From Candidatus Gottesmanbacteria bacterium RIFCSPLOWO2_01_FULL_39_12b (GTDB lineage: Bacteria; Patescibacteriota; Microgenomatia; 2-02-FULL-39-11), in the NCBI GenBank assembly GCA_001780955.1, contig MFJR01000007.1:10950-48380 (forward strand): a stretch of 37,431 bases of DNA. The letters are read 5' to 3'. Below the pieces are notes generated by a model. The model saw only the letters and a program-made list of their open reading frames with translations, made no database searches and had not been told where the DNA came from. A program made the position numbers and the translations under genes. Positions 1 through 37,431 of the stretch are shown piece after piece; position 1 is the first letter of the stretch, and every line of letters begins with the position of its first letter.

Positions 1-1501
1 AATTTTGGCGGCTGTATTTTTGGCCAAATTCCCCACACTCTATAATTGGGTTAATACCCCTTCCGGTTTCTGGTTTCCCAAAAATACTTCCTGGTTTGAT
101 GCCTGGGATACCAACTTTCAGGTTTCTGATATCCGTTATGGACAAAAAGCAGGTATTTTAGCTCAAAATACTTACACCACCATTCCCCATAATTCGGCCC
201 TCATTTACCAGTTCTATACCTTACTTGGAATAATTAACCGTCTGTTGCGTCTTGACCCGTTTATACTCTTTCATCTTGCCTCAATCATCTCATCGGTCAT
301 TCTGATTCTTGTCTGCTACTACGTGGCAAAAGTATTTTTTACCGATAAATTTTACCGCCTGAGCGCCTTTATAATCTTTGTTTTGGGCGGTGGTTTGGGA
401 TGGCTGCAATTTTTTGGCCTTTCCGGTGACACGACCATTGCCGGATTTACCATGGTTAACGCCTTTGAACGGGGATCTGAGGCCATTTCTACCGCCTTGT
501 TATTACTCACCTTCGTCTTCAATTTCCGCTACATGAAAACCTGGCATAGAAAATATCTGTTCTACGCAATTATCACGAGTTTCTTAAGCATCACGCTCCA
601 TCCCCCATTTGCGGCCATGTATATAGTAATAGGCCTGATTTTTGTTTTTTGGGAATATACAAAAACGAAAAAATTCACTTCCCTGATGTTTCCCGTTACC
701 CATCTGATTTTATTTGGTATCTATTATTTTTTCGTTTTATCCAATTTATTAATAAATCCCGGATTTGCCGGAGTTGTCGGGCAGGAGCTGTTTAATGTAG
801 ACAGCATGCGTTTAATTACAGGATTCGGAGTAATCAGTCTTTTTTTGGGCTGGGCGTTGCTTTTTAGTCATAATCAGACTGATGAGTTCAAAGCGGCAAA
901 AATTTTTTTTAGTACCCAACTTGTTTTTATCTTCCTGCCGTTTGGTTTTCACCTCTATTTTGTCAAAGGTTTACACGTCTGGGGGGTGATTTTGGGTTTG
1001 TATGGGGTACAGGAATTGTTTAAAAATATGAGGCAACAAAAACTTATCACGATCTCCATAGTTTTGTTGTCGCTTATTACCAGAATTTATATATTTAACG
1101 ATCTTCTTCATCCAAACCCCAATAATCCTTTCCTGTTTTTAAGAAGCGATGAAGGAAAAGCTCTGGAATTTATGTCGCAGCTTCCTGTTGACAGCAATAT
1201 TTTAAGTCTTTACCGGATCGGAAATTACATCCCGGCCCACACCGATAATAGAGTTTACTTCGGCCACAAATTCCAGACGCCGCAGGCAGAGGAGAAATTA
1301 AAAATGGCTAAAATATTTTATTTGACGGATGACGAAAAAAAACAGACAGAGTTTTTACGCCAAAATAATATCCAATATGTTTATTACGGATTGGAGGAGG
1401 CAAGTCTTCGTAAGTTTAGCAAGATGGAGATATCTAACCCCTTCCCCTATTTTCCTGTAATTTATAAAAAAGACAGCATAGTAATTTATCAGGTAAAATA
1501 A
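1..1501 (+). CDS. GT-C type multi-membrane protein, 5' end cut by window
   Basis: The reading frame is open from the window edge to a TAA at 1499-1501, so the true start is probably outside; the TTG at base 5 is unlikely to be the start. The product has about ten hydrophobic segments, an early acidic loop with W-F-D-A-W-D and a soluble C-terminal tail holding R-x-G-N-Y-x-P-A and a later G-H-K-F. This layout is typical of bacterial GT-C membrane glycosyltransferases that use polyprenyl-phosphate sugars, but I cannot assign a family or substrate. The stop codon directly abuts the stop of the converging gene, with no base between them and no terminator visible. The function is inferred from topology and from the many related genes in the window. 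Confidence 0.7.
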   Translation, partial: ILAAVFLAKFPTLYNWVNTPSGFWFPKNTSWFDAWDTNFQVSDIRYGQKAGILAQNTYTTIPHNSALIYQFYTLLGIINRLLRLDPFILFHLASIISSVILILVCYYVAKVFFTDKFYRLSAFIIFVLGGGLGWLQFFGLSGDTTIAGFTMVNAFERGSEAISTALLLLTFVFNFRYMKTWHRKYLFYAIITSFLSITLHPPFAAMYIVIGLIFVFWEYTKTKKFTSLMFPVTHLILFGIYYFFVLSNLLINPGFAGVVGQELFNVDSMRLITGFGVISLFLGWALLFSHNQTDEFKAAKIFFSTQLVFIFLPFGFHLYFVKGLHVWGVILGLYGVQELFKNMRQQKLITISIVLLSLITRIYIFNDLLHPNPNNPFLFLRSDEGKALEFMSQLPVDSNILSLYRIGNYIPAHTDNRVYFGHKFQTPQAEEKLKMAKIFYLTDDEKKQTEFLRQNNIQYVYYGLEEASLRKFSKMEISNPFPYFPVIYKKDSIVIYQVK

Positions 1502-3166
1502 TCATTGTTTCCCTGGAGGTATTACCTGAAATACGTCAAATGTTTCTATAGGTCTATTAGATATCGTCCAGGGCAGTTGGCGCGGATCCAAAATGGCGTA
1601 AAATCCGGCCGGACTAAAGGGATAATTAGTCAGAGTCCTAAAATAGGTATAAATAGTTGGAGAAAACGAATCTTCGTAGAGCTTTTTTAGAAGTTTTATG
1701 TGTTTGGCTTTGACCGGCTGCCTCTCGATGGCCGGCATCACTAAGTAGTCGCCAGAACTTAATTCACTTTTTTCCGGGTTATACTGCTTCATTCCTGCCT
1801 TGGTCGCATACCATTGCCAGTCCCAAAATCCTGCAAACCAGATTGTCGAGGTCTTTCCCGAGTCCTTTTGTAGTTGTCTTATTTGTTTGTAAATCTTCGG
1901 TGCATAAACCCAATAGGTATTGGCCTGTTGCCAGTCGGCTAACCCTAAGATAAATCCAAAAATTACGGTCGCAAAAAGGCCTGCATAAATCCATTTACCG
2001 GAAACTTCATCAAATAAATTCCTGGCCAGAATTAGAATAATGGCCGGCATGATAAGAAGGATATGTCGTACTGCCAGAAAGGGAACGAACTGGATGATAA
2101 ATAAAGAGGGCAGGAGAAACCACAAAAACAGGATAATATCGTTTTGATCACTCTGTGTTATTTTCCGAAAATTTATCTTAATAAACTGTTTAACTGAGAG
2201 GTAGACAGTCAGAAGAGTGATAAAAATTCCGTTAGCAAAAAAAAGCTCCCGTAAAAAAGAATTAATTACGGGTTCCTTAGGGTATTGCCAGATAATTTTG
2301 GCAAATACCGTAGTGATTGCGACCCCCCCCAATAAGATGATTGCTCTCTTCTTCCTGGTAAGCATGAAAGGAATAAACATGATAGAAAAAGGTGCTACGG
2401 AACCTAAGGTAATAAACCATAACAACAGTTTTTTGCCTAAATCGGAAACAAAAAACGGCGCTTTGATCGAACCTAATAAATGAATACCGCCGTAATCAAA
2501 ATAATTAAAAATTGACCAACCAAGAAGAACAATAAAGGGGATAATAACAGACCATAATCGGAGCCAGTTTTTACTTAAGGTTATGTCGAGAATGATGATA
2601 GGGATTAAGATAAGACTGGTATATTTTACAAGCACGGCAAGAGCAATTATTATGCCGGCCAAAAAATACCTAAAAGATAATTTTTGTTCCAGACAAAAAA
2701 GAACAGCAAAGAAAGAGAGCCATAGGAAAACCAGGGGTACGTCAGTCATGAGATTTTGCGAGGGGAGAAACGCCGGGCTTAGAATAATTATGATAGTCGT
2801 AATGTCTGAATATTTAGGAACAAATTTTTTGGCAATTAGATAAGTTGAGAAGATAGCTAAAAACGTAAATACAGACATTGATAAATGCAGGGCAAGTTCT
2901 GACTGCCCAAAAATCAATATCGTCAGTGCTAAATAGTAAGGAATTAGCAGCGGGTGGTTAGTTTGAGATATTGAGGTGGTTAAAGAAGGATAAACACTTT
3001 TAGTTCCTGACATCGGATGAAGAGGATTGGTAATGATATATCTGGCGATTTGCAGATACTCGCTGTCATCGATATGGACCGGTTTTGTTATGTTAAAGGA
3101 AGTTGCTATAGCCCAAATCATGATTATGAAAATAATTGTTTTGTAATTAGTTTTAAGGATTTTCAT
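1502..3166 (-). CDS. GT39/ArnT-like membrane glycosyltransferase
   Basis: A 554-residue protein with an N-terminal membrane segment followed by the acidic motif V-H-I-D-D-S-E-Y, which matches the conserved first-loop D-[DE] of the GT39 (PMT/ArnT) fold. Some ten further hydrophobic segments follow, then a soluble C-terminal tail. Enzymes of this family move a sugar from a polyprenyl-phosphate carrier to a protein or lipid on the outer face of the cytoplasmic membrane; donor and acceptor here are unknown. The ATG at 3166 lies only about 16 bases from a TATAAT box on the minus strand (3188-3183) and has no clear Shine-Dalgarno, so the transcript may be nearly leaderless. It converges on the preceding plus-strand gene with no spacer. 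Confidence 0.8.
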   Translation of the reverse strand: MKILKTNYKTIIFIIMIWAIATSFNITKPVHIDDSEYLQIARYIITNPLHPMSGTKSVYPSLTTSISQTNHPLLIPYYLALTILIFGQSELALHLSMSVFTFLAIFSTYLIAKKFVPKYSDITTIIIILSPAFLPSQNLMTDVPLVFLWLSFFAVLFCLEQKLSFRYFLAGIIIALAVLVKYTSLILIPIIILDITLSKNWLRLWSVIIPFIVLLGWSIFNYFDYGGIHLLGSIKAPFFVSDLGKKLLLWFITLGSVAPFSIMFIPFMLTRKKRAIILLGGVAITTVFAKIIWQYPKEPVINSFLRELFFANGIFITLLTVYLSVKQFIKINFRKITQSDQNDIILFLWFLLPSLFIIQFVPFLAVRHILLIMPAIILILARNLFDEVSGKWIYAGLFATVIFGFILGLADWQQANTYWVYAPKIYKQIRQLQKDSGKTSTIWFAGFWDWQWYATKAGMKQYNPEKSELSSGDYLVMPAIERQPVKAKHIKLLKKLYEDSFSPTIYTYFRTLTNYPFSPAGFYAILDPRQLPWTISNRPIETFDVFQVIPPGKQ

Positions 3167-3174
3167 AAGATTTC

Positions 3175-3197
3175 GTGGCGCTATTATACTATAAAGA
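3175..3197 (-). promoter_or_regulatory. Promoter block of the GT39-like gene
   Basis: On the minus strand this block contains GTATAATA with a perfect TATAAT (3188-3183). The 23-bp segment is repeated with one mismatch at 4890-4912, upstream of the other minus-strand glycosyltransferase. No good -35 box is seen at the expected distance. Predicted transcription would begin about ten bases before the ATG at 3166. Confidence 0.6.
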
Positions 3198-3300
3198 AAG
3201 CGATTAGCTCGCGAGGTATTTTTTGATTACGACATTTTTTGTAGTTTTCTTCCTTCTCCTGAATTACCCAACAAGTCTGTTTTGTTATGCTGATCTTTTA

Positions 3301-3342
3301 GTCATCCCGACTAAGCCCTCAGGCGCATGGAGGGATCTTCCA
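3301..3342 (+). repeat. REP-like repeat, copy 1
   Basis: This begins GTCATCCCGA and ends GAGGGATCTTCCA, with a variable centre. The same two ends occur in inverted orientation at 3504-3554, on the other side of the GIY-YIG remnant. This resembles widespread small non-coding repeats found between genes in many bacteria. Confidence 0.75.
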
Positions 3343-3494
3343 ACTCATGGTTATATTACGAACTTTTTTCTGATCCGTTATCTGCAATCGAACGTGAAAA
3401 ACAAATTAAAAGCTGGAACAGAAAGAAGAAAAATATGCTCATTCTGAAACTGAATCCCAATCTTGTGGATTTATACCGAAATGTTTGCAGGTGA
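3342..3494 (+). pseudogene. GIY-YIG endonuclease, C-terminal remnant
   Basis: In the frame containing TAT TAC GAA at 3354-3362 the sequence reads Y-Y-E-L-F-S-D-P-L-S-A-I-E-R-E-K-Q-I-K and continues with S-W-N-R-K-K-K and L-N-P-N-L-V-D-L-Y to a TGA at 3492-3494. This is the characteristic C-terminal half of small single-domain GIY-YIG nucleases (the YhbQ/UvrC-like group), including the conserved E-R-E-K-Q-I-K. The N-terminal GIY and YIG strands are absent: upstream the frame runs straight into the REP-like repeat at 3301-3342. There is no start codon or ribosome site. It is therefore a truncated, non-functional fragment enclosed by an inverted repeat pair. Confidence 0.8.
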
Positions 3495-3503
3495 ATTCAA
3501 CCG

Positions 3504-3554
3504 TGGAAGATCCCTCGACTGCGGGAAGTCTGACTTCCCTGCGCTCGGGATGAC
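3504..3554 (-). repeat. REP-like repeat, copy 2 (inverted)
   Basis: Read on the minus strand, this starts GTCATCCCGAGCG and ends GAGGGATCTTCCA, the same termini as the copy at 3301-3342. The centre holds a 17-base palindrome, GGGAAGT-CTG-ACTTCCC (3523-3539). A third partial copy, CGGGATGAC, follows at 3571-3579. With these repeats and the nuclease remnant, the gap 3167-3591 has no other gene that I can support. Confidence 0.75.
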
Positions 3555-3591
3555 TTACATCATGTAAGGTCGGGATGACTTATTTATCGCA

Positions 3592-4857
3592 CTATTTTAT
3601 TTTTATTTTTTTTACTCCGTCTGCAACCAGAGTAATAATAACGATGGTCATAATTAAAGGATTTAAGAGGATGGAGATACTGAAGAAATGAGGAAGTCTC
3701 TTGTCAACGAAAAAAACCAGATAATCTTTGGGTATGAGAAGAAGGGCAAAACAAACCGCGTAAAATAAATCACTTTTTTTTGATGAGCTTTTGTGATTGA
3801 TAAATAACCATAAGGGAATAAAGAGATGTATCAACTTGTAGTCAGCCGATACCGGCGGAAAAATAATAAACGAAAAAATTAGCAAGGTGATTTTCTTCCA
3901 GAATGTTTTTTCTATAAAAATTACGTAAGCGGAAATTAGAATGACTAAAGCCAGAGCCGCAAAATAATATATCTGAAGCGCCCTGGTTAAGGTTTGGCTG
4001 GTGAGGGAGGGCTGTATTTTAAGCATTACCACATTCAAAACATTTCCTAAATTTATAATGGAAGGGAAGCTGTGTATTTTAAATATTATGACCTTTATCA
4101 GGCTAAAAAGACTGGAGCTGAAAGCCAGACCTTCGTCTTTGACGGCGTAAAATGTATTGTAAGCCGATAAATTACTTAGAAAGTAAGTAAGGTTGGCAGA
4201 GATTCCGCCTTTGAAAAACACGAGACTGGAAATATTTAAAAATAACACTAAAAGCAGTACGAGAATGGTTTCCTTAAATTTCTTATGAGCGAAAAATAAA
4301 ACCAGAAAGATAAGGGGATAAATTTTTAGAGCCGAAGCCATGGTTAAAAATAAGATGCTCTTTGAATAGCTTTTTTGAGAGTAGAAATAAACAAACAATG
4401 ACAAAAGAATAAATACAAACGCTTCCAGGTTACCGCGATCTACGAGGAAGAGGAAAGGGTAAGAGAGCACTGTCATTGCGAGGATCCGCCAGCTGGCGGA
4501 TCGCAATGACGGGAGTGCGAAATTCTTATAATTGTAATGAACAAAATAGAAAACGAAGATAAGACTAAATAATAAAAATGACAGTTTTTGGGGGATCAAA
4601 GTCAAAGGGTAAAATAAAATAAAAGCAAACGGCGGATAGGGGGAAGGGATTTTGTTTAAATAATAAGGATTTAAGATGGCAGATCGGGTATAGAGACCGG
4701 CAAAATCCATAAATCTATCGGAAGGGTCAAATAAAAAGGTGTTAAAAGGATATCCTATTTTTAGATAATTACTCAGGAAAAAGTGATAAATTACTGAGAG
4801 AGTAAATCCGATAAGGATAATTCCGGAAATAAGGCTTATTTTCTCTTTTCGATCCAT
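3592..4857 (-). CDS. GT87-like (DUF2029) membrane mannosyltransferase
   Basis: A 421-residue protein with about ten membrane segments. The first periplasmic loop has D-P-S-D-R-F-M-D-F followed by N-P-Y-Y and Y-P-P-F, the arrangement seen in GT87/DUF2029 polyprenyl-phosphomannose-dependent mannosyltransferases. A later D-R-G-N-x-E motif is also typical. Acceptor and donor are not predictable. The ATG at 4857 has a ribosome site (AAAAAAGGAGA) nine bases upstream on the minus strand. Residues around L-R-S-A-S-W-R-I-L-A-M-T are encoded by a palindromic repeat at 4472-4510 inserted in frame just before the D-R-G-N motif. The frame stays open, so the gene is probably still functional. Confidence 0.75.
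   Translation of the reverse strand: MDRKEKISLISGIILIGFTLSVIYHFFLSNYLKIGYPFNTFLFDPSDRFMDFAGLYTRSAILNPYYLNKIPSPYPPFAFILFYPLTLIPQKLSFLLFSLIFVFYFVHYNYKNFALPSLRSASWRILAMTVLSYPFLFLVDRGNLEAFVFILLSLFVYFYSQKSYSKSILFLTMASALKIYPLIFLVLFFAHKKFKETILVLLLVLFLNISSLVFFKGGISANLTYFLSNLSAYNTFYAVKDEGLAFSSSLFSLIKVIIFKIHSFPSIINLGNVLNVVMLKIQPSLTSQTLTRALQIYYFAALALVILISAYVIFIEKTFWKKITLLIFSFIIFPPVSADYKLIHLFIPLWLFINHKSSSKKSDLFYAVCFALLLIPKDYLVFFVDKRLPHFFSISILLNPLIMTIVIITLVADGVKKIKIK
4472..4510. repeat. Palindromic repeat inside the GT87-like gene
   Basis: The left arm GTCATTGCGAGGATCCGCC (4472-4490) and right arm GGCGGATCGCAATGAC (4495-4510) form a long imperfect inverted repeat with an AGCT loop; the left arm has three extra bases. 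The GTCATTGCGA end is typical of dispersed REP-like elements. The element lies in a coding frame without breaking it. Confidence 0.8.
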
Positions 4858-4889
4858 GGTGACTGCTCTCCTTTTTTATCTTTATGATA

Positions 4890-4912
4890 GTGGCGTTATT
4901 ATACTATAAAGA
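4890..4912 (-). promoter_or_regulatory. Promoter block of the GT87-like gene
   Basis: On the minus strand this carries GTATAATA with a perfect TATAAT box (4903-4898), about 40 bases before the ATG at 4857. It matches 22 of 23 positions with 3175-3197, so the two minus-strand glycosyltransferases are probably transcribed in the same way. No consensus -35 box is visible. Confidence 0.6.
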
Positions 4913-4979
4913 TTACTTTTGATAGCTAATTTATACTACGGTTGATATAGTTGAACTAATTTTGATATTCTTTGATCAG

Positions 4980-5006
4980 TTGACAAGGTCTTTTATACGG
5001 TATAAT
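4980..5006 (+). promoter_or_regulatory. Sigma-70 type promoter
   Basis: A perfect TTGACA (4980-4985) and a perfect TATAAT (5001-5006) are separated by 15 bases; TAATAT at 5003-5008 would give the usual 17. It faces the DUF4352-like gene and directly precedes a terminator-like hairpin. Confidence 0.65.
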
Positions 5007-5021
5007 ATCTTCATGAATCTG

Positions 5022-5048
5022 CCCAAAGCTGTCTGCTTTGGGTTTTTT
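5022..5048 (+). terminator. Intrinsic terminator hairpin in the leader of the DUF4352-like gene
   Basis: An eight-base perfect stem CCCAAAGC / GCTTTGGG (5022-5029, 5035-5042) with a five-base loop is followed at once by six T residues. It lies between the promoter at 4980-5006 and the ATG at 5056. It could cause transcription attenuation, or act only as a leader hairpin. Confidence 0.65.
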
Positions 5049-5055
5049 CATTCTT

Positions 5056-5673
5056 ATGCCAACAGAAAAAAAATTTCCGGAAACAGAAATGGTCTTATCA
5101 AAATTTACTGTACTAAAAACAGTAATACTCCCTTTTATCTCCAAAAAAAGAAAATTATTGTTGGGGATAGCCGCTATCTTGCTTCTTATAATAGTAGGAG
5201 AAATTTTTCTACGGGCAAGATTCAGTGGAAATAAGGAGGCGGCAAAAACTTTGTCGACCAATGTAAACAAAAGTTATGAATTTACCGCTTTGGACAATCT
5301 GGGCAAAAAAACTACAGGCAAAATAAAGCTCAAAGTAACTACAGCTGAGAAAACAAATCAGGTATTGGTAAAAGACCAGGTATATACTGCTAAAAATAAT
5401 AAATTATTTCTGATTGTTAATCTGGAATTAAGAGACGATGCTACAACTTCATTAAATATTCTCCCGGGAGATTTGGTGCGATTGGCCGTCAACGGAGATG
5501 AGGACACCAAATTTGCTCCCGACCTTCATAACAATCTAGTTCTGGTGGCAGCCATCTCAACCAGACTGGAGCGTGTCGGTTTTGTAATCCCACAGGAAGC
5601 CAAAGACTTCAAATTATTTGTAGGAGAGCTGGAGGGGAAGAAAGAGACCGTTGCAATCAGTTTTCCCTCTTGA
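5056..5673 (+). CDS. Membrane-anchored DUF4352-like protein
   Basis: A 205-residue protein from the ATG at 5056; a TTG at 5038 in the same frame lies inside the terminator stem and is unlikely to be used. A basic stretch (S-K-K-R-K) is followed by one strong membrane segment (L-L-L-G-I-A-A-I-L-L-L-I-I-V-G), then an extracytoplasmic domain of about 150 residues. That domain has alternating strands and a K-L-F-L-I-V-N-L-E-L-R core followed by the pattern of a DUF4352/telokin-like immunoglobulin fold, including a C-terminal K-x-F-x-L-F-V-G-E-L. Such domains are exported or lipid-anchored and have no known catalytic role. No Shine-Dalgarno is visible. The assignment to DUF4352 is moderately sure. 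Confidence 0.7.
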   Translation: MPTEKKFPETEMVLSKFTVLKTVILPFISKKRKLLLGIAAILLLIIVGEIFLRARFSGNKEAAKTLSTNVNKSYEFTALDNLGKKTTGKIKLKVTTAEKTNQVLVKDQVYTAKNNKLFLIVNLELRDDATTSLNILPGDLVRLAVNGDEDTKFAPDLHNNLVLVAAISTRLERVGFVIPQEAKDFKLFVGELEGKKETVAISFPS

Positions 5674-5699
5674 CAAGAGAGTATAATTTTTTTTATATT
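5670..5699 (+). promoter_or_regulatory. Candidate promoter of the DUF2292-like gene
   Basis: TTGACA at 5670-5675 overlaps the stop codon of the preceding gene, and TATATT at 5694-5699 follows after 18 bases. A TATAAT at 5682-5687 is too close to this -35 box to pair with it. Confidence 0.45.
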
Positions 5700-5788
5700 G
5701 CAAGATGATAAACCTGCTGCCTCAAGAATTTATCAAACTGCTCTGATCTTCTTGCTTTTTTCTGCCCTAAATCTGTCCCAAAATAAAA

Positions 5789-5962
5789 ATGGTTGACTAC
5801 TCAACCAAAAAAATAACCAAAGATTTGCTTGATGAAATTAAAACGGCACTGAAAAACGTGCGCGGATGGGGAAGCGTGGAAATTTATGTTCAGGACAGCA
5901 AAGTGACGCAAATAACCGAGCGAAATATCAAAAAAACCAGTCACAATATCAAAAATTTGTAA
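5789..5962 (+). CDS. Small DUF2292/YezD-like protein
   Basis: A 57-residue frame from ATG 5789 to TAA 5960-5962. It has an N-terminal helix (residues 6-24), then G-S-V-E-I-Y-V-Q-D-S-K-V-T-Q-I at about 28-42 and a charged tail. This is the signature of the DUF2292 (YezD) family, in which a helix precedes a G-x-V-E-I-x-[IV]-x-D-x-x-[IV]-x-Q-I hairpin. Family members are about 60 residues long and their role is not well defined, though they often sit near metabolic or sulfur genes. The gene stands alone between a promoter-like sequence and a strong terminator. No clear ribosome site is seen. The match is by eye. Confidence 0.65.
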   Translation: MVDYSTKKITKDLLDEIKTALKNVRGWGSVEIYVQDSKVTQITERNIKKTSHNIKNL

Positions 5963-5992
5963 AACTTAATAAAATTTTACCGACCGTACACG

Positions 5993-6046
5993 GAGGTAAG
6001 GAGTCCCGATCATTTATAAATGATCGAAGGCTACTTACCTCTTTTT
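5993..6046 (+). terminator. Two-tier intrinsic terminator
   Basis: The outer stem GAGGTAAG / CTTACCTC (5993-6000, 6034-6041) is followed by TTTTT. Inside it sits a perfect 18-base palindrome, GATCATTTATAAATGATC (6008-6025). It would end transcription of the DUF2292-like gene and separate it from the surface module downstream. Confidence 0.75.
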
Positions 6047-6083
6047 GTTTGGCATGATTACTGACTTTATAAAGATTCGTAAC

Positions 6084-6125
6084 CAAAGCCTATATATCCT
6101 TTCCTAGGACAGGGGAATGGCTTTG
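6084..6125 (+). promoter_or_regulatory. Leader hairpin before the first NTG-repeat gene
   Basis: CAAAGCC (6084-6090) pairs with GGCTTTG (6119-6125), and the loop contains the palindrome TCCTAGGA. No T tract follows, so it is not a terminator. It may stabilise or regulate the leader of the abundant-looking surface protein. It does not match any riboswitch class I know. No convincing promoter was found nearby. Confidence 0.4.
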
Positions 6126-6139
6126 CATCTTTTAAAAAG

Positions 6140-6150
6140 AAAGGAGGTGA
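6140..6150 (+). promoter_or_regulatory. Extended Shine-Dalgarno of the first NTG-repeat gene
   Basis: AAAGGAGGTGA is an eleven-base match to the complement of the 16S rRNA 3' tail, nine bases before the ATG at 6160. Such a long match suggests very strong translation. Confidence 0.8.
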
Positions 6151-6159
6151 AAAAGAAAA

Positions 6160-7323
6160 ATGAAAAAAATAGCAACATTCGTAGGTGCCGCAGCACTACT
6201 TGCTGCAACTTTAGTGCCGGCTTTTGCCGCTGGTAACAGTTGTACCAATAGCACAACTGGGCCAAGTTCCAACAATACCTGTTCAGTAACGAATACCAAT
6301 ACTGCAACAGTAAATAATGTGAACGACGCCATTATCAGGAATACCGTTACCGCTTTTTCAAACACTGGTAACAATTCTGCTTCCAACAATACGCTGGGAG
6401 GTAATGTAACCACCGGAAATGCGTCACTAAACGCTACAGTTTCTTCTGTTGCAAACGTAAATACAACTAATTTGACAGTTGGTATGGGTTCATCCAGTAA
6501 TTCCGGAATTAACGAAATCACCGGTCCATTTTCCAATAATGATGCGTTCGTCACAAACACACGAACAGCAAATATCTGGAATAGCAATACCGCATCCGTC
6601 AATAATGTTGTCAATGCAACCGCAGATACTGGAAGCAATAGGGCAGACAACAATACCGGTCCAGCAGTCGTAAGGAGCGGATCTGCAAGTTTGGGTGTCA
6701 ACGTGCTTAATCACGTTAACGACAGCCTGACAGCAGTCGCTTTGGGATCTGGTGGAACTGGTAATAACACAGCTGGCAATAGCACAACCGGTCCTTCGTC
6801 AAATAACACTGCAACTGTTACCAATACTTCAGACGCAACGGTTAACAACGTCAACGATTTGATAATTAATAACATAGTTGATGTATTGGCAAACACCGGA
6901 AGAAATAGAGCTTCCAACAATACTTTGGGAGCAGATATTACTACCGGTAACGCAGCCGCAGGAGTTGGAGTGGATAATGAAGGGAATATCAATACCACTC
7001 AAGTGGCGATGGCTTTGGGAGGTTTCTCCCAGGATGCATCAAACGGTGTTACAGGACCATTTTCCAATAATGATACTTTCCTGACCAACACTAATACAAC
7101 ATTAGTGGAAAACTGGAACAACAAATGTCGATCTCATAATGCACCGATCAATTGTGACCCAACTGATTTAGGTGTATTTAATGTAGATAATGACGTTGCT
7201 GATTCAGGAAGTAACATCGCAGACAACAACACTGGTGGTGGCGATGTAATAGCCGGATGGGCATCACTTTGGAAGAATCTGTTAACTCACCTCAATGATA
7301 GTTTGACGGTGATCGGACAGTAA
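6160..7323 (+). CDS. Secreted Asn/Thr-rich NTG-repeat surface protein
   Basis: A 387-residue protein with a clean signal peptide (M-K-K-I-A-T-F, hydrophobic core, cut predicted after A-F-A near residue 23). The rest is four modules of 85-95 residues in A-B-A'-B' order, each opening T-G-P-[SF]-S-N-N (near residues 33, 121, 209 and 297) and carrying later [DN]-[TS]-G-x-N-x-A-x-N-N-T. A modules add T-T-G-N-A-[SA]; B modules end N-D-S-L-T. Spacing of the Asn and Gly turns suggests a beta-solenoid, but that is inference. The last module has an insertion bracketed by two Cys (C-R-S-H-N-A-P-I-N-C), and two further Cys lie near residues 28 and 41. There is no C-terminal anchor, so it is probably secreted or held by other surface proteins. 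Repeats of this kind recur in Microgenomates genomes; no function is known. Confidence 0.8.
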   Translation: MKKIATFVGAAALLAATLVPAFAAGNSCTNSTTGPSSNNTCSVTNTNTATVNNVNDAIIRNTVTAFSNTGNNSASNNTLGGNVTTGNASLNATVSSVANVNTTNLTVGMGSSSNSGINEITGPFSNNDAFVTNTRTANIWNSNTASVNNVVNATADTGSNRADNNTGPAVVRSGSASLGVNVLNHVNDSLTAVALGSGGTGNNTAGNSTTGPSSNNTATVTNTSDATVNNVNDLIINNIVDVLANTGRNRASNNTLGADITTGNAAAGVGVDNEGNINTTQVAMALGGFSQDASNGVTGPFSNNDTFLTNTNTTLVENWNNKCRSHNAPINCDPTDLGVFNVDNDVADSGSNIADNNTGGGDVIAGWASLWKNLLTHLNDSLTVIGQ

Positions 7324-7340
7324 ACTTTATATTCCTTTCT

Positions 7341-7379
7341 TCGGTGGGGATTCATCCTAGGAAGTCGGATCCCCACCGA
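7341..7379 (+). promoter_or_regulatory. Intercistronic hairpin
   Basis: TCGGTGGGGAT (7341-7351) and ATCCCCACCGA (7369-7379) form a perfect eleven-base stem with CCTAGG in the loop. No T tract follows. It lies between the two NTG-repeat genes and could stop 3' decay of the first message or cause partial termination. Confidence 0.65.
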
Positions 7380-7416
7380 GAAGGAGTAGTTTTATTATAG
7401 GTTTTGGATTGAATTG

Positions 7417-9891
7417 ATGAGTAAATTTAAAAGATATTTAAGTCTAATACTGATTTCAACTCTTCTGGTTATAAGAGTTTTTGGTGACGTGGCATTTGTT
7501 TCAGCCCAGTTTGTGCCACCTACAGCGCCGACAGCTCCTACTGCTCCATCCGCGCCGTCTGCACCAGGAAATCCTCCGACAGCTCCTACTGCTCCATCCG
7601 CGCCGAATACGCCTCCGCCTCCGCCTACTGCACCTACTGCTCCAACCGCTCCATCAGCCCCGACAGCGCCTTCCGGACCCTCATCACCGGGAACTCTTCC
7701 TACAGCTCCTAGTGCACCGACAGTCCCCGCGCAGTCAACTTTAGACTCGCTACCCTCCAGCCCACTTGCGCCAACAAGTCCACAACTGCCTACTGGTTCG
7801 GACACTAATTCAGATTCCCAACCTCTGCCTACTGGTTCTTCCGGTCATAGCCTTTCGCCATTGCCAACTTCTGCCACTTTAAATAGCGCTGATCCAGGAA
7901 ATGAGGGAAATAATTCTACAGATGTTAACGATCCGGCAAACCTCAACACAGGCGCTCTGTCTACCAATACAGCCACAGAAACTTTAGAGCAAAAATATGA
8001 GCAGCTTAATAAAAACTTGGCTGATTTGCAAAACAAGATTGATGCGGTAACGGCAACAGGAAATAATCTGGCAAACTTCAATACTTTAAATGGTCAAGTT
8101 TATACAGGGGATGCTTTATCAACTATTAATCAACTGAATAAATTGAATAGCAATATTAGTGGTATGGGTGGGTTTGCGGTATTTAATATTTATGATAATC
8201 ACGCCGGCGATATTGTTTTTAAACTGGCAGATAATAACGTCACCGGGGGGTTTAGTTCTGCTTCGGGCAATGTGTCTAAAAACTCCGATACCGGTCCCGG
8301 ATCTTCCAATCTGGCAGATGGACAAAGCAGTTTTACGGTCAAAGAAGCAAACGGTAACGACGCCAAAATTGTTAATGATATCGTACTGCAGTCTTCAACC
8401 GGAAATAACACCGCTTCGATGAATACAGGAGACGGGATTGTTAAAACCGGTAACGCTACTTCAATCGGAAATGTGGTAAATCTGGCAAATACCAATCTAA
8501 ATGTTAGTAACTGGCTTTTCGGGGTAGTCAATATTTTTGGTACTTTAGCCGGAAATATTATATTACCAAAAGGTTCCTCTACCAGTTCAAATACTTCCAA
8601 CAGTGCCGGGGTTTTATCAGAAAACAGCAATACCGGATTCGGGTCAACCAATAATGCAACTTATGATAACACCAGTTTAGCAACTTTTGATAATGCTAAT
8701 ACCGCAAATATCACGAGTTATGTGGAAGCTTCTGCAAACAGCGGTAATAATTCCTCCTCTACCAATACGGGTGGCGGGAATATCGTTTCCGGCAGTTCTG
8801 ACGTTGCGGTCAGTAACAGTACCATTGCCAATACCAATACCAATAATGAGGAAGGAATAGTGTGGATGGTGATAGTTAACGAAGCGGGCAAGTGGGTAGG
8901 TCACATTATCGGATCTCCATGGGGAGAAAGCAGCGCTTCGAATAGTCTTCCGATCAGTTCTACAACCGGTGGTGCAGGCCAAACGACGTATACGGCGGAT
9001 TCAGTAAATTCTGGTACAGGGGCATTTTCTACAAATGATGCCAGTTATGACAGTTCCACAAATTCTACGGTAACCAATAACAATACAGCAGAAATTATAA
9101 ATAACATCAGTGCCAATGCCGATACCGGAAATAACACCGCAACTTATAACACCGGAACGAGTTCGATTGAGACTGGTAATGCCAAAGTGGGATTAAATTT
9201 AGTTAATATGGTCAATACCAATGTCGTGGCCAAAAAATTTGTGGCCATACTGGTAAATGTTTTAGGAAAATTTTTAGGCGATGTCATACCGCCCGACGCC
9301 CAAAATACAAGTCAGTCTATAAATGATTCTACTAACAGTGTCAGTACGCCAACGCCAACTCTTGCAGTAGAACCAAGTCCTACCCCAACCTTAACGGATT
9401 CAAGGATTGGCGGGATTGAACCAACAAGTAGTCCAACATTGACGCCTGAGCCTGATCCTACAGTGATCCCTTTACCGACGGTTACGCCGGTACCACAGCA
9501 AACGGCTCAATTCCAATATTATTATTACTATTATTATAGCGATAATACTTATCAGAACGATACGACTCAATATTCCCAGGCGGTGCAAAAGGTAGGAAAT
9601 TCGCGACAAAATGTAATCAAACAAAGACAAGTACTTAGGCAGTCATTACCAACGTCTTATGATTTAATTATGCCGACTGTCCCGCCAAAACGTGGTCTGT
9701 TTGTTTCCAAAGCTTTTGCCAAAGCTACAGAATCAAGTCTGGCCGGAATACTTTTGGGAGGAGCCACTTTAAAGGTAAATCAATCCTGGTTATCCGTAAT
9801 TCCTCTGGCTATTTTAATTATAGTACTGCGGAGAAGAAGAAAAATTAATTTTAGCGGATATTTATATAAGATTTTGGAAAAAATACTTTAG
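7417..9891 (+). CDS. Large anchored NTG-repeat protein with Pro-rich stalk
   Basis: An 824-residue protein from ATG 7417; an in-frame TTG three bases earlier is less likely. In order: signal peptide cut near V-S-A/Q-F (residue 30); about 75 residues of T-A-P/S-A-P repeats; a Ser/Thr/Pro linker; a short coiled coil (L-E-Q-K-Y-E-Q-L-N-K-N); four NTG modules beginning near residues 213, 326, 441 and 568, each ending in a hydrophobic hairpin such as W-L-F-G-V-V-N-I-F-G; a PT-rich stalk; seven consecutive Tyr (9517-9537); and a C-terminal membrane segment followed by R-R-R-R-K and a basic tail. The C-terminus has the layout of a sortase substrate, but no clear LPXTG is present. It shares its core repeat with the preceding gene, so the two may form one structure. 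No ribosome site is evident. Confidence 0.75.
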   Translation: MSKFKRYLSLILISTLLVIRVFGDVAFVSAQFVPPTAPTAPTAPSAPSAPGNPPTAPTAPSAPNTPPPPPTAPTAPTAPSAPTAPSGPSSPGTLPTAPSAPTVPAQSTLDSLPSSPLAPTSPQLPTGSDTNSDSQPLPTGSSGHSLSPLPTSATLNSADPGNEGNNSTDVNDPANLNTGALSTNTATETLEQKYEQLNKNLADLQNKIDAVTATGNNLANFNTLNGQVYTGDALSTINQLNKLNSNISGMGGFAVFNIYDNHAGDIVFKLADNNVTGGFSSASGNVSKNSDTGPGSSNLADGQSSFTVKEANGNDAKIVNDIVLQSSTGNNTASMNTGDGIVKTGNATSIGNVVNLANTNLNVSNWLFGVVNIFGTLAGNIILPKGSSTSSNTSNSAGVLSENSNTGFGSTNNATYDNTSLATFDNANTANITSYVEASANSGNNSSSTNTGGGNIVSGSSDVAVSNSTIANTNTNNEEGIVWMVIVNEAGKWVGHIIGSPWGESSASNSLPISSTTGGAGQTTYTADSVNSGTGAFSTNDASYDSSTNSTVTNNNTAEIINNISANADTGNNTATYNTGTSSIETGNAKVGLNLVNMVNTNVVAKKFVAILVNVLGKFLGDVIPPDAQNTSQSINDSTNSVSTPTPTLAVEPSPTPTLTDSRIGGIEPTSSPTLTPEPDPTVIPLPTVTPVPQQTAQFQYYYYYYYSDNTYQNDTTQYSQAVQKVGNSRQNVIKQRQVLRQSLPTSYDLIMPTVPPKRGLFVSKAFAKATESSLAGILLGGATLKVNQSWLSVIPLAILIIVLRRRRKINFSGYLYKILEKIL

Positions 9892-9893
9892 GG

Positions 9894-9905
9894 AAAGGGG
9901 GTGAT
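9894..9905 (+). promoter_or_regulatory. Extended Shine-Dalgarno overlapping the annotated start
   Basis: AAAGGGGGTGAT matches the complement of the 16S tail at all but one position. The GTG at 9901 lies inside it. The codon at the best spacing, eight bases further on, is ACG (9910-9912). An identical block occurs at 11331-11342. Confidence 0.55.
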
Positions 9906-10518
9906 CTTTACGGAAAAGATAAATAAATATTATCGATCTTTTTTCATGTTAACACTATTTAGTGTGGTACTGTACAGATTTATGTTGCCCGGTTTGGTAA
10001 AAGCCGATTGGTGGGACAGGCCGGATTCACGTCCTTCACAGCCCGGTGAACACCGCAGTCTTCCGACGCTACCTCCCGAGCCAACTCTGACGAGTGCACC
10101 TACTGTCACCCAGCCGATTACGCAACCGACTGGTAGTACTGCGCCTTCTGCTACAGTTGCACCTACTGGTTCTATCCATCCTAGTCCGACTGTAACATCA
10201 CAACCGGTCGGCGGGTTACCGACTTCAATACCCACGCCTACTAATGTTGTTTCTGGAGGTACAAGTAACGATGACCCTTGTGCGCCCGGAAAATCTTATA
10301 CCGGTCCATATTGCGGTTGGGCGCCCGGAGTTGAGAGCGGTCAAGGTAACGTACAGTTAGCCCAGAGTGTGGGAGGAGTTGAAGGTCAGCGTGTATTAGG
10401 TCTGTCTAAGACATCCAGTGGAGATTTGGAGCTTTCTGATATAATATTTCTTACTGGAATTTTATGTCTTCTTCTTTACGCCAGGTCAAAACTTATAATA
10501 AATCAGCAATCTCATTAA
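9901..10518 (+). CDS. PT-rich secreted protein, candidate sortase substrate
   Basis: A 205-residue protein with a basic N-terminus (K-I-N-K-Y-Y-R), a hydrophobic signal core ending near V-K-A/D-W-W, and about 85 residues of Pro/Thr/Ser. A small Cys-bracketed patch follows (C-A-P-G-K-S-Y-T-G-P-Y-C), then V-L-G-L-S-K-T-S-S-G at residues 165-174, an acidic D-L-E-L, a membrane segment and a short polar tail with R-S-K. The V-L-G-x-S-x-T motif before a hydrophobic tail resembles sorting signals of PT-rich proteins in CPR genomes, and a sortase gene follows with a 55-bp overlap. The start is uncertain: the GTG at 9901 sits inside the Shine-Dalgarno. It may be the sortase's dedicated substrate. Confidence 0.65.
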   Translation: MIFTEKINKYYRSFFMLTLFSVVLYRFMLPGLVKADWWDRPDSRPSQPGEHRSLPTLPPEPTLTSAPTVTQPITQPTGSTAPSATVAPTGSIHPSPTVTSQPVGGLPTSIPTPTNVVSGGTSNDDPCAPGKSYTGPYCGWAPGVESGQGNVQLAQSVGGVEGQRVLGLSKTSSGDLELSDIIFLTGILCLLLYARSKLIINQQSH

Positions 10519-11117
10519 AAAATATTTTGCGTGATGATAAGAAAAAAATGCGTCTGATTCTTTTAATCAGCGGAATTTTATTGGTGACTTTGAGTTTATT
10601 CTGGCCAAAAAACACTCCAACTGCTGTAAGGCAGACAGACCAACCAGAAATTGTTTCTTTTGCACAGGAACCGGTTATTATAGATAAAAATTTATTAAAA
10701 GAAAGATCAAAAAAGGAAAAGGAAAAACAGCCGCCCGTCAGGATTGTCATTCCGGCACTTGAGATAGACATACCGGTAAAAGAGGCAAAGATTGTAAAGG
10801 GATATTGGGAAGTTTTTACCGATAGCGCGGGTTTTGGCAGCGGTACGGCTTATCCTGAAGAGATGGGTAATCAAGTGGTATTTGCTCACGCCAGAAAAGG
10901 ACTATTCTTACCTTTGAAAAATGCCAAATTGAGACAGGATATCTATATATTCACCAAAGACAAGTGGTATTCCTATCAAATTGAAGATATTAAAGAGGTT
11001 TTACCTTCGCAAACTGAGGTAATTGCACCTTCAAGTGAAAGTATTCTTACTCTTTATACCTGTTCAGGTTTTGCCGACAGTAAAAGACTGATTATCAGAG
11101 CCAAAAAAATCTTATAA
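10464..11117 (+). CDS. Sortase (class D/E-like transpeptidase)
   Basis: A 217-residue protein with one N-terminal membrane anchor (about residues 30-47), a charged linker (K-E-R-S-K-K-E-K-E-K) and a sortase beta-barrel from residue 90. The catalytic residues are visible: His142 in V-F-A-H-A-R, Cys200 in T-L-Y-T-C-S, and Arg208 in S-K-R-L-I-I. Sortases cut a C-terminal sorting signal and join the protein to a cell-wall or pilus nucleophile. The first candidate ATG (10464) overlaps the previous gene by 55 bp and has a weak GGA ribosome site; ATG 10548 would shorten the cytoplasmic tail. Position directly after a PT-rich protein with a putative sorting signal supports a substrate-enzyme pair. 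The class is uncertain. Confidence 0.85.
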   Translation: MSSSLRQVKTYNKSAISLKNILRDDKKKMRLILLISGILLVTLSLFWPKNTPTAVRQTDQPEIVSFAQEPVIIDKNLLKERSKKEKEKQPPVRIVIPALEIDIPVKEAKIVKGYWEVFTDSAGFGSGTAYPEEMGNQVVFAHARKGLFLPLKNAKLRQDIYIFTKDKWYSYQIEDIKEVLPSQTEVIAPSSESILTLYTCSGFADSKRLIIRAKKIL

Positions 11118-11173
11118 CCCCCCCAATTTATTTATTGATCTAGTTCTTTCTACTTCTTTATTTATAACACCAG

Positions 11174-11202
11174 TTGACACTGGAGATAATAGATAATAAA
11201 TT
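11174..11202 (+). promoter_or_regulatory. Promoter of the TasA-like gene leader
   Basis: A perfect TTGACA at 11174-11179 is followed after 17 bases by TAAATT (11197-11202), a 4/6 match to the -10 box; two nearby GATAAT sequences are at poorer spacing. It would start a leader of about 130 bases before the TasA-like gene. Confidence 0.5.
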
Positions 11203-11233
11203 TAGGGGGAGAATTCTGGATGATCGACCGCCC

Positions 11234-11325
11234 GCGGAGGTCAAAAAAAACATGCCTACTACCTCCGTCATAAAAAAAAATAAGATTAATTTTTGCTAAA
11301 CTACCTATTTTCAGGTGGTTTTTTT
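11234..11325 (+). promoter_or_regulatory. Attenuator-like leader with alternative hairpins
   Basis: Hairpin 1 pairs GCGGAGGT (11234-11241) with ACCTCCGT (11261-11268). An intrinsic terminator pairs AAACTACCT (11298-11306) with AGGTGGTTT (11313-11321) and runs into seven T (11319-11325). The segment ACTACCT occurs twice (11258-11264 and 11300-11306), so AGGTGGT (11313-11319) could pair with the upstream copy instead and undo the terminator. Hairpin 1 would block that. The architecture is that of a transcription attenuator; no known riboswitch or leader peptide is recognised. Confidence 0.55.
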
Positions 11326-11337
11326 ATTGGAAAGGGG

Positions 11338-11853
11338 GTGATAAAACTGAATAAAATTTTAACCAGTTTACTCTCAATTGGGGCGGCCAGCACCATTGTT
11401 ACCGCCGCTACCTTTGCGGCTTTTACGGCTTCGGCTTCAAATACAGGGAACGTATTCACATCTGGTACTTTATCTTTAGCTACAACTCCTGCAACAGGAC
11501 TATTTACTGTCCCAAATATGAAGCCAGGAGATAGTATTACTCAGAATTTGACAGTAAACAATACAGGAAGTCTATCATTGGATTTTAATGCTTTATCGAC
11601 AAATGCATCTGGAGATGTAGGATTATATAATGCATTAAAATTAAAGGTTGGTACTACAGGTGGAGGTTCAGATTTATATAATGGTAATTTATCTGCTTTC
11701 ACTGGTTTTATAGGAGGTGCAAGGACTGTAGTTCCATCTGGAACTGATTTCCTATCTTTTACCGTATCATTACCGTCAGAAGTAACTGATGAAGCTTTAC
11801 AAGGAAAAACAACAAACGTGTCTTTTAACTTTAGTGCTACACAAGCAATATAA
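11338..11853 (+). CDS. TasA/camelysin-like SipW-dependent matrix protein
   Basis: About 170 residues. The N-terminus L-N-K-I-L-T-S-L-L-S-I-G-A-A followed by A-A-F-T-A-S-A-S-N-T-G-N-V-F is the typical signal region of TasA/CalY (peptidase M73 camelysin-like) proteins, cut by SipW-type peptidases. The mature part has the family pattern G-T-L-S-L, P-G-D-S-I-T-Q-N-L-T-V-N-N-T-G and a final beta-rich domain. TasA proteins form extracellular fibres in Bacillus biofilms. The GTG at 11338 is embedded in the Shine-Dalgarno AAAGGGGGTGAT (11331-11342); the CTG at 11347, eight bases downstream, is equally plausible and gives the normal family start. A SipW-like peptidase gene follows. Expression is probably controlled by the attenuator-like leader. 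Confidence 0.8.
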   Translation: MIKLNKILTSLLSIGAASTIVTAATFAAFTASASNTGNVFTSGTLSLATTPATGLFTVPNMKPGDSITQNLTVNNTGSLSLDFNALSTNASGDVGLYNALKLKVGTTGGGSDLYNGNLSAFTGFIGGARTVVPSGTDFLSFTVSLPSEVTDEALQGKTTNVSFNFSATQAI

Positions 11854-11859
11854 ATTGAT

Positions 11860-11899
11860 CTTGGCAGCGGATAGCGTTATTGAGCTATCCCCTGCCAAG
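11860..11899 (+). promoter_or_regulatory. Hairpin between TasA-like and signal peptidase genes
   Basis: CTTGGCAG-C-GGATAGC pairs with GCTATCC-C-CTGCCAAG, giving about fifteen base pairs with one internal mismatch. No T tract follows. It may set a higher level for the upstream structural protein than for the peptidase downstream. Confidence 0.6.
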
Positions 11900-11909
11900 A
11901 CGACATGAG

Positions 11910-12458
11910 ATGAAAATTATTTTTGTTCAGGCCAAGAATATGATCTTTGCGACTCTGCTGATAATTCTTGTCTTTATATCCCTGATGTTAATCAGTCAAA
12001 GAGTTGCCTTTTTCGGCTTTTCAAGTTACGTTGTATTGTCTGGCAGTATGCAGCCGGCGATTTATCCCGGGGACGTAATTGTCGTCAAAAAAACAAATTC
12101 TCAACTATTGAACAAAGGAGACGTCGTTTTATTTGAAGATCCGAAAGTTGCCGGGAAAAAGATTACACACCGGATTGTTGAGAATAAAGAAAAAGACGGA
12201 GTCAAAACTTATTATACCAAGGGAGATGCCAATCAGGATAAAGATGATTGGAATATTTCTCAAAACATGGTTTTGGGTAAAGTCGCTTTTACGATTCCTA
12301 AACTAGGGTTTTTGATTACTTTTAGCAAAACCCCCTTGGGTTTTGCCATATTTGTTTTGTTTCCCGGTATGTCAATTATTTTTTCTGAAATAGCTGCCCT
12401 GGTTTTTTACGTAAAAGAATTAGAGGAAAAGGCAAAAAATGTTCAAGTTCTCTCTTAA
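11910..12458 (+). CDS. sipW: SipW-type signal peptidase I
   Basis: A 182-residue protein with an N-terminal membrane segment (about 11-29) and one or two C-terminal ones, as in ER-type/SipW peptidases. Catalytic Ser46 lies in V-L-S-G-S-M-Q-P. The Lys of ordinary bacterial type I peptidases is replaced by His87 (I-T-H-R-I-V), and G-D-A-N supplies the conserved Asp106; this Ser-His-Asp arrangement is the mark of SipW. The enzyme should remove signal peptides from the TasA-like protein upstream and from other module proteins with similar signals. ATG 11910 is chosen over a TTG at 11880 that lies in the preceding hairpin. It overlaps the next gene by 20 bp. Confidence 0.85.
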   Translation: MKIIFVQAKNMIFATLLIILVFISLMLISQRVAFFGFSSYVVLSGSMQPAIYPGDVIVVKKTNSQLLNKGDVVLFEDPKVAGKKITHRIVENKEKDGVKTYYTKGDANQDKDDWNISQNMVLGKVAFTIPKLGFLITFSKTPLGFAIFVLFPGMSIIFSEIAALVFYVKELEEKAKNVQVLS

Positions 12459-13836
12459 AGTATTTTTACTTACAGTTTTGATCGGTACCACTTTTGAATT
12501 GATGGTGGTAGCGGCCTACGGTGCTTTTGCTGCTTCATCTGCAATTCCCGATAATGTTTTTACTACCGGTTTTTGGGCTGCTGTATCTCCCACTCCCTCT
12601 GAAACCCCTACACCTACTCCCAGTCCTACCAATACTCCCACTCCTACCATTACTCCCAGTCCGACGGTGACTCCTACAACCGGTCCCAGTCCTACTCCTG
12701 TTTCCGGACTGGTAGCCTACTGGAAGATGGATGAAGGATCAGGAACTACGGTTACCGACTCTTCAGGTCACGAACATACTCTTACTCTACAGAACTTTGA
12801 TCCCAGTTCAGGCTGGACTCCTGATATACCTGTTACCAGTCTTGTATCTAATACCGGCTCGCTTCTTTTTGACGGTGTAGACGATGTAGGTTTAGCAAGT
12901 GATGATCCCGCTTTTAATCTTACTTCCTCTTTCACTCTGGAAGCCTGGATTAGAGCAGATTCTCAGCCTGGAGATGTTGGTCTTATCTCTAAATTTGATG
13001 GTAGTAATGGTTATCTACTCTATATGGGTCAAACAGGACAAGTCTATAACGTGATAAACAATAACTTGACTAATTTCAATGACGCAGACTTACGTGATAA
13101 CTCCTGGCATCATGCAGCCATGGTCTGGGATGGATCTAGCAGATTTCTCTATGTAGATGGACTGTTAAAAGCAAGTGGATCATGGACAGAAGCGCCTGTT
13201 ACTACAAGCCTTGCTCTAATGGTTGGGAATTATTTCCCGGGAGCTGATATCCCCCGTAACTTCAAAGGCAATATTGATGAAGTGAAGATCTACAATACCG
13301 CCCTTTCCCAGCCAGAGATTATTAATGACGCAGGACTTTCCGGAATCATTCTTCCCCCTTCTCCCACCCCCAGTGAAACCCCTACACCTACTCCCAGTCC
13401 TACCAATACTCCCACTCCTACCATTACTCCCAGTCCGACGGTGACTCCCGTACCTGTGGTTTTAAATGAATTTATGCCTCATCCCACGCCAGGATCAGAT
13501 TGGATTGAGATTTATAATTCATCCGATACTAATCGAAATATCTCCAACTGGACTTTAGAAGATATGGCACAAGTTGATCCGATTATTATAACAATACCCT
13601 CTGATACAATATTAAACACCAATTCTTATATGGTATTGAATGCTGGAAACCGATTAAACAACGATGGAGATACTATCTATTTGAAAAATAACTCAGGAGA
13701 GATCGTTGATCAAAAAACTTACCCACCCCCAAATATAGACCTCAATTTATCTATCGGACGGGATATAGATGGTATAGGTATCTGGAGACAATGCATTAAC
13801 GCAACTCAAAATGCTTCTAACAACGGTAACTGTTAG
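12439..13836 (+). CDS. Secreted LamG plus lamin-tail domain protein
   Basis: A 465-residue protein. The signal region ends A-Y-G-A-F-A-A-S-S and is followed by D-N-V-F-T-T-G, echoing the A-A-F-T-A-S ... N-V-F-T-S-G of the TasA-like protein, so it is probably a SipW substrate too. Then: PT-rich linker (about 50-88); a LamG/concanavalin-A-like domain (about 91-305) with A-Y-W-K-M-D-E-G-S-G, L-E-A-W-I-R and G-N-I-D-E-V-K-I-Y; a second PT-rich linker (about 308-337); and a lamin-tail domain (about 340-455) with V-L-N-E-F-M and D-W-I-E-I-Y-N. LamG folds usually bind glycans. The two linkers contain an identical 75-bp DNA stretch. There is no membrane anchor at the C-terminus, which ends in a small Cys-containing patch. 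Confidence 0.85.
   Translation: MFKFSLKVFLLTVLIGTTFELMVVAAYGAFAASSAIPDNVFTTGFWAAVSPTPSETPTPTPSPTNTPTPTITPSPTVTPTTGPSPTPVSGLVAYWKMDEGSGTTVTDSSGHEHTLTLQNFDPSSGWTPDIPVTSLVSNTGSLLFDGVDDVGLASDDPAFNLTSSFTLEAWIRADSQPGDVGLISKFDGSNGYLLYMGQTGQVYNVINNNLTNFNDADLRDNSWHHAAMVWDGSSRFLYVDGLLKASGSWTEAPVTTSLALMVGNYFPGADIPRNFKGNIDEVKIYNTALSQPEIINDAGLSGIILPPSPTPSETPTPTPSPTNTPTPTITPSPTVTPVPVVLNEFMPHPTPGSDWIEIYNSSDTNRNISNWTLEDMAQVDPIIITIPSDTILNTNSYMVLNAGNRLNNDGDTIYLKNNSGEIVDQKTYPPPNIDLNLSIGRDIDGIGIWRQCINATQNASNNGNC
12600..12674 (+). repeat. 75-bp direct repeat, copy 1 (first PT linker)
   Basis: Identical base for base to 13374-13448. It encodes E-T-P-T-P-T-P-S-P-T-N-T-P and onward. The offset of 774 bp is a multiple of three, so recombination between the copies would excise or duplicate the LamG domain in frame. 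Confidence 0.9.
13374..13448 (+). repeat. 75-bp direct repeat, copy 2 (second PT linker)
   Basis: Second copy of the block at 12600-12674, with no mismatches. Synonymous positions are identical as well, which points to recent duplication or gene conversion. Confidence 0.9.
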
Positions 13837-13847
13837 TTATTATTAAT

Positions 13848-14477
13848 ATGATTATTATAAAAAGAATTATTACCATCACTTTGGCAGTCGTCCTGATACT
13901 TACCGGTTATTATTTTTACTCCCAGAATAAATCGGCCAGTGGTGTTGTTCGCGCTTTTGGCAGATTAAACGTGACTTTTCCGGGCGTGCCAATGTTTTCC
14001 GAAGTTAACTGGTATCCGGGTAAAATCGTTACCCGATCCATACTTGTGGAAAATACAGATCTGCAAACACGGAAAGTAGGTATCAAAGCGGTCAGCATAA
14101 ATGATAATTCCAATCCGTTTTTGGCAGACATCTTAAAAATAATTATTATTACAAACGGGCAAATTATTTACGGAGAGGGTAGTTTAACCGGCAGTAAAAC
14201 TCTGGCCGACTTTTATCGGGAAATTGTCGTCTGGCTGACGGATATAAACAGAAACGAAACGGCAAGTTATGATTTTCGCATCCAGATGGATGCTGGTGCC
14301 ACCAATAACTATCAGGGTAAAAGTACAACCTTTGATTTATTCGTAGGAGCGGACGAGCGAAGCTTTTTAAGCTTTCCAACCATCCGTGCGTTACCTACTT
14401 TTCGAGTATTACCAACGCTTGCTCCTCTTCAGGGTATACGTTCCGCTATGGGTATCAGGTCTTTACCAGACAGATAA
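13848..14477 (+). CDS. Second TasA-like secreted protein
   Basis: A 209-residue protein with a basic N-terminus and one hydrophobic segment (about 5-24), then a beta-rich domain. W-Y-P-G-K-I-V-T-R-S-I-L-V-E-N corresponds to the P-G-D-x-x-x-x-x-[IL]-x-V-x-N block of TasA-like proteins, and S-K-T-L-A-D-F-Y, N-R-N-E-T-A-S-Y-D-F and Y-Q-G-K-S-T-T-F-D-L-F-V-G match the C-terminal part of that fold. The tail repeats L-P-T-x-R/L-x-L-P-T and ends without an anchor. It is probably a minor fibre subunit or adaptor; that is inference. It follows the LamG protein by eleven bases and is likely part of the same transcript. Confidence 0.65.
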   Translation: MIIIKRIITITLAVVLILTGYYFYSQNKSASGVVRAFGRLNVTFPGVPMFSEVNWYPGKIVTRSILVENTDLQTRKVGIKAVSINDNSNPFLADILKIIIITNGQIIYGEGSLTGSKTLADFYREIVVWLTDINRNETASYDFRIQMDAGATNNYQGKSTTFDLFVGADERSFLSFPTIRALPTFRVLPTLAPLQGIRSAMGIRSLPDR

Positions 14478-14526
14478 TCGTATATTTTCTTGATCTTCTT
14501 GCGAAATTTTGCCACAATGATAGTAA

Positions 14527-15417
14527 ATGTATCTTAAAGCCAATAATTTCTTACGTCATTATTTCTATCCCCATGAATCAAATAATTATAAAGCGCGAAC
14601 ACTCCATACATCCGCAATCGTTTTCTATATCACCCTTCTTCTTGTCTTCCAGTTGATACCCGGGTTTATTAAATTTACTCAACCAAACGTTTTAGGTTAT
14701 GCTACAAATATAACTCTTAATTCAGTTTTGGATTTGGTCAATCGGGAAAGAACTAAAAATAATTTAGCTCCTTTGAGTCTTTCACCGCAACTCACTACGG
14801 CAGCGACACAAAAAGCAGCTGATATGTTTACCAAAAATTATTGGGCCCATGTATCTCCTACCGGAGTTAGTCCATGGCAATTTATCACTTCCTCAGGTTA
14901 CTCATATCTATACGCAGGAGAAAATTTAGCCAAAAGTTTTAGTTCTTCCGAGGAAGTTGTTGCTGCCTGGATGAACTCACCAACACACAAGGCAAATATT
15001 TTGAAATCCGAATATAGCGATATTGGCCTTGCGGTAATGAATGGTTCATTAAACGGTGAAGAAACGACTTTGGTAGTACAAGAGTTTGGTACCAAAGTAA
15101 ATAAAGAGCCCATTTCAAAAAAAACCGTTTCAGAAAATGTGAAAGATAATCTAGTTAAAGAAGTGGAGCCAGTGATTCAAACTGGTTCTGTTTCGCAAGC
15201 AGGTGATACGACCGCCAAGGCAGTTTTCCCATTTCGGATTTCTAAAACGATGTCTCTGATAATTACTGAGTTTATGCTGGTTATTTTATTTCTTGATAGT
15301 CTTTATATGTGGAAATACAAAACTTCGAGGCTTAGCAGCCGGAGTTTGGCGCACATTATTTTTTTCCTAAGCCTGATTGGAGCTATAGGTATGACCGGAA
15401 TTGGAGTTGTGCTCTGA
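14527..15417 (+). CDS. Membrane-anchored CAP (SCP/PR-1) domain protein
   Basis: A 296-residue protein with an N-terminal membrane segment (about 28-47), then P-N-V-L-G-Y-A and a CAP domain (about 65-190). The domain shows L-V-N-R-E-R, H107 in Y-W-A-H-V-S-P-T-G, A-G-E-N-L-A, and the closing M-N-S-P-T-H-K-A-N-I-L; these supply the conserved His/Glu/His cavity. A linker and two C-terminal membrane segments follow. Bacterial CAP proteins are extracytoplasmic, and their activity is mostly unknown. The gene is separated from the module upstream by about 50 bases in which I found no convincing promoter. It is probably displayed on the cell surface with the neighbouring proteins. Confidence 0.85.
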   Translation: MYLKANNFLRHYFYPHESNNYKARTLHTSAIVFYITLLLVFQLIPGFIKFTQPNVLGYATNITLNSVLDLVNRERTKNNLAPLSLSPQLTTAATQKAADMFTKNYWAHVSPTGVSPWQFITSSGYSYLYAGENLAKSFSSSEEVVAAWMNSPTHKANILKSEYSDIGLAVMNGSLNGEETTLVVQEFGTKVNKEPISKKTVSENVKDNLVKEVEPVIQTGSVSQAGDTTAKAVFPFRISKTMSLIITEFMLVILFLDSLYMWKYKTSRLSSRSLAHIIFFLSLIGAIGMTGIGVVL

Positions 15418-15423
15418 GATTAT

Positions 15424-15681
15424 ATGCCTAAAAGTATTATACACTTCGTTCATTATCTAAGTTTGATTTTAATTTTTGTGGTCGGAGGATATTTTTTTTA
15501 TTATTTTCGACCTTTTCCCGACAAACAATTTGCAGTAGCTACCGCGGGTGCCATTATTTATATTTTATGGGGAGTAATTCATCATTTAGTTGAAGGTGAT
15601 TTTCATCTCAAAATTATGGTAGAATATCTAGTTATTGCTATTCTTGGGCTTGTGATAGCCCGGGGGGCTATTTTTCGATAA
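15424..15681 (+). CDS. Small membrane protein of unknown function
   Basis: An 85-residue protein with three hydrophobic helices (about 8-27, 37-53 and 64-82) and a central H-H-L-V-E-G-D-F-H motif between helices two and three. I do not recognise a named family. It starts six bases after the CAP-protein stop and ends four bases before rmlA, so it is likely co-transcribed with both. The His/Asp/Glu-rich loop could bind a metal or sit at the membrane face, but nothing in the sequence settles this. Confidence 0.7.
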   Translation: MPKSIIHFVHYLSLILIFVVGGYFFYYFRPFPDKQFAVATAGAIIYILWGVIHHLVEGDFHLKIMVEYLVIAILGLVIARGAIFR

Positions 15682-15685
15682 CCCT

Positions 15686-16426
15686 ATGAAAGGTGTAATT
15701 TTAGCCGGTGGTTTAGGAACAAGACTCTATCCGCTTACCTATGCCACCAATAAACATTTATTGCCTGTCTATAATCAGCCGATGATCTTTTATCCGATCA
15801 GAACTCTGGTCGGAGCCGGGATAAGTGACATACTGGTCATTACAAGCGGCCCCCATGCCGGACATTTTATCCGTGTTCTTAAAAATGGTAAAGAACTTGG
15901 AGTGAAACACCTGGAATACGCTTATCAGGAAAAGCCAGACGGAGGTATTGCTGATGCTTTACTCCTGGCTGAAGATTTTGCCGATAACGGAAATATCACC
16001 GTTATTTTAGGTGATAACACTACGGACAGCGATATCAAAAAAACTGTAACCCAATTTAAAAAAGGTGCGGTAATATTTTTGAAAAAAATTGACGACTTGG
16101 AATATTTGAGGAAATTCGGTGTAGCCGTATTTGATGAAAAAAACCAAGAAAAAATTAAAACTATCGAAGAAAAACCACAGCAACCAAAAAGTCATTATGC
16201 AGCAACTGGACTTTATATCTACGATAACCAAGTCTTTTCACACATCAGGAAATGCTTCCCCTCACGCAGGGGTGAGATTGAAATAACCGACGTAAATAAT
16301 CTTTATATAAGAAATAACCAACTCTCCTGGCTAGAACTTGAAGGGTTTTGGTCTGACGCCGGGACTTTTGAGAGCTTATCCAAGGCTAATCAGTATTGGG
16401 CGAACAAAATAAAAAATGAAATATAA
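15686..16426 (+). CDS. rmlA: Glucose-1-phosphate thymidylyltransferase
   Basis: A 246-residue nucleotidyltransferase. The N-terminal L-A-G-G-L-G-T-R-L-Y-P-L-T is the nucleotide-binding signature, followed by N-K-H-L-L-P-V-Y-N-Q-P-M-I and the metal-binding D of I-L-G-D-N. It makes dTDP-glucose from dTTP and glucose-1-phosphate, the first step to dTDP-L-rhamnose. It is about 45 residues shorter than classical RmlA; the missing C-terminal helices carry the allosteric and tetramer contacts in those enzymes, so feedback control may differ. Context with rmlC, rmlB and rmlD supports the call. It overlaps the next gene by 11 bp. Confidence 0.88.
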   Translation: MKGVILAGGLGTRLYPLTYATNKHLLPVYNQPMIFYPIRTLVGAGISDILVITSGPHAGHFIRVLKNGKELGVKHLEYAYQEKPDGGIADALLLAEDFADNGNITVILGDNTTDSDIKKTVTQFKKGAVIFLKKIDDLEYLRKFGVAVFDEKNQEKIKTIEEKPQQPKSHYAATGLYIYDNQVFSHIRKCFPSRRGEIEITDVNNLYIRNNQLSWLELEGFWSDAGTFESLSKANQYWANKIKNEI

Positions 16427-16886
16427 TTTTATTTCAGGCGTCTTATTAAAAAAACTGGTCCGTCATAAAGATGAGCGTGGTTTTTTTGAAGAACTTATTA
16501 GAGTAAACGATAAGTTTTTTAAAGAGGGTTTTGGACAGTTATCTCACTCACTCATGTATTCCGGTGTGATAAAAGCATGGCATATACATAAAACTCAAAT
16601 AGACTGGTGGTATACAGGAAGAGGTGATTTAAAAGTGGCTCTTTATGATTTGAGAAAGTCTTCACCAACTTATAAACTTCTTAATGAGTTTTGGCTTGGA
16701 GAACATGGAGAGAATATGATGATTAAAATTCCTCCCGGGGTAGCTCATGGTTGTAAGGTTGTTGGAGATATAGCCGAATTATTTTATGTTACCTCAAAGA
16801 TTTATAATCCGGAAGAAGAAGGCCGACTCGCTCACGATGATCCCAAGATCGGTTATGATTGGTTTAAATCTCCTCCCATTACATAA
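16416..16886 (+). CDS. rmlC: dTDP-4-dehydrorhamnose 3,5-epimerase-like cupin
   Basis: A 156-residue cupin. D-E-R-G-F-F-E-E and G-V-I-K-A-W-H-I-H-K-T-Q correspond to the RmlC substrate loop and its catalytic His (H56), and K-I-P-P-G-V-A-H-G to the conserved second strand; Tyr130 in S-K-I-Y-N-P is in the position of the catalytic Tyr. It would epimerise dTDP-4-keto-6-deoxyglucose at C3 and C5. It is about 25 residues shorter than typical RmlC and reads W-H-I-H where most have L-H-Y-Q, so another epimerisation pattern is possible. The rml cluster context favours rhamnose synthesis. Confidence 0.78.
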   Translation: MKYNFISGVLLKKLVRHKDERGFFEELIRVNDKFFKEGFGQLSHSLMYSGVIKAWHIHKTQIDWWYTGRGDLKVALYDLRKSSPTYKLLNEFWLGEHGENMMIKIPPGVAHGCKVVGDIAELFYVTSKIYNPEEEGRLAHDDPKIGYDWFKSPPIT

Positions 16887-16917
16887 GTGATAGTAGGTCG
16901 GTAATTTATCATAAAAT

Positions 16918-17454
16918 ATGTTAAATCCTTGGAAAACAATTTCCAGAAAAAAGGTATATAAGAATCGATACTTGACAGTTTATGAAGATCAGGTGCAATT
17001 CTTGGGGCATAAAAAGTTAAAATATGCCATTGCACAGCGTTCAGACTTTGTGTTGGTAGTTCCACTTGATCATGACAAGACTACTTGTTTAGTCGGTGAA
17101 TACAGATATACTTACAGGAAGAAATCCTGGGCTTTGCCCTCCGGCTATATCGAAGATGGAGAAACTCCTCTACAGGCTGCTAAAAGAGAATTGGAGGAAG
17201 AAACGGGTATGAAAGCTAAAGAATGGGTGAGTTTAGGAATGATTCAGTTAGCCGCCTCAGTTTATAAAGCTCGAGGGTATTTATTTCTAGCTTCGAACCT
17301 GAACGAAACTACTCCTAAAGATGATCCGCTGGAAGTTATAGAAACAAAAAAACTTTCCCTAAAATCTGCTGTTAATATGGTCATGGCGGGAAAATTAGAT
17401 CAATTAGCGACTTGCTTTTCTTTATTAAAAGTGGCCAAGTTACTGGAGTCATAA
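16918..17454 (+). CDS. Nudix hydrolase (ADP-ribose pyrophosphatase-like)
   Basis: A 178-residue protein with a complete Nudix box at residues 76-98: G-Y-I-E-D-G-E, then R-E-L-E-E-E-T-G-M, which binds the divalent metal. The N-terminal part (W-K-T-I-S-R-K-K-V-Y-K-N-R) resembles the dimerising strand of ADP-ribose/nucleoside-diphosphate-sugar pyrophosphatases. It may trim excess nucleotide sugars or clean up ADP-ribose; its place between rmlC and rmlB fits the former, but this is inference. It lies 31 bases after rmlC and 6 before rmlB. Confidence 0.85.
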   Translation: MLNPWKTISRKKVYKNRYLTVYEDQVQFLGHKKLKYAIAQRSDFVLVVPLDHDKTTCLVGEYRYTYRKKSWALPSGYIEDGETPLQAAKRELEEETGMKAKEWVSLGMIQLAASVYKARGYLFLASNLNETTPKDDPLEVIETKKLSLKSAVNMVMAGKLDQLATCFSLLKVAKLLES

Positions 17455-17460
17455 TAAATT

Positions 17461-18474
17461 ATGAAGATTTTAATTACGGGTGGAGCTGGTTTTATCGGCA
17501 GTAATTTTATCCATTATTGGCTTAAGAATCATAAAGAGGATTATCTTCTCAATCTTGATAAATTAACCTACGCAGGAAATTTAGAAAATCTCAAAGAGAT
17601 TCATTCACATGCTCATTACCAATTTGTCAAAGGCGATATTTGTGATTCTAAGATAGTTCATGAGGTTATGAAAGGTAGAGATGTCGTAGTTCATTTTGCC
17701 GCTGAAAGTCATGTTGACAGATCTATTATGACGCCCGCTATTTTTACCCAGACGAATGTTAACGGTACATTAATTCTTCTGGAAGCGGCGCTGAAAAATA
17801 AAGTATCAAGGTTTCATCATATCTCAACCGATGAAGTTTTTGGTTCCTTAGGATTAGAGGAGAAAAGCAAATTTTCCGAAATCTCCCCGTATCTACCCAG
17901 AAGTCCTTATGCAGCCAGTAAAGCTTCTTCGGACCATTTTGTGAGAGCTTACTGGGAAACTTATGGACTGCCGATAACTATTTCTAACTGTTCCAATAAT
18001 TTTGGACCATATCAGCATCCTGAGAAATTGATACCTTTAGCAATTACCAATCTACTAGAAGGTAAAAAAGTACCTGTCTATGGAAACGGTCGAAACGTCC
18101 GTGACTGGCTTTTTGTGGAAGATCATTGCCGGGCAATAGATCAAATTCTGACATCCGGTAAAACAGGAGAAACATACTGTATTGGCGGATTAACAGAAGA
18201 CATATCAAATCTTGAGGTGATAAAAAAAGTGATAAAAATTCTGGGAAAGGATGAAAAATTGATTCAGTTTGTGCCGGACAGACCAGGGCATGATCTGAAA
18301 TACGCCATTAACTGGTCCAAAATAAAAAATGAATTAAATTGGAAACCGCAATCCGATTTTGATACCTGGTTGAATATTACGGTAGGCTGGTATAAGAAAA
18401 ATATTTCCTGGTGGAAGCGATTAAAAAATCTATCTTTTGAAAAATATTACCGGAAACAATATAACGACCTATGA
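17461..18474 (+). CDS. rmlB: dTDP-glucose 4,6-dehydratase
   Basis: A 337-residue extended SDR enzyme. G-G-A-G-F-I-G binds NAD, T123-D124-E125 in I-S-T-D-E-V-F-G is the dehydratase triad marker, and Y150-x-x-x-K154 supplies the catalytic Tyr and Lys. H-F-A-A-E-S-H-V-D-R-S and N-N-F-G-P-Y-Q are also typical of RmlB. It converts dTDP-glucose to dTDP-4-keto-6-deoxyglucose. It overlaps rmlD by four bases (ATGA), so the two are probably translationally coupled. Confidence 0.93.
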   Translation: MKILITGGAGFIGSNFIHYWLKNHKEDYLLNLDKLTYAGNLENLKEIHSHAHYQFVKGDICDSKIVHEVMKGRDVVVHFAAESHVDRSIMTPAIFTQTNVNGTLILLEAALKNKVSRFHHISTDEVFGSLGLEEKSKFSEISPYLPRSPYAASKASSDHFVRAYWETYGLPITISNCSNNFGPYQHPEKLIPLAITNLLEGKKVPVYGNGRNVRDWLFVEDHCRAIDQILTSGKTGETYCIGGLTEDISNLEVIKKVIKILGKDEKLIQFVPDRPGHDLKYAINWSKIKNELNWKPQSDFDTWLNITVGWYKKNISWWKRLKNLSFEKYYRKQYNDL

Positions 18475-19349
18475 AAACACCCATTTTAGTTACTGGTTTA
18501 TCAGGATTAGTCGGGACAAGAATTGCGCAGTTATTGCAAGATAAGTATGATTTTGCCGATCTGAGTTTAGCCACAGGAATAGATATTACCAATTTTGATC
18601 AGACAGAACGAGAAATAAACAAATCACCGGCAAATATTATTCTTCATATGGCTGCTAAAACAGATGTCGATGCTTGCGAAGACGATAAAATTTTGGGTGA
18701 AGATGGCCTCGCGTGGGTAATTAACGTGACCGGAACAGAGAATATAGTTAACATTGCAAAGAAAACCGGTAAAAAAGTCATCTATATCTCGACGGATTTT
18801 GTTTTTGACGGAACTTCGGAGTTTTATACAGAAAAGGATATTCCTAACCCGGTAAACTGGTACGGCTGTACTAAGTACGAAGGAGAAAAGCTGGTTTTGG
18901 GTGGTTCAAGTAACGCAACGATTTTGCGGATTGCTTATCCATACAGATCGCATTTTGCCGAGAAAAAAGATTTTGCCAGAAGAATATTAGAAAAATTACA
19001 AAAAAAAGAAAAAATTCTTGCTCTGACTGATCATGTAATTACTCCTACATTTATCGATGATATTGCAAAGGCGATTGATCTTTTCTTAGAAAAGGAGTTA
19101 CCGGGAATATATCATCTTGTAGGCAGTCAGAGTTTAACAGTTCTTGAAGCCGTAAAACTGATCGCCCAAAATTTCGGGTTTACTCCTATCATTGAGCCAG
19201 TGACACGGGCGATTTATTTTAAAAACGGCGCATTTCGTCCTTTTAAATTAGCTCTAAAAAATGATAAAATATCCAGATTGGGAATAAAAATTAATACTTT
19301 CGAAAGTGGACTTCTAGAATTTAAAAAACAACTAGAGCGGAAAAATTAA
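18471..19349 (+). CDS. rmlD: dTDP-4-dehydrorhamnose reductase
   Basis: A 292-residue SDR with a G-x-x-G-x-x-G nucleotide site (G-L-S-G-L-V-G), A-A-K-T-D-V-D-A-C-E, S-T-D-F-V-F-D-G and catalytic Y131-x-x-x-K135 (N-W-Y-G-C-T-K). These are RmlD hallmarks: the T-D-V-D-x-C-E and S-T-D-x-V-F-D-G blocks are highly specific. It completes dTDP-L-rhamnose. The start overlaps rmlB by four bases. With rmlA, rmlC and rmlB it makes the pathway complete within 3.7 kb. Confidence 0.9.
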   Translation: MKTPILVTGLSGLVGTRIAQLLQDKYDFADLSLATGIDITNFDQTEREINKSPANIILHMAAKTDVDACEDDKILGEDGLAWVINVTGTENIVNIAKKTGKKVIYISTDFVFDGTSEFYTEKDIPNPVNWYGCTKYEGEKLVLGGSSNATILRIAYPYRSHFAEKKDFARRILEKLQKKEKILALTDHVITPTFIDDIAKAIDLFLEKELPGIYHLVGSQSLTVLEAVKLIAQNFGFTPIIEPVTRAIYFKNGAFRPFKLALKNDKISRLGIKINTFESGLLEFKKQLERKN

Positions 19350-19355
19350 TCATCT

Positions 19356-20645
19356 ATGACAATTGCAGTAGTTGGACATGGTTATGTAGGGCTTGTGACC
19401 GCGGCAATTTTTGCTGATTTGGGTAATACTGTCTGGGTAGTAGGTCACACCAAGTCAAAAATCGAAAATTTAAGGAAAGGATTATCTCCTTTCTATGAAC
19501 CTGGTCTTGAGGAGCTGATTAGACATAACTTAGGTGCAGGAAGACTCCATTTCACTCTAGATTATAGACAAGCCCTGGCTTTAGCAAAAGTAATTTTTAT
19601 CTGTGTCGGTACACCGTCAAAGACTAGCGGTGAAGCAGATTTATCTGCGGTTTTTTTTGTTGCAAAACAGATTGGTAAAAACTTGATGAACTATGCTGTA
19701 ATAGTGACCAAAAGTACCGTTCCTGTCGGGACGAATCGTAAAATAGCTTCTGTTATAAAGAAATATAAGCAGGCTGAATTATTTGACGTAGCCTCGTGTC
19801 CTGAATTTTTAAAAGAAGGAAGCGCAATTTCTGATTCATTAAACCCTGACAGGATAGTGATTGGATCAGATAGTCCAGTAGCCCGAGATATTCTTTTAGA
19901 TTTGCATAAGTCCATCGATGGTGAACGGATTGTAACCACAATTGAAACTGCTGAGATGATTAAGTACGCTTCTAATGCTTTGCTGTCAGTAAAGATATCT
20001 TTTGCCAATGCCATGTCATTTATTTGTGAAGAAGTGGCAGCTGATGTTGAAATGGTTTTAACCGGAGTTGGTTTGGATAAAAGATTGGGAAGGTCATTTT
20101 TATATCCGGGCGTAGGCTATGGCGGCAGTTGTTTCCCAAAAGATGTAAAGGCGCTGATTGCCATTGCGAAAAAGTACGGATACGATTTCGAGCTCTTAAA
20201 AGCAGTTAATGAAATAAATTCAGATGCAAAAAATAAATTTGTGGAAAAGGTGATTAAAACACTAGGCGGTGTTAAAGGTAAAACTCTGTCAGTATTGGGT
20301 CTGGCGTTTAAACCAAATACTGACGACATGCGTGAAGCTCCGTCAATTGATATAATTAACAAACTGCAAAAGTATGGAGCGAAGATCAAAGCATATGATC
20401 CGGCGGCAATGGATAACGCTTCCAAAGTTTTAAAAAACGTAATATATTGTAAAAGTCCAAAAGAAGCTTCAAATGGAGTTGATGCATTGATTATATTAAC
20501 TGAATGGAATGAATTCAAGCAACTGGATTTAAATGACATTAAAAAAGTCATGCATCATCCATATCTTTTTGATGGCAGAAATATTTATGACCCGGAGGCG
20601 TTAAAAAAAACAGGATATTATTATAAAGGTGTTGGTAGAATTTAA
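19356..20645 (+). CDS. ugd: UDP-glucose 6-dehydrogenase
   Basis: A 429-residue enzyme. V-G-H-G-Y-V-G-L-V binds NAD; S-T-V-P-V-G-T, P-E-F-L-K-E-G and G-Y-G-G-S-C-F-P-K-D (catalytic Cys259) are the diagnostic motifs, and the C-terminal UDP-binding domain starts near L-G-L-A-F-K-P-N-T-D-D. It oxidises UDP-glucose twice to UDP-glucuronate. A UDP-glucuronate decarboxylase lies two genes downstream, which suggests the product is mainly turned into UDP-xylose. GDP-mannose dehydrogenase is the nearest alternative, but the motif spacing fits Ugd. Confidence 0.9.
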   Translation: MTIAVVGHGYVGLVTAAIFADLGNTVWVVGHTKSKIENLRKGLSPFYEPGLEELIRHNLGAGRLHFTLDYRQALALAKVIFICVGTPSKTSGEADLSAVFFVAKQIGKNLMNYAVIVTKSTVPVGTNRKIASVIKKYKQAELFDVASCPEFLKEGSAISDSLNPDRIVIGSDSPVARDILLDLHKSIDGERIVTTIETAEMIKYASNALLSVKISFANAMSFICEEVAADVEMVLTGVGLDKRLGRSFLYPGVGYGGSCFPKDVKALIAIAKKYGYDFELLKAVNEINSDAKNKFVEKVIKTLGGVKGKTLSVLGLAFKPNTDDMREAPSIDIINKLQKYGAKIKAYDPAAMDNASKVLKNVIYCKSPKEASNGVDALIILTEWNEFKQLDLNDIKKVMHHPYLFDGRNIYDPEALKKTGYYYKGVGRI

Positions 20646-20657
20646 AGAGGAGGAAAA

Positions 20658-21629
20658 ATGGTGAGTAAAACAGGAAATAAGAAAGCGTTGATTACCGGTA
20701 TAACTGGTTTTGCAGGCAGTCATCTGGCGGAACTTTTATTAAGCGAAAAAGTTGAGGTTCATGGTATCCAGCGTTGGAGATCAAAGAGTGATAATATCGA
20801 CGATTTTAAAGAAAAAATACATTTTCACGAGGCAGATCTGTTAGATGCTCATTCTTTGTATAAAGTTATAGATGAGGTCAGACCGAGCTTTATTTTCCAT
20901 TTAGCGGCCCAATCTTATGTTCAGTCATCATGGGCTTCTCCAGCTAATACTTTAGAAGTCAATATCATCGGTACCGTACATTTATTTGAGGCGGTAAGAA
21001 AAAGTGAGCTGAATATTCCTATTCAGATAGCCTGTTCTTCAGAAGAATATGGTAAGGTTTTACCCGATGAATTACCAATTAGAGAGACTAATCCTCTGAG
21101 GCCATTGTCTCCCTATGCAGTTTCAAAAATAGCTATGGATTATTTAGGTTATCAATATTATCGGAGTTACGGAATGAAAATTATTAGAACCAGAGGGTTT
21201 AACCACACAGGTCCGAGACGAGGAGATGTTTTTGCTGAATCCACTTTTGCAAAACAAATTGCTGAGATAGAGAAGGGTAAGAAAGAGCCGGTTGTCCATG
21301 TAGGAAATTTAGAGGCAAAAAGGGATTATACAGATGTACGTGACATGGTGAAAGCCTACTATTTGTCAGTTCAAAAATGCCAGGCAGGCGAAGTCTATAA
21401 TATCGCCACAGGTAGTGCTTGGAAAATTGGCGATGTTTTAGACTTTATGCTTTCCTTGAGCAAGAAAAAAATAAAGATCATCGAAGACAAAGATAGAATG
21501 CGTCCGTCTGATGTAGCAGTTTTAATTGGGGATGCTTCTAAATTTAGAAACCAAACAGGCTGGAAACCGGAGATACCATTTACAAAAACGATGACTGATT
21601 TACTGAACTATTGGCGTAAGAGAGTATAG
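20658..21629 (+). CDS. GDP-mannose 4,6-dehydratase / GDP-deoxymannose reductase family
   Basis: A 323-residue extended SDR. T-G-I-T-G-F-A-G-S-H-L-A-E-L-L and H-G-I-Q-R-W-R-S place it near Gmd, while R-M-R-P-S-D-V-A-V-L-I-G-D at the C-terminus is the pattern of the partner reductase Rmd. C-S-S-E-E-Y-G and Y-A-V-S-K supply the catalytic Ser, Glu, Tyr and Lys. It should act on GDP-mannose or its 4-keto derivative to give a 6-deoxyhexose donor. Only one such gene is in the window, so which step it performs cannot be decided. A strong ribosome site (GAGGAGG) lies six bases before ATG 20658. Confidence 0.75.
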   Translation: MVSKTGNKKALITGITGFAGSHLAELLLSEKVEVHGIQRWRSKSDNIDDFKEKIHFHEADLLDAHSLYKVIDEVRPSFIFHLAAQSYVQSSWASPANTLEVNIIGTVHLFEAVRKSELNIPIQIACSSEEYGKVLPDELPIRETNPLRPLSPYAVSKIAMDYLGYQYYRSYGMKIIRTRGFNHTGPRRGDVFAESTFAKQIAEIEKGKKEPVVHVGNLEAKRDYTDVRDMVKAYYLSVQKCQAGEVYNIATGSAWKIGDVLDFMLSLSKKKIKIIEDKDRMRPSDVAVLIGDASKFRNQTGWKPEIPFTKTMTDLLNYWRKRV

Positions 21630-21644
21630 AAAAGATGTTAGAGA

Positions 21645-22607
21645 ATGAAAATAGCAAAAAAATATCTGATAACAGGTGGAGCCGGATTCATCGGATCGCA
21701 TTTATGTGATAAGATGCTTGAAGATGGGAATGAAGTATATTGTATAGATAATCTTATCACAGGAAGTAAGAAAAATATTTCCCATCATTTTACCAATCCG
21801 AGGTTTCATTTTATTGATCATGATGTTATAAAACCCTTAAATGATCAGCTTATTCGTCAAATAAAAGGTCTGGATTACGTATTTCATCTGGCTTCTCCAG
21901 CTAGTCCGCCACAGTATCTCAAATTATCAATAGAGACATTACTTGTCAACTCAATTGGAACATATAATTTACTGGAGTTAATAAAAGAATCCAGGGCAAT
22001 TTTTATCCTGGCATCTACCTCTGAAGTGTATGGAAACCCAATCGTACATCCTCAGAAAGAAAACTACTTCGGTAATGTTAACCCTGTCGGTCGAAGAGCT
22101 TGTTATGATGAGGGTAAACGATTTTCCGAAAGTTTAACGATGGAATTTTATCGTAAATATCATCTTAAAACTAGAATTGTGAGAATTTTTAATACCTTTG
22201 GGCCTAGAATGCAGGTGACTGATGGAAGAGTAATTTCTAACTTCATAACTCAAGCTTTGTCAAATAAGGATCTGACTGTTTATGGAAGCGGTAGTCAGAC
22301 CAGGTCATTTTGTTATATCACTGACATGGTGGAGGGACTGATCAAAGTTTCAAGGGGTATGAATTTAGATGGAGAAGTAATTAATTTAGGCAACAGGGAT
22401 GAAAAATCAATTAATCAAATAGCTGGACTTATTATTAAACTTTCCCGATCCAACTCTGAGGTTGTCAAAGTTTCAGCAAGGATTGAAGATGATCCTGACA
22501 GACGTCAACCCGATATTACAAAAGCGGTTAAACTCACTGGTTGGCAACCCAAAGTCACACTGGAGAAAGGACTTATCAAAACCATCGAATACTTCAGAAG
22601 TTTATGA
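21645..22607 (+). CDS. uxs: UDP-glucuronate decarboxylase (UDP-xylose synthase)
   Basis: A 320-residue SDR. The combination [24 protein letters not shown] (Tyr and Lys of the active site), [10 protein letters not shown] and [10 protein letters not shown] is diagnostic for Uxs. It decarboxylates UDP-glucuronate to UDP-xylose through a 4-keto intermediate. With ugd upstream this gives a two-step route from UDP-glucose to UDP-xylose, a pentose donor that is not universal in bacteria. It overlaps the next gene by four bases (ATGA). Confidence 0.92.
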
Positions 22608-23743
22608 AGATAGTTCATATTATTCCCACCTTTAATGAAAAAGAAAATATTGGTCAGATTATTGAGGTTATAACTTTGGTAGGAAAAAAATATCCTCAGT
22701 GGCAGAATGAAATATTGGTTGTTGATGATTATTCTCCAGATGGAACAGCACAATTAGTCATAAAGTTGCAAAAAAAATATCGCCATCTTCATTTACTGCA
22801 AAAAAAGAAAGAAGGTTTAGGTCGGGCATTAATATATGGTTATGACTATGCCATAAAAAAATTAAAAGCGGATGTGGTAATTCCCAATGACGCTGATTTT
22901 CAATGGGATCCAAAAGATTTCCCCAAACTTATTAGAAAGATAGAAGAAGGTTATGATGTGGTAGTGGCTTCCCGGCATATAAAAGGGGGGTCGGTAATCG
23001 GCTGGAATTGGTTCAGAAAGCTCAATCATGATATTTCAAATTATTTATTAGCCTGGTGGGTCGCTGGAGTAAAAGAAGTTAAAGATCATGCAGGTAACTT
23101 TAAAGCTCTCAGAGTCAAAGGTTATTTGGATAAGGTACCGCTCTCTCAAATGGAAAATGCAGGTTTTTCCTTTCAGTTACATATATTATATGAGCTGTCA
23201 AAAGTAGGGGCTAAGTTTATAGAAGTTCCGGTAGTGTTTCGGGAAAGAAAATTGGGTCAATCCAAAATAGGTTTCAACCGCTATTACCTTCGAGATATTA
23301 TCGAATATATCAGAAGCAGTATATTGATTAGACTTGAGAGATCTCCAAGTTTTTTTAAATACCTTGTCGTGGGAGGAACCGGTTTTACGATCCAGCTTGT
23401 CTTGGAGTACTTACTAATTCTAATTGGTCATTTCGAGGAAAGTAACGCTGTTTCACTTGGGGCTGAAGCCGCGATAATTTCAAATTTTTTCCTGAATAAT
23501 TACTGGACTTTTTCTGGTAAAAAAATCAGGGGACTTAGATTATTACGCAAATTTCTCCAGTTTAATTTTGTTTCAATAGGTTCCATCATTATTCAAAAAG
23601 CGGTGATTATGATCGGAACAATTTTTATCAGCCGTGATATTTACTTCGTTTTAATTTTAAACGTCATCACGATAATCTTTTTGGTTATTCCTTATAGCTA
23701 TTTCATCTATAACCGTTTTATCTGGAAAACCAAGAAAAAATAA
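22604..23743 (+). CDS. Polyprenyl-phosphate mannosyltransferase (GT2) fused to GtrA
   Basis: A 379-residue protein from the ATG at 22604, which overlaps the uxs stop; the frame extends upstream but that part lies within uxs. Residues 1-230 are a DPM1-like GT2 domain with I-I-P-T-F-N-E-K-E-N, V-V-D-D-Y-S-P-D-G-T, N-D-A-D-F-Q and a Q-S-K-I-G-F tail. Residues 245-375 are a four-helix GtrA domain beginning F-F-K-Y-L-V-V-G-G. The first makes polyprenyl-phosphate-mannose (or similar) on the inner face; the second is thought to help flip it. The start of a run of GT-C genes that would consume such donors fits well. Confidence 0.88.
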   Translation: MKIVHIIPTFNEKENIGQIIEVITLVGKKYPQWQNEILVVDDYSPDGTAQLVIKLQKKYRHLHLLQKKKEGLGRALIYGYDYAIKKLKADVVIPNDADFQWDPKDFPKLIRKIEEGYDVVVASRHIKGGSVIGWNWFRKLNHDISNYLLAWWVAGVKEVKDHAGNFKALRVKGYLDKVPLSQMENAGFSFQLHILYELSKVGAKFIEVPVVFRERKLGQSKIGFNRYYLRDIIEYIRSSILIRLERSPSFFKYLVVGGTGFTIQLVLEYLLILIGHFEESNAVSLGAEAAIISNFFLNNYWTFSGKKIRGLRLLRKFLQFNFVSIGSIIIQKAVIMIGTIFISRDIYFVLILNVITIIFLVIPYSYFIYNRFIWKTKKK

Positions 23744-25243
23744 ATGACGAAAAAATATCTCTTTATTTTCATCCTTATTGTTCTTTTGGGAGCATGGCTT
23801 CGATTTTACAGAATTAGAGAATACATAACCTTTCTGGGTGATGAGGGTAGAGACCTAATAGTAGTCAAAAGGATGTTGATTGATCATAAGTTTACCTTGT
23901 TAGGACCTATTACAAGCGTGGGTTCAATGTATATGGGACCAATCTATTATTATTTTATGGCCCCATTTTTATGGTTATGGAATTATGACCCGGTTGGTCC
24001 GGCGGTCATGGTCGCCTTTTTTTCTGTGGCGACACTTATTCTTTTATATCTGCTCTGTGCAGAATTTTTTATCTTTGGAAGTATCGGTTTAATCGCTACG
24101 TTTTTATACGCAATTTCTCCACTTCCGATTATCTATGGTCATTCTTCCTGGAATCCGAATATTGTTCCGTTTTTTTCATTACTTACCATTTATTCCCTTT
24201 TAAAGGTGGTAGTTAAGGTTGAGAAAAAATGGCTGTCGGTAATTGGATTATCATTAGGAGTCTTATTCCAATTGCACTACGTTTCATTTATGTTTATTCC
24301 AATCCTGCTGGGAATTTTGATTTTATTAAAATTTCGTATGACGCTGGTAAATTATCTTAGCCTTATTTTCTTCTTTTTAATCTCTTATTCACCTTTTTTA
24401 GTTTTTGAATTCAGGCATCAATTTGTAAATCTCGGAGGAGCATGGCGTTTCATTTTGGAAAATAATAGGAATAATATTGAATTAGTAACCCGGCTTGGTC
24501 TAGCTTGGCATACGATTACCGATGTTTTCGTCCGTATTTTTTGGCGCCTGATAGTTATTGAAAACGCGGAATTTACTAAATTATTTATAGTTTTATTGAG
24601 CGTTCTAATAATATGGAGTTGGAATTATTTTAAGAAACGCCCCAAAAGTTTTTTAACCCTAAAAGTAATCTTGTTATGGCTGGGAATTGGTATTCTTTCT
24701 TTTGCACTATATCAAGGGAGTATTTATGATTACTATTTCGGCTCTCTATTTCCAGCCCCTTTTATTCTTACCGGAGTGGCTATCTTTATATTAGGTAGAA
24801 TTAGTAATTTCGGCAAGTATATTTCTTATCTAATATTCATTATCTTATGTTTTTTTAATCTCAAAAACAGTCCTTTACGAATTCCACCAAGCAACCTAGT
24901 AAAAAATACTGAAATTATTGCCAGATTCGTATATGATAAGACAGAAGGTAAGCCATATAATTTTGCTCTGATTGCCGGAAAAAATTCTGATCATGCTTAT
25001 CGTTATTTTCTTGAGCTTTGGGGCAGATCACCCATAACTCTCGAAATTCCGCAGAAGGATTCCGAGCGGAAATCAGTTACTGATCAATTATTGGTTATCT
25101 GTGAAGAAAAAGTATGTCAGCCGCTAGGACATCCTTTATGGGAAATTGCTGGATTTGGGATGGCAGAAATAACCGATGAATGGACTGTTGTAACAGCAAA
25201 AGTTTTTCGTTTAATTCCCCTTAAAGAATCAAAGGAATCTTAA
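23744..25243 (+). CDS. GT39/ArnT-like membrane glycosyltransferase
   Basis: A 499-residue protein with about ten membrane segments. After the first helix comes F-L-G-D-E-G-R-D, the acidic loop expected of GT39-like enzymes, and then M-G-P-I-Y-Y-Y. The C-terminal 110 residues are soluble. It follows the GT2-GtrA gene with no spacer (TAA directly followed by ATG). Donor and acceptor are unknown; use of the polyprenyl-phosphate sugar made by the neighbour is a reasonable inference. Confidence 0.78.
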   Translation: MTKKYLFIFILIVLLGAWLRFYRIREYITFLGDEGRDLIVVKRMLIDHKFTLLGPITSVGSMYMGPIYYYFMAPFLWLWNYDPVGPAVMVAFFSVATLILLYLLCAEFFIFGSIGLIATFLYAISPLPIIYGHSSWNPNIVPFFSLLTIYSLLKVVVKVEKKWLSVIGLSLGVLFQLHYVSFMFIPILLGILILLKFRMTLVNYLSLIFFFLISYSPFLVFEFRHQFVNLGGAWRFILENNRNNIELVTRLGLAWHTITDVFVRIFWRLIVIENAEFTKLFIVLLSVLIIWSWNYFKKRPKSFLTLKVILLWLGIGILSFALYQGSIYDYYFGSLFPAPFILTGVAIFILGRISNFGKYISYLIFIILCFFNLKNSPLRIPPSNLVKNTEIIARFVYDKTEGKPYNFALIAGKNSDHAYRYFLELWGRSPITLEIPQKDSERKSVTDQLLVICEEKVCQPLGHPLWEIAGFGMAEITDEWTVVTAKVFRLIPLKESKES

Positions 25244-25248
25244 AAAAC

Positions 25249-26004
25249 ATGAACAATATTTATTTATCTGTGATTATTCCCTGCTATAACGAGGAAAGAA
25301 ATATCAGGCTTGGAGCGTTGGAGAACGTAGCCCATTTTCTGAACAAAAAAATTTTTCCTTGGGAGGTCTTAATCGTTGATGACGGAAGCCAGGACGAAAG
25401 CCCGGATCTTATTAAGAAATTTATTAATGAACATTCCAATTTTAAGCTTTATACCATCAAACATCAGGGGAAAGCCTCTGCTGTAGTTGCCGGTGTCGAA
25501 AACGTGAGCGGAGAATATATTCTTTTTACTGATTTGGATCAGGCTACGCCCTTAAACCAGATAGACGTATTACTTCCCTGGTTTAATAAAGGATACGATC
25601 TTATTATCGGGTCCAGAAATAATAAACGTCGGGGCGCACCGTTTCTACGAGTTGCTATGGCTAGAGGTTTTATGTGGCTAAGGAATATAATACTAAACTT
25701 AGGGATCAGGGATACCCAATGTGGATTTAAAGCATTTACCAAAGTCGCCGCCAACAAAATTTTCCCCAGATTAAAAGTATTTGGTCTAAACAGAAAAGTT
25801 CATGGCTCCACCGTGACGGCTGGATTTGACGTAGAACTTCTCTTTGTCGCTAAAAAGCTTGGCTTTAAAATCGTTGAAATTCCGGTTGAATGGCATTATC
25901 AGGAGACCAGACATATCAATGCAGTCAGAGATTCCTGGGAAGGTCTATTAGATCTTGTGAAAATACGTTTGAACAGTATGCTGGGAGTATACGAAAATAG
26001 GTAA
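25249..26004 (+). CDS. Dolichyl-phosphate beta-glucosyltransferase-like GT2
   Basis: A 251-residue GT-A enzyme. S-V-I-I-P-C-Y-N-E-E-R-N opens the fold, V-D-D-G-S-Q-D contributes nucleotide binding, T-D-L-D-Q-A-T-P is the metal-binding motif, and R-D-T-Q-C-G-F-K-A-F is the conserved block of the ALG5/polyprenyl-phosphate glucosyltransferase group. It should transfer a sugar from UDP-glucose or a related donor to polyprenyl phosphate on the cytoplasmic side. There is no membrane domain, so a separate flippase is needed. The gene lies between two GT-C genes in the same run. Confidence 0.85.
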   Translation: MNNIYLSVIIPCYNEERNIRLGALENVAHFLNKKIFPWEVLIVDDGSQDESPDLIKKFINEHSNFKLYTIKHQGKASAVVAGVENVSGEYILFTDLDQATPLNQIDVLLPWFNKGYDLIIGSRNNKRRGAPFLRVAMARGFMWLRNIILNLGIRDTQCGFKAFTKVAANKIFPRLKVFGLNRKVHGSTVTAGFDVELLFVAKKLGFKIVEIPVEWHYQETRHINAVRDSWEGLLDLVKIRLNSMLGVYENR

Positions 26005-26011
26005 TCATTAC

Positions 26012-27193
26012 ATGGACAGTAAGAAATTTTTACTTATCTCTCTTTTAGTTTCCGGAGTTCTTTTTTTGTTTTCAATTTATACCTACACCCAGATCGATTT
26101 GAATCTCACACTCTCGTCTAATATATACTATCAAGACATTCAAAAAACTCTTATTTATCTGGGTTATTTTAACCGTTCTCTCTCAACTTTAATATTTTTA
26201 ATTTTTATCATTGCTTTGTTTGTTATTTATTTCATTTTAATCAGACTTGTAAATCAGGAAGAATTGACAAGGAATCAAATTATCTGTTTGGTGATGATTA
26301 CGGTATGTTTTTTGATTTTTGCCTATCCGGCATTTTCACACGATATTTTTAATTATATGTTTGATGCCAGAATTATTACAAAGTATCACCTTAATCCCTA
26401 TTTATATAAAGCCCTGGATTTCCCCGATGATCTATGGATTCGTTTTATGCATTGGACTCATCGGACATATCCTTATGGGCCTGTCTGGTTAATTATCACT
26501 TTACCATTATCAATACTGGGATCGGGGAAGTTTGTACTTACCTTACTTCTTTATAAATTAGCCTTTGCATTTTTTCATTTGGGTAACATTTTTATAATTT
26601 ACAAATTACTATCTAGATTGAAGGCAAAAAATACCTTCTCCGGGGTTGTTTTTTATGCCTTTAATCCGTTAGTGATAATAGAATCACTGGTTAGTCCGCA
26701 TAACGAAGTGATGATGCTTTTTTTTCTACTTTTATCTTTATATCTTTTTTACACTCAAAAAAATTATATAAAAGGAGCTATCTGCCTATTTCTTTCCATA
26801 GGGATTAAATTTCTGACCATCATCCTGATGCCATATTTCATTTGGAAAAAATTTATCCTTAAGGAAAAATCAGCAAATTTTAACCTGATGTATATTTATT
26901 TACTATTAGCTTTGGTGATATTTTTTGAGACACTCTACCGGGAACCTTATCCATGGTATTTCATTATTCTGATCGGGACAGGATCATTGATTCTGCAAAT
27001 GAAATATGTCTACGGGATATCAACTGTTATAAGTCTGGCAGCCATCCTGCGCTATGCCCCGTATCTTTATACAGGCAGTTATACGGATTGGGTTGTTCTT
27101 ATGCAAAATATATTGTTTATAACTGGCCTAACTTTTTTCCTTTGTTTTGTGATATTGGATATAATCAGATTAAAGATCAAAAAGAGTTTATGA
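26012..27193 (+). CDS. GT-C mannosyltransferase-like membrane protein
   Basis: A 393-residue protein with about eleven membrane segments. H-D-I-F-N-Y and D-A-R-I-I-T in the first extracytoplasmic loop, then H-L-N-P-Y and Y-P-Y-G-P-V-W, and later N-P-L-V-I-I-E and S-P-H-N-E, resemble the MptB/DUF2029-type alpha-mannosyltransferases that use polyprenyl-phosphomannose. The exact family is uncertain. The stop overlaps the next start by four bases (ATGA). It starts eight bases after the preceding GT2 gene. Confidence 0.75.
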   Translation: MDSKKFLLISLLVSGVLFLFSIYTYTQIDLNLTLSSNIYYQDIQKTLIYLGYFNRSLSTLIFLIFIIALFVIYFILIRLVNQEELTRNQIICLVMITVCFLIFAYPAFSHDIFNYMFDARIITKYHLNPYLYKALDFPDDLWIRFMHWTHRTYPYGPVWLIITLPLSILGSGKFVLTLLLYKLAFAFFHLGNIFIIYKLLSRLKAKNTFSGVVFYAFNPLVIIESLVSPHNEVMMLFFLLLSLYLFYTQKNYIKGAICLFLSIGIKFLTIILMPYFIWKKFILKEKSANFNLMYIYLLLALVIFFETLYREPYPWYFIILIGTGSLILQMKYVYGISTVISLAAILRYAPYLYTGSYTDWVVLMQNILFITGLTFFLCFVILDIIRLKIKKSL

Positions 27194-28677
27194 TCGAAAT
27201 AATTCCGATTATTTGTGTTGTCCTATTAACCTTCATAACCCGGGTTTATAATTTATTAAATATCCCCATTTTTACAGATGAAGCAATTTACATACGCTGG
27301 GCTCAAATAGGTTTGGCAGATCCGGCTCACAGGTTTATCGCTTTGACAGACGGTAAACAACCGCTTCTGACGTGGTTAATGTATCCGTTCCTGAAAGTAT
27401 TTTCTGATCCTCTACTTGCCGGCAGAATGGTATCCGTATTATCAGGGATGATTAGCGTAGTTGGAGTGTATTTTGTCTCAAAGGAATTATTTAACAAAAA
27501 AACAGCCTTAGCAAGTTCACTTATTTATGTATTTACGCCCTTCATGCTTATCTATGATCGTTTGGCGCTTATGGATAGCTTACTTTCGTGTTTTGGAATT
27601 TGGAGTCTCTATTTGGCTACCATACTTATTCGTCGTCTGAGGCTGGATACTGCTTTAATTTTAGGGATGGTGATTGGTTTAGGACTATTAACCAAATCCT
27701 CAGCTTTTTACTATTTACTTCTGGCTCCTTCAAGCTTAATCGTATTTGACTTTCGGATTAAAAATAGAACCAGGCGTTTAATAAAATGGCTGGGTTTATT
27801 TGGTTTAAGTTTTTTTATCGCTCAAATTATGTATAACAGTTTGAGGCTTTCTCCATGGTTTTATCTTATAAGACAAAAGAATTATTCATTTATCCTGACT
27901 CTTTCCGAATTTCTCCTTTCACCATTTGCCCTGTTTATTTCAAATATGAGGGGGTTATGGGAATGGTTAAGTGGATACCTGACTCTACCTTTAATAATAA
28001 TTGTGATTATCGGAGGTGTTAGAGCATTAATAAGAAAAGATCTTAAAGTTTTATATTTATTTTTATGGTTTTTTACTCCTTTTATTTCGCTGGCATCTTT
28101 TGGAAAAGTAATATTTCCCCGCTTTATGCTTTTTATGGTTATTCCACTCCTGATTATTGCCGGAAACACTCTAACTTTATTTTTAAATAGGGCCAAGCAA
28201 AAAATAATTTGGGGCGTTTTTGTAATTATTTTAGTGTTTGCTCTTCCTTTATATAATACATATCTGGTACTCTATTCTCCTTCGGATGTCATAATTCCAC
28301 AGGTGGATAGGAATCAATTATTTGATGATTGGCCGTCCGGATTTGGGGTAAGAGAAGTAATCGACTATTTAAATGAAAAATCAAAAGACGGGAAGATCGT
28401 TATAGGCACTGAAGGGACATTTGGATTATTTCCAACGGTATTTGAGATATATCTGGGTTTAAATAGGAACGTTGAGATTCATGGATATTGGCCGGTTGGT
28501 GAAGTTCCTTCAGAATTATTAGCCGCAGCCACACAATACCCTACATATCTTATCTTTAAAGAAAAACAGGAAATTCCTTCCAGCTGGCCATTAGTTCTAA
28601 TTAGTAAGTACCAGAGGGGCAGAGGTAATACATACCTCCTTTTTTATCAAGTACTTGCAAAAAATAAAAGAAAGTAA
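27190..28677 (+). CDS. GT39-type (PMT-like) glycosyltransferase
   Basis: A 495-residue protein from the ATG at 27190; the open frame extends to 26953 but that portion overlaps the previous gene and has no supporting start. F-T-D-E-A-I-Y-I-R-W is the GT39 first-loop D-E motif, followed by G-K-Q-P-L-L-T-W, G-R-M-V-S-V and Y-D-R-L-A-L-M-D-S, all conserved in bacterial PMT/ArnT-like enzymes. About ten membrane segments and a soluble tail follow. This is the clearest GT39 member in the window and a good candidate for protein O-glycosylation of the Thr-rich surface proteins; that link is inference. Confidence 0.85.
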   Translation: MIEIIPIICVVLLTFITRVYNLLNIPIFTDEAIYIRWAQIGLADPAHRFIALTDGKQPLLTWLMYPFLKVFSDPLLAGRMVSVLSGMISVVGVYFVSKELFNKKTALASSLIYVFTPFMLIYDRLALMDSLLSCFGIWSLYLATILIRRLRLDTALILGMVIGLGLLTKSSAFYYLLLAPSSLIVFDFRIKNRTRRLIKWLGLFGLSFFIAQIMYNSLRLSPWFYLIRQKNYSFILTLSEFLLSPFALFISNMRGLWEWLSGYLTLPLIIIVIIGGVRALIRKDLKVLYLFLWFFTPFISLASFGKVIFPRFMLFMVIPLLIIAGNTLTLFLNRAKQKIIWGVFVIILVFALPLYNTYLVLYSPSDVIIPQVDRNQLFDDWPSGFGVREVIDYLNEKSKDGKIVIGTEGTFGLFPTVFEIYLGLNRNVEIHGYWPVGEVPSELLAAATQYPTYLIFKEKQEIPSSWPLVLISKYQRGRGNTYLLFYQVLAKNKRK

Positions 28678-28695
28678 ACTAAATACTAGGTGCAT

Positions 28696-30318
28696 ATGAA
28701 AAAATTCATTCTCTTGTTTCTAATTGTTATTGTTATTTTTCTTTATACCAGGCCCTTTTTTCATAGTGGATTTATTACTACCCATGACGGAGAGTGGTCT
28801 ATCGTAAGGTTATCTGAGATGTATCGGGAATTAAAAGATGGTCAATTTCCTCCGCGCTGGTCGGATTATCTTAACCACGGATATGGTTATCCTCTATTTT
28901 TATTTACTTACCCGATGCCTTTTTATCTGGGTTTAATTTTTAAATTAGCCGGTTTCGGATTTATAAGTTCTATAAAAATTCTTTTCGTTGTAAGTGTCTT
29001 AGTATCAGGACTGGCAATGTTTGAGCTGGGAAGAGAACTGATAGACGATTATGCGGGTTTGTTGTCTTCGATATTCTATATTACGGTTCCTTATAGACTG
29101 GTAGACCTATACGTACGTGGTTCTATTGGCGAATCTCTGGGTTTTGCCTTGCTTCCTTTATTATTTCTTTTGGCATTGAGATTTATCCGTCGACCGACTA
29201 GTTTTAGTTTTAGTTTGCTTTGTTTAGCGCTGGCTTCTTTAGTTTTGATACATAACGTAACCGCCATCTTATTTTTTCCGGTCTTTTTAGGTTTCTTTAT
29301 TGCAGTTACGTTTATTCAAAAAAAACATAACTTCATTTTTTCGATTAAGTATTTAATATTAATAATATTGGTAAGCTTAGGACTTTCTGCTTATTTTTTT
29401 ATTCCTGCACTAGTTGAAAAAAAATATCTCGTACTTTCAACTATGAAACTGGCTGATGTTTCAGAAAACTTTATCCGTATTACTGATTACCTCAACTCTC
29501 AATGGAGTTATGGAAGCAAACCGTCGGTCAGATTAGGGGAAACCCTTATTATTTCTTCATTAATCTCACTGAGTCTGGGGCTTGTCTTAGGTAACAAGGT
29601 TAAAAATAAATTTTTTCCACTATTACTTTTCATCCTAATGTCACTTGGATTTATAATCTTCTTTTCGAATTCAGCTTCAAAGATATTTTGGCAGTTTCCG
29701 CCGCTGTCGTGGATAGACTTTCCTTGGAGACTGACTCTGATTTTAGTATTTTTGCTGTCATTTTCTACTATTTTTCTGGCTTTAAATAAATATTCAAAAA
29801 CGATTGGCATAATTTTGGTGCTTTTTGCTATTTTTGGTAATCTCAATTTTGTGAATCCTAGCGGATATATAGATAAGGAAGATGCTTATTATCTGACTAA
29901 CGACGCAACGACCACCTCCAAAGATGAATTGATGCCGGTTTGGGTTGTTGATAAGCCTAAAAATCGTTTTCAAAAAAAAGTCGAAATTCTAGAGGGGTTA
30001 GCTCAAGTTCGAGATTTACAATATAATTCTAAGCAAATTAATTTTCAGCTTGATCTATTTTCAGATAGTCTTGTGAAGATAAATACAGTTTATTTTCCCG
30101 GCTGGCAAATCACCGCCTCATCAAAGATTATCCCGATTTCTTATCATAACTCAAATGGTACTATACAGTTCTGGTTGAATTCCGGGACTTATACAATCCG
30201 GGGAAATTTTAGGGAAACTCCAATAAGGTATTACTCAAACCTTCTATCAATAATTTCTTTGTTGTTTTTAGCTTTGATAAATATTGTTTCCCTGAAATAC
30301 AAAAAAATATTTTCATGA
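28696..30318 (+). CDS. PF10131-type multi-membrane protein, copy 1
   Basis: A 540-residue protein with about eleven membrane segments, from the ATG at 28696 (AGG six bases upstream; a GTG at 28690 is an alternative). T-H-D-G-E-W, F-P-P-R-W, G-Y-G-Y-P-L-F and Y-V-R-G-S-I-G-E are the conserved blocks of the membrane family named '6-pyruvoyl-tetrahydropterin synthase related' (PF10131), which by topology is a GT-C-like transferase despite that name. The C-terminal part is a small soluble beta-rich region (Y-F-P-G-W-Q-I), like the tail of YfhO-type proteins. It is followed after one base by a paralogue. Confidence 0.8.
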   Translation: MKKFILLFLIVIVIFLYTRPFFHSGFITTHDGEWSIVRLSEMYRELKDGQFPPRWSDYLNHGYGYPLFLFTYPMPFYLGLIFKLAGFGFISSIKILFVVSVLVSGLAMFELGRELIDDYAGLLSSIFYITVPYRLVDLYVRGSIGESLGFALLPLLFLLALRFIRRPTSFSFSLLCLALASLVLIHNVTAILFFPVFLGFFIAVTFIQKKHNFIFSIKYLILIILVSLGLSAYFFIPALVEKKYLVLSTMKLADVSENFIRITDYLNSQWSYGSKPSVRLGETLIISSLISLSLGLVLGNKVKNKFFPLLLFILMSLGFIIFFSNSASKIFWQFPPLSWIDFPWRLTLILVFLLSFSTIFLALNKYSKTIGIILVLFAIFGNLNFVNPSGYIDKEDAYYLTNDATTTSKDELMPVWVVDKPKNRFQKKVEILEGLAQVRDLQYNSKQINFQLDLFSDSLVKINTVYFPGWQITASSKIIPISYHNSNGTIQFWLNSGTYTIRGNFRETPIRYYSNLLSIISLLFLALINIVSLKYKKIFS

Positions 30319-30319
30319 T

Positions 30320-32029
30320 ATGATTAAACGTAAATTAACCCTCTTTCTCATTTTTTTCCTTTTGATTCTGTCGCTTCCATCCGTTAAACCGTTTATAAAC
30401 CGCGGCTTTTTCCCCATGCATGACGATACCCAACCGGCGAGAGTTTACGAGATGGCAAAAGCATTATCCTATGGGCAATTTCCAGTCCGCTGGGTTCCTG
30501 ATCTGGGTTATGGTTACGGTTATCCGCTTTTTAATTACTATGCGCCATTACCTTACTATGCAGGCGCCATTTTTTCTCTTTCGGGATTGGACGCTATTAT
30601 TTCTGCAAAAATAATGTTTGTAATCGGAATCATATTGGCAGGCATCACGATGCTTCTGCTGGTAAATTATTTAGCCAACCCTTCTGCTGGTATTGCCTCA
30701 AGTCTTCTATATCTTTACGCTCCTTACCATGCCGTCAATATTTATGTCAGAGGAGCGGTGGGGGAAATATACGCTTATGGTTTTATGCCTCTTTATATTT
30801 TAGGCCTGGTTATGATAATTAATAAAACCAAAAAAGATGTGAGAAACGGAATCATTTTAAGCTCCATCGGTTTAGCCGGTATAATCCTTTCCCATAATAT
30901 TCTTGGGATGATAACTGGCTATTTTACGTTAGCTTTTATGATACCGTATTTAATTTATTTGATTATAAAAAAGAGTAAACTTACCGTTTTTTTTGTTCTA
31001 ACGTTAGCATTATTCATGGGTGTTGGACTTTCAGCTTTTTTTGCCTTGCCTGCGATTGCAGAGAAAGATTATAGTAATGTATCCAAAATAATATCAGGAG
31101 GAAGTGATTATTACTTGCATTTTGTAACTTTAACTCAGCTGTGGGATTCCAGTTGGGGTTTTGCCGGTTCTGCCCCAGGTGTTGAAGATGGTATGTCGTT
31201 TAGAATCGGTAAGCTCCACGTCATTTTTGCGAGTATTTCTATTATCCTGCTTGTATTTTTTTATTATTGGAAAAGGATTCCAAGACTTAATCTAAGAACC
31301 AAGCAACCAGTAAAAGGATTATACCCAATTCTTGTAATTATGTTCTTTATTTCAATTTTTTTAATGATCGAACAATCGAGTTATATCTGGAAAAATCTAC
31401 CCGGGTTCTCTTTTATACAGTATCCTTGGAGGTTTTTAAATTTTACTGTTCTCTACGCTTCAATTCTCATTTCCGTATTATTTCTTGCCCTAAAAAAAAA
31501 CCACCAATTGTATTTATGTTTACTTATCTTACTGCTGGTATTAGGGTCTTACCCGAATCTGTTTACACCTCAAGCGATTCGATCTGTGAAGTTGGAAGAT
31601 TATGTAAGTTACGATAATTTACGCAATAAGATTTCCAAAATCTCCGATGAATACCTGCCTGCCAATTTTGTAACTCCCAACCCCCCCAACGATCTATTCA
31701 GTATTGATCCGACAAACCCAGAGGTACAGATTAAGACATTGCATGACACTCCAACACAAAAGTCGTATATCTTGAATTCTAAAAGGTCGATTGATTTTTA
31801 TCCCAATATTACTTATTTTCCCAGTTGGCGAGCAACTCTTGATGATACGGTTATAACCATTAATAATTATCAGGGAAAAATTGGATTAGTGATTCCTGAA
31901 GGACAACATAGTTTAATTCTAAGTTTTGTTAACACCCAAATCCAACTGTTATCAAATTTTATTTCCCTTTCTTCCTTAATTTTGTTAGTATATGTATCAT
32001 TGTTTTGGAAAGCAAAAATATATGTTTAA
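30320..32029 (+). CDS. PF10131-type multi-membrane protein, copy 2
   Basis: A 569-residue paralogue of the preceding protein with the same order of blocks: M-H-D-D-T-Q-P, F-P-V-R-W, G-Y-G-Y-G-Y-P-L-F, Y-V-R-G-A-V-G-E, and a soluble tail with Y-F-P-S-W-R-A. The first acidic motif is D-D here against D-G-E in copy 1, so substrate use may differ. The tandem pair probably arose by duplication. The last eight bases overlap the next gene. Function is unproven for the family. Confidence 0.8.
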   Translation: MIKRKLTLFLIFFLLILSLPSVKPFINRGFFPMHDDTQPARVYEMAKALSYGQFPVRWVPDLGYGYGYPLFNYYAPLPYYAGAIFSLSGLDAIISAKIMFVIGIILAGITMLLLVNYLANPSAGIASSLLYLYAPYHAVNIYVRGAVGEIYAYGFMPLYILGLVMIINKTKKDVRNGIILSSIGLAGIILSHNILGMITGYFTLAFMIPYLIYLIIKKSKLTVFFVLTLALFMGVGLSAFFALPAIAEKDYSNVSKIISGGSDYYLHFVTLTQLWDSSWGFAGSAPGVEDGMSFRIGKLHVIFASISIILLVFFYYWKRIPRLNLRTKQPVKGLYPILVIMFFISIFLMIEQSSYIWKNLPGFSFIQYPWRFLNFTVLYASILISVLFLALKKNHQLYLCLLILLLVLGSYPNLFTPQAIRSVKLEDYVSYDNLRNKISKISDEYLPANFVTPNPPNDLFSIDPTNPEVQIKTLHDTPTQKSYILNSKRSIDFYPNITYFPSWRATLDDTVITINNYQGKIGLVIPEGQHSLILSFVNTQIQLLSNFISLSSLILLVYVSLFWKAKIYV

Positions 32030-32762
32030 AAAGAAATCTGTTGAAGTAGTCGTACCTATCTATAACGAAGAGCTGGAACTGGCGACAAACATTATTAAAC
32101 TACATTCTTATCTGAAGAAAAATCTAGTTAAATACAAATGGAAGATTACAATTGCTGATAACGCTTCAAAAGATAAAAGTTTGTTTATCGCTGAAAAACT
32201 CGCCAAAAGATTAAACAATGTGGGATTTATTCATCTTGACAAGAAAGGTAGAGGTAGAGCGGTAAAAAAAGCTTGGGGAATGAGTCCGGCAGATTTATTA
32301 GTCTATATGGATGTTGATTTATCTACAAATCTAGCTAATCTCCCTCAATTATTATCTGCCTTGACCAAAGGATATGATATCGCAATTGGTTCAAGATTAC
32401 TTTCAAAATCTAGAGTGATTAATAGACCAATAAAGAGAGAAATTATGTCTCGCGGATATAACATTTTGATAAAATTATTTTTCGGCACTCATTTTTCTGA
32501 TGCGCAATGTGGATTTAAAGCTGTAACTAAAAAAATAGTTAACAAATTGATACCCCATATACTTGATAATGCCTGGTTTTTTGATAGCGAACTCTTAATA
32601 ATAGGAGAGAAAGCAGGTCTTAAGATTTATGAAGAACCGGTAACCTGGATTGATAATCCGGGTTCGACTGTCAGGGTATTACATACGATTAAAGGTGATC
32701 TATTAGGTCTTTGGAGATTATTTTGGTCTCGTCCTTGGAGAAGATTGTCAGGTAATTTATGA
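32022..32762 (+). CDS. Polyprenyl-phosphate glycosyltransferase (GT2)
   Basis: A 246-residue GT-A enzyme from ATG 32022, which overlaps the preceding gene by eight bases; an in-frame ATG at 31992 would overlap more. V-V-V-P-I-Y-N-E-E, A-D-N-A-S-K-D, M-D-V-D-L-S-T-N and S-D-A-Q-C-G-F-K-A-V match the ALG5-like group, as in the gene at 25249, but V-D-D is replaced by A-D-N. It should load polyprenyl phosphate with a sugar. The presence of two diverged copies suggests two different carrier-linked sugars. Confidence 0.82.
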   Translation: MFKKKSVEVVVPIYNEELELATNIIKLHSYLKKNLVKYKWKITIADNASKDKSLFIAEKLAKRLNNVGFIHLDKKGRGRAVKKAWGMSPADLLVYMDVDLSTNLANLPQLLSALTKGYDIAIGSRLLSKSRVINRPIKREIMSRGYNILIKLFFGTHFSDAQCGFKAVTKKIVNKLIPHILDNAWFFDSELLIIGEKAGLKIYEEPVTWIDNPGSTVRVLHTIKGDLLGLWRLFWSRPWRRLSGNL

Positions 32763-33784
32763 TAAAACGATTACTTATCACTGGTGGCGCAGGATTTATT
32801 GGTTCTAATTTAGCGAAGCATTTTTTAGAAAAAGGATATCAGGTTACGATATTTGATAATTTTGTCCGCTTAGGAACTGATGATAATGCATCCTGGCTAA
32901 AAAAATTATTTCCCCAAATAACCATAATCAAAGGAGACATAAGAAATTATCAGGAAATACAAAAGGCTGTGGAAAATATAGATATCATCTTTCATTTAGC
33001 AGCTCAAGTTGCCGTGACGACTTCTGTAATTGATCCCAAAACGGATTTCGATATCAACGCTCTGGGAACTTTTAATTTACTCGAAGGGGTAAGAAAAGTA
33101 GGTCATAAACCGATCTTGATTTATTCTTCAACCAATAAAGTTTACGGTGAGATGGGGTCTGTTGGAATCAAAGAAAAATCTGGTAGATATGATTATAAAA
33201 ATTTACCGTTTGGGATCTCAGAAGAGACTAATCTGGATTTTCATTCCCCCTATGGCTGTTCAAAAGGTTCTGCCGATCAATATGTAAGAGACTACGAAAG
33301 AATCTATGACCTACCTACCGTAGTCTTTCGTCAATCTTGTATTTACGGTCCTAGGCAGTTTGGATTGGAAGATCAGGGTTGGATCGCCTGGTTTATAATC
33401 GCAATTACTTTAGATAAACCCGTTACAATTTACGGAGATGGTAAACAGGTACGCGATGTTCTTTACATAGATGATCTGGTTAGACTTTTTGAAGTCGCTA
33501 TCGAAAAAATTCATCTTGCAAGGGGTAAAGTCTACAACGTGGGCGGAGGTAGGAAAAATACCTTAGCGGTTTGGAGTGAATTTAGTCCGATTTTAACCAA
33601 GCTGGTTGGAAAAGTGATAAAAGTTAAGTTTGACAACTGGAGACCAGGTGATCAGAAAGTTTATATCAGTGACATCAGGCTGGTAGAAAAAGAATTAGGT
33701 TGGAAGCCAAAAGTAAAAGTTGAAGAGGGAATTAGAATTTTATATAACTGGGTACAGAAAAACAAAACTTTATTTATCAAATGA
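32759..33784 (+). CDS. CDP-paratose 2-epimerase (tyvelose epimerase)-like SDR
   Basis: A 341-residue extended [21 protein letters not shown]165-G-C-S-K169 and F-R-Q-S-C-I-Y-G-P-R-Q-F-G, followed by E-D-Q-G-W-I-A-W-F. The T-N-K-V-Y-G and E-D-Q-G-W-x-A-W blocks are characteristic of the RfbE/Tyv family, which inverts C2 of CDP-paratose. No other CDP-sugar gene is present in the window, so the real substrate may be another nucleotide sugar. It overlaps neighbours on both sides by four bases. Confidence 0.8.
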   Translation: MIKRLLITGGAGFIGSNLAKHFLEKGYQVTIFDNFVRLGTDDNASWLKKLFPQITIIKGDIRNYQEIQKAVENIDIIFHLAAQVAVTTSVIDPKTDFDINALGTFNLLEGVRKVGHKPILIYSSTNKVYGEMGSVGIKEKSGRYDYKNLPFGISEETNLDFHSPYGCSKGSADQYVRDYERIYDLPTVVFRQSCIYGPRQFGLEDQGWIAWFIIAITLDKPVTIYGDGKQVRDVLYIDDLVRLFEVAIEKIHLARGKVYNVGGGRKNTLAVWSEFSPILTKLVGKVIKVKFDNWRPGDQKVYISDIRLVEKELGWKPKVKVEEGIRILYNWVQKNKTLFIK

Positions 33785-34905
33785 CTCGATATAAGAGAAT
33801 ATTAGTTACCGGCGGAGCCGGATTTATCGGTTCTCATTTAGTGGATCGTCTTATCGATAAGGGTTATAAAGTGAGAGTGTTGGATAATTTGTATCCCCAA
33901 ATACACCCCTTTGGTAAACTCCCCAATTACTTTAATAAAAAAGCAGAGTTCATCAAAGGTGATGTCACAAGCAGAAAAGACTGGTTAAAAGCTCTACGTG
34001 GCGTTGAAGCTATTTATCACTTTGCCGCCGCAGTCGGTGTAGGTCAAAGTATGTATGAAATCGAACATTATGTCAAAGTAAATAGTTTAGGAACGGCAAT
34101 TTTCCTTGATATTCTGGCAAATAAAAAACACACCGTAAAGAAAATAATCGTTGCCGCCTCAATGAGTTCTTACGGGGAAGGAAGCTATAATTGTGGTGAG
34201 TGCGGTTTAGTTAGGCCCTCTCTTCGAAGTCATGAACAATTAGCCAGGCAAGATTATAACGTTTACTGTCCCCAGTGTAGCAGGATTGTTTCACCTGTTG
34301 CCACAAATGAAGAAGTTAAACAGAATTCTAATTCCATCTATGCGTTGGGAAAGAAAGAGCAAGAAGAAATGGTGTTAAATATTGGCATAGCATATAAAAT
34401 TCCAGCCGTAACCTTAAGATATTTTAACGTTTTTGGAACCAGACAGAGCCTTTCTAACCCATATAATGGAGTTGTCGCTATTTTTATGAGCAGAATTAAA
34501 AACGGCAAACCACCGATTATTAATGAAGATGGACTTCAGTCCAGAGATTTCATCCATGTTAAAGACGTAACTTCAGCCAATATTGCCGCTTTAGAGAAGG
34601 ATGAGGCCAATTATCAAATTTTTAATGTTGGCTCTGGAAAACCGATTCCGATTGTAAGAGTGGCGGAAATATTAATTTCTTTATACAAAAGCAAGTTGAA
34701 ACCGGAAGTTACTTTCAAAGTCAGAAAATTAGACGTGAGGCATTGCTTTGCGGATATTAGTAAGATCTCTCAACTTCTTGAATGGAAACCAGAAGTAGAA
34801 TTCGAAGATGGGTTAAAAGAAATTATTTCCTGGAGTCAAAGCGAAAAGGCGGTTGATAAGTTAGATTCTGCTTTACGAGAGTTAGAGCGTCGGGGTCTTC
34901 GATGA
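33781..34905 (+). CDS. dTDP-L-rhamnose 4-epimerase-like SDR with Cys4 insert
   Basis: A 374-residue extended SDR with [18 protein letters not shown] and Y187-A-L-G-K191. After the Y-G-E-G there is an insert with two C-x-x-C pairs (C138/C141 and C163/C166), a likely zinc knuckle. This insert is found in dTDP-L-rhamnose 4-epimerases (WbiB type) and distinguishes them from GalE. The reaction would give dTDP-6-deoxy-L-talose from the rhamnose donor made by rmlA, rmlC, rmlB and rmlD, all present here. It overlaps its neighbours by four bases on each side. Confidence 0.8.
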   Translation: MTRYKRILVTGGAGFIGSHLVDRLIDKGYKVRVLDNLYPQIHPFGKLPNYFNKKAEFIKGDVTSRKDWLKALRGVEAIYHFAAAVGVGQSMYEIEHYVKVNSLGTAIFLDILANKKHTVKKIIVAASMSSYGEGSYNCGECGLVRPSLRSHEQLARQDYNVYCPQCSRIVSPVATNEEVKQNSNSIYALGKKEQEEMVLNIGIAYKIPAVTLRYFNVFGTRQSLSNPYNGVVAIFMSRIKNGKPPIINEDGLQSRDFIHVKDVTSANIAALEKDEANYQIFNVGSGKPIPIVRVAEILISLYKSKLKPEVTFKVRKLDVRHCFADISKISQLLEWKPEVEFEDGLKEIISWSQSEKAVDKLDSALRELERRGLR

Positions 34906-35657
34906 AAATCTCCTTTATCATCCCATTCCACAACGAGGAAAAAAACTGTCAGTTGATGATTGAGAAAGTTATCAAATTTGCCCGAGTAAATAAACTTGCA
35001 TTTGAAATGGTTCCTGTCGATGATAGAAGTGATGATGATACCAGAAAAATATTGTTAAAAATGGCCAAAAAATATCCTCAAGTCCAGCCCGTATTCAGAA
35101 ATCACGATGGTGAAGAAAAAGGCAACACTATGGGAAAAACACTCATTTTTGGTACCAAATCAGCAAAAGGGGATATTATTATCTGGACAATGGGCGATTT
35201 AGCGGATGACCCTTCTACTTATACCGATATAATCCAAAAATTAAATTCTGGGTATGATATGGTTTTTGGATCTCGTTATATGCCCGGTGGATCAAGGGGG
35301 AATTTAGATTTAATAAAAGCCTTTTTAAGTTCATGGGGTACGAGATTAGCAAGGTTGTTATTTGGGATACCGGTTCACGATATTACTAATGCCTTTAGGG
35401 GATTTAGGAAAGTGATGTTTAATAATATAATTCTTACTTCAACGGGATTTAGTATTTCTCCAGAATTTGCTATCAAAGCTTATCTTGCCGGATATAGACT
35501 TAGTGAGGTACCTACAGTCTACACTAATAGAGTTGCTGGTTTATCAAGTTTCAAGCTTTATTATATGACGGTTAGTTATCTTAAATTATACTTTTCCCTA
35601 TTTATAAAATATATAATTCTGCGGCAAAAACATGATTTTATGCTTGGGAATTTTTAA
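34902..35657 (+). CDS. DPM1-like polyprenyl-phosphate GT2
   Basis: A 251-residue GT-A glycosyltransferase: I-I-P-F-H-N-E-E-K-N, V-D-D-R-S-D-D-D, and G-D-L-A-D-D in place of the usual D-A-D, followed by F-G-S-R-Y and a C-terminal S-S-F-K-L. A C-terminal hydrophobic patch may hold it at the membrane. It would make polyprenyl-phosphate-mannose or a similar carrier sugar. The last gene of the long plus-strand run, it overlaps tgt on the opposite strand by four bases at their 3' ends. Confidence 0.8.
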   Translation: MKISFIIPFHNEEKNCQLMIEKVIKFARVNKLAFEMVPVDDRSDDDTRKILLKMAKKYPQVQPVFRNHDGEEKGNTMGKTLIFGTKSAKGDIIIWTMGDLADDPSTYTDIIQKLNSGYDMVFGSRYMPGGSRGNLDLIKAFLSSWGTRLARLLFGIPVHDITNAFRGFRKVMFNNIILTSTGFSISPEFAIKAYLAGYRLSEVPTVYTNRVAGLSSFKLYYMTVSYLKLYFSLFIKYIILRQKHDFMLGNF

Positions 35658-36820
35658 CTCTTTAACCACGATTTTTTATATTTATTAAAGCTATTATCTG
35701 CAATCGCCATTCGAATCTCTTCCATAAGTTGACCAAAAAAGTATAAGTTATGAAGTGTTGCCAATCGAAAAGCCAATAGTTCTTTTGAGCGGAATAAATG
35801 GTGTAAGTATGCTCTGGAATAGTTTTGACAAGTAAAACATTTACATTTCAAAACTGGCGCTTTCTTTTCAAGCGCGTTTTCAGATTTAGTGATATCATAA
35901 CGGAATTTATTTTTTAGCCCCTTTTTTTTATCAAATATCCAACCCATTCTGCCCAGTCTTGTTGGGGTGACACAGTCTAAACTATCAATACCATATCCTA
36001 CGCTCATTAAGATATCTTCTATTTCTCCAATACCCAAAAAGTGGACAGGTTTTTGTTGGGGTAAAAGAAAAGGCATAGTCCAATCAAGTACTGAAAACAC
36101 TTTTTCTCTAGGTTCACGGCTATTGGCAACACTTCCGATGGCAAATCCCTCAAACGGAAGATTGCTCATAAAATTTGCGGAAATTTGGCGGAGATCCCTG
36201 AAAACCGATCCCTGTACAATTCCATAGAGAGCCTGACCATCTTTCTTTGCTTTTTGGGCCAGACACGTTTTAGCCCAAGTATGAGTTCGTTCCATAGATT
36301 TTTTCGCGTAGTTTTTTTCGATAGGATAAAACGTGCATTCGTCAAAAGACATCATGATATCCGAATTCAATTTTTGCTGTATCGCAATCGATTCTTGAGG
36401 ACCTAAAAAAACGGTTTGGCCATCCCAAATTGATTTGAACGATATTCCTTTGTCGGTAATTTTAACCAGTCGTTGTGGATCACTTATATTTTGTCGAGGG
36501 CCGTGTTCACCTAAGCTAAATGCTTGAAAACCTCCGGAGTCAGTCATTAAAGAGCTTTTCCAGTTCATGAATTGATGAAGACCTCCAAAATGATTTACAA
36601 TTTTGATACCAGGGTGGAAAATCATATGGTACGTATTTACGAAGAAGACGTCTATTAGGCAATATTTTATTTCGTCGGAGGTTAATGATTTAATACTTGC
36701 AGACGAACCAACTGGTACGAATGCAGGAGTGCGTATTTTCCCATGAGAAGTAAATATTTCTCCCAGTTTAGCATTTGATTTATTATCAGAGCTAAGTATT
36801 TCGAAGCGAAATTTTTTCAT
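35654..36820 (-). CDS. tgt: tRNA-guanine transglycosylase
   Basis: A 388-residue TIM-barrel enzyme. Asp94 in T-D-S-G-G-F-Q-A-F and the nucleophile Asp282 in L-D-C-V-T-P-T-R are present, and the zinc site C326-x-C-x-x-C331 with His357 is complete. In bacteria it exchanges guanine 34 of GUN-anticodon tRNAs for preQ1 in queuosine synthesis. No other queuosine gene is in the window. It is the only clear housekeeping gene here and is unrelated in function to its neighbours. The ATG at 36820 faces an AT-rich region shared with the next gene. Confidence 0.93.
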   Translation of the reverse strand: MKKFRFEILSSDNKSNAKLGEIFTSHGKIRTPAFVPVGSSASIKSLTSDEIKYCLIDVFFVNTYHMIFHPGIKIVNHFGGLHQFMNWKSSLMTDSGGFQAFSLGEHGPRQNISDPQRLVKITDKGISFKSIWDGQTVFLGPQESIAIQQKLNSDIMMSFDECTFYPIEKNYAKKSMERTHTWAKTCLAQKAKKDGQALYGIVQGSVFRDLRQISANFMSNLPFEGFAIGSVANSREPREKVFSVLDWTMPFLLPQQKPVHFLGIGEIEDILMSVGYGIDSLDCVTPTRLGRMGWIFDKKKGLKNKFRYDITKSENALEKKAPVLKCKCFTCQNYSRAYLHHLFRSKELLAFRLATLHNLYFFGQLMEEIRMAIADNSFNKYKKSWLKS

Positions 36821-36829
36821 GTTTTCCGG

Positions 36830-36835
36830 TATAAT
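36830..36835 (+). promoter_or_regulatory. -10 box in the divergent tgt intergenic region
   Basis: GTATAATA with a perfect TATAAT lies 33 bases before ATG 36869. The same G-T-A-T-A-A-T core is seen in the other promoters of the window. No -35 box is clear. The 48-bp gap must also hold the tgt promoter: on the minus strand TTGATT (36867-36862) followed by AT-rich sequence is a weak candidate. Confidence 0.4.
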
Positions 36836-36868
36836 ACTGATATATTTTATGCATTATATATTAATCAA

Positions 36869-37431
36869 ATGAAAAAGTATCAATATTCGAAATTCCATAT
36901 CTATATTTTACTATTGTTAATTATTTTGGTTTCCGGCCTTCTTTATAAGAATTCTTTTACGGCCTACTTTTTTCAAGACGACTGGTTTTCCTTACGAATG
37001 AGCAACGCTAAAAATATCCAGGAAGTGATTGCTTTTTTTATTCCCAGATCTGACGTTGTATATTATAGACCGCTTGGAATGCAGATCCCTTTTTATATAT
37101 TACATAGACTCTTTGGTTTAAATTCAATTCCATATCACATATTAATTTTCCTGACTCATTCAGTTAACATTTGTCTGATATTTTTCCTTATCAAACTTTT
37201 CACCAAAAAGAATTTTATTCCACTTTTAGTTTCTTATTTATATTCTATATCCCTGATTCACTATATCCCATTTTACTGGTTTGCCACCTATGCTTTTGTA
37301 TTCGGACCGACTCTTTTTTTTCTTACCTTTATACTATTCAAATTATTTATTGACAACAAAAAAAAGATCTATTATTTTTTATCGTTAATTACGTTTTTAA
37401 TAGGTCTTTTGATAAATGAGATGTTACTGCC
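36869..37431 (+). CDS. GT-C type membrane protein, 3' end cut by window
   Basis: From ATG 36869 the frame is open for 187 codons to the window end. After a first membrane helix comes Y-F-F-Q-D-D-W-F-S-L-R, an acidic D-D loop in the place expected for GT-C transferases, and Y-Y-R-P-L-G-M-Q, followed by four or more hydrophobic segments. This arrangement is common in uncharacterised bacterial membrane glycosyltransferase-like proteins. It is transcribed away from tgt. With the C-terminus missing, no closer family can be given. Confidence 0.7.
   Translation, partial: MKKYQYSKFHIYILLLLIILVSGLLYKNSFTAYFFQDDWFSLRMSNAKNIQEVIAFFIPRSDVVYYRPLGMQIPFYILHRLFGLNSIPYHILIFLTHSVNICLIFFLIKLFTKKNFIPLLVSYLYSISLIHYIPFYWFATYAFVFGPTLFFLTFILFKLFIDNKKKIYYFLSLITFLIGLLINEMLL

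Follow-up and report, generated by a model that had tools for sequence, protein, structure and literature searches.

The window analysed here is a stretch of 37,431 nucleotides from Candidatus Gottesmanbacteria bacterium RIFCSPLOWO2_01_FULL_39_12b (contig MFJR01000007.1, positions 10,950 to 48,380). Between positions 6160 and 15417 it carries nine genes, all on the forward strand, for two NTG-repeat proteins, a Pro/Thr-rich (PT) substrate, a sortase, two TasA-like proteins, a SipW-type signal peptidase, a LamG/LTD protein and a CAP-domain protein. An earlier note had described these genes as consecutive, and the ORF list and translations confirm their coordinates; the families of the sortase, TasA1, SipW, LamG/LTD and CAP proteins are supported by Pfam and NCBIfam, and hhalign makes TasA2 a putative TasA relative. 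Further items go beyond that description: ORF5038 opens the conserved core, M85 belongs with the CAP gene, and the PT and sortase genes overlap. The features are as follows.

5038..5673, + strand: ORF5038, a single-TM exported protein which opens the conserved core; no Pfam match
6160..7323, + strand: NTGA, 387 aa; signal peptide, Asn/Thr-rich, secreted, no C-terminal anchor
7414..9891, + strand: NTGB, 825 aa repeat protein; C-terminal TM helix, then RRRRK
9901..10518, + strand: PT substrate, 205 aa, Pro/Thr-rich; sorting signal at the C-terminus
10464..11117, + strand: sortase, 217 aa (PF04203); the gene starts inside the PT gene
11174..11202, + strand: candidate sigma-70 promoter, TTGACA-N17-TAAATT, between the sortase and TasA1 genes
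11298..11321, + strand: terminator-like hairpin and T-run in the TasA1 leader; a consensus match only
11293..11853, + strand: TasA1, 186 aa, TasA/camelysin (PF12389); SipW-type signal
11880..12458, + strand: SipW-type (ER/archaeal-type) signal peptidase, 192 aa (TIGR02228)
12439..13836, + strand: LamG and LTD protein, 465 aa (PF13385, PF00932); PT linkers
13848..14477, + strand: TasA2, 209 aa, a divergent protein assigned to the TasA superfamily
14527..15417, + strand: CAP-domain protein, 296 aa (PF00188, 2e-20); TM helices flank the domain
15424..15681, + strand: M85, an 85-aa multi-TM protein and constant partner of the CAP gene

Two further small NTG proteins are encoded immediately 5' of the window (locus L029, 9617-10900), and nucleotide-sugar and glycosyltransferase genes occupy the region from 15686 onward, 3' of M85. 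The source genome is 1.27 Mb and 84% complete, and the bacterium is tiny and probably host-dependent. To our knowledge the make-up of the CPR cell surface and the way in which these bacteria hold on to their partners are largely unknown. Work on the CPR surface has so far dealt mostly with type IV pili.

The repeats after which the NTG proteins are named are real. The motif TGxNxAxxNT occurs four times in each of the two proteins compared to 0.02 times in shuffled sequences, and the copies are spaced by ~88 aa in NTGA and ~114 aa in NTGB. NTGB begins with a PT-rich stretch, which is followed by four repeat domains of ~114 aa, the TM helix and the basic end. NTGA and NTGB are related (hhalign probability 99.9), and NTGB is, judged by sequence, a paralogue of NTGA. 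Searches of Pfam, NCBIfam and PDB gave no match for either protein, and there was no Pfam match to curlin-type repeats. The AlphaFold model of NTGA is all-beta with low confidence (pLDDT 50); that of NTGB has a pLDDT of 48 overall, with repeat domains that are beta at about 70-84. Foldseek gave no usable fold assignment with these low-confidence models. Its top row for NTGA was the curli protein CsgA, at E 0.04 and TM 0.05 with a low-confidence model, and this row is not used as evidence. NTGB was also considered as an LPXTG protein and rejected as such: LPXTG proper was not found, and the LPTS that precedes the TM helix by ~40 residues lacks conservation. The identity of NTGA is 53-67% in 10 genomes of the family and about 31% in two divergent ones; for NTGB it is 45-52% in most family genomes.

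The sortase matches PF04203 (1.2e-19) and TIGR01076 above their cut-offs, and His142, Cys200 and Arg208 are invariant in the alignment, which places it in the sortase superfamily. It stays below the NCBIfam cut-offs for class E (49 against 160 bits), class D (39 against 165) and the LPxTATN-type SrtD model (52 against 140). Among the named loci the closest sortases are those of Candidatus Gottesmanbacteria, followed by Woesebacteria, Levybacteria and other Microgenomates. The nearest described likeness is to class E/D-type sortases such as Streptomyces SrtE (PMC5148588), which have the same fold, TLxTC motif and His/Cys/Arg residues, and whose LAXTG/LPXTA-type substrates likewise carry an L[AS]xT signal followed by a TM segment and a basic tail. 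Apart from the scores, the window sortase differs from them in that its clade pairs with LSxT[SAG] and not with LAxTG, and in that it appears to have a single substrate, encoded by the overlapping gene.

This substrate is the PT protein. It has an N-terminal ADWWxRP motif and ends with VLGLSKTSSGD, a TM helix and a basic tail, that is, with all the elements that define a sortase substrate; GLSxT and SD are invariant in an alignment of 11 PT orthologs from the family. The pairing of motif and enzyme is found far beyond the window. The gene directly 5' of a core-clade sortase ends with LSxT[SAGH], a TM helix and a basic tail in 29 of 31 cases, and the neighbours of sortases from the paralogous clade end with [LY]AxTG in 19 of 22. 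In the background of 1581 other proteins the LSxT pattern is present in 7 and the [LY]AxTG pattern in 3, and none of the 7 LSxT proteins has the shape of a sorting signal. A search of the window genome with the PT signal, which unlike proteins sharing just the motif would escape, matched only PT itself. In Woesebacteria the protein with the LSxTS signal is one of the NTG-repeat proteins (367-399 aa), which ties the sortase to NTG display. The overlap between the substrate and sortase genes is also conserved, being about 50-80 bp in the family loci and 55 bp in the window. Taken together the motif pairing, the unique signal, the Woesebacteria substrate and the conserved overlap are good sequence evidence for a putative sortase with a single substrate, dedicated to the surface display of NTG-type proteins.

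The earlier note had asked whether these genes keep together in relatives. We compared 15 genomes of the family and order to which the window belongs, and about 150 related loci in all, and the genes are not scattered. The conserved order is ORF5038 - NTGA - NTGB - PT substrate - sortase - slot - CAP - M85, where the slot has a variable content. The stretch from NTGA to the sortase is uninterrupted in 11 of the 15 genomes; contig ends cut the locus in the remaining ones, G002, G003, G012 and G013. Both in the family and in Woesebacteria most core loci have an ORF5038 ortholog directly 5' of NTGA, and in most core loci the CAP gene keeps its position 3' of the slot. The same core order is shared by many Woesebacteria and other Microgenomates; it is present in the Woesebacteria and allied loci L070-L074, L078, L083, L086 and L088, and also in L089 and L101, with some parts of the core missing at contig ends. 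Genes named tsaE-, tsaC- and tsaB-like by sequence inspection are found 5' of the core in the window genome and in L048, and tsaE/tsaB-like genes, named in the same way, in L073 and L101. These upstream neighbours shared by four loci point to vertical inheritance of the core. Elsewhere in the phylum, matches to NTGA and NTGB lie together in 16 NTG loci that belong to other classes, mostly without a sortase, and the NTG pair therefore looks like the oldest kernel of the locus and the sortase link like mainly a Microgenomates feature.

The slot in the window contains the TasA1-SipW-LTD-TasA2 cassette. TasA1 matches PF12389 at 3.3e-12, above the cut-off, and scores 17.9 bits with TIGR04088, just below the cut-off of 19. 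The TasA1 family profile matches B. subtilis TasA (5of1, 8aur) at E 2e-11 and also the archaeal bundling pilus protein AbpX (PDB 9sj2, 9rhp); with this profile match and its SipW-type signal peptide TasA1 is a TasA/camelysin protein. Its true start is probably the CTG at 11347, which follows a strong Shine-Dalgarno sequence at 11333-11343. TasA2 alone is a weak match (PF12389, E=0.021, below the cut-off) with no direct PDB match in the profile search; the profile of its family aligns with that of TasA1 at an hhalign probability of 98.3, and we take it as a divergent, putative member of the TasA superfamily. TasA2 homologs often carry added RTX-like GND repeats, which the TasA2 of the window does not have.

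ER-type signal peptidase I has Ser/His and not Ser/Lys as its catalytic pair. The SipW of the window matches TIGR02228 above the cut-off (6e-30), its Ser56 and His97 are invariant in the alignment and its profile matches human SEC11A/C, all of which agree with this type; with 110 bits against a cut-off of 190 it is outside the B. subtilis-type SipW equivalog (NF046067). The 465-aa protein has a LamG domain (3e-27) and an LTD domain (1e-16). Among the window proteins its N-terminus resembles that of TasA1 (TasA1 N-terminal profile, E=2.5e-4), and it is likely to be a SipW substrate; in locus L038 an LTD-type segment follows SipW within one protein. The C-termini of TasA1, TasA2 and the LamG protein show no sorting signal.

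The earlier note regarded the whole region as one combined module. A shared and conserved surface locus does exist, but the family comparison excludes SipW and TasA as a constant part of it. The cassette occupies the slot in only four of the 15 genomes (the window genome G000, G003, G004 and G008). In G005, G006, G009 and G010 a single large LamG protein takes up the slot, which is empty in G001 and contains unrelated genes in G007 and G014; in G014 TasA1-SipW and a CAP gene lie together on a different contig. No strong SipW match was found in 7 family genomes. In L088, L089 and L101 the cassette adjoins the sortase in inverted orientation. An exact TTGACA is located 33-66 bp 3' of the sortase stop codon in the window and in seven other family loci, to be compared with a background rate of 12% within 260 bp. 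It should be noted that promoter and terminator scans overall were not above shuffles, and only the conserved position of TTGACA was used. For the sortase/TasA junction Rfam yielded nothing beyond a sub-threshold match to an RNA element. Hairpins like that in the TasA1 leader (CCATCC/GGATGG) are seen in L032, L035 and L038. The variability of the slot, the inversion, the TTGACA position and the hairpin point to the cassette as a separate unit of transcription and of evolution.

The reading which we favour, and which we consider probable, is that of a composite surface locus with a single-substrate sortase core and an independent TasA cassette. The comparison of the loci shows two nested units, a conserved core and a facultative fibre cassette, and these are probably two machines. 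In the first, Sec would export NTGA, which is secreted, NTGB, which would be held by its C-terminal membrane helix, and PT. The sortase would cut PT at LSxT|S(G) and pass it to a surface nucleophile, after which PT could serve as covalent anchor or linker for a layer of NTG-repeat proteins; as a guess, this anchoring set may take part in attachment. In the second machine the cassette would be transcribed independently and SipW would remove the special signal peptides of the cassette proteins. By analogy with B. subtilis and archaea, the TasA-like subunits may then form non-covalent fibres by donor-strand exchange, and the LamG/LTD protein is likely to be an adhesin associated with these fibres. 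Both machines would have a common chromosomal address and probably a common surface environment, and no common assembly step.

One alternative would be a generic hotspot, where envelope genes gather beside the sugar and glycosyltransferase cluster and share nothing except the location. The highly variable content of the slot and the nucleotide-sugar and glycosyltransferase genes 3' of the locus fit with this. It is at variance with the core order, which is constant across families and beyond, with the specific pairing of motif and sortase, and with the retention of the NTGA-NTGB pair in other classes which lack this neighbourhood; we regard a mere hotspot as unlikely.

The relation between SipW and sortase is of importance for the next alternative. 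The earlier note held that TasA/SipW fibres and sortase anchoring are usually separate systems, and this holds only in part. SipW-type peptidases are present in 65 of the 187 Microgenomates genomes searched (about a third), in the loci examined nearly always adjoining TasA-like genes, and at least 186 of the 187 have a sortase match. In 8 of the 21 class genomes with strong matches to both, SipW and sortase lie within about 10 kb of each other. In forty SipW loci from other Microgenomates, which span 669 kb and do not include the family of the window, a sortase lies no further than about 10 kb away in 11 cases (about 2 expected) and a CAP gene in at least 12 (about 1.2 expected). The probabilities attached to such proximity are a guide only, as they ignore shared ancestry and use approximate gene densities, and related genomes give loci that are only partly independent. 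The proximity of SipW and sortase nevertheless exceeds the expectation for unrelated systems, and a functional link is thus possible. In Clostridium perfringens, where a srtB gene adjoins a sipW - bsaA operon with a TasA-like product, deletion of srtB left both the BsaA polymer and the pellicle unchanged (PMC7395162), and the assembly of TasA/CalY in B. cereus has been described as sortase-independent (PMC13082335). This makes proximity a weak argument for such a link.

A hybrid appendage, in which TasA fibres grow from or carry the NTG proteins and the sortase fixes their base to the wall through the PT linker, would account for SipW cassettes near sortases or NTG cores above expectation in several families, including locus L158 from another class, and for all parts of the window being on one strand within 9.3 kb. 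This is difficult to reconcile with the cassette being outside the core in 11 of the 15 family genomes, the 7 without a strong SipW match among them, and with NTGA-NTGB-PT-sortase persisting regardless of the cassette wherever contigs allow. The inverted cassettes, the promoter candidate of the cassette, the missing sorting signals of the TasA proteins and the dispensable C. perfringens sortase also count against it, and we find it distinctly unlikely. A composite appendage used by host-dependent CPR bacteria for attachment to partner cells, with an LSxTS sortase anchoring a linker which bears NTG proteins as well as donor-strand TasA fibres, seems quite improbable; if true, its base would be covalent and its shaft non-covalent. 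A covalent pilus, with PT or an NTG protein as pilin polymerised by the sortase, could be imagined from a dedicated sortase adjoining its substrate and repeat surface proteins, and is set aside as very improbable because Pfam, with a motif search that was not exhaustive, gave neither a pilin/E-box nor a CnaB-type domain for the substrate and the NTG proteins, NTGA lacks a sorting signal, and there is one substrate per sortase, short, Pro/Thr-rich and not Ig-like.

The composite locus with two machines, which we prefer, has partial parallels in described systems. The tapA-sipW-tasA operon of B. subtilis and sipW-tasA-calY of B. cereus (PMC9674648, PMC13082335) also combine a SipW-type peptidase with two TasA-family proteins. 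They differ in that the cassettes studied here also have a LamG/LTD protein, or an LTD segment fused to SipW, that a sortase adjoins, that TasA2 is divergent and its family often RTX-bearing, and that neither TapA nor CapP was recognised. The C. perfringens region is alike in its sortase gene next to a sipW/TasA-like operon, and unlike in that the accessible part of the report mentions no NTG proteins and finds the sortase dispensable for BsaA polymerisation (PMC7395162). A sortase family, fam000526, has been reported as near-ubiquitous in Microgenomates; substrate, NTG partner and gene order are not mentioned in the accessible part of that account (PMC6744442). In the open-licence literature on sortase, TasA or camelysin in CPR/Patescibacteria no paper was found that describes this locus, which is no proof that none exists, and the open-access literature gave no account of the closeness of Microgenomates SipW genes to those for sortase or CAP proteins.

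Both the set of anchoring genes and the two repeat proteins that go with it appear to be undescribed. As regards sortase and TasA, the locus adds new members to families already known, and the novelty is in the NTG pair and in the pairing of an LSxTS substrate with its sortase. What emerges is a Microgenomates locus, conserved by vertical descent, in which a sortase comes with a substrate of its own and a matched sorting motif. The uncharacterised NTGA-NTGB pair extends into further classes of the phylum. The locus provides specific proteins to look for on cells, and SipW-type genes in Microgenomates tend to be located near genes for sortases or CAP proteins.

A gene for CAP lies near the SipW/TasA cassette in 12 of the 40 Microgenomates loci outside the family, many of them without a sortase (L113, L119, L122, L124, L125, L127, L130, L135, L136, L138, L144 and L149), and in all 12 it is accompanied by the gene for the 85-aa membrane protein. 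CAP may be the more usual partner of the cassette. The genome of the window has two further sortases, and only the window sortase belongs to the LSxTS clade:

G000:C12:70437-70811, sortase outside the LSxTS clade
G000:C1:1155-1559, sortase outside the LSxTS clade

The NTGA-NTGB pair is widespread in other CPR classes of the phylum (L155-L170), where a sortase is mostly absent, and in one of these loci (L158) the SipW/TasA cassette immediately adjoins the pair. Most family genomes also have small NTG proteins upstream of the core; in the own-genome locus L029 two additional ones of about 200 aa (9617-10267 and 10295-10900) lie directly upstream of window base 1.

Within the cassette, window 11333-11349 holds a strong Shine-Dalgarno sequence and, after it, a CTG that shares the reading frame of the conserved TasA1 start, MNKIL; this CTG is probably a rare start codon. 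In L038 (7004-8020) SipW is joined to a second secreted segment, of LTD type, and other loci with SipW ORFs >330 aa likewise have SipW joined to a second secreted segment; the peptidase and its likely substrate are therefore produced as a single protein. TasA2 homologs in seven loci (the three below, L082, L088, L089 and L106) have RTX-like GND repeats C-terminal to the TasA-like domain:

L035 5487-6626, TasA2 homolog with GND repeats
L038 8014-9150, TasA2 homolog with GND repeats
L032 11018-12028, TasA2 homolog with GND repeats

The repeats are absent from the window TasA2, which has either lost them or never had them.

Downstream of the surface-protein locus the window continues with sugar genes:

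15686-36820, dTDP-sugar and NDP-sugar genes, along with several of glycosyltransferase/PMT-like type

ORFs matching these genes in size come after the 85-aa membrane protein gene in the family loci, and it is possible that the Thr/Asn-rich proteins of the locus are glycosylated.
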